Shown here one piece after another: positions 1 through 64,000 of a stretch of DNA of 64,000 nucleotides. Position 1 is the first letter of the stretch, and every line of letters starts with the position of its first letter. The stretch is from Mycobacterium sp. BK086. GTDB taxonomy: Bacteria; Actinomycetota; Actinomycetes; Mycobacteriales; Mycobacteriaceae. A model generated the notes under the pieces. That model made no database searches. It had not been told where the DNA came from and was given only the letters and a program-made list of their open reading frames with translations. The position numbers and the translations under genes were made by a program. Where the stretch lies: contig SNWL01000003.1 in assembly GCA_004362315.1 (NCBI GenBank), positions 868,001-932,000 on the forward strand. The letters are read 5' to 3'.

Positions 1-116
1 CAACCGTCAACCCCTTTCGGCTGTTCACGACATCTCCCATCACGTTGCGCCGGCTGTCAAAAAAATCGAAACACGTTGTCTGCCAATTACTTATCTCGCC
101 ACTCCTTGCGGACTTC

Positions 117-647
117 CTACGGCGGGGCGAGCCAGGTCCGGGACGGCGTGACGAAGAACCTGAAGGGACCGCGCTGGCAGTACGTACTGGTATCGGCCAT
201 GGTGGCGCAGCGGGTCCCGTTGTACTCGATGTAAGTCCGCGGCGGAAGGTCCCGCTCCGCCCTGCCCGGCGGCATCAGAACGGCGAAGCCGGGATCCCAC
301 CGCATCCTGATCTGCCCGCTGACCCACCCGATGTTCGTGGTACCCGGCGGTGCGCCGCGGATATCGCCGGTGCATGCAAACGCCCCGCGGTCCCAGATAC
401 CGCAATTGAGCCCGAGTGGGGTTGAAAACCACACGCCACCAGAACTACTGGTGAAGTACTCGTCGTACTTCACCCTGCCGTAGTAGTTGAGGATCAGGTT
501 GGTCGTCGGAAACGGGCTGTTCGGATCGCCGGTGTTTGGCTCTGCCTGCACCCCGGGCGACGTAGCGAGGAGTAGCCCGCTCACACACGCGGACACCGCA
601 AGCCAGCGGCCCAGCCGTGGTGCAGGACCTTCCAGCCGCCCGGTCAT
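117..647 (-). CDS. Small exported protein, last gene of the mce unit
   Basis: A 176-residue protein with a Sec-type signal: positively charged N-terminus, hydrophobic run around residues 17-30, and an alanine-containing cleavage region near VQAEP. The mature part has four cysteines (CGIWD, FACTG, RCATM, TYCQR) that could form two disulfides, typical of small extracellular mycobacterial proteins. I do not recognise a named family. Its start overlaps the stop of the MmpS-like gene upstream by four bases (ATGA), so the two are probably translationally coupled. It ends the run of minus-strand genes that begins with yrbEA. Function unknown; its position suggests a cell-envelope role beside the Mce transporter. 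Confidence 0.75.
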   Translation of the reverse strand: MTGRLEGPAPRLGRWLAVSACVSGLLLATSPGVQAEPNTGDPNSPFPTTNLILNYYGRVKYDEYFTSSSGGVWFSTPLGLNCGIWDRGAFACTGDIRGAPPGTTNIGWVSGQIRMRWDPGFAVLMPPGRAERDLPPRTYIEYNGTRCATMADTSTYCQRGPFRFFVTPSRTWLAPP

Positions 648-1084
648 GGCAGATTACCCGGCGACGATTCGTTCTTCGCGGTGTGCGGCACACTGCCATA
701 GCAGGTGGCGTTGCCTAGATCGAGGATGCTCTCGCAAAGCACGTCGCTTCCTCTCGTGATGCGAACAGTTACGAAGTGCCCCTGCAGAACTCGTGCCACG
801 GTTGCAGCCGTCCGAAAGTTTGGTCGCCAGTCTGCCCGCAGTTCGGCACCGTCGCTGGTCGGGCTCTCCGCATCAACCACCGGCACCGTCAGCGTCCAGG
901 GCAGAGGCACGTCCTCGATCAAGTGTTTGCCCGCGGTGTCGCGGTACTCGACACCGGCCAGTTGCCCGACCGAGTCGGAGAAGATGTCATACCTCACGGT
1001 GTCCTCGGCGTGCGCCGTCGGTGCGTAAGCGAAGCCCGCCAGGCAAACAGCTATCGCGACCGCGCTTGGGTGAATGCGCTTCAC
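644..1084 (-). CDS. MmpS-like exported protein
   Basis: A 146-residue protein with a signal peptide (hydrophobic residues about 8-26, AHA-E cleavage-like site). The mature region resembles the extracytoplasmic fold of MmpS accessory proteins: a VRYDIF strand, a V-E-Y-R-D-T strand, the conserved PLPWT segment, a V-R-I-T-R strand and a late cysteine pair (LCES, TCYG). MmpS proteins normally partner MmpL lipid exporters, but no mmpL gene is in this window. Here the gene sits in a mce unit, so a periplasmic partner role in lipid trafficking is an inference. The resemblance is by motif only. Confidence 0.6.
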   Translation of the reverse strand: MKRIHPSAVAIAVCLAGFAYAPTAHAEDTVRYDIFSDSVGQLAGVEYRDTAGKHLIEDVPLPWTLTVPVVDAESPTSDGAELRADWRPNFRTAATVARVLQGHFVTVRITRGSDVLCESILDLGNATCYGSVPHTAKNESSPGNLP

Positions 1085-1141
1085 ATGGCTCCTTCGGCTT
1101 CAACGAAATGAGATACGACTAGTAATCCGAACGGGTCTCGG

Positions 1142-1687
1142 TCAACCAACCAGGACAGCGGTGGCTAGGACCACGTCCTTCCTGGCGTTGTACGTCGTGG
1201 CCACACCGTAGGCGGTATACGAGCAGTCGGGCAGTGTCGAGAAGCCCAGCAGTAACAATCCCTTGATCGACAAGACCGCGGTGGTCGCGGAGCCCGACAA
1301 GATTTGTGCCTTGCCGGCGCCCTTGTAGCCGAGGTCGTTCAGCAACGGCAGCGCGTCGGTCTCCGGAACGGCACGGGCCGCGAAGTTGAGGTACCGGTCC
1401 GTCGTATCGTTGATTTCCTTGGCCACCTGGTCGATCAACGGGTCCGAACGGAGCGGCCCACATGTCGATGGCCGTGCTGCGGCCACCGCGTCCCTCAGGC
1501 TTTCGGTCGCATCTGCCGATGCCGCGGGCGCAAGGACGACGCCGACAATCGTCAGTCCGGCTGCGGCAAAGCACATTCCGAGTCGAGCGCGGCGGCGAGG
1601 GGCTATGCGGCCCCGGCCGCCTTCCACCACGCCTGACCTAGGTCGCCGAGTCGTCATCGTCGCTTCACTTTCGCATTCGAGTTTCAT
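1142..1687 (-). CDS. Exported conserved hypothetical protein
   Basis: About 181 residues if it starts at the ATG that overlaps the upstream stop (ATGA, 1684-1687); an internal ATG at 1657 behind an AAAGTGAAG sequence is the alternative. The N-terminus is basic and followed by a hydrophobic signal segment ending at ASADA. The mature part has two cysteines (STCGPL and LPDCSY), a helical middle section, and ends in a strand-rich segment reading VVLATAVLVG. The pattern of an early CGPLR-type motif and a late CSYTAYGV motif is shared by actinobacterial exported proteins distantly reminiscent of CAP/SCP domains, but I would not assign that fold firmly. It is embedded in the mce transcription unit. 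Confidence 0.65.
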   Translation of the reverse strand: MKLECESEATMTTRRPRSGVVEGGRGRIAPRRRARLGMCFAAAGLTIVGVVLAPAASADATESLRDAVAAARPSTCGPLRSDPLIDQVAKEINDTTDRYLNFAARAVPETDALPLLNDLGYKGAGKAQILSGSATTAVLSIKGLLLLGFSTLPDCSYTAYGVATTYNARKDVVLATAVLVG

Positions 1688-2352
1688 CCTTCGCACACAT
1701 GCGAACGATGGATGTCGGAGCCCCAGCGCTTCGCCTTCTGTACCGACGGGCCGGTGAACCAGTCGGGTTGATGGGCCAGGATGCCGTTGTTGACGTTGGA
1801 CAACTGCTCCCACAGTTTGAAGAAGGCCTCGCCCTCGTAGATGGGGAAATAACTGTCGCCGAACGGGTTTCGTGCTTGAGTCAGCGACTGGGCCCGCGGC
1901 GCCAGGAAGTCAACAGCTTGTCCGATGTTTCCGGTGACGATGTCGACCTGCTGCTGAATGTTGTCTCGCGTGTAGTCGTAGTCCTTGCCGGTGACGTCGT
2001 CGATCCGGTTCGTCTGCAACCTGTCGATCTGGAATCTCAGCGTGGCGTACTGAGCGTTGTACCACTGACACATCTCGCTCATCGCCGTGATGTCGGCGGG
2101 CGTCACCGCGTTCTTCGTCTGGTCGTACGGAAACGGAAATTTGGGCGTCCACGACGACGCCGTCGGCACGACGATGGGCAACGGCCTGATGAGCGAACTG
2201 TCCGAGGGCGGCGAAGGAAGGGGAACCACGCCACCGGGATCGGCCTCAGGATCAGCACCTGCTGGTGGTCCCGTCACGACGACCAGCGCCGACCACAGCA
2301 GTGCGCAACCCACTGCGCCCGCGCCGCGTCGGATTGTTTCTCGAATCGTCAC
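1684..2352 (-). CDS. Exported conserved hypothetical protein of mce loci
   Basis: A 222-residue protein with a signal peptide (hydrophobic residues about 12-30, PAGADP cleavage region), a proline/serine-rich linker (residues about 35-60), then a mostly helical domain with the conserved-looking segment CQWYNAQYATLRFQID and a C-terminal region ending in a cysteine (HVCEG). Two cysteines in the mature chain could pair. I believe homologues occur next to mycobacterial mce operons, but I cannot name a family. It lies 33 bases after the Mce-associated membrane protein gene and its stop overlaps the next start. Confidence 0.7.
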   Translation of the reverse strand: MTIRETIRRGAGAVGCALLWSALVVVTGPPAGADPEADPGGVVPLPSPPSDSSLIRPLPIVVPTASSWTPKFPFPYDQTKNAVTPADITAMSEMCQWYNAQYATLRFQIDRLQTNRIDDVTGKDYDYTRDNIQQQVDIVTGNIGQAVDFLAPRAQSLTQARNPFGDSYFPIYEGEAFFKLWEQLSNVNNGILAHQPDWFTGPSVQKAKRWGSDIHRSHVCEG

Positions 2353-2385
2353 CGTGACTCCATTTCTCGCAGCGCTCGCGGGTCG

Positions 2386-3048
2386 TTACTTCGGCCCCAT
2401 GGCAGAGCCGATTCCGCCAACGTCGGTGATCTGCCAGTTGCCGTTGCTGTCGATCGTGGTGCTATAGGTCGCCGTCGACTGCAGTGCCTCCGGCGCCTGG
2501 ACGGTCTTGGTCTGGACGCTGACGAAACTGTCCACCACGTAGATGCCGCCCGTGCTCGACCTCACCTTGGCCACCAAGGCTTGTGCGGTCGAACTCCACT
2601 GCAACGGCACCAAGACCTGTTCCATGGAGGTGCCGGCTTCGGAAAGCTTCTTGCCGAGCTCCGGGGAGGTCCCAGCCACAAGTCTGACCTTCCAACCCTG
2701 CAGGTCCTTGTAATCCATCGTCGCGGCATTGACCGCATAGTCGAGGGCAATCTTCTCGGCTCGTGCGTCGTTGGACTTTCGGGTAGCTTCAGCCGTAAGT
2801 TGCTGGCGCGCATCGACATAGAGCCAGCCCATTGCCGCCGTCGCGGCTACCAGTGCCACGATCAGTCCACCGACGATCAGGCCTCGCAGGCTGACCGACA
2901 CCGACTTTGATTGACGCTTCGGCTTCGCCCCGCTGGTCGATGTCTCTGCGTTTGTCTCGTTTGACTGGTTCGCATTCGACTCGGTCGTGCGCGCCTCGGC
3001 GGCATCCGAATCGAGTGTCTCCTGCACTTCAGTGTCATTGATGGTCAT
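2386..3048 (-). CDS. Mce-associated membrane protein (Mas family)
   Basis: A 220-residue protein with the layout of Mas/Mam proteins: an acidic, serine/threonine/asparagine-rich cytoplasmic N-terminus (about 1-50), one transmembrane helix (about 57-80), then a small alpha/beta extracytoplasmic domain resembling SnoaL/NTF2-like folds. Family members accompany mce operons and are thought to stabilise or modulate the Mce import complex in the envelope. It starts 53 bases after mceF, in the same direction, consistent with co-transcription. No catalytic residues are apparent. Confidence 0.8.
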   Translation of the reverse strand: MTINDTEVQETLDSDAAEARTTESNANQSNETNAETSTSGAKPKRQSKSVSVSLRGLIVGGLIVALVAATAAMGWLYVDARQQLTAEATRKSNDARAEKIALDYAVNAATMDYKDLQGWKVRLVAGTSPELGKKLSEAGTSMEQVLVPLQWSSTAQALVAKVRSSTGGIYVVDSFVSVQTKTVQAPEALQSTATYSTTIDSNGNWQITDVGGIGSAMGPK

Positions 3049-3101
3049 CTCGAACCTCTCTTGGTGTGTGCCCTAGAGCAAAACTGTTGCGCGCGTGTGA
3101 T

Positions 3102-4055
3102 TCACGGCCTGACGCGGAGGGTGATCATCCCGTCAGCCGGTACCTGGTCGAGGAAGTTGTCCAGAATCTGGCCGCTGTCGAAGTTCATGAGTGTCGCCGC
3201 GATGGTGTTGAGTTTCGGCTGGAATGCCTCACCCAGCACTTTCAGGTCGCCGCCGTTGTTGTCCAGAAGGCCCTGTACGCGATCCAACAGGTATTTCAGC
3301 TGCCTGACGCCGTCTGGATTGTCCCGCGAGAAGAGGATGGGCAGATGCTTGAAGAAGTCCTGCCAGTACAAGCCAAGTAACGCCAGATTGGGGGTGAAAG
3401 CCGTGAGATCAGGATTGATCCACTCCGAGTTGCGGATCAGCGTTCCGAAGTTGCTCAGAAGTGTGCGTCCCTCGCCGTTCAGGCTATTGAGCATGTTGTT
3501 GAACAACGTGGTAGTCCGAGACAGGTTGGGAAGCACTCGCACCGGGTCCGGTAGGGCGGCATCGCCCTCGGCGATGATGCGTTGCAGAGCGCCGGGTTCC
3601 ATCTGATTGAGGATTCGCGTAGCGGTCGTTGCCAATTCGGAGACCGACGCCGGCGCCATCACCGACTCCGTGGAGATGCGTTGGTTGTCCTTCAGAAACG
3701 GTCCGCCCTCGCTGCGCGGCACGAGCTCGATGTAGGACTCGCCGAGCGCCGACAGGTTCTGTAGTTCCACCTTGGTGTCGACGGGAACCTCGTACTGGCC
3801 CCCAACCCAGAAGTCGATGGATGCCGAGTCGATGCTGGTGCTGGTCTTGACTACCTTGCCAACGGGCACACCACGGAACAGCACGTTCGAGTCGGGAACC
3901 AGACCGTTGATCTCGGGCACGTTCATGGACAGGTTGGTTCGGTGGGACGGCGGGCTGACGCGCAGCCCAAGCGAACCGAAGTACCACAGCGCGATCGCGA
4001 CGATGACCGCAAAGACCAGATAGGAGATGACGTCTTTGATCTTTATCGCGTTCAC
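3102..4055 (-). CDS. mceF: MceF, MlaD-domain lipid-transport protein
   Basis: A 317-residue Mce-family protein. It has one N-terminal transmembrane helix (about 10-29) followed by the MCE/MlaD domain (about 38-115), where the VLFRGVPVGKV signature is visible, then a long helical region and C-terminal tail. MceA-F assemble a tunnel-like structure across the mycobacterial envelope that feeds lipids to the YrbE permeases. The GTG start overlaps the mceE stop as GTGA. At about 317 residues it is shorter than many MceF proteins because it lacks a long proline-rich tail. Being sixth in the set gives it the F position. Confidence 0.88.
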   Translation of the reverse strand: MNAIKIKDVISYLVFAVIVAIALWYFGSLGLRVSPPSHRTNLSMNVPEINGLVPDSNVLFRGVPVGKVVKTSTSIDSASIDFWVGGQYEVPVDTKVELQNLSALGESYIELVPRSEGGPFLKDNQRISTESVMAPASVSELATTATRILNQMEPGALQRIIAEGDAALPDPVRVLPNLSRTTTLFNNMLNSLNGEGRTLLSNFGTLIRNSEWINPDLTAFTPNLALLGLYWQDFFKHLPILFSRDNPDGVRQLKYLLDRVQGLLDNNGGDLKVLGEAFQPKLNTIAATLMNFDSGQILDNFLDQVPADGMITLRVRP

Positions 4056-5077
4056 GGCATAGCCCCTAGGATCCGCAGCACTTCCTGGACGTTGCCCGAT
4101 AGCTCCCGACCGTCAGGCCCGATGATCGACTGGATGTTGATGGCCGGATACTTGTCGGTTGGCAAGAACATGTCGGTGAAGATCCTGCGGTACTTCGGTA
4201 TCTCCGTCTCGCCGGCCACCTTCGACTCCTGCAGCGCGCCAACGGAATCCGCCAGCGAATTCAGGAAAGGAACGAGCCAGTAACCACCGAGAGTGATGCT
4301 GCCGATTCCGGGCAGGACGGTGCCCACGTAGTTCCCCACGCCGATGAAGTGCTCCCACCCACGTTGCCCCGTCGGTGAGAACAAGTACTGCAAGTCCGGT
4401 GTGCGGTCGTTCGCAACTGCTGCAGTCTCCGCCAAACCATTGAGTGCCTGGTCGACTGAATCGAGGTTGTCCGCCAGCGCCGAAAGGTCGGTTTTGATGC
4501 GACCCGTCAGAACCCTCACCTCGTCGGTAGGCGGTGCGATCCGGTTGAGGCGAATGATCGTGTTCTGGGCCCGCTGAATCGATCCGCTGGAGACGAAGTT
4601 CGCCAGGCTGGCAATGGTGTCTTCCAGCTGCGGCGGGGACGTGGTCTGCGAAACCGGAATGGCTGCACCGGCTTCGAGTGCTGGTACCGGCGCGGTTCCC
4701 GCTGACGGCGTTTGCGTGGCGTTCGCCGTCGGTCGCTCGAGCGCTACGTAGATGTCGCCGAGCACCGTCGCTTGCTGCAGCACGGCGTGAATGTCGGAGG
4801 GAACCACGACACCGTGCGCCATCCGCGCCGTCACGTCCACGTCACGATCAGTGAGAGCCACGTGGGACACGACTCCGACGGTTACCCCGTCCAACACCAC
4901 CTTTGCCCGCTCGGGAAGATTGAGAACGCTCTCGAACCGCATGACCAGGTCGTATCCGTCGTCGTATGACGGGCCAGGCTTTGGCAAGGCGTCCACACTG
5001 ATGGCCGCGCAGGACGAGACCGAGAGGACGGTGGCCGTCGCGGCGGTGGCGGCGACCAGCCGGGTTCGCAATCTCAC
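4052..5077 (-). CDS. mceE: MceE, lipoprotein subunit of Mce complex
   Basis: A 341-residue Mce-family protein with a lipoprotein signal: basic N-terminus, hydrophobic core and a VSSC lipobox near residue 23, in line with MceE proteins of M. tuberculosis (LprK, LprL, LprM, LprN). The MCE domain follows (about 42-125) with the motif KVVLDGVTVGVV, then the helical needle-forming region. It is translated from a GTG start overlapping the mceD stop (GTGA). Predicted role: lipid-anchored part of the envelope-spanning lipid importer. Confidence 0.88.
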   Translation of the reverse strand: MRLRTRLVAATAATATVLSVSSCAAISVDALPKPGPSYDDGYDLVMRFESVLNLPERAKVVLDGVTVGVVSHVALTDRDVDVTARMAHGVVVPSDIHAVLQQATVLGDIYVALERPTANATQTPSAGTAPVPALEAGAAIPVSQTTSPPQLEDTIASLANFVSSGSIQRAQNTIIRLNRIAPPTDEVRVLTGRIKTDLSALADNLDSVDQALNGLAETAAVANDRTPDLQYLFSPTGQRGWEHFIGVGNYVGTVLPGIGSITLGGYWLVPFLNSLADSVGALQESKVAGETEIPKYRRIFTDMFLPTDKYPAINIQSIIGPDGRELSGNVQEVLRILGAMP

Positions 5078-6168
5078 TTGTTCGCCGCCTGGGTCAGCAC
5101 GTACTGAAGCAATGCGACGTCCACGGCGTAGGGCGTGCCCTTGACGTTTGCGCAGCTACCTGGCAGGGACGCATTCATGATGTTGCACGCAGCGACGCCC
5201 TCAGGCGCGCGTAGGCGGTACGTCGGCGGCCGGTAGTGCAACGTGAAGTCGTGGTTGTTCGACATGTTGATCAGGCCGTTGATCACGCGCGGCGTCACGT
5301 TCAGCAGGCTCGCGTAGAACGGGGCGCGTGGAGAGGCTTTCCTGAGGACAACCGAGACCGCGTCGAGCAATTGCTGTACCTGCGGGCCCAACTCCTTCTC
5401 GATGCCCTGTGCCGCAGCGATGATGTTGATGATTCCATTGAAGGCGTCGTCGGCGCCGAGGATAACTTCGCGCAACTCGCCCCCGACCGGAGACGCCAGG
5501 TTGTCGAATACCTGCCGCGTCGCCGGGTTGAGGTCGTTCAACGTGCCCGTCAACTGCCCGAGGTTGCGGGTGATGGAAGCCAAGTCACCGATGGCTTGGT
5601 CGGGAGAATCGAACACCGAGGACGAGGTGGCCAGCAGCTGGTTGACGTTTGGCCCCTGATTGCGAGCCGCCTCGTCGACGCCTTTCACGAGATCGCCGAC
5701 GTTGTTCGATCCTGCCGGGTTGATCGAGTTGAGAAAGTTGGTCGACGCTCCGATGACCTCGGAGAGGGTCTTGGGAGTCAACGACCGGCCGAGGGGGATG
5801 CAGTTCCCCGGGCGTAGGTGATCACTCTTCTCGTAGTCGCCGACGAGTTCAAGGGCTCTGTCCGCCAGGATCGAGGTCGACCTGGTGACTGCCTTGGCAT
5901 CCGCCGGAATGGTTTGTCCGCCATCAATTTTGAAGTCCACTCGGACGGACTGAGCTGACGGAGTAATGGACGAGACCTCCCCGATGGGATACCCCAAGTG
6001 GGTAACGGGGTTGCCGACGTACAGCCCGACGCTGTCGGGCATCGTCGCGCAGTAGTCGGCGGCATCCGACTTGGTTGACGACGAGCACGAGGCACCCCCG
6101 AGTACGGCCGCCAGAGCTACCGACACCGGCAAGACTCGCCGGAACGGGGGCAAGAATGACGAAGGCAT
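5074..6168 (-). CDS. mceD: MceD, Mce-family protein with cysteine-ended signal
   Basis: A 364-residue Mce-family protein in the D position. I chose the ATG at 6168, which overlaps the mceC stop as TGATG; an upstream in-frame ATG at 6198 would intrude into mceC. The N-terminal hydrophobic segment ends in GGASC followed by serines. This resembles a lipobox although the -3 residue is glycine rather than an aliphatic, so lipidation is uncertain. The MCE domain shows VGNPVTHLGYPIGEV in place of the usual V.G..VG.V consensus. A helical region follows, and the C-terminus carries two cysteines (AACNIM, GSCANV). Confidence 0.85.
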   Translation of the reverse strand: MPSSFLPPFRRVLPVSVALAAVLGGASCSSSTKSDAADYCATMPDSVGLYVGNPVTHLGYPIGEVSSITPSAQSVRVDFKIDGGQTIPADAKAVTRSTSILADRALELVGDYEKSDHLRPGNCIPLGRSLTPKTLSEVIGASTNFLNSINPAGSNNVGDLVKGVDEAARNQGPNVNQLLATSSSVFDSPDQAIGDLASITRNLGQLTGTLNDLNPATRQVFDNLASPVGGELREVILGADDAFNGIINIIAAAQGIEKELGPQVQQLLDAVSVVLRKASPRAPFYASLLNVTPRVINGLINMSNNHDFTLHYRPPTYRLRAPEGVAACNIMNASLPGSCANVKGTPYAVDVALLQYVLTQAANK

Positions 6169-7148
6169 CAGCAGGCACTCCCTGGAGTCGGCACGCACAG
6201 GTCGGTCGCCAACAGTCCCGGGTCTGCGTTCTGCGCGTTGAGGATCCGGTCGAACAAGTTCTGCGTGCGCTTGAGTGCCCGGATGGTGAGCCCGTTACGC
6301 TCGACGAACAATCGCCCTCGGTACAGGAAGTCCCGCACCTTCTCGATGAACTCCAGCCGGTGACCGTCGTAGAAATCGCCGAGCGGCTTGAGAGCTTGCA
6401 GGACATCTCCGAGCCCATGCAGCGTGTCGGAGAAGCCCTTGTCGTAGATCTCCAGGGTTTGGGTCACGATCGACAGTTTCCTGACGAGCGACACGAGCTT
6501 GTCGCGATAGTCATTGAGCGCCGTGATGTATTCATCAGAGAGATCCAGGATCTTGGTGATCTGGCCCCGCTGCCGTTCGACCGTCGACATCAACGCGTTG
6601 CCAGCGTCGATGGTCGCCGCGACCACCTGGACATTCGTTCCCGTCAACCCCGTCGAGATCTGATTGAGCGATTCGTTGACGGGCTTGGTGTCGACCTTCT
6701 GGGTGACCTTGGTGGTGTCGACGAGCGTCTGCATCAGGCTGTACGGCATGGTCACGCGCGACAGCGGAATGATTGTTGAGCCCAAGGGCGTGTTGCCCAT
6801 CGAAGCGACATTGACGTAGTAACCACCCACGATCGTGAGCATCCGCACGTCTATCTGCGACTGATCGCCGACGAAGGCGGTGTCGTCGATCTTCGCCGTG
6901 ACGAGCACCTGGTTCGGTTCCAGTTTCAGATTGGAGACCGTCCCCACCTTGATGCCGGCCATCCGCACCTCGTCGCCGGCGCGTATCGCATTGGCGTCAT
7001 CGGTGTAGAAGGAAACCAACTGGCCCTTACCCGGCGGGTTGACGTATACGTACGTCAGGATCATGCCGACGATGACCGCAAACACCATGGCGGTTACCCC
7101 CCAGGTTAGGGGGTTGCGCAGCACCTCTTTCGAATTCAGCGATTGCAC
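6168..7148 (-). CDS. mceC: MceC, Mce-family lipid-transport protein
   Basis: Mce-family protein in the C position, about 326 residues from the GTG at 7148. An in-frame start at 7217 would add 23 residues but overlap mceB by about 80 bases, so I prefer the later one, which sits behind a GGGTGG sequence; the exact start is uncertain. A transmembrane helix (about 17-36) precedes the MCE domain, which carries VRMAGIKVGTVSNL. The remainder is helical and ends in a short segment with two cysteines (LCVPTPGSAC). The gene is tightly packed between mceB and mceD. Confidence 0.86.
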   Translation of the reverse strand: MQSLNSKEVLRNPLTWGVTAMVFAVIVGMILTYVYVNPPGKGQLVSFYTDDANAIRAGDEVRMAGIKVGTVSNLKLEPNQVLVTAKIDDTAFVGDQSQIDVRMLTIVGGYYVNVASMGNTPLGSTIIPLSRVTMPYSLMQTLVDTTKVTQKVDTKPVNESLNQISTGLTGTNVQVVAATIDAGNALMSTVERQRGQITKILDLSDEYITALNDYRDKLVSLVRKLSIVTQTLEIYDKGFSDTLHGLGDVLQALKPLGDFYDGHRLEFIEKVRDFLYRGRLFVERNGLTIRALKRTQNLFDRILNAQNADPGLLATDLCVPTPGSAC

Positions 7149-8140
7149 AGCACCACCCGCTGCCCGTTCAGCAACACGTCCATCGTCTCCGGTAGTTGGA
7201 AGTTGCCGCGCGAACACGGCTCCACGGCGGTGCCGTCGTCACCCGGTGGCGGGATGTTCTCGTTGATCACCGGCACCAACTTGAAGGCGTCAAAGAAGTT
7301 GTCGAGATTGCTGAATGCTCGGTCGAGTGAGTCGTCGACGTTGATGCCATTCCTGAACCCAGCGTTGTGCAGGAGGCGTACGACGGGATCGAAGAAATCC
7401 TTGCTGTACAAGAAATCCTTGCGAAACTCGTCCAAGATCATGCTGACCTTGTCGACGGGCTGATTCAGCAGGTCGATCATGTGAATGAATCGTTGAGAAT
7501 TGCCACCGATGCCGTCGGCGACGCGAGACAGGTTGTTTATCAGCGTCGACACCACCTGCTGGCGATCCGTCACGAACTCGGTCAGTTTGCGGATGCTGTC
7601 CAAGAGGGGCGCCAATCCGCTTCCGTCGCCGGTGAGGAACGATGCCGCATTGCCGGTGAAGGTGTTTATCTCGTCCGGGCTCAAGGTGGCCAACACCGGC
7701 TGCAGACCATTGAAGAGGGCCGTCACGTCGAACGACGGCTGGGTCATCGATGTGGGTATCTGCGTTATGAGGTCGCCGTCCCGATACCCCTCGGCAGGAT
7801 TCGTGACATCCATGTAGCGCACACCCGTCAAGGCCTGGAACTTGATGGCCAGCCGCGTGTCTTTCACGATGCCGTACTTGTGATCCAAGGTGAACTTGAC
7901 CTGCGCGACGTTTTGTCCGTTGGCCCGCGCAAGGTTGACCGAATCGATCTTGCCGACCCGAACGCCACGGACTCGCACGTCGCCGTCGGCATGGAGCCCG
8001 GAAGCGTCGGTGTACTCGGCAACGTATGACCGCGTATCGACGGCTACCGGATTGATCAGGGTGTTCGACAACAGGATGAAGAGGAAGACGGAGACCCCCA
8101 AGGCCACCCCGATCCGCCATGCGGCTGCTCTTGGACTCAT
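7136..8140 (-). CDS. mceB: MceB, Mce-family lipid-transport protein
   Basis: A 334-residue Mce protein: N-terminal transmembrane helix (about 9-28), MCE domain (about 38-115) with the clear signature VRVRGVRVGKI, then the helical barrel region. Two cysteines near the C-terminus (EPCSRG, VVLCNR) are in keeping with the MceB type. Its ATG overlaps the mceA stop (ATGA) and its stop lies inside the mceC start region, indicating translational coupling. Predicted envelope location, part of the multi-subunit lipid conduit. Confidence 0.88.
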   Translation of the reverse strand: MSPRAAAWRIGVALGVSVFLFILLSNTLINPVAVDTRSYVAEYTDASGLHADGDVRVRGVRVGKIDSVNLARANGQNVAQVKFTLDHKYGIVKDTRLAIKFQALTGVRYMDVTNPAEGYRDGDLITQIPTSMTQPSFDVTALFNGLQPVLATLSPDEINTFTGNAASFLTGDGSGLAPLLDSIRKLTEFVTDRQQVVSTLINNLSRVADGIGGNSQRFIHMIDLLNQPVDKVSMILDEFRKDFLYSKDFFDPVVRLLHNAGFRNGINVDDSLDRAFSNLDNFFDAFKLVPVINENIPPPGDDGTAVEPCSRGNFQLPETMDVLLNGQRVVLCNR

Positions 8141-9249
8141 GGCGTCCTCTCCGTGGCAATTCCGATCGGTGCCGCGACACCCGGCAGGCTGTCTAGTAGG
8201 AGCCGGACCGAAACTGCGCGCTGATCTCCGTTGCCGGCGTAGAGCCTCTCGAAGCGCGAGCGCAATTCGGCGAGCTTCTGCGCGACGTCGCGTGGGCGCA
8301 GCAGGACGGGCCCGGTGTCCGTCAGTGCCTTGAGCCCCGAGATGAGTGGGTAGAGATCGTCGACGTGACTGGCGACCAATCTGCCGACGGACTTGAACAG
8401 GCCGTTTTGAATCGCATCCAGGGACTTGTCGAAGTGCTCGTCGTAGTACTCGTTGGGTATGTCACCCAGACTCGGGACCGTCACATCCTTGAGATACGGG
8501 TAGCTGAGCTTCGGGGTGCTCGACTCCGCCGGCGACCGAGTTTGCCCAGGGTAGTAGCTGTAGTCCTGGACTCGCCTGAGTCCGATGATCAACTCATTGG
8601 CGAACGGCGGAACGGCGATAAGCGCCGACCCCAGTCTGCCGACCTGTTCTTCGGTGGGTTCGGTCTGCACGGCTTCGACCGCCCTCGTTATCGTCACCAG
8701 CGACTCGAATAACGGGTTGAGTCCGTCGGTGTATCGGGTCACGCGATCGATCACACCGACCAGCTGCGGTGTCAGAGAAGCCTGCGAGACGTCGCCCAGC
8801 TGATAGAGCAATTCAGCGAGGGTGAAGTTTCCTGTGGGCACCAGGGTCAGCTGGCTGCCGTCGCGGAGGGCTTGGCCGCCGGCCTTCGGAATCAGGTTGA
8901 TGCCCGGCACGCCGAAATAGTTGATGGGCCGGTAATCGATGCCCACCTCACTCGTGAGGCCCCTGGTGGGTTCGGCCTGAAGGTCGGCGGCGAGCCGCAC
9001 CTCACCACCGGGGGTGTTCTTGACGTTGGTGACCTCGCCGACCTTTACGCCGTGCAGGACGACCGACGTCCCTTCCTGCACGCCCTGGCCGATGTACGGC
9101 GTCGTGATCGCAATCGAGTAAAGCCCCCTGGCCCGTCCACCGAACGGGTTGAGGATGGCGACGATTAGGGCCAGAACGATGAGCAGCACCACACCACCAC
9201 CGATGCCCAGCAGCACCCGCTCCTGGTGCTGGTCTGATCCTCTCAACAT
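8137..9249 (-). CDS. mceA: MceA, Mce-family lipid-transport protein
   Basis: A 370-residue Mce protein, first of the six Mce subunits. One N-terminal transmembrane helix (about 13-34) is followed by the MCE domain with VLHGVKVGEVTNV, and then a long helical region. The ATG has an AAGGG ribosome-binding sequence six bases upstream and begins nine bases after the yrbEB stop. A cholesterol-specific Mce4 assignment cannot be made from sequence alone. No mceG-type ATPase is in the window; in mycobacteria it is normally encoded elsewhere. Confidence 0.88.
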   Translation of the reverse strand: MLRGSDQHQERVLLGIGGGVVLLIVLALIVAILNPFGGRARGLYSIAITTPYIGQGVQEGTSVVLHGVKVGEVTNVKNTPGGEVRLAADLQAEPTRGLTSEVGIDYRPINYFGVPGINLIPKAGGQALRDGSQLTLVPTGNFTLAELLYQLGDVSQASLTPQLVGVIDRVTRYTDGLNPLFESLVTITRAVEAVQTEPTEEQVGRLGSALIAVPPFANELIIGLRRVQDYSYYPGQTRSPAESSTPKLSYPYLKDVTVPSLGDIPNEYYDEHFDKSLDAIQNGLFKSVGRLVASHVDDLYPLISGLKALTDTGPVLLRPRDVAQKLAELRSRFERLYAGNGDQRAVSVRLLLDSLPGVAAPIGIATERTP

Positions 9250-9258
9250 GAGCAGCCC

Positions 9259-10113
9259 TTATCCCTTGAAGATGAACACGGGCTGAAGGCCCCAGATGAG
9301 GATCGACGTCGTGAGGTCCAGGACGACGATCGTCACCAAACTGGCACGGACCGCGCGACCCGACGCCATGCCGACACCGACAGGCCCCCCCGAGGCGAAA
9401 TAGCCGTAGTAGCAATGGATTAACGTCACCGCCACGCAGTAGACACTCACCTTGATCGTCGAATAGAGCAGATCCATCGGAGACAGGAACATCACAAAGT
9501 AGTGGTCGTAGGTGCCGGCGTGTTCGCCGTTGAACAGGACCACAACCAATTCGATCGTGTAGAAAGTGCCTATCAGCGTCAGCAGGTAACCGGGCACGAC
9601 GCACGTCAGCGCGCCAATCAAGCGGGTGCCCACGACGAATGGGATTGGCCGCAAACCGATCGCTTCGACGGCGTCGATCTCCTCGGCGATGCGCATGGCA
9701 CCGATCTCGGCGGTCATGCGAGTGCCCGCCTGAGCCATGAATGCGATCCCGGCGACGATGGGGCCAAGGACGCGGACGGCACCGATGCCGCTGATGATGC
9801 CGGCCAGCGGCCCAAAGCCCAAGATGTTCAGGACCGCGAGCGCCTCGATTCCCAAAGTGGCACCGGTCGCAGCACCAAGCAGGAGCAGGACGCTGATGGT
9901 CCCGCCGTCAACGATCATCGACCCTCTGCCCCACGCCATATTGATCGTGGCCGCAAGCGTCTGCCGGCTGTACCGACGGACCGTCAGAGGTAGGTAATAA
10001 AACACTTGACCGACGAACAGCACCCACTGTCCAAACCCCCGCACTGGGGTCTTCGTTGCATCGAGGGCGGCTGAACCGGCCCGGCCGAGGACTGACGACG
10101 GTGCCGCCATCAC
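9259..10113 (-). CDS. yrbEB: YrbE permease B of Mce importer
   Basis: A 284-residue polytopic membrane protein of the MlaE/YrbE permease family. Hydrophobic helices alternate with the conserved cytoplasmic segment MRIAEEIDAVEAIGL, which in ABC-type lipid transporters forms the coupling helix for the ATPase. It pairs with YrbEA to form the inner-membrane channel under the Mce needle. Its ATG overlaps the yrbEA stop (ATGA). The order yrbEA-yrbEB-mceA-F is the standard one for mycobacterial mce operons. Confidence 0.9.
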   Translation of the reverse strand: MMAAPSSVLGRAGSAALDATKTPVRGFGQWVLFVGQVFYYLPLTVRRYSRQTLAATINMAWGRGSMIVDGGTISVLLLLGAATGATLGIEALAVLNILGFGPLAGIISGIGAVRVLGPIVAGIAFMAQAGTRMTAEIGAMRIAEEIDAVEAIGLRPIPFVVGTRLIGALTCVVPGYLLTLIGTFYTIELVVVLFNGEHAGTYDHYFVMFLSPMDLLYSTIKVSVYCVAVTLIHCYYGYFASGGPVGVGMASGRAVRASLVTIVVLDLTTSILIWGLQPVFIFKG

Positions 10114-10961
10114 GCCACCGCCGTCGGGAAGAACATAGTCGAAATCTGCGCAATGACGAGGTTCGCGAAAAGGATCAGGATGGTGTTGATCACGACCGCC
10201 GCATTCACGGCGTCAGCCACACCTCGCGGGCCGCCCTTGGCTTCCATCCCTCGCATCGAGGAGATGATTGCCACGATGGCGGCGAAGACGAGGCCCTTCC
10301 CGATCGCGAAGTAGACGTCCGTCATCTTGGCAAACGTGCCGAAGGATTGCCAAAAGCTGCCTGGCGCAACACCGCTGACCGTGACCGATAGAAGGTAAGC
10401 CGACGCCGTACCCGACACGATGATGACCAACGTCAGGATGGGCGCGATCAACAGCAGCGCCAGAAATCGCGGCACCACCAGCCGCCGGATGGGGTCGACA
10501 CCTAGCACCCGCATCGCGTCGAGTTCCTCGCGAATGGCACGTGCCCCGAAGTCCGACGCGATGGCCGAGGCCGCTGCCCCGCCCATCAACAAGCCGGCGG
10601 TAACGGGCGCGCCCTCCCTCAGCACACCCACCCCGCTGGCCGCACCCAATAGCGCGGTGGCGCCGACCTGGGCGACCAGACCCGAGACGATGACGGTGAC
10701 AATCCCGCCGATCGGAATGGCCATCAACACTGCCGGCGTGGCGGTCACCTTGAACAGCGCCCAGGCTTGCCAAAGAAACTCCCCGACTGGCAGCCGCAAG
10801 GTGAGGGTGTCCGTGACCGCGTAGCGGACCACGTTGACCGCCATACCGACGCCGCGACCGGTGGTACCGGCGGCGTCTACCGGCTTCTTGCCGAGGTTCG
10901 ATACCTTTCGACCGGCCGCGTGGAGCACGGAAGGTGCTCGTGGCGGCGCGTGACTAGCCAA
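10110..10961 (-). CDS. yrbEA: YrbE permease A of Mce importer, first gene of operon
   Basis: MlaE-family permease with the coupling segment ARAIREELDAMRVLGVDP, matching YrbEA proteins. I chose the TTG at 10961 (283 residues) because AGAGGAG lies eight bases upstream. A GTG at 10985 would give 291 residues but has no recognisable ribosome-binding site. A cytoplasmic N-terminal extension of about 50 residues precedes the membrane helices. This is the promoter-proximal gene of a minus-strand unit running to about position 117, and the promoter must lie in the AT-richer region above 10962. Confidence 0.88.
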   Translation of the reverse strand: MASHAPPRAPSVLHAAGRKVSNLGKKPVDAAGTTGRGVGMAVNVVRYAVTDTLTLRLPVGEFLWQAWALFKVTATPAVLMAIPIGGIVTVIVSGLVAQVGATALLGAASGVGVLREGAPVTAGLLMGGAAASAIASDFGARAIREELDAMRVLGVDPIRRLVVPRFLALLLIAPILTLVIIVSGTASAYLLSVTVSGVAPGSFWQSFGTFAKMTDVYFAIGKGLVFAAIVAIISSMRGMEAKGGPRGVADAVNAAVVINTILILFANLVIAQISTMFFPTAVA

Positions 10962-11918
10962 CGTCGATGCTCCTCTGCGCGGCACTTGTGGCCATCTGCA
11001 CTTCCTGTCCGTCGACCGACATCGGCTGTGAGCCTGGCCATTCCGATGCGACTTGAAGAGCCGATCGTATTAACCGTGAGATTCAGGTATTTTTTAGTCG
11101 CACAGTCTCAAAATGTGATCTCAGATTAGTGGTGGCCGTCACAGCTTGTCAATCATTAGTCGTGGATCACCACGAGAAGCTCACCCGTTCGGGAACTTTC
11201 GGCGCAGTATCGGCAGCGACGAAAAGCAGCGCTCAAGTCAATTGCTTAGATTCGCTTTGGAGACAAGGATTTACGACATCGTCAAATCTATAGTAAAAAA
11301 CATTCGCCGCATCGGGGGCGATTGGATGTCAGTTGGCGTCATCGTGACATCGGACGATTGCCCCGTCGGACGGCAGCTCCTTGCGATTCGAGATAGGTGC
11401 GACAGAGACGTCATTACTTAGCGCACCAATCCAATACTTCTGTCGTCGAACAGGTTACGAGGAACCATCCCGGCACTCCGCGATTGTCCGACACCTAGGA
11501 CGAGTCGATATCTGGGTCGCCCTTGATCGGATCACGCTGAACCTCAACAGATTTCGACGGGCGTCGAGGTATATTGCGCGATCGCACCTTCGCCGTTATT
11601 TGACCGCTGCGTCAATCAGCCCCCTGGCTACCCGCTCTCTCCGCGCAGTATGGAAAGACATTGCTCCACAGAATTATTCAGACGGCGTCCGCGGGTGGCT
11701 CCGCCACACTCCTGGTCGCCGTCCGGCGCGCCCACCGCCTACGCCGATAACACCCCTGCGCTGACTCAAGCCGCGGAATGGCACGCAGACCGTGGCAATC
11801 ATTACCGCCCCTAGCGATCAACACCATGGACGTTATCAACCAGTGGTACTACGACTCGGTCGTGGTGGGGTTTACGGCCAGCCAGCCTGATGACGACCGA
11901 CTGCCCCAAGACCGCTGA
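10962..11918. other. AT-richer intergenic stretch between mce unit and trmD
   Basis: About 960 bases without a convincing gene, visibly richer in A/T than both sides. It must contain the mce promoter on the minus strand and the 3' flank of trmD. Two plus-strand open frames (11146-11421 and 11381-11764) and a 30-codon frame (11826-11918, ending just before the trmD stop) show no family resemblance, no good ribosome-binding site and non-mycobacterial composition. A small hairpin-capable repeat TCGTGG-ATCA-CCACGA lies at 11160-11175. This may be eroded sequence marking the point where the mce block was acquired. Confidence 0.6.
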
Positions 11919-12608
11919 CTAGTCTCTGAGCAGGTCGGGGCGACGCTCCCGGGTTCGCTCCAGCGCCTGTTCGCGGCGCCAGGCAGCGACTTTGCCGTGG
12001 TCACCGGACAGCAGCACCTCGGGCACCGGTAGCTCACGCCATACCGGCGGGCGGGTGTAGCTCGGCCCCTCCAGCAGACCGTCTACCTCCGGCGAGTGCG
12101 AATCATCTTGGTGTGAGCGCGGATTGCCCATCACATTGGGCAGCAACCGGACCACCGCCTCGAACATCACCAGGGCCGCCACCTCGCCGCCGGCCAGCAC
12201 GTAGTCACCGATCGACACCTCTTCGACCCGCATCCGCCTGCGCGCGTCCTCGGCGACCCGCTGATCGATGCCTTCGTAGCGGCCGCAGGCGAACACCAGG
12301 TGCGACTCCCCCGTCCAGCGCTGGGCGTCGCTCTGGGTGAACAGCCGACCCGCGGGTGTCGGGATCACCAGAAGTGTTGACTCGGTACAGATTTCGTCGA
12401 GGGCCGCACCCCACACCGGCGCCTTCATCACCATGCCGGGACCGCCCCCGTACGGCGAATCATCGACGGAGTGGTGCACATCATGGGTCCAGCGGCGCAG
12501 GTCGTGCACCTCGACATCCAGGATGCCCGACTCAATAGCCTTGCCGGGCAAGGACTGTCGCAGCGGCGCTAGATAGTCCGGAAAGATCGTGACGACGTCA
12601 ACGCGCAT
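11919..12608 (-). CDS. trmD: tRNA (guanine-N1)-methyltransferase TrmD
   Basis: A 229-residue SPOUT-family enzyme that methylates G37 next to the anticodon of a subset of tRNAs using S-adenosylmethionine. The N-terminal MRVDVVTIFPDYL, the SAM-binding trefoil-knot segment around ACGRYEGIDQRV and SIGDYVLAGGEVA, and the C-terminal tRNA-binding helical region are all evident; length is typical. It lies one base after rimM in the conserved rpsP-khpA-rimM-trmD operon. rplS would normally follow; here the unrelated mce block does. Confidence 0.97.
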   Translation of the reverse strand: MRVDVVTIFPDYLAPLRQSLPGKAIESGILDVEVHDLRRWTHDVHHSVDDSPYGGGPGMVMKAPVWGAALDEICTESTLLVIPTPAGRLFTQSDAQRWTGESHLVFACGRYEGIDQRVAEDARRRMRVEEVSIGDYVLAGGEVAALVMFEAVVRLLPNVMGNPRSHQDDSHSPEVDGLLEGPSYTRPPVWRELPVPEVLLSGDHGKVAAWRREQALERTRERRPDLLRD

Positions 12609-12609
12609 C

Positions 12610-13140
12610 TCAACTCAAGCCGTCCAGATCCAAAAGCCCCTCGGGTGGCTCGATTTCGACGACGCCGTCGGCCAGCGACACCGATGTCACGATCGCTGCG
12701 ACGAACGGCACCAGCACTTCGGCACCGTCGGCGTTGCGTACGGCCAACAGCTCCCCGCCCGCGGTGTGCAGCACCTCGGCGACCGAGCCGAGAGCGCGGC
12801 CGTCGACCGTGCGTACCGAAAGCCCTTCGAGCTGATGGTCGTAGAACTCGTCGGGATCGTCGATCTCGGGCAGATCGGCGGTGTCGACGACGAACAAGTT
12901 GCCGCGCAACGCATCGGCGGCGTTGCGGTCGGAAACCCCGTCGAGCCGGACCAGCAGGCGGGCGCCGTGCGGACGCGCCGCCTCGACGACGACATCCCTG
13001 CCGCCACCCCCGCGGGAAGGCTTGAGGTGCAACCGATTACCGGGAGCAAAGCGCTCGTCGGGGTCGTCAGTGCGGACGTCCACCACCAGTTCGCCGGTGA
13101 TCCCGTGAGCTTTGGCCACGCGTCCGACGACGAGCTCCAT
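12610..13140 (-). CDS. rimM: 16S rRNA processing/30S maturation factor RimM
   Basis: A 176-residue RimM protein with the N-terminal beta-barrel ([20 protein letters not shown]) and the C-terminal PRC-barrel (about 95-170). It binds ribosomal protein S19 and helps mature the 3' domain of 16S rRNA. It starts 14 bases downstream of the KH-protein gene and stops one base before trmD, the usual operon arrangement. Confidence 0.96.
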
Positions 13141-13154
13141 GGCGACCTACTGAC

Positions 13155-13397
13155 CTACTGGTCGGTGTCCACCACGTCGACGCGGATGCCCCGGCCGCCG
13201 ATACCGGCGACCAAGGTGCGCAACGCGGTCGCGGTGCGACCACCGCGGCCGATCACCTTGCCGAGATCCTCGGGGTGAACATGGACCTCAACCGTGCGTC
13301 CCCGCCGGTTGGTGACCATGTCGACGCGAACGTCGTCCGGATTGTCGACGATCCCGCGGACCAGATGCTCTACGGCGTCGACGACGACCGAGCTCAT
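13155..13397 (-). CDS. khpA: KH-domain RNA-binding protein KhpA
   Basis: An 80-residue single KH domain protein. The GxxG RNA-binding loop is visible in [14 protein letters not shown], preceded by the expected beta strands. KhpA-type proteins bind RNA and are implicated in cell division and RNA stability in Gram-positive bacteria; the gene is constant between rpsP and rimM in actinobacteria (Rv2908c equivalent). Its start overlaps the rpsP stop as ATGA. Confidence 0.93.
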
Positions 13398-13885
13398 TCT
13401 GCGGCGGCTTCAGTGGCTTCGGCGGCCGGCTCGGCAGGAGCCTCGGCAGCGGCTTCAGCAGCCGGCTCGGCCTCGGCGGCCTCGGCCTTCTTGGCGGGCG
13501 CCTTCTTCTTCTTGAGCTGGGCAGCCTCGCCAGTCGGGGCGCCATCGGCCTCGGCCAGCGCGGCGTTGAACAGATCGAGCTTGCTGGGCTTGGGCTCCTT
13601 GACCTTCAGCGTGCCCTCGGCACCGGGCAGACCCTTGAACTTCTGCCAGTCACCGGTGATCTTCAGCAGGTTCAGGACGGGCTCGGTGGGCTGGGCGCCG
13701 ACGGACAGCCAGTACTGGGCACGCTCGGAATCGATCTCGATCAGAGACGGATCTTCCTTGGGGTGGTAGCGGCCGATGACCTCGATCGCACGGCCATCGC
13801 GGCGGGTGCGCGCGTCGGCGACAGCGATGCGGTACTGGGGATTACGGATCTTGCCAAGCCGGGTGAGCTTGATCTTGACAGCCAT
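13394..13885 (-). CDS. rpsP: 30S ribosomal protein S16
   Basis: A 163-residue S16 protein. The core (about 1-85) starts [20 protein letters not shown] and carries the conserved [14 protein letters not shown] and [14 protein letters not shown] segments. An alanine/glutamate/lysine-rich low-complexity tail of about 50 residues follows; such extensions are usual in mycobacteria and likely lie on the ribosome surface. It is the first gene of the operon, so the promoter is expected between 13886 and 14058. Confidence 0.97.
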
Positions 13886-14058
13886 GAACTAACTCCTTGG
13901 GTATCACGCTGCAATTCAGCGAGCCGGCGGAAGTGCCGGATCCGGTTTTGCCTCGCGTGCGTGACCAGCCTGCGACCGTGGTCGCGGGTCGGACAGCCGC
14001 CCATTGTGCCAGAGGAGACCGATCAGGTGTTAATCGCGCACAGCCGCGACCGCCCTGT

Positions 14059-14475
14059 TCAGACCACCTTCTGGATGCACTTGCTTTCCACGCGCCGCGT
14101 CATCCGCCAGCCCTCGGCGGTGCGGATGAACGCGTCGTCGTACCAGAGGCCGCAAAACATCACCTGGCCGTTGTCCCCGAGCGCCATCGGGTTGAACAGG
14201 ATGGTGCGCGACGTCGCGGAGTCGCCGTCGATGCGGATGTCGAAGTTGCCGAGCATGTGAAAGTAGGCCGGGAAATTGGGCAGCACCTCAGCCAGCCACG
14301 CTTTGACATCGGGAAACGTGCCCGCGATTCCGCCGAGCTCGGTGTAGTCGATGTGGGCGTCGGGCGTGAAGACGCGATCCAGGTCGTCGAACCGGCGACT
14401 ATCGATCGCGGTGGAGTAATCCACCAGCAGCTGCTGGATCTCCAACCGATCCGAAATCTCTTCAAGACTCAGCAT
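14059..14475 (-). CDS. SnoaL-like (NTF2 fold) protein
   Basis: A 138-residue protein with the cone-shaped NTF2/SnoaL_4 fold signature: MLSLEEISDRLEIQQLLVDY, then D-x-R-RFDDLDRVFTPDA and the C-terminal strands RTAEGWRMTRRVESK. Similar to the conserved protein downstream of rpsP in M. tuberculosis (Rv2910c position). Members may be small isomerases, hydroxylating-dioxygenase beta-like subunits or binding proteins; the substrate cannot be read from sequence. It is divergent from the diflavin reductase at 14584, so both could respond to the candidate IdeR site between them. Confidence 0.85.
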   Translation of the reverse strand: MLSLEEISDRLEIQQLLVDYSTAIDSRRFDDLDRVFTPDAHIDYTELGGIAGTFPDVKAWLAEVLPNFPAYFHMLGNFDIRIDGDSATSRTILFNPMALGDNGQVMFCGLWYDDAFIRTAEGWRMTRRVESKCIQKVV

Positions 14476-14541
14476 TCGAGTGATTCAACACCGCTGCCTC
14501 GGGCCCCGGTGGGGAGGTCCACGCCAGTGGGACAACTCCAC

Positions 14542-14560
14542 TAAGGTAAACCTAACCAAA
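14542..14560 (+). promoter_or_regulatory. Candidate IdeR/DtxR iron box
   Basis: The 19-base sequence at 14542-14560 (core AAGGTAAACCTAACC) matches the mycobacterial IdeR consensus TTAGGTTAGGCTAACCTAA at 14 of 19 positions by my hand alignment, keeping the TAACC half-site. It ends 23 bases before the GTG start of the diflavin reductase, a position suited to repression by iron-loaded IdeR. It also lies 66 bases upstream of the divergent SnoaL-like gene. Confidence 0.55.
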
Positions 14561-14583
14561 GTCGACTATCGAGCGGAGGACGA

Positions 14584-16209
14584 GTGTCGGAGCGCCCCGG
14601 ATTCTCACTGATCATTGGCTACGCCAGTGACATGGGCACCGCCGAGTACATCGCCATGCAGCTGGCCGACGCCGTCAAGGCCGTCGGCATCGACGTCACC
14701 GAGACCGAGCTCAACGACCTCTCACTGGACGAGGTGGCCGCCGCAACACACTTCATCGTGGTGGCGTCGACGTTCGGCGAGGGCGAAGTACCCGACAACG
14801 GCAACGTCTTCTGGGAGGAACTGGCGGCCACCGAGACCCGCTTCGACGGCCTCGGTTACGCGGTACTCGCGCTGGGCGACAGTTCCTACGAGCTGTTCTG
14901 CAACGCCGGACGGATCTTCGACACCCGGCTGGCCGAACTGGGTGCGCACTCGCTGACCGAACGCGTCGAGTACGACTGCTATCGCGAGGGCGACGCCAAA
15001 GCGTGGATCGCCGACATGGCCAAGATGATCGAGGAAGCCAGCACCACCGCGACCGGTCACACCGCGACCGCACCGGTGACGCCGCGGCCGACGACGATCC
15101 GCAACACCACCCCGTGGACGGACGCCAATCCGTTCACGGCGACGGCCGCGGTGAACCGGCTGTTGACCGCGACCGAATCGGACAAGGAAGTCCGCCACAT
15201 CGAACTCGATCTCTCCGATTCCGGGATCACCTACGAGGCAGGCGATTCGGTGGCGGTCCACCCGCTGAACTCCCCCGCCTTGGTCGAGGCGATCCTGGCG
15301 AAACTGGGGGTCGACGACACCTACCTCGTCGCCGGTGCCGAAAGGCCGCTGGGCGAGCTGCTCGCCGGCCATCTCGAGATCTGCACTCCGTCGCGGGCAT
15401 TGCAGGCGCTGGTCGCGGCCCGCACCGAGGACGCTGAGGCAGCGGCCGCGCTGAACTCGTCCGACCCGGCCGTGGTCTCGGCGTGGTTGTACGGCCGCGA
15501 CGTCCTGGATCTCCTCGAGCTTGCCGACCTGACCGTCGACGAGGTGCTGGAGACGTTGCGGCCCTTGCAGTTTCGGGACTACTCGATCGCGTCCAGTCCG
15601 CTGGCGCATCCCGGCCAGCTGCACCTGACGGTCGCGACCGTGCGCTACACCTGCCGCGACCGCGATCGCGGCGGTGTCGCCTCCACCTTCCTGGCCGACC
15701 GGGGCCAAGCGGTGCGAATCCACTTGCGCCCCAACCACAATTTCCGGCTGCCCGCCCCCGACGTGCCGATAATCATGATCGGGCCCGGCACCGGCATCGC
15801 GCCGTTCCGCGCCTTCCTGCATGAGCGTCACGCCACCGCGGCACCGGGCAAGTCCTGGCTGTTCTTCGGCGATCGTCGTCGCGCCACCAGCTTCCTCTAC
15901 GGCGACGAGCTGTCGGGATTCGTCGAGTCCGGCGTGCTCACCCACCTGGACCTGGCATTCTCGCGAGAGAGCGACGGGCCCAAGACCTACGTCCAGCACC
16001 GGATGAAGGAGAACGCGCCAGAGTTCTTCGCATGGCTGCAGGACGGTGCGCACCTCTATGTGTGCGGCGACGCCGACCGGATGGCCAAGGACGTCGACCG
16101 GGCGCTGCACGAGATCGTCGCCGAGGCCGGCGGCATGGACGCGGCGGCCGCGCACTCCTACGTCAACGAGCTGATCAAGGCCCATCGGTACGTCCGCGAC
16201 GTCTACTGA
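14584..16209 (+). CDS. Diflavin reductase (CysJ/CPR-type sulfite reductase flavoprotein-like)
   Basis: A 541-residue diflavin protein starting at GTG behind GAGCGGAGGAC. Order of domains: flavodoxin-like FMN domain (about 1-150, with STFGEGEVPDN and LGDSSYELFCNAG), connecting/FAD domain (about 180-385, with the RDYSIASSP flavin motif), and NADPH domain (about 390-541, with IGPGTGIAPFRAFL, FFGDRR and YVCGDADRMAKDV, ending in VRDVY). It should move electrons from NADPH through FAD and FMN to an acceptor. The family includes CysJ and cytochrome P450 reductase, but no sulfite reductase hemoprotein or P450 is adjacent, so the partner is unknown. A candidate IdeR box suggests induction under iron limitation. 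Confidence 0.85.
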   Translation: MSERPGFSLIIGYASDMGTAEYIAMQLADAVKAVGIDVTETELNDLSLDEVAAATHFIVVASTFGEGEVPDNGNVFWEELAATETRFDGLGYAVLALGDSSYELFCNAGRIFDTRLAELGAHSLTERVEYDCYREGDAKAWIADMAKMIEEASTTATGHTATAPVTPRPTTIRNTTPWTDANPFTATAAVNRLLTATESDKEVRHIELDLSDSGITYEAGDSVAVHPLNSPALVEAILAKLGVDDTYLVAGAERPLGELLAGHLEICTPSRALQALVAARTEDAEAAAALNSSDPAVVSAWLYGRDVLDLLELADLTVDEVLETLRPLQFRDYSIASSPLAHPGQLHLTVATVRYTCRDRDRGGVASTFLADRGQAVRIHLRPNHNFRLPAPDVPIIMIGPGTGIAPFRAFLHERHATAAPGKSWLFFGDRRRATSFLYGDELSGFVESGVLTHLDLAFSRESDGPKTYVQHRMKENAPEFFAWLQDGAHLYVCGDADRMAKDVDRALHEIVAEAGGMDAAAAHSYVNELIKAHRYVRDVY

Positions 16210-16249
16210 GCCAGCACCTCTCCGGACCCTCCGGTTAGGCTCAGAGCCC

Positions 16250-17122
16250 ATGCGCAGACTTCTCGCGAGCGCGACCACGGCGCTGCTCCTGCTGACCTCG
16301 ACCGCAGCCATCGCCAACGCCGACACCGACCAGCCCGCGGGTTCGGTACCCATTCCCGACGGCCCGGCCGCGGCATGGATCATCGCCGACATGGACACCG
16401 GCCAGGTGCTGGCGGGCCGCGATATGTACGCCGCCCACCCGCCGGCCAGCACCATCAAGACGCTGCTCGCCCTGACCGTTCTCGACGAACTGCCCGACCT
16501 CAACGCCACCGTCGTCGCCAACAACACCGACGCCCTTGTGGAATGCAATTGCGCGGGCGTGCGGCCCGGCCGCACCTACACCGCCCGCCAGCTACTCGAC
16601 GGGCTGCTGCTGGTGTCGGGCAACGATGCCGCCAACACCCTGGCCGACATGCTCGGTGGCTTCGGCGCCGCGGTCGACAAGATGAACGCCAAGGCCGTCG
16701 CGATCGGTGCCACCAACACACACGCGACCACGCCGTCAGGACTGGACGGTCCGGGCGGGCCGGGGTGGACCACCCCGCACGACCTGGCCGCCATTTTCCG
16801 TGCCGCCATGGCCAATCCGGTGTTCGCCGAGATCACTGCACAGCCGGTGGCGATGTTCCCCACCGACACCGGTGACAAGCCGTTGGTCAATCAGGACGAA
16901 CTCCTGGCCCGCTACCCGGGCGCGATCGGCGGCAAGACCGGCTTCACCGATGCCGCCCGCAAGACGTTCGTCGGCGCCGCCGACCGTGACGGCCGCCGCC
17001 TGGTTATCGCGATGATGTACGGGCTGATCCACGAGGGCGGCCCGACCTATTGGGATCAGGCCGCCACCCTGCTGGACTGGGGCTTCGCCCAGAACCGCTC
17101 GGACAGCGTCGCCGCGCTGTAG
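16250..17122 (+). CDS. D-alanyl-D-alanine carboxypeptidase (DacB-type PBP)
   Basis: A 290-residue exported penicillin-binding protein of the S11/low-molecular-mass class. Signal peptide residues about 1-25 (AIANA-D), then the three active-site motifs: SxxK as ASTIKTL, SxN as SGNDAAN, and KTG as GGKTGFTDA. It trims the terminal D-alanine from peptidoglycan stem peptides in the periplasm. No C-terminal membrane anchor is evident. A second paralogue is encoded at 17963-18805 with the MPT63-like gene between them; this arrangement resembles dacB2 (Rv2911) duplicated. Confidence 0.92.
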   Translation: MRRLLASATTALLLLTSTAAIANADTDQPAGSVPIPDGPAAAWIIADMDTGQVLAGRDMYAAHPPASTIKTLLALTVLDELPDLNATVVANNTDALVECNCAGVRPGRTYTARQLLDGLLLVSGNDAANTLADMLGGFGAAVDKMNAKAVAIGATNTHATTPSGLDGPGGPGWTTPHDLAAIFRAAMANPVFAEITAQPVAMFPTDTGDKPLVNQDELLARYPGAIGGKTGFTDAARKTFVGAADRDGRRLVIAMMYGLIHEGGPTYWDQAATLLDWGFAQNRSDSVAAL

Positions 17123-17131
17123 TTCGCCGGG

Positions 17132-17761
17132 TTAGCGGTGTCCGCCGCCTGAATTGAACCCGGGCTGAGCCGCATCACCTTCGGTGATCTGATACGGCGA
17201 GGTGGCCAGGTCGTTCGGCGTGGCCACGATCGACGAGTTGCCTTCCGACGGCGCCGGGCCGCCGGCGGCGGCCTGGTCCGGCACGACCTGGAAGTTCTCG
17301 TCGGAATCCGGCACGACGACCGGCGCCGCGGTGCCGGGATCACCAGGTACCCAGGCCAGGAGGTCGCGGGTGCCGTCGTTGAAGACGACGCTGTTCGGGA
17401 TGGGGCCAACGACGTCGAAGTAGAGCTTTCCGGCGTTCGATGCCCCCCAGATCGAGGGGTAGAAGTCGCCGGACTCCGCCCGGGCACCGAAGCGCTCGAT
17501 GAATATCGGGTAATTGGCACCGAACCCGTCGACCACCAGCTTGGCCGCGTACAACGTGCCGTTGTGTGGCACCGCGTCCGAACTGGGCGCGAGCTTGCCC
17601 ACGGCATAGCCGATATAGGGCAGGCCATTGGGCCCGTTCAACGTTTCCTGCTGGCCGAACACCTTGATGCTGTCCGCTGCCCAGGCCGGCGCGGCGGTGA
17701 CGCCGGCAAGGCCCAACGTGACAACGGTGGCGGCCACTCCGGCCATTTTCGCGAATTTCAC
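17132..17761 (-). CDS. MPT63-like secreted immunoglobulin-fold protein
   Basis: An exported protein of about 209 residues. I chose the GTG at 17761 because GGGGAGAG lies just upstream and it gives a clean signal peptide ending at APAWA-A. The mature domain (about 30-150) shares with MPT63 (DUF1942) the diagnostic segment GKLYFDVVGPIPNSVV followed by a DLLAW motif. This predicts an antiparallel beta sandwich like MPT63, whose function is unknown. A glycine/proline-rich, disordered tail of about 60 residues follows. It converges with the carboxypeptidase at 16250-17122. Confidence 0.78.
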   Translation of the reverse strand: MKFAKMAGVAATVVTLGLAGVTAAPAWAADSIKVFGQQETLNGPNGLPYIGYAVGKLAPSSDAVPHNGTLYAAKLVVDGFGANYPIFIERFGARAESGDFYPSIWGASNAGKLYFDVVGPIPNSVVFNDGTRDLLAWVPGDPGTAAPVVVPDSDENFQVVPDQAAAGGPAPSEGNSSIVATPNDLATSPYQITEGDAAQPGFNSGGGHR

Positions 17762-17962
17762 AGTCTCTCCCCAGCTGATCAGTGCCAACATCCCCGACGC
17801 TTGTTCGGACAACTTTACTGTGACTTACCTAACAAAAACCTGCTTTCAGCGGCATCCCCAAGGACAGCGGCGCCGCGACCTAAACCGGTAGTCGCTGATC
17901 GCAATGCTTTCGAGATTCGATCGCGTCGTTGCCGAGGTGCTGGCCAAATAGCCTCGGCACCC

Positions 17963-18805
17963 ATGCCGGCCCGCCCCTTCATCGCGCTGCTGAGCATTGC
18001 CATGTCCATGGTTCTGGTGGCACCGGCCGCCGCGGCACCCGCGCCCCAGCCGGCCGGAACGGTCGCCGCCCCACCCGACGGCCCCGCCCAGGCCTGGCTG
18101 GTCGCCGACCTCGACACCGGACAGATTCTCGGCGGCCGCGAGCCCTATAGCTCCCACGCACCGGCGAGCACCATCAAGGCTCTGCTCGCGATGGTGGTGC
18201 TCGACCAGTTGGCGCCGGGCACCGCAGTGCGCGCGACCGACGCCAGCACCCAGGTCGAATGTTCTTGTGTCGGTTTGGTTCCGGGCCAGGTCTACACAGC
18301 GCGACAACTCCTCGACGGGCTGCTGCTGGTATCGGGCAACGACGCCGCCAACCTGCTCGCCGACATGCTCGGCGGCTCGCAGGTCGCGGTTCAGAAGATG
18401 AACGCCAAGGCCTACCAGCTCACGGCCCGCAGCACCAGGGCCGGATCCCCCTCCGGCTTGGACGGACCCGGCTGGGAATCTGTCACCACGCCACACGATT
18501 TGGCGGTGATCTACCGAGAAGCGTTGCGCTACCCGCTGTTCGCCCAGATCGTCCACCAGCCCTCCGCGTTGTTCCCCGGCAAGTCGGGGTTCAAGGAGAT
18601 CAAGAACCAGGACCATCTGTTGCGCAGTTACCCCGGCTTCATCGGCGGCAAGAGCGGATACACCGACCTGGCACAGGAAACCTACGTCGGCATGGCGCAG
18701 CGCAACGGGCGACGGTTGATCGTGGTGCAGATGTACGGCAGCGAGGACCTGTGGGACCAGGCGGGGAAATTGCTCGATTGGGGTTTCAGCCACTACAGCC
18801 AGTGA
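17963..18805 (+). CDS. D-alanyl-D-alanine carboxypeptidase paralogue
   Basis: A 280-residue exported protein starting MPARPFIALLS; longer upstream readings lack a signal peptide and run into the MPT63-like promoter. Signal peptide about 1-25, then the motifs SxxK (ASTIKAL), SxN (SGNDAAN) and KSG (GGKSGYTD). The third motif is KSG rather than KTG, a variation common in serine PBPs. It is clearly homologous to the protein at 16250-17122 along its length, pointing to a local duplication. Predicted role is peptidoglycan D,D-carboxypeptidase in the periplasm. Confidence 0.92.
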   Translation: MPARPFIALLSIAMSMVLVAPAAAAPAPQPAGTVAAPPDGPAQAWLVADLDTGQILGGREPYSSHAPASTIKALLAMVVLDQLAPGTAVRATDASTQVECSCVGLVPGQVYTARQLLDGLLLVSGNDAANLLADMLGGSQVAVQKMNAKAYQLTARSTRAGSPSGLDGPGWESVTTPHDLAVIYREALRYPLFAQIVHQPSALFPGKSGFKEIKNQDHLLRSYPGFIGGKSGYTDLAQETYVGMAQRNGRRLIVVQMYGSEDLWDQAGKLLDWGFSHYSQ

Positions 18806-18807
18806 TC

Positions 18808-18868
18808 GTTGAGTCAGAACCGGGAGCGAAGATTTCGTCGAAATCTTCGCTCCCAGTTCTGACTCAAC
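18808..18868. terminator. Near-perfect 61-bp palindrome between convergent genes
   Basis: The 30-base arms at 18808-18837 and 18839-18868 are inverted complements with one mismatch, around a single central base at 18838 (arm ends GTTGAGTCAG and CTGACTCAAC). The element fills the gap between two convergent stop codons (18805 and 18870). It would form a very stable hairpin in either transcript, so a bidirectional terminator is the simplest reading. There is no T tract. Its length is beyond what termination needs, so a dispersed repeat unit is also possible. Confidence 0.7.
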
Positions 18869-18869
18869 G

Positions 18870-19940
18870 CTAGTAGACCCGCCCGCGCAGGATCACCACG
18901 TCCGGGTTCGACAGCACGTCGGCGCCCCCACGCGGATCTTCGGTGAAGCACACCAGATCCGCCGGGGCGCCGTCGTCGATGACCGGCCGCCCCAGCCACC
19001 GTCGGGCGTCCCAGCACGCCGCACCGAGCGCGTCGGTCGGGGTCATCCCGATCCGCGTGAGGGCATCGACCTCGTCGGCGATGCGCCCGTGTGCGATCGT
19101 GCTGCCCGCGTCGCTGCCGGCATAGATCGGCACGCCGGCCTCGCGGGCCGCGCCCATCCGCGCATAGCAGCTGTCGTAGAGAGCGCGCATGTGAGCGGCG
19201 TAAGTCGGGTATTTCGTTGCGGCGTCGGCGAATCCGGGAAAGTTCTCGATGTTGATCAGGGTGGGCACCAGGGCGGTGCCGTGCTCGACCATCATCGCGA
19301 TGGTGTCGTCGGTCAGGCCCGTGCCGTGCTCGATGCAGTCGATGCCCGCTCCGATCAGGCCGGGCAGCGCGTCCTCACTGAACACGTGCGCGGTGACCCG
19401 AGCGCCCTCGTCGTGCACGGCCGCGATCGCGGCGCGCAGGACATCATCGGACCACAGCGGTGCCAGGTCGCCCACCGACCGATCGATCCAATCGCCCACG
19501 AGTTTGACCCAGCCGTCGCCGATCCGGGCCTGCTGCGCCAGCGCCTCGGGCAGCTGCCACTCGTCTTCGAGTTCAATGGCGAAACCGTGCGAGTAGCGCT
19601 TGGGGCGCGCCAAATGCTTTCCGGCCCTGATGATCCGGGGCAGATCGTGGTGATCGTCGAGGCTGCGGGTGTCGGTCGGCGAGCCGCAGTCGCGCAGCAG
19701 CAGGGCGCCGACCCCGCGCTCCACCTCGGCTTGGGCGATGGCGTCGTCGAGCGGGATCTCGCCGTGGTCCCCCAACCCGACGTGACAGTGCGCGTCGACC
19801 AGGCCGGGCAGGATCCAGCCGCCGTCGAACACCGTCTCGGCGTCGGCGACCGGTTCGGCGCGCAGAATTCCATCGACGATCCACCACTCGACGAGCTCGC
19901 CGTCGGGCAGTCCACGGCCCCGAACGTGGAGGGCCCGCAC
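18870..19940 (-). CDS. Amidohydrolase family metal-dependent hydrolase
   Basis: A 356-residue amidohydrolase with an imidazolonepropionase/prolidase-like layout: N-terminal small beta domain, the metal-binding HxH in LVDAHCHVGLG, a candidate lysine in DGWVKLVGDW, histidines in RVTAHVFSE and CIEHGTGL, and the catalytic aspartate in YAGSDAGST. It probably hydrolyses an amide or ring C-N bond in the cytoplasm using a metal; the substrate is unknown. It matches the position of Rv2915c, directly before ffh, from which it is separated by a single base. Confidence 0.88.
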   Translation of the reverse strand: MRALHVRGRGLPDGELVEWWIVDGILRAEPVADAETVFDGGWILPGLVDAHCHVGLGDHGEIPLDDAIAQAEVERGVGALLLRDCGSPTDTRSLDDHHDLPRIIRAGKHLARPKRYSHGFAIELEDEWQLPEALAQQARIGDGWVKLVGDWIDRSVGDLAPLWSDDVLRAAIAAVHDEGARVTAHVFSEDALPGLIGAGIDCIEHGTGLTDDTIAMMVEHGTALVPTLINIENFPGFADAATKYPTYAAHMRALYDSCYARMGAAREAGVPIYAGSDAGSTIAHGRIADEVDALTRIGMTPTDALGAACWDARRWLGRPVIDDGAPADLVCFTEDPRGGADVLSNPDVVILRGRVY

Positions 19941-19941
19941 G

Positions 19942-21495
19942 CTAGTTCTTGCCCGGGAACTTCAGCTTGGACAGATCGAAATCCGCCAGGCCCGGCGGCA
20001 ACTCGTTGAGACCCTGCGGCATTCCGGACAGGTCGGGCATGCCGGCAAGCAACGGATTCTGCTTCGGCGGCGTCGGCCCGCGACCGCCACCCTTCTTCTT
20101 GCCCGCCTGCTTGTTCTTGCCCTTGGCCTGCTTCTTCGAGGAGCGACGCCCGAACGGCATGCCCATCGCGCCTGCCATCTGCGACATCATCTTGCGGGCC
20201 TCGAAGAACCGGTCGACCAGCTGGTTGACCTCGGACACGTTGACGCCGGAGCCGTTGGCGATGCGTAGGCGCCGCGAGGCATTGATGATCTTCGGGTCGG
20301 CCCGCTCCTGCGGGGTCATGCCGCGGATGATCGCCTGCAACCGGTCGAGCTGCTTGTCGTCGACGGTGGCCAGCGCGTCCTTCATCTGGCCGGCGCCGGG
20401 CAGCATGCCCAGCAGATTGCCGATCGGGCCCATCTTGCGGATCATCAGCATCTGCTCGAGGAAGTCCTCCAGCGTCAGCTCGCCCGAGCCGATCTTGGCG
20501 GCGGCCTCTTCAGCCTTCTGCTGATCGAAGACCTGCTCGGCCTGCTCGATCAGGCTCAGCACATCGCCCATGCCGAGGATGCGGCTGGCCATCCGGTCGG
20601 GGTGGAAGACGTCGAAGTCCTCGAGCTTCTCACCGGTCGACGCGAACAGGATCGGCACGCCGGTGACCTCGCGGACCGACAGTGCCGCGCCACCGCGGGC
20701 ATCGCCGTCGAGCTTGGTCAGCACCACACCGGTGAATCCGACACCCGAGCCGAAGGCCTCGGCGGTGGCCACGGCATCCTGGCCGATCATCGCGTCGAGG
20801 ACGAACAGGGTCTCGTCGGGGTGCACGGCGTCGCGGATCGCGGCGGCCTGGGCCATCAGCACGTCGTCGATACCGAGACGGCCCGCGGTGTCGACAACGA
20901 CGACGTCGAAGTGCTTGGCCTGGGCCTCGGCCAGGCCGGCGGCCGCGACGGCGACCGGGTCACCGGGGCCGGCGCCCTGGGTGTCCGCGGCGTCGGGCGC
21001 GGTGCCCGGGTGCGGGGCGAAGACATTGACGCCGGCGCGCTCGCCGACGATCTTGAGCTGGTTGACCGCACCGGGACGCTGCAGGTCGCAGGCCACCAGC
21101 AGCGGGGTGTGTCCTTGGCCCTTGAGCCACTTGGCGAGCTTGCCGGCCAGCGTCGTCTTACCGGCGCCCTGCAGGCCCGCCAGCATGATCACCGTGGGCG
21201 GGTTCTTGGCGAACGCGAGCTGACGGGTCTCGCCGCCGAGGATGCCGATGAGCTCCTCGTTGACGATCTTGACGACCTGCTGGGCGGGGTTCAGCGCGCC
21301 GGAGACCTCGGCGCCGCGCGCCCGCTCTTTGATGCGATTGACGAACGTGCGCACGACGGGCAGCGAGACGTCGGCCTCGAGCAGGGCCAGCCGGATCTCA
21401 CGCGTGGTGGCTTCGATATCGGCGTCGGTCAGCCGGCCCTTGCCACGCAGGCCGGCCAGCGCACCGGTCAACCGGTCGGACAGGGATTCAAACAC
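19942..21495 (-). CDS. ffh: Signal recognition particle protein Ffh
   Basis: A 517-residue SRP54 GTPase. N domain (about 1-90), G domain with the P-loop GLQGAGKTTLAGKLA, DTAGR, and TKLDGDARGG motifs, and a C-terminal M domain (about 310-450) that binds 4.5S RNA and signal sequences, with SGVNVSEVNQLV near the RNA-binding region. A lysine/glycine/proline-rich tail follows (about 455-517). It targets ribosomes making membrane proteins to the receptor FtsY, encoded at 26061-27368. Confidence 0.97.
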   Translation of the reverse strand: MFESLSDRLTGALAGLRGKGRLTDADIEATTREIRLALLEADVSLPVVRTFVNRIKERARGAEVSGALNPAQQVVKIVNEELIGILGGETRQLAFAKNPPTVIMLAGLQGAGKTTLAGKLAKWLKGQGHTPLLVACDLQRPGAVNQLKIVGERAGVNVFAPHPGTAPDAADTQGAGPGDPVAVAAAGLAEAQAKHFDVVVVDTAGRLGIDDVLMAQAAAIRDAVHPDETLFVLDAMIGQDAVATAEAFGSGVGFTGVVLTKLDGDARGGAALSVREVTGVPILFASTGEKLEDFDVFHPDRMASRILGMGDVLSLIEQAEQVFDQQKAEEAAAKIGSGELTLEDFLEQMLMIRKMGPIGNLLGMLPGAGQMKDALATVDDKQLDRLQAIIRGMTPQERADPKIINASRRLRIANGSGVNVSEVNQLVDRFFEARKMMSQMAGAMGMPFGRRSSKKQAKGKNKQAGKKKGGGRGPTPPKQNPLLAGMPDLSGMPQGLNELPPGLADFDLSKLKFPGKN

Positions 21496-21625
21496 GGGGC
21501 AAGCCTATCTGGCGGAATTCGGCGACGAGATCTACACCATGGTTGCTCGGCGCCACGAATTACGACCATGGTGGCGGTTTCGCGACTCCAACACGTTGTA
21601 TCCGCATGTGACGTGGTCTGATGCG

Positions 21626-24109
21626 CTAGCTGGCTTCCTCGGCGGGCTTGGCCGGCGGCGGCGCCGGCAGCACCGCGTAGAGCTCGCTCTCGAGCTGCTT
21701 GCGGACGTCGTCGACCGAATTCTGCGGCTGCACCGAGATGCCGAACGCGTCGACCACCGACGAGCCCAGCGTCGTGATCTTGGCCCAGGAGATGTCGGCG
21801 GCGGCACGCTCGAACACTCCGGTGAGCAAGGCGAGCAGCCCGGTGCGGTCGGTGGTGCGAATCTCGACGATCAGCTGACCCTCGCCGCTGCCGTCGTGCC
21901 ACAGGATGCGCGGCGGCGCCGGGACGGCGTTGATCGGCACGGCGGGCTTGTGCTCCCCCACCCGGCCGGTGCCGTACTGCGCGGCCTCGCGGTCGCGCTT
22001 CTCCAGTGCGGCGATGACGTCGAGCTCGCCGTCCAGGGCCAGGATGAACTGCTGGCGCAGGAGCTCGGCTGCCGGTGGGGCACCGAAATGGGGTGACACC
22101 ACGAACGTGTTGATCGCTGAACCCTCGGCACTGTTGACCGACGCCGAATGCACGCGAAGCGAATTCAGCGCGAGCACGCCCGCCGCCTTGGACAGCAGAC
22201 CGCGCCGGTCGGGCGCGATCATCGCCACGTTGTAGGTGTGAGCGCTCTCCCCCGGCGTCATCTCGACGTGCACACCGCGATCGGCGGCGAGCGAAAGATG
22301 GTGCGGGTCAATCGGATCCGCCTGCGGAAGTGGCTCACCGGCCAGCACCAGCCGGCACCGACGGACCAGATCGCCGATGAGCGACGACTTCCAGTCACCC
22401 CACACCCCGGGCCCGGTGGCCAGCGAATCCGCCTCGGCCAGCGCATCCAGCAACTCGAGCAGCACCGGGTCACCGCCGAGCGCGTCGACGACGCGGGCGA
22501 TGGTCTTCGGATCCTGCAGATCGCGGCGGGTCGCGGTGTCGGGCAACAGCAGGTGATAGCGCACGATCGCCGACAGCAGGTCGATATCCGACGGCCACAA
22601 CCCCAGCCGCGTGCCGACCTGAACAGCCAGCTCCGCACCGATCACACTGTGGTCGCCGCCGCGGCCCTTGCCGATATCGTGCAGCAGAGCGCCGAGCACC
22701 AGCAGGTCCGGTCGCGATACCCGCGTGGTGAATGCGCTTGCCCGCGAGACGGTTTCGACGAGATGACGGTCGACGGTCCAGATGTGCACGACGTCGCGGG
22801 GTGGGAGGTCGCGCACGGCTCCCCACTCGGGGAACAGTCGGCCCCACAATCCCGTGCGGTCCAGCGCCTCGACGGTGGCCACCGTCGTCGGCCCGGCGGC
22901 CAGCAGCACCAGCAGGTCCTTGAGCGCGTCACGGGGCCACGGCGCGCGCAGTTCGGGGGCCGAGGCCGCCAGCCGGCTCAGCGTGGAACCCGAGATCGGC
23001 AGCCCGGTGGTCGCCGAGGCCGCCGCGACCCGCAGGATCAGGCCCGGGTCGCGCTCCGGACGGGCGTCGCGGGCCAGGATCACCTCGCCAGCGAACTCCA
23101 CCACACCTTCGTCCAGCGGGCGCCGGGTCGGACGGCGCAGCACCGAAAGTCCGCGCTTGGGAAGGGCATTGGCCGCGGTGCGCAGCCCGGCGTCCACGTA
23201 GTAGCTGATCGTGCGCGCCCCGTCGGAGAGCACTCGGGCCAGGTCGAACCGGTCACCGATACGCAACGACGCACCGATCTCGTCGGCGAACTGCGCCAGC
23301 AGATGGTCACGGTGCCGTTTGGACACCCGATGCAGTTCGGTGCGCACGTTCAGCAGCGCCAGATGCGCCCCACCGAGGGACCCGGTCGGCGAAGCGAGTG
23401 AGCTGCTCGGGTACACATCGGCCAGCTGGGCGATCGCCAGCGCATTGAGCAGCTGGACATCCCGCAGGCCGCCGCGGCCGCATTTCAGGTCGGGTTCGGC
23501 GCGATGGGCGATCTGCCCGCTGCGCTGCCAGCGGTCCTTCGTATGGTCGACGAGCTCGTCGAAGCGGGAGGCGATCCCGGTACGCCACTGGCGCCGGGCC
23601 CCGCCGATCAGCAGCTGGGAAAGTTCGGAATCGCCCGCGATGTGCCGCACCTCCAGCATCGCCAGCCCCGCCGAGATGTCCTCGCTGGCCACGGTGAGCG
23701 CCTCGGGCACCGTGCGGACACTGTGATCGAGGCGAATGTTGGCGTCCCACAACGGGTACCAGAGCAGCTCGGCCACCTGGGTGACGATGTCGGCGGGCAT
23801 GTTGTCGTGCAGCAGCATGAGGTCGAGATCGGAATACGGCACGAACTCGCGGCGACCCAGCCCGCCGGTGGCGACGATCGCGAATCCACTGGTCGGGGTG
23901 ATGCCGATCTCGGTTGCCTTGGTGGACAACCAGAATTCGTGCAGGTCCTGCAGTGCGTCGCGAAGCGCGGCCGAATCCAGTTGGCGCTGACCGCCTTCCA
24001 GCAACTGCTGGCAGGCCTTCGCCAGATCCTTCGCGGGCTTTGACGAGCCCGCCGCCGGTGCCTCCCATCGGGAAGCGCCGGCGGCGGAATCTCTTGATTG
24101 CTTTGTCAT
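21626..24109 (-). CDS. glnD: [Protein-PII] uridylyltransferase-type enzyme GlnD
   Basis: An 827-residue bifunctional nucleotidyltransferase. The ATG at 24109 follows GGGAGGAC, preferred over an in-frame start at 24136. Domains: N-terminal nucleotidyltransferase ([19 protein letters not shown]), helical linker, HD domain ([21 protein letters not shown]), and two C-terminal ACT domains that sense glutamine. In actinobacteria the enzyme adenylylates rather than uridylylates the PII protein. It is third in the amt-glnB-glnD operon, so transporter, signal protein and modifying enzyme are made together. Confidence 0.96.
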
Positions 24110-24183
24110 CTCAGTCCTCCCACGGCCGACCCCCAACTAACGATCATTCGGTGTGGCCGCACGAGAACGTCACATCGGATGCG

Positions 24184-25883
<1,700 letters not shown>

Positions 25884-25953
25884 TCGCAGTTTCTCCTTCA
25901 CCCATGCCACGGTTAGGCACCGTTGACCTAGGGCAAGACAATGCGCAGTGGTT

Positions 25954-25992
25954 GTTTCAGCTAAGACGCTTAGGTGTTTCGCGCGTGTGAAC
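25954..25992 (-). promoter_or_regulatory. Candidate GlnR operator upstream of amt
   Basis: Read on the minus strand, four pentamers recur with exactly six bases between them: TTCAC, GAAAC, GCGTC, GAAAC (plus-strand positions 25987-25991, 25976-25980, 25965-25969 and 25954-25958). The actinobacterial GlnR consensus is gTnAC-n6-GAAAC, repeated. Both GAAAC boxes are perfect and the 11-base period is exact. It lies about 70-110 bases upstream of the amt start, where an activator would bind. amt-glnB-glnD is an established GlnR target in mycobacteria and Streptomyces. Confidence 0.7.
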
Positions 25993-26060
25993 GGATAGGC
26001 AGTCTTCGTTTCGCCGGTGTTACATCCCGCAATTCGCCCCGCTCAGAAGGGATTTGCAGG

Positions 26061-27368
26061 CTATCCCAACAGCGCGTCGACGAACGCCGCCGCCTCGAAC
26101 GGCGCCAGATCGTCGGGTCCCTCGCCCAGACCGACCAGCTTCACCGGCACGCCCAGTTCCTGCTGTACGCGGAAGACGATGCCGCCCTTGGCCGTGCCGT
26201 CGAGCTTGGTGAGCACGACCCCGGTGATGTCGACGACGTCAGCGAAGACTCGAGCTTGTGCCAGACCGTTCTGGCCGATCGTCGCGTCCAGAACGAGCAG
26301 CACCTCGTCGACCGCGGCCCGCTTTTCCACCACGCGCTTGACCTTGCCGAGTTCGTCCATCAGGCCGGTCTTGGTGTGCAGCCGTCCGGCCGTGTCGATC
26401 ACGACGACGTCGGCGCCGGCTTCGATGCCCTTGTCCACCGAATCGAAGGCCACCGAGGCCGGGTCGGCACCCTCGGCGCCGCGAACCACCTCGGCACCGA
26501 CTCGCGACGCCCAGCTCTGCAGCTGGTCGGCGGCGGCGGCCCGGAAGGTGTCGGCCGCACCGAGCACGACCCGGCGACCGTCGGCCACCAAGACTCGGGC
26601 CAGCTTGCCCACGGTGGTGGTCTTTCCGGTGCCGTTGACCCCCACGACCAGCAGCACCGACGGCTTGTCGGCGTGCGGCAGCGCCTTGATCGAGCGGTCC
26701 AGCCCGGGGTTCAGCTCGGTGATCAGCACGTCGCGCAGCACCGCGCGGGCGTCGGCCTCGGTGCGCACGGTCGCGCTGGCCAGCCGGCTGCGTAGTTGCT
26801 CGATCACCGAGGCGGTGACCACGGGTCCGAGATCGGCGATCAGCAGCGTGTCCTCGACCTCCTCCCAGGAGGCCTCGTCCAGGTCGCCACCGCCGAGCAG
26901 ACCGAGCATGCTGCGGCCGAGCGCGTTCTGCGATTTGGCCAGCCGCCCGCGCAGGCGCTCGAGGCGGCCTTCGGCCGGGGCGATGGCCTCGATCGCGGGG
27001 GCTGCCGGAGGCGCCACCGGAGCTTCGGGTTCGACCGGAGGAACTTCCGGGGTGACCTCGGTAACAGGCTCGTCGACCACCGGCGGCTCGGGCAGCGCCA
27101 CATCGGCGATCGGGCGTTTGACCGAATCGCGCGGCAGCGCGGCGTCGTCACCCACGCCCGGCAAGCCGGTGGTGTCCACCGTCGGCGTCTGGCTGAACGA
27201 AATGCCTGTCGACGCGGTGTATCCACCGGATCGGTCAATCGGTGTGGGACCCTCTGAGCTGGGGCGCAGACTGATCTGACGCCGCCGGAACCGCACCAGA
27301 CCGACGACGAGTGCAGCGATGACCAGGACGGCGATGACCGCGATAGCGATCCAGAGACCCTCTGACAC
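26061..27368 (-). CDS. ftsY: SRP receptor FtsY
   Basis: A 435-residue SRP receptor. An N-terminal transmembrane helix (about 5-27, [18 protein letters not shown]), an acidic proline-rich linker (about 30-125), then the NG GTPase domain with [31 protein letters not shown] and [10 protein letters not shown]. It forms the GTP-dependent heterodimer with Ffh at the membrane. The membrane helix at the start is typical for actinobacterial FtsY. In M. tuberculosis the next gene upstream is smc; here 3.7 kb of other genes lie between them. Confidence 0.96.
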
Positions 27369-27422
27369 CGTGCCATTGTTTCAGGGCGCGCAGTGGGCCT
27401 GCGCCACCCCTGGGGGTATGCG

Positions 27423-28451
27423 GTGAGCATGGACCGCCCCTCAATGGCCAGCCGGAAGCTGCGCCACATCGACGCCTGCTTGCACGGGCCTGTCTCCTAC
27501 GAGACTGTGACCACCGGCTTCGAGCGTTACCGGCTGCCGTACAACGCGCTGACCCAGACCAGTCTCGACGCCGTCGACGTGGGCACTTCCTTCCTTGGCC
27601 GCGGGTTGCGCGCGCCGGTTCTCATCGGGGCGATGACCGGCGGTGCCGAGCTGTCTCGCACGATCAACCGCAACCTGGCCGAAGCCGCCCAGAAGCTTGG
27701 GATCGGCATGATGCTCGGTTCGCAGCGCATCATGCTCGACGACGACCTGGCTGCGACCAGCTTCGAAGTCCGTGAGCTGGCACCCGACGTCCTCCTCATC
27801 GGCAATATCGGCCTGGCTCAGCTTTCCGACGCTCTGATACCCAAACTGGCTGCCGCACTGGATCGGATCGGTGCGGACGCACTGGCGGTACACACCAACC
27901 CCCTGCAGGAGGCGATGCAGGAAAACGGCGACACCGACTTCAGCGGCTCACTGCGGCGGTTGCACACACTGGCCGAGGAACTCCCCTACCCGGTGCTGGT
28001 CAAGGAGGTCGGCCACGGTATCGGGGCGGCAGCCGCCGAACGGCTGCGCGGCCTGCCGATCGCCGCGGTCGACGTCGCCGGTGCGGGCGGGACGTCGTGG
28101 GCGCGGGTCGAGCAACTGGTGCGCGATGGCGAGGTGCGCGACCCGGCGATCGCCGAATGGGGTGTCCCGACCGCACAGGCGCTGACCGAGGTCCGTGCGA
28201 CGCTGCCGGGTATGCCGCTGGTGGCCTCCGGCGGCATCCGCACCGGCCTGGACGCCGCCAAAGCGGTGATGATGGGCGCCGACGTGGTGGCACTGGCCCG
28301 CCCGCTGCTGGCCCCGGCCATCGAGTCGCCTGCCGCGGCGCTGGACACACTGCACCGGTTCATCGAGGAGCTGCGGGTCTGCCTGCACGGCTGCGGCGTC
28401 CCCGACCTGACCGCGCTGCGCGATCTCGGCGCTCCGCTGCGAATCAGCTGA
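27423..28451 (+). CDS. fni: Type 2 isopentenyl-diphosphate delta-isomerase
   Basis: About 342 residues from the GTG at 27423, six bases after GGGGG; an ATG at 27429 is nearly equivalent. The FMN-dependent IDI-2 fold is shown by [50 protein letters not shown], the substrate/Mg region [28 protein letters not shown], and the FMN phosphate site [19 protein letters not shown]. It interconverts isopentenyl and dimethylallyl diphosphate, supplying carotenoid, menaquinone and polyprenyl synthesis. M. tuberculosis has a type I isomerase at another locus, so this is an accessory gene here. It overlaps the STAS gene tail by eight bases. Confidence 0.9.
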
Positions 28452-28791
28452 CTTTGTCGACGGCGTCCTGCAGGGTGGCGACGACGTCGAACACCTCTGT
28501 CAGCCCGACGAGCGCGAGCGGCCGACTGGTGCTGCGGCCCTCGGCAACCACCGCGAATCCGATGTCCGGCGTTGCTGTGGCGTGGACGTTGACCAGCACC
28601 TGCATTCCGGCCGAACTGAGGAAATCCACCTCGGTCAGATCGACGATCAGCGCGGTCGGCCCGTCGTTGAGCGTGTCGGTGAGAAGTTGCTCCAGACGCG
28701 GCGATGTCAGCAGGTCCAGGGCGCCCGACGCGGCGACCACGGCTGTTCTTCCCAGCCAATATTGACGGGGATCGTGTGCGTCCAAGGCCAT
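28444..28791 (-). CDS. STAS-domain anti-anti-sigma-like protein
   Basis: A 115-residue single STAS domain. The phosphorylatable serine lies in the conserved segment [18 protein letters not shown]. Such proteins, when unphosphorylated, bind anti-sigma kinases and release sigma factors; a PP2C phosphatase reverses the phosphorylation. A GAF-PP2C phosphatase is encoded divergently 145 bases away (28937), an obvious candidate partner. No anti-sigma kinase gene is in the window. It converges with fni and overlaps it by eight bases. Confidence 0.85.
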
Positions 28792-28936
28792 CCTTGCGCG
28801 TCCGGTGCCCGGCCGACGGGCGACTGCTGATTTGGTGAGGCTGCTGCTGAACCCGTTGCCACGTTAGCTCGCGGCCGTCGCCACGATGGCCAGAAGGCCT
28901 GCAAGTGGCGTTCGGTTGACGCTAGCGTGGAGCACG

Positions 28937-30187
28937 ATGGCAAACGAATCGATCCCCGACGCCCCGCCGCGAGACGATGACGTCGAGTTTGCGCTCAACG
29001 GGTCGCTGAATCTGCGGCGGACTGTCCTGAAACTGCTCACCACCGTGCGGCCCGCGCTCGCGGATTGGGCCGTGGTCGCCATGCCCGATCACCGAACCGG
29101 CGGTCTGGCGCTCTACGGCGGAGCCAATGTCGGTTTCTCCGCGGTCATTTCGCGATCGTCGGTCACCGAGCGCGGCTTGGACCAGGTGCTGCGCACCGGC
29201 CAGCGCGTCCACCGTCTCATCGGTACGGACGAATCGGCCGCCGACATCTCCGGACGGCTGCGGCATGCCGGCCTGGCCACCGAACTCGCCGGACTGCGCC
29301 CGGTCGACGTCTTGGTGTTGCCGCTGATAGCGCGCGGCACGACGACGGGGGTTCTCGTATTGGCCCGCACTGCCGGGCGGCACTTCGACGACGACAGCAT
29401 CACCGAAGCGGAACGGATGGCGGCGACGGCCGCGGTCGCCCTCGACTCCGCCCGAAGCTATGAGGAGCGCGGCCAATTGGCCGCGGTGCTACAGCGCACC
29501 CTGCGCCCACCAAAACTCCCCCAGCTCAGCGGCTTTCGGGTCGCCGCGCGGTACCGTCCCGCCGTCGAACACCTCGAAGTCGGGGGCGATTTCTACGACG
29601 TCATCGGCACCGACGACGACTTGCTCGCCACGTTGGGCGATGTGTGCGGCAAGGGCGTGGACTCCGCCGCCCTCACTCTGCAAGCCCGCCAAACCGTCCG
29701 TACCGCAGCCCATTTCGACCGCAGACCCGCGTCCGTGCTCGATGCGCTGAACTCGGTGCTGTGCGAGCAGAGGGCGAGCGGCTTCGTCACCGCACTGTGC
29801 GCCCGGGTCCGCAGCGCGCCTGACGGAGCCGAGGCGGATATCGCCGCCGCCGGGCACCCGGCACCGATCCTCATTCGGGCCGACGGCAATGTCGAGCAGG
29901 TGGAGGTCGCCGGAATCGCAACAGGGGTGAAACCCGGTGTGGTGTACCGGCCCGCAACCGTGCGACTGCAGCAGGGCGACACCATGCTGATGTTCACCGA
30001 CGGTGTCGAGGAGGCCCGCCGCGATGAGCGTTTCTATGGCGTACCAAGGCTATTGGGTATCCTTCCTGCCTATGCCGGCGCCGGCGGAGATGTGATCTGC
30101 GAGGCGGTCGAGCGCGACGTCCTTGAGTACCTCGACGGCGACCCGCACGACGACATCGCCCTGCTGGCGGTCACATGCGAGAGATGA
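28937..30187 (+). CDS. GAF-PP2C (SpoIIE-type) serine phosphatase
   Basis: About 416 residues from the ATG at 28937, which follows GGAG; an upstream ATG at 28886 lacks a ribosome-binding site. The N-terminal half (about 25-180) is a GAF-like sensory domain ending in a helical linker. The C-terminal half is a PP2C/SpoIIE phosphatase with the metal-binding aspartates in VGGDFYDVIG, GDVCGKGVDSAALTLQ and LMFTDGVEEARRD, plus the terminal DDIALLAV. It should dephosphorylate a STAS antagonist. Its stop overlaps the start of the B12-binding gene (ATGA), so the two are coupled. Confidence 0.88.
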   Translation: MANESIPDAPPRDDDVEFALNGSLNLRRTVLKLLTTVRPALADWAVVAMPDHRTGGLALYGGANVGFSAVISRSSVTERGLDQVLRTGQRVHRLIGTDESAADISGRLRHAGLATELAGLRPVDVLVLPLIARGTTTGVLVLARTAGRHFDDDSITEAERMAATAAVALDSARSYEERGQLAAVLQRTLRPPKLPQLSGFRVAARYRPAVEHLEVGGDFYDVIGTDDDLLATLGDVCGKGVDSAALTLQARQTVRTAAHFDRRPASVLDALNSVLCEQRASGFVTALCARVRSAPDGAEADIAAAGHPAPILIRADGNVEQVEVAGIATGVKPGVVYRPATVRLQQGDTMLMFTDGVEEARRDERFYGVPRLLGILPAYAGAGGDVICEAVERDVLEYLDGDPHDDIALLAVTCER

Positions 30188-31173
30188 GCTCGGCCTCTGA
30201 CTATCGAAAAGCGTTGGCGGCCAGGGACCGTGCGCAGGCAACGGGAATCGTCACACAGCTGGTCACCGACGGCGCCGACCCGATAACGGTTCTGACCGAG
30301 GTGATCGCCGCATCTCAGCGCGACGTCGGAATGCGTTGGCAGCGAGGCGAATGGACGGTTGCCGACGAGCACGCCTGCACGGCGATCTCGGTCGCCGCCA
30401 CCCAGGCCGTCGCCGACTTGGTCGCGCAACGCCCGCTGCGGGGCAGCTCGGTTGTGGTGGCCTGCGCTGAGCGCGAATGGCATGAGCTGCCTGCCAAGAT
30501 CATCGGCTGCGCCTTACGCGCCCACGGGTGGGACACCACCGTGCTGGGCGCGGCCACGTCGCCACTGCGGCTCAGTCAGCATGTCTCAGATCACGGGCCC
30601 GACGCGGTGGCGATCAGCTGTTCGGTGCTGGGCGCACTGCCGACCACCCGCCGTTTCATCGAGGCGGCCACCGCGGCCGGTGTGCCGACGCTTGTCGGCG
30701 GTCCGGCATTCGGCTACGACGACGAGCGGGCCCGCGCGCTCGGTGCAACGGCCTGGGCACCCGACGCACGTTCCGCGGTCGCGACCATGGAGTCATTGCC
30801 CGCGGTGGTCAGCGTGCTGCCGGAGCGGCCGGCTGCGGCCATCACCGAGCAAGCCCTGCTCGACCTCCATCACCGTCGGATTGTCGAATCATTGCGTCAG
30901 CGTTGGTCATTGACCCGCGAGCCCAACCCGAGCGCGGCCTTCGCCGACCTCGCGACAGACACCCTGAGTCAAGCGCTGCATGCAGTATCGGCAACGCTGC
31001 TCACCGGGGACAGCCGCCCGATCTCGGAGACTGCGTACTGGATCGTCGATGTGTTGGCCGCCCGCGACGTCGGTCCCACGGTGGTGGCCGAATTGAGTGG
31101 GCTGTTGGCCGCCGAGCTCGGCGAATTCCCGCTGGCGCGCGAACTCGTCGCGCAACACTTCGCCGCCGGTTAG
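30184..31173 (+). CDS. CarH-like cobalamin-binding protein without DNA-binding domain
   Basis: A 329-residue protein starting at the ATG overlapping the phosphatase stop. Residues about 5-85 form the helical cap domain of B12 photoreceptors with the W-x9-EH motif (Trp52 to Glu62-His63). Residues about 88-210 form a Rossmann-like B12-binding domain with a modified ligand motif ExHxxP (His100) in place of D/ExHxxG, and GGPAFGYDD in the tail-binding region. A further helical domain of about 110 residues follows, unlike CarH. There is no MerR helix-turn-helix. I infer a cobalamin-dependent, perhaps light-dependent, regulator of the adjacent phosphatase. It converges with smc. Confidence 0.8.
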
Positions 31174-34100
31174 TTGGCGGCCGACACCAGCTCTTCGCCA
31201 CGCATCCGCTGCGAGATGACCGTGGTGATGCCGTCGCCCTGCATCGTGACGCCATAGAGCGCGTCGGCGATCTCCATCGTCGGCTTCTGGTGGGTGATGA
31301 CGATCAGCTGTGACTGCGCCCGCAGCTGCTCGAACAATCCGATGAGCCGGCGCAGGTTCACGTCGTCGAGCGCGGCCTCGACCTCGTCCATGACGTAGAA
31401 CGGTGACGGGCGGGCCCGGAAGATGGCAACCAGCATCGCGACCGCCGTCAGCGACTTCTCACCACCGGAGAGCAGCGAGAGCCGCTTGACCTTCTTGCCC
31501 GGCGGGCGGGCCTCCACCTCGACGCCGGTGGTCAGCAGATCATTGGGGTCGGTCAGCAGCAGCCGGCCCTCGCCGCCGGGGAACAACGCCGAGAACACCT
31601 GCTCGAACTCGCGCTCGACGTCGGCGTAGGCCTCGGCGAACACCTGCAGGATCCGGGCGTCGACGTCGGCGATCACGTCCAGCAGATCCTTGCGGGCTGC
31701 CTTGACGTCCTCGAGCTGGGTGGCCAGAAAGTTGTAGCGTTCCTCCAGCGCCGCAAACTCCTCCAGCGCAAGGGGATTCACCCGGCCCAGTTCGGCCAGC
31801 TCACGTTCGGCCCGCTTGGCGCGGCGCTCCTGGGTCGGCCGGTCGAACACCATCGGCGCGGGCGCGGTCACCTGTTCGCCGCGCTCCTTGGCCTGCTCGT
31901 ATTCGGCCATTTCCAGATCCGACGGAGGCAGCGAGATGTCGGGTCCGTATTCGGCGATCAGATCGTCTGCGGCCATACCGAACTGCTCGAGCACCATCTG
32001 CTCGAGCTGTTCGATGCGCATGGCGGCCTGAGCCTTGGCGACCTCGTCGCGGTGCAGTGAATCGGTCAGCGCGGTGATGCGACTGTTCAGCGCGGTCACC
32101 TCTTCGCGGGCCGCCGCCATGGCGGTGGCCCGCTCCTGGCGTTCGGCCGCCAGACCGTCGCGGCGGCGGGACGCCGCCGCGACCACGCCCGACAGGCGGT
32201 CGGCGACGCGGCGGCCGGAATCGGCCACCGCGGCGGCGACCGCCGCCGCGTGCTCGCGGGCGGCCCGGGCGCGCTGAGCGCGGATCCGCGCCTCCCGCTC
32301 GGCCGCCGCGGCGCGGCGTAGCGAATCCGCTCGCCCGCGAACAGCATTCGCGCGTTCTTCGGCGGTGCGTACCGCAAGCCGGACCTCGACCTCGACAGCC
32401 CTGGCCTCCTCGGCGGCCGCCTGCATGTACTGCCGGTCCACCGGCTCGTCGTCGATGATCGTCTGGTCGTCTTGCGCTGCAGCCAAACGGTTTTCGAGTG
32501 CCGTGAGCTCTTCGACCGTCTGTAGCCTGTTGGCCTCGAGCTCGCCGCGCTGGGCCAGCTGCCTGCGCCACTCCTCCTCGGCGGCCCTGGCTTCCTGCCC
32601 GAGCCGCCCGAGCTGTTCGTAGATCGCCGAGATCGCGGCGTCGGATTCGTTGAGCGCGGCCAACGCCTGCTCGGCGGCGTCCTGGCGATCGCCCTGCTCA
32701 CTGAGCGCGCCGGTCAATGCCGCCGACAGTTCGGCGACCTGCGTCTCGGACGCAGCGAGTTCGGTTCTGGCCTTGTCGATTTCGCCGGCGATCTCCAGAG
32801 TGCTCGGCTTGCGGTCAGACCCGCCACTCACCCAGCCGGCGCCGACCAGATCGCCGTCGAGCGTCACCGCGCGCAGCGTCGGCCGTGCGGCGACCAGGTC
32901 GAGCGCGGCCCCCAGATCCTGGACGACAGCGACATCGGACAGCATCGCGGTCATCGCGCCCTGCAGGCGCCCCGGCGCTTCGATCAGATCCAGCGCCCAG
33001 GACACACCGTCGGGCAGCGACCCGAACTGTCGCGCGGTTATCGGCCAGTCGCCCAACACGATTGCGGCCCGGCCACCGTCGGCTTCCTTCAGTGCCCGCA
33101 CCGCGGACCGGGCGGCGTCAGAGTTGTCAGCGGCCACCGCGTCGGCAGCGGCGCCCAGCACCGTCGCCAGCGCCACCTCGTAACCCGACCGCACCTTGAC
33201 CAGTTTGGCAATCGTTCCGAAAAGTCCTGCGCCGCCACGGTTCTCGGTCAGCCAGGCCGAGCCGTCCTTGCGCTCCAAGCCGACCGCCAGCGCGTCGATG
33301 CGGGCCCGCAGCGAGGCCACCTGCCGCTCGGCGGCGCGTTCGGCGGACTGCAGTTCGGCCACCCGCTCGTCGACCAGTCGCAGTGCGGTGATCGTGCGGT
33401 CGTGATGCTCGTCGAGCCCGACCTCGCCCTGATCGAGCTCACCGACCCGGCCCTGCACAGTCTCGAACTCGGCCCGGGCGTGCTGGGTACGGGCGCCGGC
33501 CTCCTCGATCGCGTTGGTCAGCCGCGCCACTCCGTCGTCGATCGATTCCACGCGGGCGCGCAACGTATCCACCTGGCCGGCCAACCGAGCCAGGCCCTCG
33601 CGACGGTCGGCTTCGGCGCGCACGGCCGCCATGTGGGCCCGTTCGGCCTCGGTGGCCGCGCGTTCGCGTTCGCCGAGCTCGGCCCTGGCGACCTCGAGCC
33701 GGGACTGGGCCTCGGACAGCTCGAAAAGCAGCTCCTGCTCGCGGGCGGCGACCTCGTCGGCCTCGGCCTCCAGGGCGTCTGGGTCGGGTCCGGTGCTCGC
33801 GGTGGGTTCGGCGTCCAGATATTGGGCCCGCTCACTGGCGATCCGCACGGTGGCGCTGACCCGTTCGGCCAGCGCGGAGAGCCGGAACCAGGCCTGCTGG
33901 GCGGCGTCGGTGCGTTCGGACAGCGTCGCGACCGCGGCCTCGTGGGCGGTGAGCGCCTCGCTGGCCACCTCGAGGCGGGTCGTCGCGTCGTCGTGCTCCC
34001 GGCGCAGCGTCGTCTCGGTGTTGTCGGCGCCGGCGAACTCGGCGCGGCGGGTCACCAGGTCGTCGGCGGCCAGTCGCAGCCGGGCGTCACGCAGGTCGGC

Positions 34101-34757
34101 CTGGATCGTCTGGGCGCGCCGGGCCATCTCGGCCTGGCGGCCCAACGGCTTGAGCTGGCGACGCAGCTCGGTGGTCAGGTCGGTGAGCCGGGCCAGGTTG
34201 GCCGACATCGACTCGAGCTTGCGGACCGCTTTTTCCTTGCGCTTGCGGTGCTTGAGCACGCCGGCGGCTTCTTCGATGAACGCCCGGCGGTCTTCGGGCC
34301 GCGACTCGAGAATCTGCGACAACCGGCCCTGGCCGACGATGACGTGCATTTCGCGCCCGATACCGGAGTCGCTCAGCAACTCTTGAACGTCCATCAGCCG
34401 GCAGCTGCTGCCGTTGATCTCGTACTCACCCGCACCGTCGCGGAACATCCGCCGGGTGATCGACACCTCGGAGTATTCGATGGGCAGCAGGTTGTCGGAG
34501 TTGTCGATGGTCAGCGTCACCTCGGCGCGCCCGAGCGGCGCCCGCGACGAGGTGCCCGCGAAGATGACGTCTTCCATCTTGCCGCCGCGCAGCGTCTTGG
34601 CGCCCTGCTCGCCCATCACCCAGGCCAGCGCATCGACGACATTGGACTTACCCGAGCCGTTGGGACCGACCACGCAGGTGATGCCCGGCTCGAAGCGCAG
34701 AGTCGTCGGCGAAGCGAAGGACTTGAAGCCCTTCAGCGTCAGACTCTTGAGGTACAC
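31170..34757 (-). CDS. smc: Chromosome segregation protein SMC
   Basis: An 1195-residue SMC ATPase. Walker [15 protein letters not shown] at the N-terminus, long coiled coils (about 170-500 and 670-1000) around a hinge domain (about 505-665), signature motif [13 protein letters not shown] and Walker [14 protein letters not shown] at the C-terminus. It forms ring dimers with ScpA/ScpB that organise newly replicated origins. Full length for the family. Its stop overlaps the B12-protein stop by four bases on the opposite strand, and acyP lies just upstream (12-base gap). Confidence 0.97.
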
Positions 34758-34768
34758 GGCGTGCCAGA

Positions 34769-35050
34769 CTACCGCTCGGAAAAGCCGCTGATGGGTTCGC
34801 CGCGCGGTGACCAGTCGACGACAACGTTGTCGACGTGCCCAGGAGTTTTCTCACTACGTAGCAGCTGTAACAGCTGTTCACATGCGTCACGCGGACCCTG
34901 TGCCACGACGAGCACCCGGCCGTCGGCCTGATTGCTCGCATAGCCGGTCAAGCCCAGCTCCAGCGCCCGCGAGCGGGTCCACCAGCGGAAGCCGACGCCC
35001 TGGACGTGGCCATGCACCCAGGCGGTCAGCCGGGTTTCAGACTCGGCCAA
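34769..35050 (-). CDS. acyP: Acylphosphatase
   Basis: A 93-residue acylphosphatase. The phosphate-binding loop and catalytic arginine lie in [15 protein letters not shown], and the catalytic asparagine in [11 protein letters not shown]. It hydrolyses acyl-phosphates such as carbamoyl- or 1,3-bisphosphoglycerate in the cytoplasm. The start appears to be TTG at 35050, inside the end of the OsmC-like gene (14-base overlap). Order smc-acyP-osmC is as in M. tuberculosis. Confidence 0.93.
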
Positions 35051-35453
35051 CGTCGGTCACCTCGAATCGGACCTCGGTGCCGGACTTCAGCGTGCGCCCG
35101 ACGGTGCAGACCTGGTCGATCGCGCGGCTGACCACCACGACCAGGCGCTCGACCTCTTCGGCGGACAGCCCGGACAGGTCGATCTCCAGCTTCTCCTCCA
35201 GCAGCGGGTAGCGCTCCTGCTCGCGGTCGGCCGGCCCCGAGACTTTGATCTGCGCCTGGTAGTCATCACCGAGGCGGCGACGCAGGGGCTGATCGCTGCT
35301 CAAGCCGCTGCAGCCGGCCAGTGCGATCTTGAGCAGCTCACCGGGGGTGAAGACGCCCTCGTCGGTCTCCGAGCCGATCAGCACCTCCGCGCCGCGGCTG
35401 CTGCGCCCGGTGTAGCGCCGCACGCCGGTGCGTTCCACCCACAGATCAGTCAT
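35037..35453 (-). CDS. OsmC/Ohr-family peroxidase-like protein
   Basis: About 138 residues from the ATG at 35453 behind AAGGAG (11-base spacing); a GTG at 35465 is too close to that site. OsmC fold with the two redox cysteines of the family: the first in ALAGCSGLSSD, the second in DQVCTVGRTL. Members reduce organic hydroperoxides or hydrogen peroxide by a dithiol mechanism. Located between mutM and acyP as in Rv2923c. Confidence 0.88.
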   Translation of the reverse strand: MTDLWVERTGVRRYTGRSSRGAEVLIGSETDEGVFTPGELLKIALAGCSGLSSDQPLRRRLGDDYQAQIKVSGPADREQERYPLLEEKLEIDLSGLSAEEVERLVVVVSRAIDQVCTVGRTLKSGTEVRFEVTDVGRV

Positions 35454-35486
35454 GTTGTCGTCCACTCCTTGGTAGTCGCGCTGCCG

Positions 35487-36353
35487 TCAACCCCGGGGGC
35501 GCGGCTTGGCCGGATTTCGTTGACACTGCGGGCAGTAGAACGACGAGCGGTTCATGAATTTCTCCCGCCGGATCGCCGTCCCGCAGCGCGGGCAGGGCAG
35601 GTCTTCGCGGCCGTAGACGTTCAGCGACCGGTCGAAGTAGCCCGACTGGCCGTTGACGTTCACATACAGCGAGTCGAACGAGGTGCCGCCCTGGCCCAGC
35701 GCCTCGCGCATCACCTCGGTGGCCGCGTCCAGCAGCTCGCCGAGCTGGCGGCGAGTCAGGTTGGCGGCCAACCGCGCGCCGTTGATCTTGGCCCGCCACA
35801 GCGACTCGTCGGCGTAGATGTTGCCGACACCGGACACCACAGTCTGATCCAGCAGCTGCCGTTTGATCTCAGAATGCTTGCGGCGCAATACCGTAACGAC
35901 GGCATCGCGATCGAACAACGGATCCAGCGGATCACGGGCGATATGAGCCACCGGCTCGGGAACACGGCTGCCGTCGACGTCGACCAGGTCGGCCAGCTGC
36001 CACCCGCCGAAGGTGCGCTGGTCCACGAAACTCAGCGTGGTGCCGTCGTCGAGAAGCGTCGCGATCCGCAGATGGTTGGTGTTGGGCACCTCACCGAGCA
36101 GCATCTGCCCGCTCATACCCAGATGCACCACCAATGCCGTCTCTCCGTCAGAAAGATTGAGCCACAAGTACTTTCCGCGACGATCGGTGCCGGTGATCTC
36201 GGCGTCGAGCAGCCGTGCGGTCAGGTCGGCGGCGCCGGCCTCATGTCGGCGCACCGCCCGCGGATGGTGCACCCGCACCGCGGTGATCGTCTTGCCGGCC
36301 ACATGGGCTTGCAGGCCGCGCCGGACGACCTCGACTTCCGGCAGTTCAGGCAT
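35487..36353 (-). CDS. mutM: Formamidopyrimidine-DNA glycosylase
   Basis: A 288-residue Fpg/MutM glycosylase. The start is fixed by the catalytic N-terminus [14 protein letters not shown] (Pro2 nucleophile, Glu3). The helix-two-turn-helix segment includes [13 protein letters not shown] and the C-terminal zinc finger has CPRCGTAI followed by CPQCQRNP. It excises 8-oxoguanine and formamidopyrimidines and nicks the strand. Its start overlaps the end of rnc by eight bases. Confidence 0.97.
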
Positions 36354-37050
36354 CCGGTGAGTTGTCCGTGATGGCCTGCCAGGCCTGCGCCGCGGCCTTC
36401 TGCTCGGCTTCCTTCTTGGAGCGGCCCACACCGGTGCCGTACTCCGACTCCCCCACCACGACGGTCGCGGTGAACTGCTTGTCGTGGTCGGGCCCCGTCG
36501 AGGTCACGACGTAGGTTGGCGGCCCCAAACCCTTTGACGCACAGAGCTCTTGAAGGCTGGTCTTCCAGTCCAGACCGGCGCCCAGCGTCGGTGCGGTGTC
36601 CAGTAGATTGCCGAAGAGCCGCAGGATCACCTTGCGTGCGGTATCGATACCGTGCTGCAGGTAGACCGCACCCAGCAGCGACTCCATGCCGTCGGCCAGG
36701 ATCGAGGATTTGTCGGCGCCGCCGGTGTTGACCTCACCGCGGCCCAGCAGCAGATGCGCCCCCAGCCCCTCATCGGTGAGGCCCCGGCCCACGTCGGCCA
36801 GCGCCTGGGTGTTGACGATGCTGGCACGCAGCTTGGCCAGGTCGCCCTCGGATCGATCCGGGTGGCGGTGGAACAGTTCATCGGTGACCGTCAGGCCCAG
36901 CACCGCGTCGCCGAGGAACTCCAGGCGCTCATTGGTGGGCAGCCCGCCGTGCTCGTAGGCGTAACTGCGGTGCGTGAGCGCAAGCGTCAGCAACTCGTCG
37001 GACATGTCGACACCCAAGGCGTCCAGCAGATTCTCGCGTCCCGGGTTCAC
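36346..37050 (-). CDS. rnc: Ribonuclease III
   Basis: A 234-residue RNase III. The GTG start at 37050 overlaps the DUF177 stop (GTGA). The signature [14 protein letters not shown] with its metal-binding acidic residues is followed by [13 protein letters not shown], and the C-terminal double-stranded RNA-binding domain is about residues 160-230 ([18 protein letters not shown]). It processes rRNA precursors and structured mRNAs. Confidence 0.97.
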
Positions 37051-37649
37051 GAATCGCCCGCCCCCGGTCCGGGGGTGTTCTCCTCGTCTGCGGCGGGAAA
37101 CATGTTCGCCAGCTTGGCAAAACGAGGATCGATCTGGTCGTGGTGGTGGCCCGGCTCGCCGGCGAGGGCGACACCGCACTGCGGGCACAACCCCGGGCAG
37201 TCCTCGGTGCACAACGGAGCGAACGGCAGGGCCAGGCCGACGGCGTCGACGATGGACTGTTCGAGATCGATGGTCTGGTCGACGACGTGGCCGACCTCGT
37301 CTTCCTCGGTGGTGGATTCCGTCGCGCTGTCCGGATAGGCGAACAGCTCGGTCAGCGAGATCTCCACATCGCCGGTGACCGGCGTCAGGCACCGAGAGCA
37401 TTCACCGCTCGTCGGCGCGTGCACTGTTCCGGTGACCAGCACCCCTTCGGACACCGATTCCAGCCGCAGATCCAGGGTCAGATCGGCACCGCGCTCGATT
37501 GCGATCAGGTCCAATCCGATCCTGGACGGACTCGGCACCGTCTCGTGCAGTTCGAGCATGGATCCGGGGCGCCGCCCCAGCCGGGAGATGTCGAACACGA
37601 GCGCCGACCGCGATCTGTGCTGGGTTCGGGCACTGCGTGGCGTTGCCAT
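37047..37649 (-). CDS. DUF177 (YceD) protein linked to ribosome biogenesis
   Basis: A 200-residue DUF177 protein starting [13 protein letters not shown]. Conserved features are the CSRCLTPV pair in the middle and the C-terminal [16 protein letters not shown] cluster, probably a zinc site. YceD-family proteins are co-conserved with rpmF and 23S rRNA processing; here the neighbour is rnc, supporting an RNA maturation role. Equivalent to Rv2926c in position. The gap to sepIVA is 59 bases. Confidence 0.9.
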
Positions 37650-37708
37650 GAATCCAATCTTAAAACGCGGTGCGGCCCGATCCAGTAGGTAGGCGCGGGC
37701 CGAACCGG

Positions 37709-38446
37709 TCAGCGCTGGACGTAGTCGTGTGTCCCCGCGGCGGTTCGCAGCTGGTGACGACCCCGGCTCACCGAGCGCAGCGTGCCGTTGAGGTAGTCCT
37801 CGAACTGGGCCAGCTTGTTGTCGACGTAGATATCGCACTCGCCGCGCAGCCGGTCAGCCTCGGCGTGTGCGGTGTCGATCAGCCGGCTCGACTCGGCGTT
37901 GGCCGCCTGGACGACCTCGGTCTGCGACACCAGCCGCTGCTGCTCTTTGATGCCTTCCTGCACGGCCTTCTCGTACGACATGTTGCCGTTCTCTACGAGC
38001 CGGTCGGCCTCGGCCTTGGCCCTGCTGGTGGCGGCCTCGTACTCGCGCTTGGCCGTCGCGGCCAGGCGGCCGGACTCCTCGCGGGCCTCGGTGACCGTGC
38101 GCTCGCTGTGCTGACGGGCCTCGGCGACCATCCGGTCAGCCTGCGACTTGGCCTCGGCCAGCAGCCGATCGGCCTCGGCGCGAGCATGGCTCAGCAGCGA
38201 GTCAGCCTCGGCGGTGGAGTTCGACACCATCGACTCGGAGTGCTCCTTGGCCTCCCGCAACAGCGAATCGCGGGCGTCCAGCACGTCCTGGGCGTCATCG
38301 AGCTCACCGGGGATGGCGTCCTTGATGTCGTCGATCAGCTCCAGCACGTCGCCGCGCGGAACCACGCAACCAGCCGTCATCGGCACGCCACGGGCCTCTT
38401 CGACAATCGCGCTCAGCTCATCGAGCGCTTCAAAAACTCGGTACAC
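37709..38446 (-). CDS. sepIVA: DivIVA-like septation protein SepIVA
   Basis: A 245-residue, almost entirely coiled-coil protein beginning MYRVFEALDELSAIVEEA, with long Ala/Glu/Arg heptads (about 75-210). Position next to rnc/DUF177 and length match SepIVA of mycobacteria (Rv2927c equivalent), a DivIVA-type factor essential for division and polar growth. It likely binds the inner membrane and recruits cell-wall precursor synthesis. Its own promoter should lie in 38447-38626. Confidence 0.9.
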   Translation of the reverse strand: MYRVFEALDELSAIVEEARGVPMTAGCVVPRGDVLELIDDIKDAIPGELDDAQDVLDARDSLLREAKEHSESMVSNSTAEADSLLSHARAEADRLLAEAKSQADRMVAEARQHSERTVTEAREESGRLAATAKREYEAATSRAKAEADRLVENGNMSYEKAVQEGIKEQQRLVSQTEVVQAANAESSRLIDTAHAEADRLRGECDIYVDNKLAQFEDYLNGTLRSVSRGRHQLRTAAGTHDYVQR

Positions 38447-38596
38447 GGCGCCACCCTCCTGGGCGTAGTTGGTAGTGACTAGTGTGCCTGGTGTTACGCC
38501 TGTGACTGCGGTGACATGCCGGTGTGTCGAAAAGACGTTTTTGACAAGCGCACCGGTCAGAGGGCGTCCCGCTGGTGATTATGTCGACTTCAGAAG

Positions 38597-38622
38597 CTGC
38601 TCGGCGGCCGATTCCGCCGCAG
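38597..38622 (-). terminator. Hairpin just downstream of coaD
   Basis: CGGCGG (38602-38607) and CCGCCG (38614-38619) are inverted repeats around a six-base loop, extended by CTGC and GCAG outside. It lies five bases past the coaD stop on the minus strand. There is no U-run, which is common for mycobacterial terminators, so termination is likely but unproven. Confidence 0.4.
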
Positions 38623-38626
38623 AATC

Positions 38627-39106
38627 TCAGCGTTCGGCGAGCTTGGCCTGCAGGCGGCGATTGACCGCCTCCGGCAGCAGCGCCGAGACGTCGCCACCGA
38701 AGGTCGCCACCTCTTTGGCCAGCGACGACGAGACGAATGAATACTGCGGCGTGGTGGCCACGAAGAATGTGTCCACCCCCGCGATGTGCTTGTTCATCTG
38801 GGCCATCTGCAGCTCGTATTCGAAATCGGTGCCGGTGCGCAGACCCTTGACGATCGCGGTGAACCCGCGCTCCTTGACGAAGTCGACGACCAGCCCCGTC
38901 CCCGCCTCGGCACGCAGGTTGGGCAGATGGGCGGTGGCTTCGGAGATCATCGCGATGCGCTCGTCGATATCGAACATCCCCGACTTCTTGGGGTTGATGA
39001 GCACCGCGACGATCACTTCGTCGAATTGCGCTGCGGCGCGCTCGAAAATATCGACATGGCCCAGCGTCACTGGATCGAACGATCCCGGACACACCGCGCC
39101 ACTCAT
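38627..39106 (-). CDS. coaD: Phosphopantetheine adenylyltransferase
   Basis: A 159-residue CoaD. Nucleotidyltransferase motif [17 protein letters not shown] with the conserved T/HxGH-type site, [19 protein letters not shown], and [16 protein letters not shown] near the C-terminus. It makes dephospho-CoA from phosphopantetheine and ATP. In M. tuberculosis the next gene is rsmD; here the Ter island starts divergently 110 bases away. Confidence 0.97.
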
Positions 39107-39216
39107 GACCGAAGACGCTAGCAGGCCACCGTCCAGACCATCCCCCAGGAAGCCGAAACCCGCTGCGTTCGGCCCGATTCGGTTAGTCTGTCGCTGACCT
39201 ACGGAAGGCGGGTTCG

Positions 39217-39840
39217 ATGGCCCAGTTGTTCCAGGCGTCGGGCAAAATCATTGAAGCGCGGTTGGAGAACACCGCGATCAAGGCACTCAGCGGCTCGATG
39301 GTCGCCTACGAGGGCAACGTGTCGTTCAAGACCGCCGGTTTCGGCGGCGGAGCGGGCCTGGTGGCCGGCATCAAGCAACGGGCCACCGGAGAATCCCTGT
39401 CGCTGATGGAATGTCAGGGCCACGGCCGGGTCTTCCTGGCCGTCAACGCCCAGCACGTCGCCGTCATCGACCTGAACAACGAACAACTGCGCGTCGAGTC
39501 CCGCCAGCTGCTGGCACTGGCCGGCAACCTGCAGACCAACGTCACCTTCGCGGGGCTGCGCGGCGCATCGTCAGGACAGGGCCTGTTCACCACGGTGGTG
39601 TCCGGCGTCGGGCAGGTGGCCCTGTTGTCGGCCGGTGGTCCGCTGATCCATCTCGAGGTGTCCCCGCAGTACCCGCTGGTCGTCGATCCCGACGCGTTCG
39701 TCTGCGCCAAGGGCAATCTGCAGCAGTCCTTCATCACCGACGTGTCCTGGCGCACCGTGGTGGGCCAAGGATCCGGCGAGGCGTTCTCATTGCGTTGGGA
39801 CGGAAGCGGTTTGGTGTCCATTCAGCCGGCGGAACGGTAA
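39217..39840 (+). CDS. AIM24-family protein 1
   Basis: A 207-residue AIM24-family (TIGR00266-like) beta-helix protein. Repeated strands end in family-type segments such as [33 protein letters not shown]-like ribosome-binding stretch precedes the ATG. Bacterial AIM24 proteins are trimeric beta-prism proteins of unclear biochemical role and often sit near Ter stress genes. First of three tandem paralogues; divergent from coaD. Confidence 0.85.
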
Positions 39841-39844
39841 GCCG

Positions 39845-40543
39845 ATGGTCTTCACGAAGGTCAACTCGAAAGTCGTCAAAGTCGACGTGGCCGCGGCCGG
39901 CGGTGTCGTCGCCCGCACCGGCGCCATGCTGCTCTACACCGGAGACGTCGCTTTCAGTCCGCATCAGGTTCCCGGTGCCGCGCAGATGGGCGGCATGGGC
40001 GGTCTGATGCGGATCGCGGGGCGGATGATGCAGGGTGAGCACGAACGCACCATGCTCGCCCAGGGCTACGGCGAGGTCCACTACGGCTACGCCGGCCTGG
40101 ATCTGCACATCGTCGAGATTCAGCCCGGCGCGGTCCTGACCGTGGAAGCCTCACGGCTGCTTGCCAATACGGCCGGCCTACAGAGCGCGATCGTCTCGGT
40201 CGCCGGCGGTTCGGGTGGCGGCGGTGGCGGCATGATGGGCATGCTGCGCGGCGCCGCGACCGGGGCGCTCACAGGTCAGGGCATGTTCACCACCCAGCTG
40301 TCCGGGCACGGTGCGGCGGTGCTGCTCGCCCACGGCGGCGTACTCGAATTGCAGGTGGGCGGCCCCGCTCCGGTGGTGGTGGACCCGCAAGCCTTCGTCG
40401 GCGCCTACGGCAATGTCACCACCGAGCTCAAGACCGCGATGAGCTGGCGCGACGCGGTCGGTCGCGGATCCGGCGAGGCCATGCAGCTGAACTGCCAGGG
40501 CCAGGGCACCGTCTTTGTTCAGGCATCGGAGGAAAAGCTGTGA
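39845..40543 (+). CDS. AIM24-family protein 2
   Basis: A 232-residue AIM24 paralogue, four bases after the first. A glycine-rich insertion (VAGGSGGGGGGMMGML) interrupts the mid-region, and the C-terminus reads GRGSGEAMQLNCQGQGTVFVQASEEK, typical of the family. Overlaps the next gene's start as GTGA, so the three are translationally coupled. May form heteromers with its neighbours. Confidence 0.85.
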   Translation: MVFTKVNSKVVKVDVAAAGGVVARTGAMLLYTGDVAFSPHQVPGAAQMGGMGGLMRIAGRMMQGEHERTMLAQGYGEVHYGYAGLDLHIVEIQPGAVLTVEASRLLANTAGLQSAIVSVAGGSGGGGGGMMGMLRGAATGALTGQGMFTTQLSGHGAAVLLAHGGVLELQVGGPAPVVVDPQAFVGAYGNVTTELKTAMSWRDAVGRGSGEAMQLNCQGQGTVFVQASEEKL

Positions 40544-41301
40544 CGCAGATGGTCAATCCGTCGAACCTGCCGCCGGACGACAACGTCCCCGGCAACAACT
40601 ATGCCTTCAACATCAACCTGACCGCGCCGTGGTTCATGCGCAAGGGCGCCATGATCGCCTACTACGGGCAGATCGAATTCCGGGCGCTCACCACCGGCCT
40701 GCACGCGGGCCTACTGCATATGGTGTCGCAAAATTTCTCCGCCCCACTGTATTTGGGCGACTACGTGGTGGCAGAAGGCCAGGGCAATCTGATCATCGGC
40801 GACCGCGGCTACGACATCAATTCCTATGATCTCGACGACGGCAACCTGACCATTCGAGCCGCCAATCTGCTGGCGTTCCAACCCGGTCTCGCGATGAACC
40901 AGTCGATCGTGCCGGGGTTCGTCACCCTCATCGGCACCGGAAAATTCCTGGCCTCATCCAACGGTCCGGTGCTGTTCGTCGAACCGCCGGCGCGGGTGGA
41001 CCCCGAAGCGCTGGTCGGCTGGGCCGATTGCCCGGCGCCCAGTCATCATTTCGATCAGCGCTGGATCAGTGGGTTCGTCTCGGCAGGCGCCGCCCGCATG
41101 GGCATCAACACCGGCGAGGAGCGCCAGTTCGATTTCACCGGCGCGGGAACGATTCTCGTGCAATCCAGCGAGAAGGTGATCAGCGACTCGGCGATCGTGC
41201 GCTCCATCGAATCCCAGCTGCACGGCCTGACCTTCACCGGCCTGCAGCACCTGGGCTCGGTGATCAATTCACAGATGGCCGCACAGCAGCAACAGCGCTG
41301 A
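40540..41301 (+). CDS. AIM24-family protein 3
   Basis: A 253-residue AIM24 paralogue starting at GTG. It retains the family C-terminal strand (GTILVQSSEKV) and then adds a helical tail of about 40 residues. It converges with the TerC-like gene; stops are three bases apart. Compared with its siblings the N-terminus carries an extra proline/asparagine-rich segment (NPSNLPPDDNVPGNNY). Confidence 0.85.
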   Translation: MTQMVNPSNLPPDDNVPGNNYAFNINLTAPWFMRKGAMIAYYGQIEFRALTTGLHAGLLHMVSQNFSAPLYLGDYVVAEGQGNLIIGDRGYDINSYDLDDGNLTIRAANLLAFQPGLAMNQSIVPGFVTLIGTGKFLASSNGPVLFVEPPARVDPEALVGWADCPAPSHHFDQRWISGFVSAGAARMGINTGEERQFDFTGAGTILVQSSEKVISDSAIVRSIESQLHGLTFTGLQHLGSVINSQMAAQQQQR

Positions 41302-41304
41302 CGC

Positions 41305-42411
41305 TCAGCCCGCCAGGGCTGACGTCTTGTCCTCCTGGGCCGCACGGCGATTGCGCATGACGCTGGAGATGAAGGCCGCGGCGATCAGGACCACGCCGAT
41401 CAAGCCGGTGACGATTTCGTTGACATGGACGCCAAGCGAGATGAGCAGGATGAACGCCAGCGCGCCGATCGCCCAGTGCGCCCCGTGCTCGAGGTACACG
41501 TAATCCGACAGGGTGCCTTTGCGGACCAGGAAGATCGTGATCGACCGCACGAACATCGCCCCGATGAAGCCCAGGCCCAGCGCAATGATGATCGGGTCGC
41601 TGGTGATGGCGAACGCACCGATCACCCCGTCGAACGAGAACGACGCATCCAGTACCTCGAGGTACAGGAACAGGAAAAAGCTTGCCTTGCCGGTGGTTAC
41701 GGCCAGCGCCGAGGGGCCATTCGAGGTGCCCTCCCCCGCTTCCTCGTCGTCGTCGATCTCGAACATCGAGCCCAGTCCGTCGACCAGGATGTAGGTCCCG
41801 ATGCCCAGAACTCCCGCCAGCAAGACCGTCGGCCGATGCTCGTCGGGAGCGAGGAATTCCGCGGAGATCACCAGCAGGCCAAGCGCCACCACGACCGCCA
41901 GCTGGTCGAGCTTGCCTGCCTTGCCCAGTGGGCGCTCCAACCAACTGAGCCAGGTGATTTCGCGTTCGCTGAAGATGAAATTCAGGAACAGCATCATCAG
42001 GAACATGCCACCGAACGAGGCGATCTGCGGATGCGCGGCGGTCAGCGCGGTCTCGTAACTCGGCGATCCGTCCGCGAAGTACGGCGCGCCGCCGGCCGGC
42101 GGGTTCAGCGCGATGTCAAGGGCGCGGACCGGATCCAGGCCGGCGGTGATCCACACGACGGCGAGCGGGAACACCAGCCGCATGCCGAACACCGCGATCA
42201 GGATGCCCACGGTCAGGAACATCTTCTGCCAGAACTCGCTCATCCGGCGCAGCACCGTGGCATTGATCACCGCGTTGTCGAACGACAACGAGACCTCGAA
42301 AATGCCCAGCACCGCCGCCAGGATGAGGGCCTGCGGCCCGCCGTAGAGGAACGCGACAACCAGCGCTACCGCGGAGACGAGAAACGAGATTCCGAAGACG
42401 CGTAAGACCAT
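41305..42411 (-). CDS. TerC-like integral membrane protein (DUF475)
   Basis: A 368-residue polytopic membrane protein of the TerC/DUF475 group. Helices bear the acidic intramembrane motif EVSLSFDNAVINATVL and, in the second half, EVLDASFSFDGVIGAF, which are thought to bind divalent metals. An acidic cytoplasmic loop (about 220-240, FEIDDDEEAGEG) lies between the halves. TerC proteins are proposed to sense or export metal ions, including manganese, at the membrane. It follows terD by 78 bases on the same strand. Confidence 0.88.
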   Translation of the reverse strand: MVLRVFGISFLVSAVALVVAFLYGGPQALILAAVLGIFEVSLSFDNAVINATVLRRMSEFWQKMFLTVGILIAVFGMRLVFPLAVVWITAGLDPVRALDIALNPPAGGAPYFADGSPSYETALTAAHPQIASFGGMFLMMLFLNFIFSEREITWLSWLERPLGKAGKLDQLAVVVALGLLVISAEFLAPDEHRPTVLLAGVLGIGTYILVDGLGSMFEIDDDEEAGEGTSNGPSALAVTTGKASFFLFLYLEVLDASFSFDGVIGAFAITSDPIIIALGLGFIGAMFVRSITIFLVRKGTLSDYVYLEHGAHWAIGALAFILLISLGVHVNEIVTGLIGVVLIAAAFISSVMRNRRAAQEDKTSALAG

Positions 42412-42489
42412 GGCGATCCCCTTGACAAGTGTGGAAATTGGCGACGGCCACCGGCGCGGATCGCGCCGGTGGACGTCGGTGGGTCGGTG

Positions 42490-43065
42490 TTAGACGTTCA
42501 CTCCGTAGTCACGCGCGATGCCGGCCAGACCCGAGGCATAGCCCTGACCGATCGCGCGGAACTTCCATTCCTCGCCGTTGCGGTAGAGCTCACCGAACAC
42601 CATCGCGGTCTCGGTGGAGGCATCCTCGGACAGGTCGTAGCGCGCCAGCTCCTTGCCGTTGGATCGGTCGACCACCCGGATGAAGGCGTTCTGGACCTGC
42701 CCGAAGCTCTGCGAGCGCGAGTCGGCGTCGTAGATCGACACCGGGAAGAAGATGTTGGTGATGCTCGGCGGCGTCGCGGCGAGGTCGACGGTGATGACCT
42801 CGTCGTCGCCTTCACCCTCACCGGTGAGGTTGTCGCCCTTGTGCTCGATCGAGCCTTCCGGGGACTTCAGATTGTTGAAGAAGACGAAATGCTTGTCGCT
42901 GAGCACCTTCTTGTCGGCGCCCGTGGCGATGGCGCTGGCATCGAGGTCGAAGTCGGTTCCCGTCGTCGTCCGGATATCCCAACCCAGGCCAACGGCCACC
43001 GCGGTGAGGTTCGGTGCCTCCTTGGTCAGCGAAACATTTCCACCCTTGGTCAGACTGACACCCAT
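42490..43065 (-). CDS. terD: TerD calcium-binding stress protein
   Basis: A 191-residue canonical TerD protein starting [18 protein letters not shown]. Calcium-binding acidic positions are in DFDLDASAI and the [12 protein letters not shown] loop, followed by [21 protein letters not shown]. TerD proteins are cytosolic or membrane-associated calcium-binding factors of tellurite/oxidative stress response. Upstream of the TerC-like gene, presumably co-transcribed; divergent from the helical protein at 43235. Confidence 0.95.
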
Positions 43066-43234
43066 GCGATGCTGCCTTCCTTTAACTGTGAGAAAACTGT
43101 GTGGAACCAACAGGCAAATGTCTGTGGTGCTGCGCGCCGGCGCGGTCGGCGCCGCGCCCCCCACCGTAGTGGATGCGCGGATGGGTGAAATTGTTTCAGC
43201 TAATCGCCGTCGCCTCCACCATTAGGATCGAACC

Positions 43235-44428
43235 GTGCCCAGTCGCTGGCTGAGGTTGTCTCGCAGCCCGCGCGAGGACAACGACACCCAGATACCCGCT
43301 GAACTCACCAGCGCGTTCCTTGATATGGAACGCCGCCTGGGTATCGCGGAGCAGGCCGTCGAGATCGCCACCGCCCTGCAGCATCACGCATCGCTTACAG
43401 CTGAATGGGCCACCGCCCGTGACCGGGCCTACGCCGCCACCGCCCAGTACCTGGCGGTCGCGGCGCCGGATTCCACGAACGCGGGCCCCCGGGCGCCGCT
43501 GGCCGAGGTCGCGCGCAGCATCGACACCGCGATGGCCGGGCTCGACGATTTCTACCACCGGCACCGGCGCACCCTCGACGGCGCTACCGGGGCGGCGGTG
43601 TCCGCCAGGACCCAGGCCGACCAGGCGCTCGCCGCTGCGATCCCCGCGCTGCAACGGCTGGCGGCGCTGGACCCCGAATTCGCCGACTATCCGTCCGTCC
43701 GGGCCGCCAGGGAGTTGGTCGAATCCACCCGCACCGAGACCCAGGCCGTCGTGCACCGCGGCGACATCGCAGCCACCGGTACGTCCGCGCAACGGCTGCA
43801 GCGCGCCATCGCGGCCCTCGACCAGGCCGTCGCCGCCGCCCCCGGCCTCAACGAACGCACAACTCGCACAATGGCTTCCGTGCGCACCCGGCTCGATGCC
43901 ATCACAAACCGCGCGGGCACCATCGATACCGCGTATTCGGCGTTGCTCAGAGAATTCAACGTCGCATCGTCTGAAGACCTGGACGACAACAAAGAACTCG
44001 CCCAGACTCACCTCGACGTCGCACGGACCTGTATCGACCGCGCCGCACGGGAACTCGGCGCACACCACCCTGAGCAGGCCGCGGCCCTGGCGGCGCAGGC
44101 CAGAGAAGAGCTGGCGCGCGCCGAGGGACTCGTCGACGCGGTCACCGACCGGCTCGGCATCCTGCGTGCCCTGCGCGCCGACCCCAGTCAACCGGAGCGG
44201 GACATCCGATTCCGGATCCGCGACGCGCAGCGCTTGGCCGTCGACCGCAACGCGACAGCCGAATGGGGCACGGCGCTCGACGCCCAGGTGCCCCGCGTCG
44301 ACCGGATCGTCGAGGCCCTGCGCGGTCCCCACCCCGACTATTGGCGATACCACGTCGCCCTGGACGAGGTCTCGCAGTTCGTCGCCAACATCGTCAACCG
44401 CATCCGACAACAATCGGCGACACGATGA
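43235..44428 (+). CDS. Helical protein of unknown function in Ter island
   Basis: A 397-residue, Ala/Arg/Glu-rich, predicted all-helical protein starting at GTG. No transmembrane segment, no signal peptide and no nucleotide-binding motif. Several segments look like coiled coil (about 20-75, 170-215 and 250-300). I do not recognise a family, and it does not look like TelA. It is first in a chain of five genes with four-base overlaps (44425, 45618, 46856, 47965), so its product is likely needed in stoichiometric amounts with the enzymes that follow. Confidence 0.8.
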   Translation: MPSRWLRLSRSPREDNDTQIPAELTSAFLDMERRLGIAEQAVEIATALQHHASLTAEWATARDRAYAATAQYLAVAAPDSTNAGPRAPLAEVARSIDTAMAGLDDFYHRHRRTLDGATGAAVSARTQADQALAAAIPALQRLAALDPEFADYPSVRAARELVESTRTETQAVVHRGDIAATGTSAQRLQRAIAALDQAVAAAPGLNERTTRTMASVRTRLDAITNRAGTIDTAYSALLREFNVASSEDLDDNKELAQTHLDVARTCIDRAARELGAHHPEQAAALAAQAREELARAEGLVDAVTDRLGILRALRADPSQPERDIRFRIRDAQRLAVDRNATAEWGTALDAQVPRVDRIVEALRGPHPDYWRYHVALDEVSQFVANIVNRIRQQSATR

Positions 44429-45621
44429 CCGCAGCCCGAGCCGTCCACGGACGAGCAGCCTTTCAGCACTTCCACCACCTGGGGCCGGACGAACGGGACC
44501 GGCTCTTCTATCTCGCTCCAGAGGAACTCTCCGCCGACGCCGACCGCGACCTGCTCGCGACCGCACTGGGCGCCACGCTGTACATGCCTGCCGATCGCGC
44601 CGACCTTCCCGCCACGGTCATTCGCCGCTCCGCCGAGGGCATCTGCTCGATGGTGCTCGACCTGGAGGACGCCGTCGAGGAGCGTGGTGTCGCGGCCGCC
44701 CTGGACAACGCCGTGGCCGCACTCGACGCGCTGGCCGAGCTACCCGGTCCGCTGCGGGCGATGATCTTCGTCCGCGTCCGAAGCCAGCGCTGCATCGAGA
44801 GGATCACCGCCAACCTGGGCCGCGGAGCCGAGGTGTTGCTCGGCTTTGTCATTCCCAAATTCGAGGCTGCCACCGGCGAGACCTACCTGGCCCAGACCGC
44901 GGCCGCCGCGGACACCCTGGGCCGGCGGCTGTATTGCATGCCGGTGCTGGAATCCGCCCGCGTCATCTACCGGGAAACCCGGGCCGCGGAGCTCGAGGCC
45001 GTATCTGAACTGCTTGGCAAACACCGGGATTCGGTGCTCGCCGTGCGGGTCGGCGCCACCGATCTGTGCGGGAAGTTCGGCATCCGCCGCGACCGCGACC
45101 ACACCATCTATGACGTGCACGTGGTGGCCTCTGCCATCGCCGACATCGTCAACTACCTCGGACGTACCGACGGCACCGGCTTCGCGGTCACCGGTCCGGT
45201 CTGGGAGTATTTCGCCGACCACGAGCGGTTGTTCCGGAGCATGCTGCGTACCACTCCGTTCGCCGAGCACGACGCGGTGCGCTTCCGCGACAAGCTTGTC
45301 AGCCGCGATCTCGACGGGTTGCTGCGCGAAATCAGCCTGGACCGCGCCAACGGCATGATCGGCAAGACTGTCATCCACCCGTATCACGCGCCGGTGGTGC
45401 ACGCCCTGTCGGTGGTGACCCACGAGGAGTACCGCGACGCCACCGACATCCTCGCCGCCGAAGCCGGCGGAGTGCGCCGTTCGGAATACCGCAACAAGAT
45501 GAACGAGGCTCGCCCACACAGGATTTGGGCGACACACGTGCTGCGCCGCGCCCAGGTGTTCGGTGTCGCCAACCAAGGCGTCACGTTCGTCGACTTCCTC
45601 ACGCGTCTGGCGGCCAAGTGA
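44425..45621 (+). CDS. HpcH/CitE-like lyase of Ter module
   Basis: A 398-residue TIM-barrel protein of the HpcH/HpaI aldolase-citrate lyase beta group. It starts at the ATG overlapping the previous stop. Barrel landmarks are SMVLDLEDAVEE (metal-binding acidic residues), RAMIFVRVRS (substrate arginine), GFVIPKFEAATGE, and the C-terminal MIGKTVIHPYH. It probably makes or breaks a carbon-carbon bond next to a carboxylate or CoA thioester; the substrate is unknown. Such lyases recur in Ter operons with phosphoribosyltransferases and a HAD phosphatase. Confidence 0.85.
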   Translation: MTAARAVHGRAAFQHFHHLGPDERDRLFYLAPEELSADADRDLLATALGATLYMPADRADLPATVIRRSAEGICSMVLDLEDAVEERGVAAALDNAVAALDALAELPGPLRAMIFVRVRSQRCIERITANLGRGAEVLLGFVIPKFEAATGETYLAQTAAAADTLGRRLYCMPVLESARVIYRETRAAELEAVSELLGKHRDSVLAVRVGATDLCGKFGIRRDRDHTIYDVHVVASAIADIVNYLGRTDGTGFAVTGPVWEYFADHERLFRSMLRTTPFAEHDAVRFRDKLVSRDLDGLLREISLDRANGMIGKTVIHPYHAPVVHALSVVTHEEYRDATDILAAEAGGVRRSEYRNKMNEARPHRIWATHVLRRAQVFGVANQGVTFVDFLTRLAAK

Positions 45622-46859
45622 ACGCGACGACGCCGTGGGCGACCGAGCGATTCGGGTTGCGGCTCCAGGACGACGCCGGCGGCACGCACCGGTTGTCGGG
45701 GCTGGTGCTGCCGGGGTTGCGGCGCAACCCACGCCGCGCTCACCTGCTCGTGTCGACCGTGCTGGGCAAGCACATCGCGGTGTCGCCGACGACCGTGCGC
45801 GACGCCGCCGACAGGCTCGGCGATACCGTCGCCGCACTCGGCGCCAGCGAGGCCGATGTGCTCGGCATGGCCGAAACCGCCACCGGGTTGGGCCACTGCG
45901 TCGCCGACCGGCTCGACGCTGCGGTCTACCTGCACAGCACCCGGCGCCAGGCCCCCGCCCGCCAGATCTATGCCGAATTCCAGGAAGGGCACTCGCACGC
46001 TACCGATCACCTGCTGCAGCCCGCCGGGCCCGCGGTGTTCACCCAGTATCGCCCCCTGGCGATCGTCGACGACGAAATATCCACCGGAACAACCGCTTTG
46101 GCGACGATCGAAGCCCTGCACCGGCAACACCCCCGACCCCGGTACATCGTTGCCTCGCTGGTCGACGTCCGCACGGCCGCGCACAGGGCGCTGGCCGACC
46201 AAAAAGCCCAGACCCTCGGGGCGGCCATCGACTTCGTCAGCCTCGCCAGCGGCCAAGTCAGCATCCCCGATGCCCTGACCGCACAGGTGTGCGCCCTACC
46301 CGCACCTCGGCTCAACCCCACCCACCACGACGTTCCCGGCAGCTGCCGGACGGTGACGCTGCCCTGGCCGGCAGATGTCCCCGACGGCGGCAGGCACGGC
46401 TTCCTGCGCAGCGACGCTCCGGCGTTCGGCGCCGCCGTCGCGGAGGCAGCCACTGAGCTCAGCGCGGTGCTCGACCCGGGCCGGCCGCTGCTGGTGGTGG
46501 GCCATGAGGAACTCATGTATCTGCCGCTGCGGATCGCCGAGTTGCTGGCCGCCCGTGGCTTTGCCACCCGCTTTCAGTCCACCACCCGATCCCCGGCCTA
46601 TGTCGTCGACGGCCCCGGCTATCCGCTGCGCACCGGATTCGAGTTTCCCCCAGGCGAATCCGGCGAGACCGGACACCGCTATCTCTACAACGGGTGGCCG
46701 GGTGCGCGCGCCCAGCTGGTGGTCGTGATGGACGAGATCGCGTTACCCGGCGCCGGGGAACTCTCCGCTGTGCTGACCGCGGCCGGGTACGACGTCGTCC
46801 TTGCCGTGGTCGCCGGACCCGGTTTCGATGCACTGACCAGCGCACGGGCGGCGACATGA
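45618..46859 (+). CDS. Phosphoribosyltransferase with TRSP domain (Ter type)
   Basis: A 413-residue protein, GTG start overlapping the lyase stop. The N-terminal half (about 40-225) is a phosphoribosyltransferase fold with the PRPP-binding motif AIVDDEISTGTTAL. The C-terminal part (about 255-410) resembles the TRSP domain found on Ter-associated transferases (STTRSPAYVVDGPGYP region). It likely attaches a ribose-phosphate to an unknown base. Pairs with the second transferase-like gene that overlaps its end. Confidence 0.82.
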   Translation: MNATTPWATERFGLRLQDDAGGTHRLSGLVLPGLRRNPRRAHLLVSTVLGKHIAVSPTTVRDAADRLGDTVAALGASEADVLGMAETATGLGHCVADRLDAAVYLHSTRRQAPARQIYAEFQEGHSHATDHLLQPAGPAVFTQYRPLAIVDDEISTGTTALATIEALHRQHPRPRYIVASLVDVRTAAHRALADQKAQTLGAAIDFVSLASGQVSIPDALTAQVCALPAPRLNPTHHDVPGSCRTVTLPWPADVPDGGRHGFLRSDAPAFGAAVAEAATELSAVLDPGRPLLVVGHEELMYLPLRIAELLAARGFATRFQSTTRSPAYVVDGPGYPLRTGFEFPPGESGETGHRYLYNGWPGARAQLVVVMDEIALPGAGELSAVLTAAGYDVVLAVVAGPGFDALTSARAAT

Positions 46860-47968
46860 AGACCCCGCTGGCCGGACCGGATTTCGGCAGTTACGCCCCC
46901 GACGAGGTCAGCTGGCTGCTCACCGACCTGTCGGACATGCCACTGGAGGCCGACACCGCCCGTCGGGAGCGTGAAATCCAGTCCGGGCGTGCCCATTACG
47001 CGGAATCGCTGCCCATCGAGTATCAGCCCAATCCCGAATATCGCGCCTTGTTCACCGAGGTACTCACCGAAACGGCAGCCCGGCTGGCCACCGCCGTCGG
47101 CGTCGTCACCGAACTGGTTCTCGCCGAGCGCGGTCACGACATCTGCCTGGTCTCGCTGGCCCGCGCCGGCACCCCGATCGGCATCCTGATGCGCCGCTGG
47201 GCTGCCCGGCATCACGGACTGCGGCTACCGCACTATGCCGTGTCGATCGTGCGGGACCGCGGGATCGACACCGCCGCACTGCATTACCTCAGCACGCACC
47301 ACGACCCGGCCTCTGTCGTGTTCGTCGACGGCTGGACCGGTAAGGGCGCGATCACTCGGGAGCTGACCGCGGCCCTGGCGGCGCACGCCGCCGAGACCGG
47401 CGTCCACTTCAACCCCGACCTGGCGGTCTTGGCCGATCCCGGTGACTGTGTGCGCACCTACGGCACCCGCGACGACTTCCTCATCGCGTCCGCGTGCCTC
47501 AATTCGACGGTGTCCGGACTGATCTCCCGCACCGTGCTCAACCGTCGATTGATCAGCGTCGACGATTTCCACGGCGCCAAGTTCTATCGCGAACTGGCCG
47601 CCGATGACCGCTCCGGCACCTTCCTGGACGCCGTGAGCGCGTGCTTCGACGAGGTGTTTACCTGCGCGACAAAGCAGAGTGCCGAGCTGATGTCGGCCGA
47701 TCGCACCCCCGGTTGGGCGGGGATGGCCACCGTCGAACAGATCCGCCGCGACTATGGCATCACCACAACCAATTTCGTCAAACCCGGGATCGGCGAAACC
47801 ACCCGGGTGCTGCTGCGCCGGTTACCCCGACACATCATCGTGCGGGATCCCGACGCCCCCGAGCACCGGCACATCAGGCTCTTGGCCGCCGAACGTGGTG
47901 TGCCCGTCTCGTGCAAGCCCGACCTCGCCTACGCGTGCGTGGGCCTGATCGATGACGTGATCCAGTGA
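46856..47968 (+). CDS. PRTase-like/StiP-type protein with C-terminal PELOTA-like domain
   Basis: A 370-residue protein, ATG start overlapping the preceding gene. The body resembles the Ter-associated StiP/PRTase_1 group: SLARAGTPIGILMRR, FVDGWTGKGAITREL and HFNPDLAVLADPG. The last about 60 residues (GETTRVLLRRLPRHIIVRDP onward) look like the PELOTA-type RNA-binding domain often fused to it. Annotated in databases as cysteine protease StiP, but the fold argues for a phosphoribosyltransferase-like enzyme. Acts presumably with its two neighbours. Confidence 0.8.
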   Translation: MKTPLAGPDFGSYAPDEVSWLLTDLSDMPLEADTARREREIQSGRAHYAESLPIEYQPNPEYRALFTEVLTETAARLATAVGVVTELVLAERGHDICLVSLARAGTPIGILMRRWAARHHGLRLPHYAVSIVRDRGIDTAALHYLSTHHDPASVVFVDGWTGKGAITRELTAALAAHAAETGVHFNPDLAVLADPGDCVRTYGTRDDFLIASACLNSTVSGLISRTVLNRRLISVDDFHGAKFYRELAADDRSGTFLDAVSACFDEVFTCATKQSAELMSADRTPGWAGMATVEQIRRDYGITTTNFVKPGIGETTRVLLRRLPRHIIVRDPDAPEHRHIRLLAAERGVPVSCKPDLAYACVGLIDDVIQ

Positions 47969-48789
47969 CCGCGCTCATCGCCAGCGACCTGGATCGCACG
48001 CTGATCTACTCCCGCCGGTTCTTCGAGGTCGCGCCACCGGTGGAGCACTGCGTCGAGATCTACCGCGACGAGCCCATCTCCTTCATGACTCCGGCTTCGG
48101 CAGAACTGTTGTGGCAGTTGACTACCCAACACCTGGTTGTGCCCGTCACGACCCGCACCGTCGCGCAGTACTCCCGGATCACCCTGCCCGGCGGCCCGTT
48201 CCGCTACGCGATCACCAGCAATGGCGGCACCATCCTGCTCGACGGTGTTCCCGATCTCCTGTGGGCAGACACCATGGCCACCCGCATTCGCGCCAGCGGA
48301 CCTCCGCTGGCCGAGGTCATAGCGCAGCTGCAGAACCGCATCGACGACAGCTGGGTCGACAATCTGCGCACTGCCGAAGACCTGTTCTGCTACCTCGTCG
48401 CGGACGAAGCCGCGCTTCCCGCCGACTTCGTGACCGAGTGGCAGACGTGGTGCGCACCGCGCGGCTGGAAGGTGTCCCAACAGGGCCGCAAGATCTACAC
48501 GGTGCCGGAGCCCCTGTGTAAATCCCAGGCGGTGGCCGAATTGCATCGCCGCCTCATCGAATCCGGCCAGCTGCCCGAGCACGCGCCGATCGTGGCCGCC
48601 GGCGACGGCGCGCTGGATGCCAAACTGCTCGAGCTGGCAGACGCGGCGATCCGCCCCGCCCACGGCGAATTGCACAGCCTGGACTGGCAATGCGCCGATC
48701 TGCACGTGACCACCGGCAGCGGAGCCATCGCCGCAGAGGAGATCCTCACCTGGTTCAGTCAGCAGGTAACCACCGATATGCACCATTAA
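47965..48789 (+). CDS. HAD-superfamily phosphatase of Ter module
   Basis: A 274-residue Cof-type HAD hydrolase, GTG start overlapping the preceding stop. Motif I is SDLDRTLIY (Asp nucleophile and acid), motif III a lysine around CKSQAV, motif IV AAGDGALD. A cap domain lies between. It likely removes phosphate from the product of the transferases upstream, completing a nucleoside-like compound. Followed after 39 bases by the double-TerD gene. Confidence 0.85.
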   Translation: MTALIASDLDRTLIYSRRFFEVAPPVEHCVEIYRDEPISFMTPASAELLWQLTTQHLVVPVTTRTVAQYSRITLPGGPFRYAITSNGGTILLDGVPDLLWADTMATRIRASGPPLAEVIAQLQNRIDDSWVDNLRTAEDLFCYLVADEAALPADFVTEWQTWCAPRGWKVSQQGRKIYTVPEPLCKSQAVAELHRRLIESGQLPEHAPIVAAGDGALDAKLLELADAAIRPAHGELHSLDWQCADLHVTTGSGAIAAEEILTWFSQQVTTDMHH

Positions 48790-48828
48790 CCACCCTGTGC
48801 GCCTAGAAGATTCGAGGAAGGACATCCG

Positions 48829-50121
48829 TTGACGACACCATTGAGCAAAGGCCAGAACGGACCGCTCAATTCTGCCGAGCTGGTGATCTCTGTTGAGCTT
48901 GCGGCACCGGCAGATCTGTCGGCGCTGTTGGTGACCGAGGCCGGAAAGGTCCGCAGCGACGCCGATTTCGTTTTCTTCAACCAGCCCACCGGACCCGGTG
49001 TGCGGCTGCAGCCCGGTCCTCCCGGCCAGCCGGCCAGCCTGGGCGTCAGCCTGGCCGCGGTGCCGGCCGACATCGCGCGGGTGCGCGCCGTCATCACCCT
49101 CGACGATGCCGGCTCCACCTTCGGCCAATCTGCCCCGCCGGTCGCCCGGATCAGTGACACCGCCGGAAATGTGCTGTACGAGTACCGCATCGAGGGGTTG
49201 TCCAGCGAATCGATCGTGATCGCCGCCGAGGTCTACCGCCGCCAGGACACCTGGAAGGTGCGCGCGGTCGGCCAGGGGTACGCCGGCGGATTCGCCGCAC
49301 TGGTCACCGACCACGGGGTGAGTGTGGACGATGCACCCGCCGCCGCCCAGGCCGCGCCACCACCACCGCCACCGCCACCGCCACCTGCGGCCTATCCGCC
49401 CCCGGCACCGCCGGCACCACCGGCGTACCCGCCCCCAGCACCGTCGGCGTACCCGCCCCCTGCCGCACCGGCGTATCCCCCGCCGGCCGCACCGCCACCA
49501 CCGCCGCCACCGGCGGGAGACGGCGAAGTCAGCCTCGTGAAGGGCCGGACCGTCAACCTGACCAAGGGCCAACGGGTTTCGCTACGCAAGGACGGCGGAG
49601 TGGCCCTCACCCAGATCCGGATGGGCCTGGGCTGGGACCCCATCAAGCAGCGCGGCATGTTCGGCAACCGCACGCCCGACATCGACCTGGACGCCTCGGC
49701 GATTCTCTTCGCCGACCAGCAGGTCGCCGACGTCTGCTACTACGGCCAGCTCGCCTCCAAGGACGGGTCCATCAGGCACCAGGGTGACAACCTCACCGGT
49801 GAGGGTGAGGGCGACGACGAGGTCATCAACGTCGACCTCACCCGGGTCCCCGCCTACGTCACCACGGTGATCTTCACCGTGACCTCCTATCGCGGGCACA
49901 CCTTCGACATGCTCTCCAACGCGTTCTGCCGGCTCGTGGACGCGACCACCAACGCGGAACTGGCTCGCTACACCCTGCAGGGGGCCGGAATGCGCTACAC
50001 CGGCATGGTGATGGCCAAGTTCTTCCGGGTCGGCCAGGAGTGGAAGATGCAGGCCATCGGCGAGGGCATCACCGCCAAGCACGCCGGCGAAGCGATCCCC
50101 CAGATCACCCGGTTCCTCTGA
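48829..50121 (+). CDS. Double-TerD fusion protein with proline-rich linker
   Basis: A 430-residue protein from a TTG start placed eight bases after GAGGAAGG. First TerD-like domain about 1-165 (degenerate: lacks the acidic [12 protein letters not shown] loop), then a low-complexity linker of about 55 residues rich in PPP, AYPPP and APP repeats, then a full TerD domain (about 230-430) with DIDLDASAI, the [12 protein letters not shown] loop and [14 protein letters not shown]. The linker could bind SH3-like or membrane partners. Probably a scaffold coupling calcium sensing to the enzymes upstream. Confidence 0.9.
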
Positions 50122-50125
50122 TCCC

Positions 50126-51637
50126 ATGGCACAGCTCAGCGCCGGCCAGAACAGCGAATTAGGCTCCCCCGAGCTGACATTCACCGTCCAACCGGCGCGT
50201 GCGTCGGTTGCGGCGCTGGTCCTCACCGACCAGCGCCGCGCCGTGCCGGACGGGTACCTCGACGACACCGGATCGTCACGACACCCCGGCGTCGACGTCC
50301 AGCCCGACCGGGTGCTCATCGACCTCGGTGCGATGGCTCCCGAGATCGGGTACGTCCTCTGCGCGGCGCTCGACCCCCAACCCGGCGCCGATGCGCTGTC
50401 CTTCACCCTGACCGACGGGCGCGGCCAATCCACCGAATTCACCATTGCCGCCGCCGAGGTGCACCCCGTGATCATCGGCTTCGAGCTCTACCGCCGGGGA
50501 ACGGGGTGGAAGGTGCGGGCGGTCGGGCAGGGGTATGCCGGCGGCGCAGCCGAAATGGCTCGGGCTCATGGCATTACGGCCACCGCGACACCCGTGCCCG
50601 CGCCGCCGGCAGCCGCTGCCCCGATCACCCCACTGGGCGATCAGAATCCACTGGAACGCATCTCGATGATCTACGAGGACGCAGCCCGCAGTTCTGGCGC
50701 GCTGCTGACCGCGCGCACCTTCGCCGCCGACCGGCTCGAGACAGAGATGTCCAACGCCGTCGCGGATCCCGCCACCCGCAACACCGCCGCCGGCCAGGAC
50801 GCGATGACGCAAGCCCAGCGCCGTCATGACGATCTGATCGCTGCCGCCGCAGCCGACTACCAGCGCGACGCGGCCCACCTGGCAGCCGAACTCGAGGCCC
50901 TCGACGGCGAACTGCCCGCCGCACTGGCCTCCTGGGCGTCCCCTGTCTGGCAGCGCCCGCCCCAGCCGAGCACCGGTATCCGGCTGGGTGTGCTCACCAT
51001 GCCCGACGTGGGGACATTGACGATCCCCATGTGCCTGCAGGCCCCCATGCGCCGGCCGGTATGGATCGACACTCGCGAGCCCGCGGCCGCCGCCCCGGTC
51101 CTCGCCTCGCTGCTCACCAGGCTGCTGGCCGCGGCGCCGCACGACAACACCGCGATCGACATCATCGACCTCGCCGACACGCTCGGCCCGCTCACCGAAC
51201 ACCTGCGGGCCTATCTGCCCCGCCCGGCCGTGACCGATCACACCGATGCGGCAGAACGCCTGCAGCACTTGGTCACCCGCGCCGAGCTGGCATCCCTGCC
51301 GGACAGCGACGACGCGTCGGCAAGCATCGTGGTGATCACCGACCCAGGTTACGGCTTCAGTCCCGACGCCATCGGCGCCACCGTCGCGCTGATCAACAGC
51401 AGCGTGGACGCGGGTATCTCGGTGGTCTTCGTCGGCGATCACGCCGACGCCGCCACGTCCACATCCGTTCCGCTGCTGCGCGAGATCGCGGAATTCAGTC
51501 ACCACATCCGCGTCGACAGCGACGACTCCGGGATGCTCGACCCGTGGACCCATAACGCCTGGCGGTTCATCCCCGACACCCTGGCGCCGGGCCCACAGCT
51601 GGCCGACGTGATCGGTCTGCTGTCAGCAGGTCGCTAG
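50126..51637 (+). CDS. TerD-like N-terminal multidomain protein, C-terminal function unknown
   Basis: A 503-residue protein four bases after the double-TerD gene. Residues about 1-155 form a TerD-like domain with degenerate calcium sites ([20 protein letters not shown] retained). About 170-270 is helical with a coiled-coil tendency. About 285-500 is alpha/beta, beginning [19 protein letters not shown]; the pattern recalls the beta-rich entrance to FtsK/EssC ATPase modules but no Walker A P-loop is present. Its 3' end overlaps rsmD by 15 bases on the other strand, so it marks the right boundary of the Ter island. Confidence 0.75.
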
Positions 51638-52174
51638 CTCGACACGGGTGTCTCCGTAGCGGCGGTCCGGCCATGCCGTCCATCCCGCAGGCCAGCCGAT
51701 TTCAGCAGCCGACACCGGGCGTTCGACCACGACGATACTGTCCGCACCCAGCCATCCGTTGCGTACCAAGCTGTCCAGCATCACCTCGATATCGGCGGTC
51801 GACACCTCGTAGGGCGGGTCGGCCAGCACCAGGTCGACCGGCTTGTCCGACCCCGCCGCGAGCACCGCGGCCACCGCACCCCGCCGCACCGTCGCACCCT
51901 GCAGCCCGAGGGCCTCGATGTTGCGTTTGATGACCGCTGCTGCGCGCGAATCACTTTCGACGAACAGCGCAGAAGCCGCACCCCGTGAGAGCGCTTCGAG
52001 TCCGAGCGCTCCAGATCCGGCGTAGAGATCAAGGACCCGCAGTCCGTCGAAATCCCGGCGCGCGGCAAGAACATTGAACAGCGCCTCGCGGACGCGGTCC
52101 GTGGTCGGGCGGGTCCCGCGGGCCGGTACGTCGATGCGGCGGCCGCCGGCACTGCCCCCGACGATGCGGGTCAG
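51623..52174 (-). CDS. rsmD: 16S rRNA (guanine966-N2)-methyltransferase RsmD, CTG start
   Basis: A 183-residue RsmD. SAM-binding motif [19 protein letters not shown] and catalytic DPPYE are present. The only start consistent with the conserved N-terminus ([13 protein letters not shown]) is CTG at 52174-52172, overlapping the pca stop as CTGA, with GGAGG six bases upstream. No ATG, GTG or TTG starts the conserved region. It modifies G966 in the 30S head. Convergent with the last Ter gene. Confidence 0.9.
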
Positions 52175-55100
52175 GCTGCCCCTCCGGTGAGGTCGGCCTT
52201 GGCCGGGGAGCCGATCACCACCAGCAGGTCGCCGCCCTCGACCTGCGCGGTGCTGCCAACGGCGACACGGTTGACGATGCCTGCCTTGGGTGCGGTGATC
52301 GCGGCTTCCATCTTCATCGCCTCGATGGTGGCGATGGTCTGGCCGGCATCCACCTTGTCGCCGACGGCCACCCCGATGGTGACGACGCCGGCGAACGGGG
52401 CCGCAACGTGGTCCGGGTTGGTGCGATCCGCCTTCTCGGCGGTCGGCACGGTTTCGGCGATGCTGGTGTCGCGCACCAACACCGGACGCAGCTGCCCGTT
52501 GATGATGCACATGACCGTGCGCATCCCGCGCTCGTCGGGTTCGGAAATCGCTTCCAGCCCGACAATGAGGTCGACGCCGCGCTCGAGCACGATGCGGTGC
52601 TCGTCACCGTGGCGCAGACCGCTCCAGAACTGGTTGGCGCTCAAACCCGAAGTGTCGCCGTACTCCTCGCGGTGTGCCTCGAATTCCTTTGTCGGACCGG
52701 GGAACAGCAGCCGGTTCAAGGTGGCCTGGCGCAATGCACCGGGTTCACCGAGGATCTTCTCGTCCTCCACCGACAGCGGCTGCTCGGGCTTGGCGGCCCC
52801 ACGGCCTTCCAGTGCCTTGGTGCGCAACGGCTCGGGCCAACCACCGGGCGGATCACCCAGCTCGCCGCGCAAGAACCCGATCACTGAGTCGGGAATGTCT
52901 TGGCGTGCAGGGTCTTCGGCGAATTCCTCGGCCGTGATCCCGGCACCGACCAGGGCCAGAGCCAGGTCGCCGACCACCTTGCTCGACGGGGTGACCTTGA
53001 CCAGGCGTCCCAGGATCCGGTCGGCGCCCGCGTAGGCGTCCTCGATGTCCTCGAAGCGTTCACCCAGGCCCAATGCGACGGCCTGCGTACGCAGGTTGCT
53101 CAGCTGACCGCCCGGGATTTCGTGGTGGTACACCCGCCCGGTCGGCGCCGGCAGGCCCGACTCGAACGGGGCGTACACCCGCCGCAACAACTCCCAATAC
53201 GGCTCCAGGTCGCACACCGCGTCCAGGTTGATGCCGGTGTCGAACGGGGTGTGCGCCGCAGCGGCCACGATCGCCGACAACGGCGGCTGGCTGGTGGTAC
53301 CCGACAGCGGGGCCGCCGCACCGTCGACCGCACTGGCTCCGGCCTGCCAGGCCGCGGTGTAGGTGGCCAACTGGCCGCCGGGGGTGTCATGGGTGTGCAC
53401 ATGCACCGGCAGGTCGAAGCGACTGCGCAACGCCGACACCAGGGCCGCGGCCGCGGGCGGGCGCAGCAGGCCGGCCATGTCCTTGATCGCCAACACGTGC
53501 GCACCGGCGTCGACGATCTCCTCGGCCAGCCGCAGCCAATAGTCCAGCGTGTAGAGCTTCTCGGCGGGGTTGGACAGGTCGCCGGTGTAGCTCATCGCGA
53601 CTTCGGCTACTGCAGAACCGGTTTGACGCACTGCGTCGATCGCGGGCCGCATCGACTCGACATTGTTGAGCGCGTCGAAGATACGGAAGATGTCGACGCC
53701 GGTCCGGGTGGCCTCATCGACGAACGCGTGCGTCACCGCCTCCGGGTACGGCGTGTAGCCCACCGTGTTGCGGCCACGAAGCAGCATCTGCAGACAGATG
53801 TTCGGGATCGCCTCACGCAGCGAAGCCAACCGCTCCCACGGATCTTCCTTCAGGAAGCGCAGGGCCACATCGTAGGTCGCACCGCCCCAGCACTCGATCG
53901 ACAACAGCTCCGGGGTCATCCTGGCGATGTAGGGAGCGACCTGCAGCAGACCCGAGGTGCGCACCCGCGTCGCCAACAGCGACTGATGCGCATCGCGGAA
54001 TGTCGTATCGGTCACCCCGACGGCTGGAGAATCCTTGAGCCACTTGGCGAATCCCTCGGGGCCCAGCTCGACGAGACGCTGCTTGCTGCCCGGCGGCGGC
54101 GTGGTGGCCGCGATGTCGAGGTCAGGCAGCTTGTCCTGCGGGTAGACGCGATCACGATCCCGGTAGGGCGAGTTCACCGTCACCTCGGCCAGGAACTTCA
54201 GCATCTTGGTACCGCGGTCGGCCGAGGTGCGCGCCGTCAGCAGTGCCGGGCGCTCGTCGATGAACGATGTGGTGATGCGTCCGGCCTGGAAATCCGGATC
54301 GTCCAGAACCGCTTGCAGGAACGGGATATTCGTCGACACACCGCGGATCCGGAATTCGGCGACCGCGCGCTTCGCCCGTGCCACCGCCGTAGGGAAGTCC
54401 CGGCCCCGACAGGTGAGCTTGACCAGCATCGAATCGAAATGCGCAGCGACCTCGGCACCCAGATGCGTACCACCGTCGAGGCGGATCCCCGCCCCACCCG
54501 GCGAACGATAGGTGGTGATGCGGCCGGTGTCGGGCCGGAACCCGTTGGCCGGATCCTCGGTGGTGATGCGGCACTGCAGCGCCGCACCGTGCGGTGCGAT
54601 CGCGTCCTGACTCAGACCCAGATCGGCCAGCGTCTCCCCCGAGGCGATCCGCAACTGCGCCGAAACCAGGTCGACGTCGGTGATCTCCTCGGTCACGGTG
54701 TGCTCCACCTGAATCCGGGGGTTCATCTCGATGAAGACATGCCGGCCGCGCTCGTCGAGCAGGAACTCCACAGTGCCCGCGCAGCTGTAGCCGATCTGTC
54801 GGGCGAATGCCACCGCGTCAGCGCAAATCTGGTCCCGCAGAGCAGGATCCAGGTTCGGCGCCGGGGCGAGTTCGATGACCTTCTGGTGGCGGCGCTGCAC
54901 ACTGCAATCACGCTCGTAGAGGTGAACGACGTTGCCGTGAGTGTCGGCGAGGATCTGCACCTCGATATGGCGCGGATTCACCACGGCCTGCTCGAGGAAC
55001 ACCGTCGGATCGCCGAAGGCGGACTCCGCCTCCCGGCTGGCCGCCTCGATCGCCTCGGCCAGCGCCGACGGATCGGCCACCCGGCGCATACCGCGCCCGC

Positions 55101-55590
55101 CGCCACCGGCGACAGCCTTGACGAACACCGGGAATTGCATGCTCTTGGCGGCCTCGACCAGTTCCTCCACCGACGCCGACGGCTCTGAGGACGCCAGCAC
55201 CGGCAGACCCGCCGCACGGGCCGCCGCGATCGCGCGCGCCTTGTTGCCGGTGAGTTCCAGGATCGAGGCGTCCGGCCCGATGAAGGTGATGCCCGCAGCC
55301 GCACAGGCCGCCGCCAATTCGGGGTTCTCCGACAGGAAGCCGTAGCCCGGATAGATCGCGTCCGCACCCGCCGCCAGCGCGGTGGCGACGATCTCGTCGA
55401 CCGACAGATACGCCCGCACCGGGTGTCCGGTATCACCGATCTGATACGACTCATCGGCCTTCAACCGATGCAGCGAATTTCGATCCTCGTACGGGTAGAT
55501 CGCCACCGTGCCGATACCCAGCTCGTAGGCAGCACGGAAAGCGCGGATCGCGATCTCACCGCGGTTGGCAACGAGGACTTTAGAAATCAC
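52171..55590 (-). CDS. pca: Pyruvate carboxylase
   Basis: A 1139-residue single-chain pyruvate carboxylase. Order: biotin carboxylase (about 1-450, glycine-rich [13 protein letters not shown] and [15 protein letters not shown]), carboxyltransferase (about 530-810, [18 protein letters not shown]), tetramerisation/linker, and C-terminal biotin domain with the biotinylated lysine in [10 protein letters not shown]. It makes oxaloacetate from pyruvate and bicarbonate at ATP cost, replenishing the TCA cycle. Stop overlaps the rsmD start. Equivalent to Rv2967c. Confidence 0.97.
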
Positions 55591-55631
55591 CCAAGCACCC
55601 TACCCGCGTCTGCTACCCGAGCGTCGGGCGA

Positions 55632-56267
55632 CTAGATCAACGTCGACCAGTAGTTCCAGAACCGAACCAGGATCAGCAACACGATCGCGGTGAACCAGAG
55701 CGCCACCAGCGACCAGCGCCACGTGTAGAGCACCCTGGCCACCACGTTGCCGGCCAGCGGACGCAACGCGATCGAGGACACCACGACCAGCAGCGGGATG
55801 GTGACCGACCAGACGACCATGCAGTACGGGCACAGCGCGCCGATTCGGTAGAGCGTCTGGAAGATCAGCCAGTGGATGAACACCACGGCCAGCGCCGTGC
55901 CGATGGCCAGGCCCGACCAATACCACCGTGGCAGCCGCACCTTCGCCACCGCGAGAACGCCGGTGACCACCACGACCGTGAATCCGGCGATCCCGATCAG
56001 CGGATTCGGGAAACCGAACGCCGAGGCCTGAGGGGTGATCATCACCGAGCCGCACGACAACACCGGGTTGATGCTGCAACTCGGCACGTAGGACGGATTG
56101 ACCAGAATCTCGATCTTCTCGATCGTCAGGGTGACCGAGGAGATCAGTCCGACAACACCGGCGATCAGCACCCACCACGCGCTGGCCGCGCGCACCCTGA
56201 TGCCGCCCGGCGCGGCCCCCGCCTCGGGGTCCGTCGGTTCCACCGGCGCCGGGGTCGTCACGCTCAC
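55632..56267 (-). CDS. Vitamin K epoxide reductase family protein (VKOR)
   Basis: A 211-residue membrane protein with about five helices. VKOR landmarks: loop cysteines in SCSINPVLSCGSVM and the quinone-side CxxC in GALCPYCMVVWS. It reoxidises a DsbA-like partner by passing electrons to menaquinone, replacing DsbB in mycobacteria. The partner is encoded immediately upstream with an ATGA overlap. Equivalent to Rv2968c. Confidence 0.93.
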   Translation of the reverse strand: MSVTTPAPVEPTDPEAGAAPGGIRVRAASAWWVLIAGVVGLISSVTLTIEKIEILVNPSYVPSCSINPVLSCGSVMITPQASAFGFPNPLIGIAGFTVVVVTGVLAVAKVRLPRWYWSGLAIGTALAVVFIHWLIFQTLYRIGALCPYCMVVWSVTIPLLVVVSSIALRPLAGNVVARVLYTWRWSLVALWFTAIVLLILVRFWNYWSTLI

Positions 56268-57115
56268 GGCGTCGGCGTCGCAGGGGCCGGAGCGGCGGGA
56301 GCGGGAGCGGCCGGAGCAGCAGGTGCCGGAGCCGCCGGAGCGGCGGGAGCCGCGGCCGGAGCGGGCGCACCCGGGGTCGGCGCGGCATCCAGGCCGGGCA
56401 CGTTGCCCACGATGGTCTTGACCTTGGCGATCAGGTCCTCGGGCGATGCCGGGCTGATGTCCTGGCCGTTGAGCCGGATGGTCGGCGTCGCGGAGATCTT
56501 GGCGGCGGCGGCCAGGCCCTCGACCATGTCGCTGTGCTTACCGGAGTTGATGCACTGCGGGACACCGCCCGCCGCACCGGCCTGACGCGCGGTCTCGATC
56601 AGCGAGTTGTTGTCCGGCGCGGCGCCCGAGCCTTCCTCGGGCTGCTGGGCGAACAGTGCGCCATGGAACCGCAGGAAGGCGTCCTTGTTCTCGTCTGCGA
56701 CGCAGTAGGCCGCATTGGCGGCGCGCGTCGAATAGTTCTTGTTGATCGGCGAATTCAGGATGGCGACCATGTAGTAGTCGGTGGCCACGGCACCGCTGTC
56801 GGTCAGCTTGGTGATGGTCGGGCCGAACACCTTCTCGAACTCGCGGCAGTGCGGGCACTGGAAGTCCTCGTAAAGCGACAACACTGCCTTGGGCTCGTCG
56901 CTGCCGTCCTTCTTGATCAGCTGGCTCGAGGCGATCCGCACCGCCTGGGCATTGCCGTTGCCCTTGTTCTTGTCGTGGCCCATCACGATGTAGAGCACCA
57001 GAGCGACGGCGAAGACGACGACGATTGCGGTCAGCCCCAGCTGGATGAACAGGTTCCGCTTGCGGTCCTGCGCCTTCAGGTCGTATTTCGGGGTGCTTTT
57101 CTTATTGGTGGCCAC
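56264..57115 (-). CDS. DsbA-like membrane-anchored thiol oxidoreductase
   Basis: A 283-residue protein from the GTG at 57115 behind GAGGACGAG; a TTG at 57139 is the alternative. Basic cytoplasmic N-terminus, one transmembrane helix (about 26-46), then a DsbA/thioredoxin fold with active site QCPHCREF and cis-proline region SATPTIRLNG. A second cysteine pair (AYCVAD, PQCINS) is as in the M. tuberculosis homologue (Rv2969c). The last about 40 residues are an Ala/Pro repeat tail, probably disordered in the periplasm. Introduces disulfides in exported proteins; recycled by the VKOR partner. Confidence 0.92.
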   Translation of the reverse strand: MATNKKSTPKYDLKAQDRKRNLFIQLGLTAIVVVFAVALVLYIVMGHDKNKGNGNAQAVRIASSQLIKKDGSDEPKAVLSLYEDFQCPHCREFEKVFGPTITKLTDSGAVATDYYMVAILNSPINKNYSTRAANAAYCVADENKDAFLRFHGALFAQQPEEGSGAAPDNNSLIETARQAGAAGGVPQCINSGKHSDMVEGLAAAAKISATPTIRLNGQDISPASPEDLIAKVKTIVGNVPGLDAAPTPGAPAPAAAPAAPAAPAPAAPAAPAPAAPAPATPTP

Positions 57116-57195
57116 GGGTCGGCTCGTCCTCGCTGTCAAGACTCGGTGTTGGCGCCTCTAGAGTACCGGCGGCGGATTTGCGACCGGTCACACGC

Positions 57196-57251
57196 CGAAC
57201 GTAACGCCAGGGCGCGTTTCGGTGCCGAACGCAACCCTGGGGTTACGTTCG
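57196..57251 (-). terminator. Long-stem hairpin downstream of the LipN-like gene
   Basis: Arms at 57196-57212 (CGAACGTAACGCCAGGG) and 57235-57251 (CCCTGGGGTTACGTTCG) pair over 17 bases with one mismatch around a 22-base loop. The loop itself carries a smaller GCGTTTCGG/CCGAACGC pairing. It ends five bases after the minus-strand esterase stop and before the DsbA start, so it likely terminates the esterase transcript. The arms share CGAACG-type words with the inner repeat, suggesting a repeat-derived origin. Confidence 0.6.
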
Positions 57252-57256
57252 CGGGA

Positions 57257-58330
57257 TCAGCCGCGGGCCAGGTGGGCCCGCAATGCCGAGATCATCTCGG
57301 CATTGGCCTGGCTGACCTGCCCGCCCAGCGCATTCATGTTGAGGAACGCGTGGGTCATCGGGCCCATCCGGCGGGCATCGACCGTGACACCGGCCGCCCG
57401 CAGCTTGTCCGCATACTGTTCGCCCTCGTCGCGCAACGGGTCGAAGCCTGCTGTCACCACCAGCGCCGGTGACAGGCCGGAGAGGTCGTCGGCCAACAGC
57501 GGGGACACCCTCGGGTCTGTCACATCGATGCCTGACCCGCCGATATAGGCGTCCTGGAACCAATCCATGTTGCGCTTGGTCAGCAGGAAGCCGTCGGCGA
57601 ACAATGTCCGCGACGTGCTGTTCCCCCGCAGGTCGGTGGCCGGATAGATCAGCCACTGCAGGGTGGGCAGCGGCGCACCGGCATCGCGGGCCAGCCGGGT
57701 CACGACGGCTGCCAGATTGCCGCCGGCGCTGTCACCGCCGACCGCCACCCGGCCGGGGTCGGCACCCAGTTCGGCGGCGTGCTCACGAGCCCAGAGGTAG
57801 GCGGCGTAACTGTCCTCGACGGCGGCGGGCGCCTTGTGTTCGGGGGCCAGGCGGTAGTCGATGGCGAGCACGTGAACGCCGGCGTCGCGGCAGATCAGCC
57901 GGCATGCCGAATCATGGGTCTCCAGGTCGCCGAAGACGAATCCGCCGCCATGGAAGAAGACCAGGAGCGGCGCGCCGTCGTCGCCTGCCGGACGGTAGTG
58001 GCGGGCGGGAATGTCCCCGGCCGGTCCCGGAATGGTGAGGGCGTCGATACCGGCGGCGTGGACGTCGACCTCGTCGAGGCTGGCCGTGGCTTCCCGGTTC
58101 TGCCTGCGGGTCGCGATCGGATCGCCGGGGACCGCCAGGCTGCTCATACCCACCGCACGCTGCGCGACCAGCATCATCTGGATCGAGGGATCAAGGGTGT
58201 TTCCGTCGATCGTGATTGCCCGGCCGCCCGACAACAGGCGTTTGAGGGCACCCGGCAGGCGCGGGATGACCTTCACTCCGGCCCGGCTGCTCACGGCCTG
58301 TGCACGCTTGGAAAACCGGCTCTCTGCCAT
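57257..58330 (-). CDS. lipN: Alpha/beta-hydrolase esterase/lipase (LipN-like, HSL family)
   Basis: A 357-residue hormone-sensitive-lipase family hydrolase from the ATG at 58330 (GAGGGGAGC upstream; GTG at 58345 is alternative). Oxyanion-hole motif FFHGGGFVFGD, nucleophile elbow GGDSAGGNLAA (catalytic Ser), and a C-terminal catalytic acid/His around GFDPLRDEGEQYA and MTHAFLNMNALGG. No signal peptide. It hydrolyses short-chain esters or glycerides in the cytosol. Position equals lipN (Rv2970c). Confidence 0.88.
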   Translation of the reverse strand: MAESRFSKRAQAVSSRAGVKVIPRLPGALKRLLSGGRAITIDGNTLDPSIQMMLVAQRAVGMSSLAVPGDPIATRRQNREATASLDEVDVHAAGIDALTIPGPAGDIPARHYRPAGDDGAPLLVFFHGGGFVFGDLETHDSACRLICRDAGVHVLAIDYRLAPEHKAPAAVEDSYAAYLWAREHAAELGADPGRVAVGGDSAGGNLAAVVTRLARDAGAPLPTLQWLIYPATDLRGNSTSRTLFADGFLLTKRNMDWFQDAYIGGSGIDVTDPRVSPLLADDLSGLSPALVVTAGFDPLRDEGEQYADKLRAAGVTVDARRMGPMTHAFLNMNALGGQVSQANAEMISALRAHLARG

Positions 58331-58547
58331 CACTGCTCCCCTCACTTGTGGTGTGTGGTCGGCATCGCCGCAGCGTACGGGACCCGGACTGGCAGGGGTC
58401 TGTCAGCCTCCGGTCAGGACCATCGACTGACGAACCCGACAATTCGGGCTTCCGCCCCGGGCGGCGCGCCGGGCCTGCTCAGCTGACATATCGCTGTAAG
58501 GACTAAGGTCAACGCGACCAACTTGATTCCACAGGCAGGTGAAGAAG

Positions 58548-59363
58548 ATGCCGGCGGCCACCATCCCCACCGTCACGCTCAATGACGACAACTCCATCCC
58601 GGTGCTGGGACTCGGCGTCGCCGAACTCTCCGCCGAGGAGACCGAGAGCGCGGTGGCCAGTGCCCTGGAGGCCGGGTACCGGTTGATCGACACCGCCAAG
58701 GGCAACGAAGAGGCCGTCGGCCGCGCCATCGCCTCATCGGGCATCGCCCGCGACGAGGTGTTCGTCTCCACCAAGCTCGCCACCGAGGATCAGGGTTTCC
58801 AGTCCTCTCAGGACGCGATCAAGGCCAGCCTCGAGCGTCTGGGCCTGGAGTACGTGGATCTCTATCTGATGGACTGGCCCGCCGAGGCCAACGGCAAGTA
58901 CATCGACGCCTGGGGCGGCATCATGCGGTCCCGTCAGGACGGCCTCATCAAGTCGATCGGCGTCGCGAACTTCACTGCCGAAAACCTGTCGGACATCATC
59001 GACTTGAGCTACTTCCCGCCCGTCATCAATCAGGTCGAGCTGCACCCGCTGCTCAACCAGACCGAGCTACGCCCGGTACATGCCGAGCACTCGATCATCA
59101 CCGGCGCCTACATTCCGCTGGGTGAAGGCAAGTTGGCGGAGAATGCCGCGATCGCCGAAGTGGCTGCCGCGCATGGTAAGTCGCCGGCACAGGTGCTGAT
59201 CCGCTGGAGCCTTCAGCAGGGCGACGTCGTGGTTGCCCGCGCCAATCCGGCCCAGATCGCCGAGAACGCCGACGTATTCGACTTCGAGCTGAGCGCGGCC
59301 GAGGTGGAGACGCTCAGCGGGCTCGACGACGGGACCCGGTTCCTGCCCAATCCAGGAGCCTAG
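58548..59363 (+). CDS. Aldo/keto reductase homologue lacking catalytic Tyr and His
   Basis: A 271-residue AKR-fold protein; ATG at 58548 preferred over GTG at 58539. It aligns with Rv2971-type reductases along its whole length, including LPVLGLGV-type start, the tetrad Asp48 (RLIDTA) and Lys76 (STKLATED). The tetrad Tyr, normally in DTAxxYGNE, is gone: the sequence reads [11 protein letters not shown], two residues shorter. The position of the active-site His (usual HWP) is Asp109 (LMDWP). The NADPH-binding C-terminal region ([20 protein letters not shown]) is intact. Either a divergent enzyme or a NADPH-binding pseudoenzyme. Confidence 0.85.
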
Positions 59364-59411
59364 GGTTTCGGCCCCGGGCGCCCGCCGTCGAGACTGCAAC
59401 CAGCGCAACGA

Positions 59412-60626
59412 TTACCCGTCGAGCAGCCAGTCGTTCGGGCTGAACAGCTCGCAATGCACACGCTCTGACGCGATCCCGCGAGCGGTGAGCTGACCGCGCA
59501 CCGCTTGGACGAATCCCGCGTTGCCGCAGAGGTAGACCTCGGCGTCGCCCGCGATCTCGACACCCTCGAGGTTCATCAACCCCTCGTGGATTCTCGCGTT
59601 GTCGCCATCGACGCCCTCGGCGTACCAGAGCTGCAGGCTGGCGTCGGGCAGGATGTCCACCAGTTCCTGGTGCCGCTTGCGCAGCGGGTGACTTTCTTCG
59701 CTGCGGTCGGCGTGCAGAACCTGCACCGGAGCCTGGTGCCCGTGCGCGACAAGGTATTCCAGGAGACCGACCATCGGGGTGACGCCGATACCGGCGGAGA
59801 TCAGGACCACCGGCGATCCGCTGCGCGGCTCCGGCAGGTCGCCGAACGGCACCGTGACGTCCAGCAGGTCGCCCACCCTCACGTTGGCGCGGATCCAGGT
59901 GGACACCTCGCCGGCCGGGTTCGTCCCGTCGGCGTCCACCGGCTTGACCGCGAAGGTCAGCTCCGCGGCACCCGGGGCGTTCACCAGGCTGTACTGGCGA
60001 AGCTGGCGAGCACCGTCGGGCAGCGTCACACCCACCGAAACATACTGTGCGGCAGCCGTGTTCGAGCTTCCGTTGCCACGAACCGTCAGCAGGACCGTCC
60101 CGGATGGATCGTCTTCACGGGCGGTGACGCGCAGTCGACGGAAGACGTCGCCGTCGTCGACACCGGCGCCGCGATACAGGTCGTGCTCCATCGCGATCAG
60201 GGTGTCGGCCATGATCCAGTACACCCGGTCCCACGCCGCGGCGACGTCCGCGGTCACCGTGTCGGCGCCGAGCACCTCGACGATCGCGGCGAACAGATGC
60301 TCGTGCACGATCGGGTACTGGTCGGCGGTGACTCCCAGTGACGCATGCTTGTGACCGATACGCGAGAGCAGTTCGGCCGGGTGCGGCAGCTCCGGAGTCA
60401 CCAAATGCGTTGCGAAGGTGGCGATCGACGCGGCCAGCGCGCGCTGCTGAGAGCCCTGTGCCTGATTTCCGCGGTTGAACAGGTTCCGCAGGAGCTCGGG
60501 ATGACTGCCGAACATCCGGCGGTAGAACTCGACCGTGATCTCGTCGACGTGTGCCCCGACGAGCGGCAGTGTCGCCCTGATGATCTCGGCGTGGCCGGAC
60601 TCCAGTTCGGCTGCGGTGGTGGTCAT
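59412..60626 (-). CDS. hmp: Flavohemoglobin, nitric oxide dioxygenase
   Basis: A 404-residue flavohemoglobin. Globin domain (about 1-140) with the proximal His in IGHKHASLG and distal Tyr/Gln in EFYRRMF and GSQQRAL; FAD domain with RQYSLVNAPG; NAD domain with ISAGIGVTPMVGLLEYL and YLCGNAGFVQAV. It converts NO to nitrate using NADPH. Its ATG overlaps the nsrR stop (ATGA), so regulator and target form one operon. Confidence 0.94.
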   Translation of the reverse strand: MTTTAAELESGHAEIIRATLPLVGAHVDEITVEFYRRMFGSHPELLRNLFNRGNQAQGSQQRALAASIATFATHLVTPELPHPAELLSRIGHKHASLGVTADQYPIVHEHLFAAIVEVLGADTVTADVAAAWDRVYWIMADTLIAMEHDLYRGAGVDDGDVFRRLRVTAREDDPSGTVLLTVRGNGSSNTAAAQYVSVGVTLPDGARQLRQYSLVNAPGAAELTFAVKPVDADGTNPAGEVSTWIRANVRVGDLLDVTVPFGDLPEPRSGSPVVLISAGIGVTPMVGLLEYLVAHGHQAPVQVLHADRSEESHPLRKRHQELVDILPDASLQLWYAEGVDGDNARIHEGLMNLEGVEIAGDAEVYLCGNAGFVQAVRGQLTARGIASERVHCELFSPNDWLLDG

Positions 60627-61072
60627 CCCAGTTTCCTTTCAGTGGTGAGTTGCAGAACGACAGGCAGCGACGTGCTGCCGACGAGATCGGCGATGGTGTG
60701 GCGGTCGAGTTCGGCGTAGAACGCCTCTTTGGCGTCGGCGAGCACCCGGCGCAACCGGCAGCCCGCGATCAGCGGGCACGCGGTCTGGCCTTCGCAGTCG
60801 ACGACTTCGCGGTCGCCTTCGAGCTGACGCACCAGCCAGCCCAGCGATACCTCCCGGCCGGCGTCGGTGAGTTCCAGCCCGCCGCCACGGCCGCGCCGGG
60901 CGTACACCAGGCCCATGTCGGTCAATCGCGAGACCGCCTTGGCGACGTGGTTCTCCGAGGCGCCGGCCGCGGCGGCCACTGTCCTGGTGGTGACTCGCTG
61001 CTCACGTGTCTGGCCCGTGGCCAGCAGCATCATGGCCCGGAGTCCCAGGTCGGTGAACCGTGTGAGCTGCAT
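60623..61072 (-). CDS. nsrR: Rrf2-family NO-sensing repressor NsrR
   Basis: A 149-residue Rrf2 regulator. Winged helix (about 1-75, MQLTRFTDLGLRAMMLLA, then SRLTDMGLVYARRGRGGG). The iron-sulfur cysteines are spaced C-x5-C-x5-C in CEGQTACPLIAGCRLRR, the spacing of Streptomyces NsrR with its [4Fe-4S] cluster. NO would break the cluster and derepress hmp, the next gene. A palindromic candidate operator lies at 61089-61113, just upstream of its ATG. Confidence 0.92.
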   Translation of the reverse strand: MQLTRFTDLGLRAMMLLATGQTREQRVTTRTVAAAAGASENHVAKAVSRLTDMGLVYARRGRGGGLELTDAGREVSLGWLVRQLEGDREVVDCEGQTACPLIAGCRLRRVLADAKEAFYAELDRHTIADLVGSTSLPVVLQLTTERKLG

Positions 61073-61088
61073 GAATGCGACGCTAGTT

Positions 61089-61113
61089 TATTGCGCATCT
61101 GAAATGCGCATTT
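61089..61113 (-). promoter_or_regulatory. Candidate NsrR operator for nsrR-hmp
   Basis: TGCGCAT (61092-61098) and ATGCGCA (61104-61110) form a perfect inverted repeat with five bases between. On the minus strand the region reads AAATGCGCATTTCAGATGCG, resembling the AANATGCATTT half-site of E. coli NsrR. It sits 17-41 bases upstream of the nsrR ATG, where a repressor would block the promoter and permit autoregulation. Confidence 0.6.
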
Positions 61114-61179
61114 AGCGGGTGTGGGCTTGAATACTACGAATCGTGCGGTTTTTTGACCTGCGACGACCCGTCAGCTGAG

Positions 61180-61887
61180 TCAGTTCTTCGGGCAGGTGGC
61201 CGCGGCGTCGCGCAGTTCGTCGGCCGACGACTGGTCCACCGGCAGTGAGTAGCCGCGCAGCACCGCGATGAACTGCATCGCGTACTGGCACCAGAACGCG
61301 TGGTTCGGCGGCATCCAGGCCCCGGGTGGCTGATCACCCTTGTCCTGGTTCACCTGTCCCGCCACCGACAGCAGGTTGGCCGGATCGTTGGCGAACCGCA
61401 GCCTCATGTCGTCCGGCCAGTCTCGGGCACCCATGTCCCAGGCGTAGGCCAGCGGCACCAGATGGTCGATCTGCACCGCCTGCCCGACATTGGCGCCTCG
61501 GGTGAACGGAATCGTCGCGCTGGTATAGGGATCGTGCAGAACGCCGGTGGCCACCGCCTGCGGACAACGTTTGGTGAAGACGTAGGTCTTGTCGACCAGG
61601 TCGCGGTCCAGGATGTCGTCCCGGGTGTCGCACCCGTTGTGTCCGCCCGGCGCCGCATTGTTGTCGTCCCAGGCATCGCCGAACGCCGCGCGCCGGTAGT
61701 CGTAGCCCCGGACCCGCTGCGCGACGATCACGATGCCGTCGAGAACGTCGGTTCCCGGTGCGACGGTGGGCACGTCCGCGCGCGCGACCATCCGGTCCGG
61801 TTCCCCGGTCGAGGACATCACCTGAACGGCGACGATCACCGACAGCGCCGCGATCACCGCCATCCAGATCAGCGGACGACGCCTCAT
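61180..61887 (-). CDS. Exported HNH/DUF1524 nuclease-like protein
   Basis: A 235-residue protein with an N-terminal hydrophobic helix (about 6-25) that may be a signal or anchor. The mature domain belongs to the HNH/DUF1524 group seen in actinobacterial exported proteins: IDHLVPLAYAWDMGARDW (His-containing metal site), NDPANLLSVAGQVNQDKGD, and WMPPNHAFWCQYA. Three cysteines (NGCDT, RCPQ, FWCQY) and CPKN at the end could form disulfides. Extracellular nuclease activity is an inference. Equivalent to Rv2972c; overlaps the recG stop. Confidence 0.85.
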   Translation of the reverse strand: MRRRPLIWMAVIAALSVIVAVQVMSSTGEPDRMVARADVPTVAPGTDVLDGIVIVAQRVRGYDYRRAAFGDAWDDNNAAPGGHNGCDTRDDILDRDLVDKTYVFTKRCPQAVATGVLHDPYTSATIPFTRGANVGQAVQIDHLVPLAYAWDMGARDWPDDMRLRFANDPANLLSVAGQVNQDKGDQPPGAWMPPNHAFWCQYAMQFIAVLRGYSLPVDQSSADELRDAAATCPKN

Positions 61888-64000
61888 GCCTTGTCCAGAT
61901 AGTCGATACGGTCGCCGCCGGTGAATTGCCCGGCCAGGGTGGCCATCCCGCGGTTGCCGGGGTCGTGTGCGTAGATCGTCTGGGCCACTTCCCTGGCATC
62001 GACGATCACATCCAGGTGCTCGGCCAACGACAGGAAGCGCAACGTGATGGGCCGCCCGGACTGGTTGAGCCCCAACACATCCCCTTCACGGCGCTCCTGC
62101 AGGTCCAGATCGGCCAGCGCGAAACCGTCCAGTGTGCTTGCCACCGCTCGCAACCGGTCGCCCGCCTTGGAATCTTCGGGAAACTTGGTCGCCAACAGGC
62201 ACAGGCTGGCGTGCGCACCCCGCCCGATGCGTCCACGCAGCTGGTGCAGCTGGCTGATGCCGAACCGGTCGGCGTCCATCACGACCATCACCGTCGCGTT
62301 CGGCACATCGACGCCCACCTCGATCACGGTGGTGCACACCAGGACATCGATCTCACCGGCCCGGAACGACGACATCACCGCGTCCTTCTCATCACCGCTC
62401 AATCGGCCGTGCATCAGGCCCAGGCGTAACCCGGACAGCGGACCGTGCCCCAGGTGTTTGAACAGCGCGAGGACGGTCTCGGCGGGCGGACCTGCCTGCT
62501 CCCCACTGGCCTTGTCGTCCTCGTCGATGCGTGACGCGACGACGTAGGCCTGCCTGCCCTGGCCGACCTCCTCGATGATCCGCTGCCACGCCCGGGCCAG
62601 CCATTGCGGCTTGTCCTTGATGAAGATCGTGTTGGTGGTGATCGGCTGGCGCCCGCGCGGAAGTTCGCGCATCGTCGAGGTTTCCAGGTCGCCGTACACC
62701 GTCAGCGCCACCGTGCGCGGGATCGGGGTGGCCGTCATCACCAGCAGATGCGGGGTCAAGCCGTCAGGCGCCTTGGCGCGCAACCGGTCTCGCTGTTCCA
62801 CGCCGAACCGGTGCTGTTCGTCGACGACGACGAACCCCAGTCGGTGGAACTCCACCGCATCCTGCAACAGCGCGTGGGTACCGATGACGATGCCGGCCTC
62901 CCCCGAGGCCACCTCGTCACGCACCTGACGCTTCTGCGCCGCCGACATCGATCCGGTCAGCAGTGCCACCCGGGTGGCGCCCTCTTCGCCGCCGAGCTGC
63001 CCTGCCATCGCCAGCTGCCCGAGGACATCGCGGATCGACCGGGCATGTTGGGCGGCAAGGACTTCCGTCGGAGCCAGTAGCGCGCACTGGTAGCCGGCGT
63101 CGACCATCTGCAGCATCGCCAACACCGACACGATCGTCTTGCCCGAGCCGACCTCGCCCTGCAACAGCCGGTTCATCGGCTTGGTCGTAGCCAATTCGCG
63201 GGCGACCACGCCCAGCACCTCCTGCTGCCCCGCCGTCAGCTCGAACGGCAGGCGCTCCAGCAACGCGGCGGCCAACCCGTCGTGACGATGCGGTGCGGGC
63301 GGGCCGGACTCGCCGAGCTCGCCGTGCCTGCGCTCGGCCAGCGCCCACTGCATGCCGACGGCTTCGTCGAACCGCAGCCGTTCGCGGGCCGCCTCGCGTT
63401 CGGGTTCACGCTCGGCGATGTGGATGTCACGCAGCGCGGTGCCCTCGTCGATCAGGCCGCGCTGCTGCACAACGGTTTTCGGCAGCGGGTCGACGATCGG
63501 GTCGAGCACGGCCAGCACCTGCTGCACGCAGGCGTAGATATCCCAGCTCTGCAGCTTGGCGCTGGCCGGATAGATCGGAAAGAAGTCGCGCTCGAACGCC
63601 GACATCGTCAGCTCACCGGCCTGCGACGTCGAGGTGTCGGCGATCGCCTTGAGCGACCTGCTGCCGAACACCCGGCCCTTCGGCGAGTTGAGCGCCAAGA
63701 AGTCCGGGTGGGTCAGCTGCATATTGCCTTTGAAGAAGCCGACCTCCCCGGAGAGCATCAAGCGGACGCCCTCGATCAATTCCTTCTTGAGCCACTTGGC
63801 GTTGAAGAACGTCGCGGTGACCTTCCTCCTGCCCTTCCCCAGCGTGATCACCAGGTACTCGCGTTTGGGCTGGCGATTGGTCCAGCGCACCTCCGCCTTC
63901 TCGATCTCGCCGACCAGGGTGATGTGCTCGCCCTCTTCCGGCGGGGCTTCATCCTCACCCCACACGGACATGCCGTGGATGTACTTGCGCGGGTAGTGCC
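61884..64000 (-). CDS. recG: ATP-dependent DNA helicase RecG (partial, N-terminus beyond window)
   Basis: RecG with its start outside the window. The reading frame continues without a stop to position 64000; the residues before the internal methionine at 63971 read HYPRKYIHG, the expected wedge-domain sequence. So roughly the first 40 residues are missing. Helicase motifs: GSGKTIVSVLAMLQ (Walker A), DEQHRFG (DEQH box), TATPIPRT, and GRIGRGAHASLC (motif VI). It reverses stalled replication forks and branch-migrates Holliday junctions. Stop overlaps the HNH gene start (ATGA). Confidence 0.96.
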   Translation of the reverse strand, partial: HYPRKYIHGMSVWGEDEAPPEEGEHITLVGEIEKAEVRWTNRQPKREYLVITLGKGRRKVTATFFNAKWLKKELIEGVRLMLSGEVGFFKGNMQLTHPDFLALNSPKGRVFGSRSLKAIADTSTSQAGELTMSAFERDFFPIYPASAKLQSWDIYACVQQVLAVLDPIVDPLPKTVVQQRGLIDEGTALRDIHIAEREPEREAARERLRFDEAVGMQWALAERRHGELGESGPPAPHRHDGLAAALLERLPFELTAGQQEVLGVVARELATTKPMNRLLQGEVGSGKTIVSVLAMLQMVDAGYQCALLAPTEVLAAQHARSIRDVLGQLAMAGQLGGEEGATRVALLTGSMSAAQKRQVRDEVASGEAGIVIGTHALLQDAVEFHRLGFVVVDEQHRFGVEQRDRLRAKAPDGLTPHLLVMTATPIPRTVALTVYGDLETSTMRELPRGRQPITTNTIFIKDKPQWLARAWQRIIEEVGQGRQAYVVASRIDEDDKASGEQAGPPAETVLALFKHLGHGPLSGLRLGLMHGRLSGDEKDAVMSSFRAGEIDVLVCTTVIEVGVDVPNATVMVVMDADRFGISQLHQLRGRIGRGAHASLCLLATKFPEDSKAGDRLRAVASTLDGFALADLDLQERREGDVLGLNQSGRPITLRFLSLAEHLDVIVDAREVAQTIYAHDPGNRGMATLAGQFTGGDRIDYLDKA

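Follow-up and report, generated by a model that had tools for sequence, protein, structure and literature searches.

How did twelve genes come to lie between coaD and rsmD in Mycobacterium sp. BK086, and what might they do together? The locus was analysed within a stretch of 64,000 nucleotides of this genome (hereafter the window). We consider it probable that a mobile 13-gene Ter cassette was inserted a single time in the ancestor of the three genomes that carry it at this place, that the window copy subsequently lost a TerA-like gene, and, as a working model, that the cassette specifies a membrane complex and a nucleoside-like product.

Position and junctions of the island

The island (39217-51637) consists of twelve ORFs, all of them open and with zero internal stops. 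On one side lies coaD (38627..39106, minus strand; PF01467, E 8e-27), which was matched in 151 of 151 family genomes and whose ATG at 39106 leaves a divergent intergenic region of 110 nt (39107..39216) before the first AIM24 gene. On the other side the island's final ORF runs to 51637, and rsmD (51623..52174, minus strand; PF03602, E 6e-50) terminates at 51623; the two overlap by 15 nt, the final codons and the stop of the former falling on the 3' end of the latter. Homology to rsmD starts at about 52174; since the codon at that position is CTG, the start given is provisional. The twelve genes, the 110 bases from coaD and the 15-base overlap described in an earlier note on this DNA were thus recovered, with coordinates in agreement (39106/39217 and 51637/51623) and the genes free of internal stops. 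The GC content is 0.674 in the island vs 0.661 in the remainder of the window, and no tRNA was found within the window. As the earlier note had also stated, the island has no integrase: the 12 proteins gave zero Pfam matches to integrases, recombinases or transposases, which was counted against the insertion model.

Both ends of the island were inspected for direct repeats. The 10-bp direct repeat GCGGCCTGCT flanks the insert at both ends in two relatives (genomes G430 and G189). In the window the coaD-side copy reads GTGGCCTGCT (39120..39129, minus strand; intact as GCGGCCTGCT in loci L024 and L170) and the rsmD-side copy GCGACCTGCT (51625..51634, minus strand; intact as GCGGCCTGCT in L023 and L024). 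The two window copies agree at 8 of 10 positions, and the longest word common to both junctions is a different 7-mer. A shared word of at least 10 occurred in 0.55% of 19,968 random pairs of 50-mers drawn from the window. The coaD-side copy overlaps a putative coaD promoter element and could have been kept by selection.

Gene content and candidate functions

Three AIM24 proteins are encoded first on the plus strand: a (39217..39840; PF01987, E 2.6e-33), b (39845..40543; E 9e-26) and c (40540..41301; E 2.6e-11). They are followed by terC and terD, which lie on the minus strand. The former encodes an integral membrane protein of the TerC family/DUF475 (41305..42411; PF04332, E 2.5e-131, and PF03741, E 3e-14), the latter a TerD with full acidic motifs (42490..43065; PF02342, E 1e-83; 13-residue motif). 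The longest ORF of terD reaches 43164, and the start was set at the conserved MGVSLTKGG. Between AIM24 c and terC, at 41302..41304, relatives have a TerA-like gene. It was found in loci L023-L029, L043-L047, L164 and L165, was 206-219 aa long in the two relatives read, and gave 0 matches in the genome of the window in a search run without a positive control. It appears to be a thirteenth gene that is lost from the window cassette, relatives holding 13 genes. TerB gave zero Pfam matches among the proteins of the window block, and nothing convincing was seen of a shared regulatory element between terD and the helical gene or before the AIM24 genes.

The gene beyond terD lies on the plus strand (43235..44428) and encodes an unnamed helical protein without Pfam or NCBIfam match, conserved directly before citE in most cassette loci. 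It was compared with TelA of plasmid pFI430, of which it might have been a diverged form, and this candidate was rejected (hhalign probability 0.2%; no Pfam match). Similarities to talin, a designed helix bundle and ESAT-6 were weak (best E 0.03) and were treated as helix noise.

Downstream of the enzyme genes, the tandem TerD protein (48829..50121, plus strand; PF02342, E 4e-81) has kept the acidic motif in its second domain only. The last ORF (50126..51637, plus strand) combines a TerD half-domain (partial TerD, E 1.5e-6) with a conserved C-terminal region. That this ORF is a degenerate FtsK/EccC ATPase was considered and rejected, the Walker A pattern being present in 0 of 22 orthologous rows (one incomplete) and the FtsK/EccC reading of the C-terminal region reaching 0.2% in hhalign. 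The C-terminal profile likewise had no hhalign similarity to 9 of 11 FtsK-domain stretches of the same genome. The profile is shallow and the claim was dropped; kinship with FtsK would be possible only as a distant relation.

Four enzyme genes on the plus strand form the core of the island: a CitE-like C-C bond lyase (44425..45621; C-C_Bond_Lyase PF15617, E 9e-118; start set by a 4-nt overlap), a PRTase_2 + TRSP phosphoribosyltransferase (45618..46859; PF15609/PF12500, E 8e-62 and 2e-29; GTG start with a 4-nt overlap), StiP + PELOTA_1 (46856..47968; PF11202/PF15608, E 7e-105 and 3e-32) and a HAD-IIB-like (MPGP/trehalose-phosphatase-like) phosphatase (47965..48789; assigned by structure matches and motifs). 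Overlaps of 4 nt join the helical gene to citE, citE to prt, prt to stip and stip to had. The order citE-prt-stip-had was found in 95 of 98 loci, several of which represent one genome twice, and the three misses are contig ends. Motifs were counted over loci with six duplicate loci omitted. The DLED motif of CitE, searched as one pattern, was present in 67 of 91 and was given no weight. The window PRTase_2 carries the PRPP loop DDEISTGTT, a loop of this type (DDEISTGxT) is shared by every PRTase that has a long match (84 of 84), and the comparison with structures gave the PyrR type (E 5e-4); on sequence grounds this enzyme is a clear phosphoribosyltransferase. The HAD phosphatase named in the earlier note was upheld: family matches were weak (Pfam HAD, E 0.11; NCBIfam HAD-IIB/MPGP, E 4e-7, below the model cut-off), but trehalose-phosphatase structures were matched at E 8e-11, and HAD motif I is kept in 85 of 88 and motif IV in 88 of 88 loci. 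The gene list given earlier also stood for the helical protein and, on Pfam evidence, for the three AIM24 proteins, TerC, TerD, CitE and the two TerD-type proteins; of the two PRTases in that list one only was shown, the other being StiP in Pfam.

ATP-grasp had no match among the 12 island proteins and is not annotated in stretches L164, L165, L167 and L168, and because of this absence from the island and four other stretches we do not take it as defining for this branch of the cassette. Anantharaman, Iyer and Aravind reportedly proposed a Ter-linked pathway gene set in 2012. The earlier note had assigned the island to that kind of gene set, which papers citing these authors credit to them, and the assignment held.

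In the working model, TerC (membrane, metal-linked), TerD (calcium-binding) and AIM24 would form a membrane-side stress and metal complex, as the properties of their families suggest. The translationally coupled quartet would act jointly: the CitE-like lyase may make or trim a carbon skeleton, PRTase_2 may attach this skeleton to the ribose-5-phosphate of PRPP, phosphate may be stripped off by the HAD enzyme, and StiP-PELOTA may carry out a further, possibly RNA-linked, step leading to a nucleoside-like product. The metabolite is a prediction only. Since terZ-F of Klebsiella alone was sufficient for tellurite resistance in E. coli, according to PMC8115787, the enzymes need not serve the tellurite phenotype.

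In the strongest competing explanation the enzymes repair or modify an RNA or DNA base or tag a protein, no free nucleoside is made, and StiP may be a protease, as its Pfam name would have it. The RNA-binding PELOTA domain on StiP is in keeping with this explanation, as are Cys214 and His239, invariant in 28 sequences, and the StiP profile, which had zero PRTase matches in PDB and no hhalign alignment with PRTase_2. Against it, RAGTP (RxGTP) and DGWTGKGA (DGWTGKG) are kept in 88 of 88 StiP sequences and look like what we take to be a PRPP site, and a phage homologue of StiP is annotated as phosphoribosyl transferase. We regard this explanation as a real contender, yet one that probably does not hold, and retain the nucleoside-like product. 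A wider proposal is more speculative, and we would put it forward as tentative: Mycobacteriales may possess a self-contained, plasmid-mobile Ter variant without ATP-grasp, in which the helical protein, found mainly in this order and coupled to the quartet, would sense envelope or metal stress together with AIM24, TerC and TerD on the membrane side and switch on the synthesis of a novel nucleoside, StiP being a second phosphoribosyltransferase acting on RNA.

Distribution and origin of the insertion

The coaD-rsmD gap measures 12,519 nt in the window, against a median of 34 nt; 143 of the 149 family genomes have a gap below 1 kb, and the description of the island as inserted into a conserved pair was confirmed. 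Among the best 30 rsmD loci of the genus, 3 carry the island, in 26 coaD follows rsmD at a distance of 14-196 nt, and 1 is at a contig end. The cassette occurs in 8 of 297 genus genomes and lies at coaD-rsmD in three of them: the window genome, M. rhodesiae JS60 and M. vinylchloridicum. In G189, where two contigs are involved, the island adjoins rsmD as well as coaD. The species tree, inferred from one region (pyc-rsmD) with 20 of the 26 loci that lack the island, unites these three carriers in one clade (support 97/91), a pattern most simply explained by one insertion. In the remaining five genus carriers, one of which has the cassette on plasmid pJCM12272 of M. alvei, the cassette lies elsewhere and rsmD is adjacent to coaD (5/5); in the four of these that were compared, homology to the window ends at the block and the neighbouring genes are different ones. 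By hand count, 76 of the 151 family genomes sampled hold a full-length lyase of this kind (E 1.6e-60 or better), so that the cassette is widespread in the family yet rare in the genus. The earlier note had held that its reading would fall if the same genes were ancestral in related genera; this fails for the position, given the short gap in 143 of 149 genomes, and partly holds for the gene set, given the 76 of 151. It had further called the island a probably old accessory block; a syntenic block is found on mycobacterial plasmids, and the island may therefore be more than an old piece of the chromosome. A hot spot at coaD-rsmD with common cargo was rejected, since three of the five other gaps above 1 kb (G007, G037 and G042) hold unrelated genes. 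The cargo there is metal-hydrolase-like, Fer2, HMA and DUF6670.

On the preferred reading, the window species, M. rhodesiae JS60 and M. vinylchloridicum would descend from one ancestor in which a mobile 13-gene Ter cassette integrated a single time at the rsmD stop codon; cassettes of this type occur in Mycobacteriales both on plasmids and at dispersed positions in the chromosome. The insertion would have split the rsmD-coaD pair, kept both reading frames and left the 10-bp direct repeat behind, and the TerA-like gene would later have been lost in the window lineage. The source might alternatively have been the ancestor's own chromosome, the cassette having been moved from elsewhere in it by intragenomic rearrangement rather than arriving from a plasmid or another cell. 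The nine mycobacterial cassette rows form one clade (SH-aLRT 100, quick tree), so that a mycobacterial source suffices, and there is no integrase; the occurrence in 8 of 297 genomes, at different sites and once on a plasmid, fits transfer better than vertical descent and loss, and we judge such a move unlikely. Transfer from outside remains our preference; no direct donor was found, as the nearest plasmid StiP is 78% identical. An anti-phage or anti-bacteriocin role of the cassette is more doubtful still: Ter is linked to phage and colicin resistance in PMC8115787 and the cassette of pGD25-3 lies near an abortive-infection gene, set against PADLOC models matching 0 of the 10 island proteins tested (all save AIM24 b and c). 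That the island was ancestral at rsmD-coaD and then lost in nearly all other mycobacteria is highly improbable even with the cassette so common in the family (lyase in 76/151), for the other 75 lyase carriers all have a rsmD-coaD gap below 2 kb (hand comparison), coaD or rsmD lies in the stretch of only M. rhodesiae JS60 and M. vinylchloridicum among the 98 cassette loci, and the direct repeat stands at the insert ends in two relatives.

The gene set is of a known kind and the coaD-rsmD landing site is a new detail; no earlier report of this insertion was found in the open-licence literature searched. New are a cleanly delimited natural insertion for which relatives with an empty site exist, its complete synteny with the plasmid copy of M. 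alvei, and evidence on which genes travel together, 13 in number including three AIM24 genes and that of the unnamed helical protein. The impression that the cassette is peculiar to one genome is hereby corrected. A compact quartet without ATP-grasp in environmental species may be an easier place to seek the metabolite.

Comparison with plasmid relatives and known systems

The closest counterpart is the 304-kb plasmid pJCM12272 of M. alvei (Mycolicibacterium alvei, NZ_AP022566.1), which carries the 12 window genes and the TerA-like gene in the same order and on the same strands; its proteins are 47-92% identical to those of the window, and its TerA-like protein, measured to L024, 72%. The window copy differs in being chromosomal and in lacking the TerA-like gene. 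Plasmid pGD25-3 of Mycobacteroides abscessus (NZ_CP063323.1) has 9 of the 13 genes in order (TerA-like, DUF475, TerD, helical, citE, prt, stip, had, TerD), whereas the AIM24 trio is absent and the last gene is matched only in its TerD part; it has in addition TerB, a further TerD, a mobF relaxase, a recombinase and the abortive-infection gene.

Further afield, pFI430 of Lactococcus (NC_025249.1) shares citE-prt-stip, a hypothetical gene in the had position, three TerD genes and DUF475, and its stretch, like the window block, has no annotated ATP-grasp; it differs in having YceG and TelA after the quartet and in that neither the helical protein nor AIM24 is annotated. The proteobacterial Ter cassette of Polaromonas pPNAP04 (NC_008760.1) shares PRTase, HAD, StiP, CitE, TerD and DUF475, but its order is ATP-grasp-prt-had-stip-citE, with TerY-C/VWA, kinase and PP2C genes nearby, while the window block is without ATP-grasp. 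With terZABCDEF of enterobacteria the island has in common TerC- and TerD-family proteins and, according to PMC8115787, a divergent biosynthetic operon; the window block differs in having no TerB match and in that its membrane protein belongs to the DUF475 branch.

Insertion of the island between coaD and rsmD

The twelve open reading frames of the island (39217-51637) lie between coaD (38627-39106, minus strand) and rsmD (51623 to about 52174, minus strand). This gene count, the 110-nt gap to coaD and the 15-nt overlap with rsmD, all claimed in the earlier note, were borne out on the window sequence. Homology of rsmD starts at a CTG codon overlapping the stop codon of pyruvate carboxylase, the gene upstream (52172-52174); no ordinary start codon was seen there.

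Both rsmD and coaD were present in all 151 Mycobacteriaceae genomes, and in the 149 genomes for which the gap was measured the two genes always shared one contig and strand. This comparison, proposed earlier as a check, showed that a close pair is the rule: the gap was <500 nt in 142 of the 149 genomes, 500-1000 nt in one and >1000 nt in only six, namely the window (12,519 nt), G037 (6,023 nt), G007 (4,711 nt), G042 (1,798 nt), G090 (1,215 nt) and G038 (1,213 nt). In G007, G037 and G042, the three of the other five that were examined, the genes in the gap were unrelated to the island. In G007 (L177) and G037 (L178), which belong to another genus, this 4.7-6 kb interval carries metal-hydrolase-like and ferredoxin-type genes, with an HMA gene also present in L177.

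Within the genus, a relative of the island lyase was found in 8 of 297 genomes (E-value 1e-25 or better). Among the best 30 rsmD loci of the genus three were island carriers, namely the window, M. rhodesiae JS60 (G430) and M. vinylchloridicum (G189), 26 had coaD 14-196 nt behind rsmD and one ended at a contig edge. A pyc-rsmD tree built from these carriers plus 20 of the 26 empty loci grouped the carriers in one clade (support 97/91). In all five other carriers of the genus rsmD adjoins coaD; in four of them the match to the window was confined to the block and the flanking genes differed. The island is a genuine and well-described insertion, and its cassette is of a known kind. In M. rhodesiae JS60 a second coaD-like gene (L176, G430:C30:422360-422830), 78% identical to coaD of the window, lies apart from the rsmD locus.

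Junctions and a short repeat

In near relatives lacking the island rsmD ends in ...GGCGGCCTGC-TAG or similar, with coaD following within tens of bases. The sequence GCGGCCTGCT was found at both ends of the insert in M. rhodesiae JS60 and also in M. vinylchloridicum (rsmD side in L023, coaD side in L170); a shared word of at least 10 bases occurred in 0.55% of 19,968 random pairs of 50-base segments from the window. In the window the repeat is decayed, with 8 of 10 positions shared between the copies, and the longest word common to its two junctions is another 7-mer. The rsmD frame is kept and stops at TGA; the opposite strand of this rsmD end holds the final codons and stop of the last island gene. 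A target duplication may explain the repeat; since one copy overlaps what we take to be a candidate coaD promoter, selection could also keep it.

Encoded proteins and their putative functions

Pfam matches of the island proteins were AIM24 (three proteins), DUF475/TerC, TerD, C-C_Bond_Lyase (citE), PRTase_2 with TRSP (prt) and StiP with PELOTA_1 (stip), and TerD again for the last two open reading frames. The HAD-like gene gave weak family matches (Pfam, NCBIfam). It clearly matched structures of trehalose phosphatases (E 8e-11) and has the HAD motifs. The terC and terD genes are oriented opposite to the others. Overlaps of 4 nt at helix-citE, citE-prt, prt-stip and stip-had are arranged as in translationally coupled operons. 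The standard PRPP loop was present in 84 of 84 PRTase_2 proteins, and PRTase_2 matched PyrR-type structures (E 5e-4). The StiP motifs RxGTP and DGWTGKG, kept in 88 of 88 proteins, can be read as PRPP-site-like; the StiP profile found no PRTase in the PDB and did not align with PRTase_2.

All four TerD matches in the genome fall inside the island. Of the two domains in the tandem TerD protein only the second retains the acidic motif; the last open reading frame lacks it, and its profile matched the TerD structures 2kxt and 3ibz over about the first 150 residues only. TerD proteins bind calcium.

The helical protein (43235-44428), encoded directly before citE, had no significant Pfam or NCBIfam match. 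Of 397 genomes from the order, 35 have a member of its family; the family lyase sample included 19 of the 35, all with a full-length lyase (hand comparison). Two Geodermatophilaceae loci were also matched by tblastn, and the family is therefore not strictly limited to the order. None of the ten island proteins searched (of twelve) was matched by PADLOC.

In published work, TerC proteins are reported to handle metals (PMC12096827), TerD is often neighbored by AIM24 (PMC5822837, citing Anantharaman et al., 2012) and the Ter-linked biosynthetic cluster has a predicted nucleoside-like product (PMC8115787). The last of these studies reports that Klebsiella terZ-F alone is enough for tellurite resistance in E. 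coli, and the enzymes may thus serve another stress.

Related cassettes in genomes, plasmids and phages

The lyase model gave some match in 141 of 151 family genomes, most of the weak ones looking like other CitE-type enzymes; by hand count, 76 genomes reached E 1.6e-60 or better. Among 98 cassette loci, with some genomes counted twice, citE was present in 98, prt in 97, stip in 96 and had in 95; the missing cases fall at contig ends. The helical protein was present in 76 of these loci, AIM24a in 41 and the last gene in 24. A quick citE+prt+stip tree of the window and 89 of these loci (nine that were duplicate, short or odd being omitted; several long branches flagged) placed the nine mycobacterial rows in one clade (SH-aLRT 100).

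Relatives carry an additional gene between aim24c and terC (206 aa in L024 of M. rhodesiae JS60, 219 aa in L027), found in every mycobacterial cassette locus searched (L023-L029, L043-L047, L164, L165). It is absent from its expected place in the window (41301-41305; counterpart L024:13255-13875), and a search without positive control gave no match in the window's genome. The L024 protein had no Pfam match and the M. abscessus version a weak TerD match (E 0.015); we call it TerA-like because of this match and the annotation "Tellurium resistance".

Of 72,556 plasmid records, 2,567 contained StiP relatives, and 1,683 of the latter were typed conjugative; among 50,697 phage records there were three with StiP relatives, two being one phage. 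KU935715.1 (28% identity) and MT836648.1 (41%) are a 235-kb Acinetobacter phage and an unclassified phage record. The helical family was found in five plasmid records, all from Mycobacteriales genera. On the small plasmid pGD25-3 of Mycobacteroides abscessus (L164, 16612-19375) the Ter cassette has genes for abortive infection and a recombinase as neighbors, along with a DUF1524 gene. Mycolicibacterium sp. 018/SC-01/001 (L047), a genus member outside the 297-genome sample, also carries the cassette, at a site apart from coaD and rsmD.

For one of the five other carriers (G167), all 19 one-kb probes were identical between it and the M. alvei plasmid pJCM12272. The order on pJCM12272 is AIM24 (three genes), the TerA-like gene, DUF475, TerD, helical protein, citE, prt, stip, had, TerD and TerD, and pGD25-3 of Mycobacteroides abscessus, 23.6 kb in size, has 9 of the 13 cassette genes. 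The cassette gene set is already known and widespread; the details that are new concern where it is inserted, the pattern of a single event, the synteny with plasmid copies and the loss of one gene.
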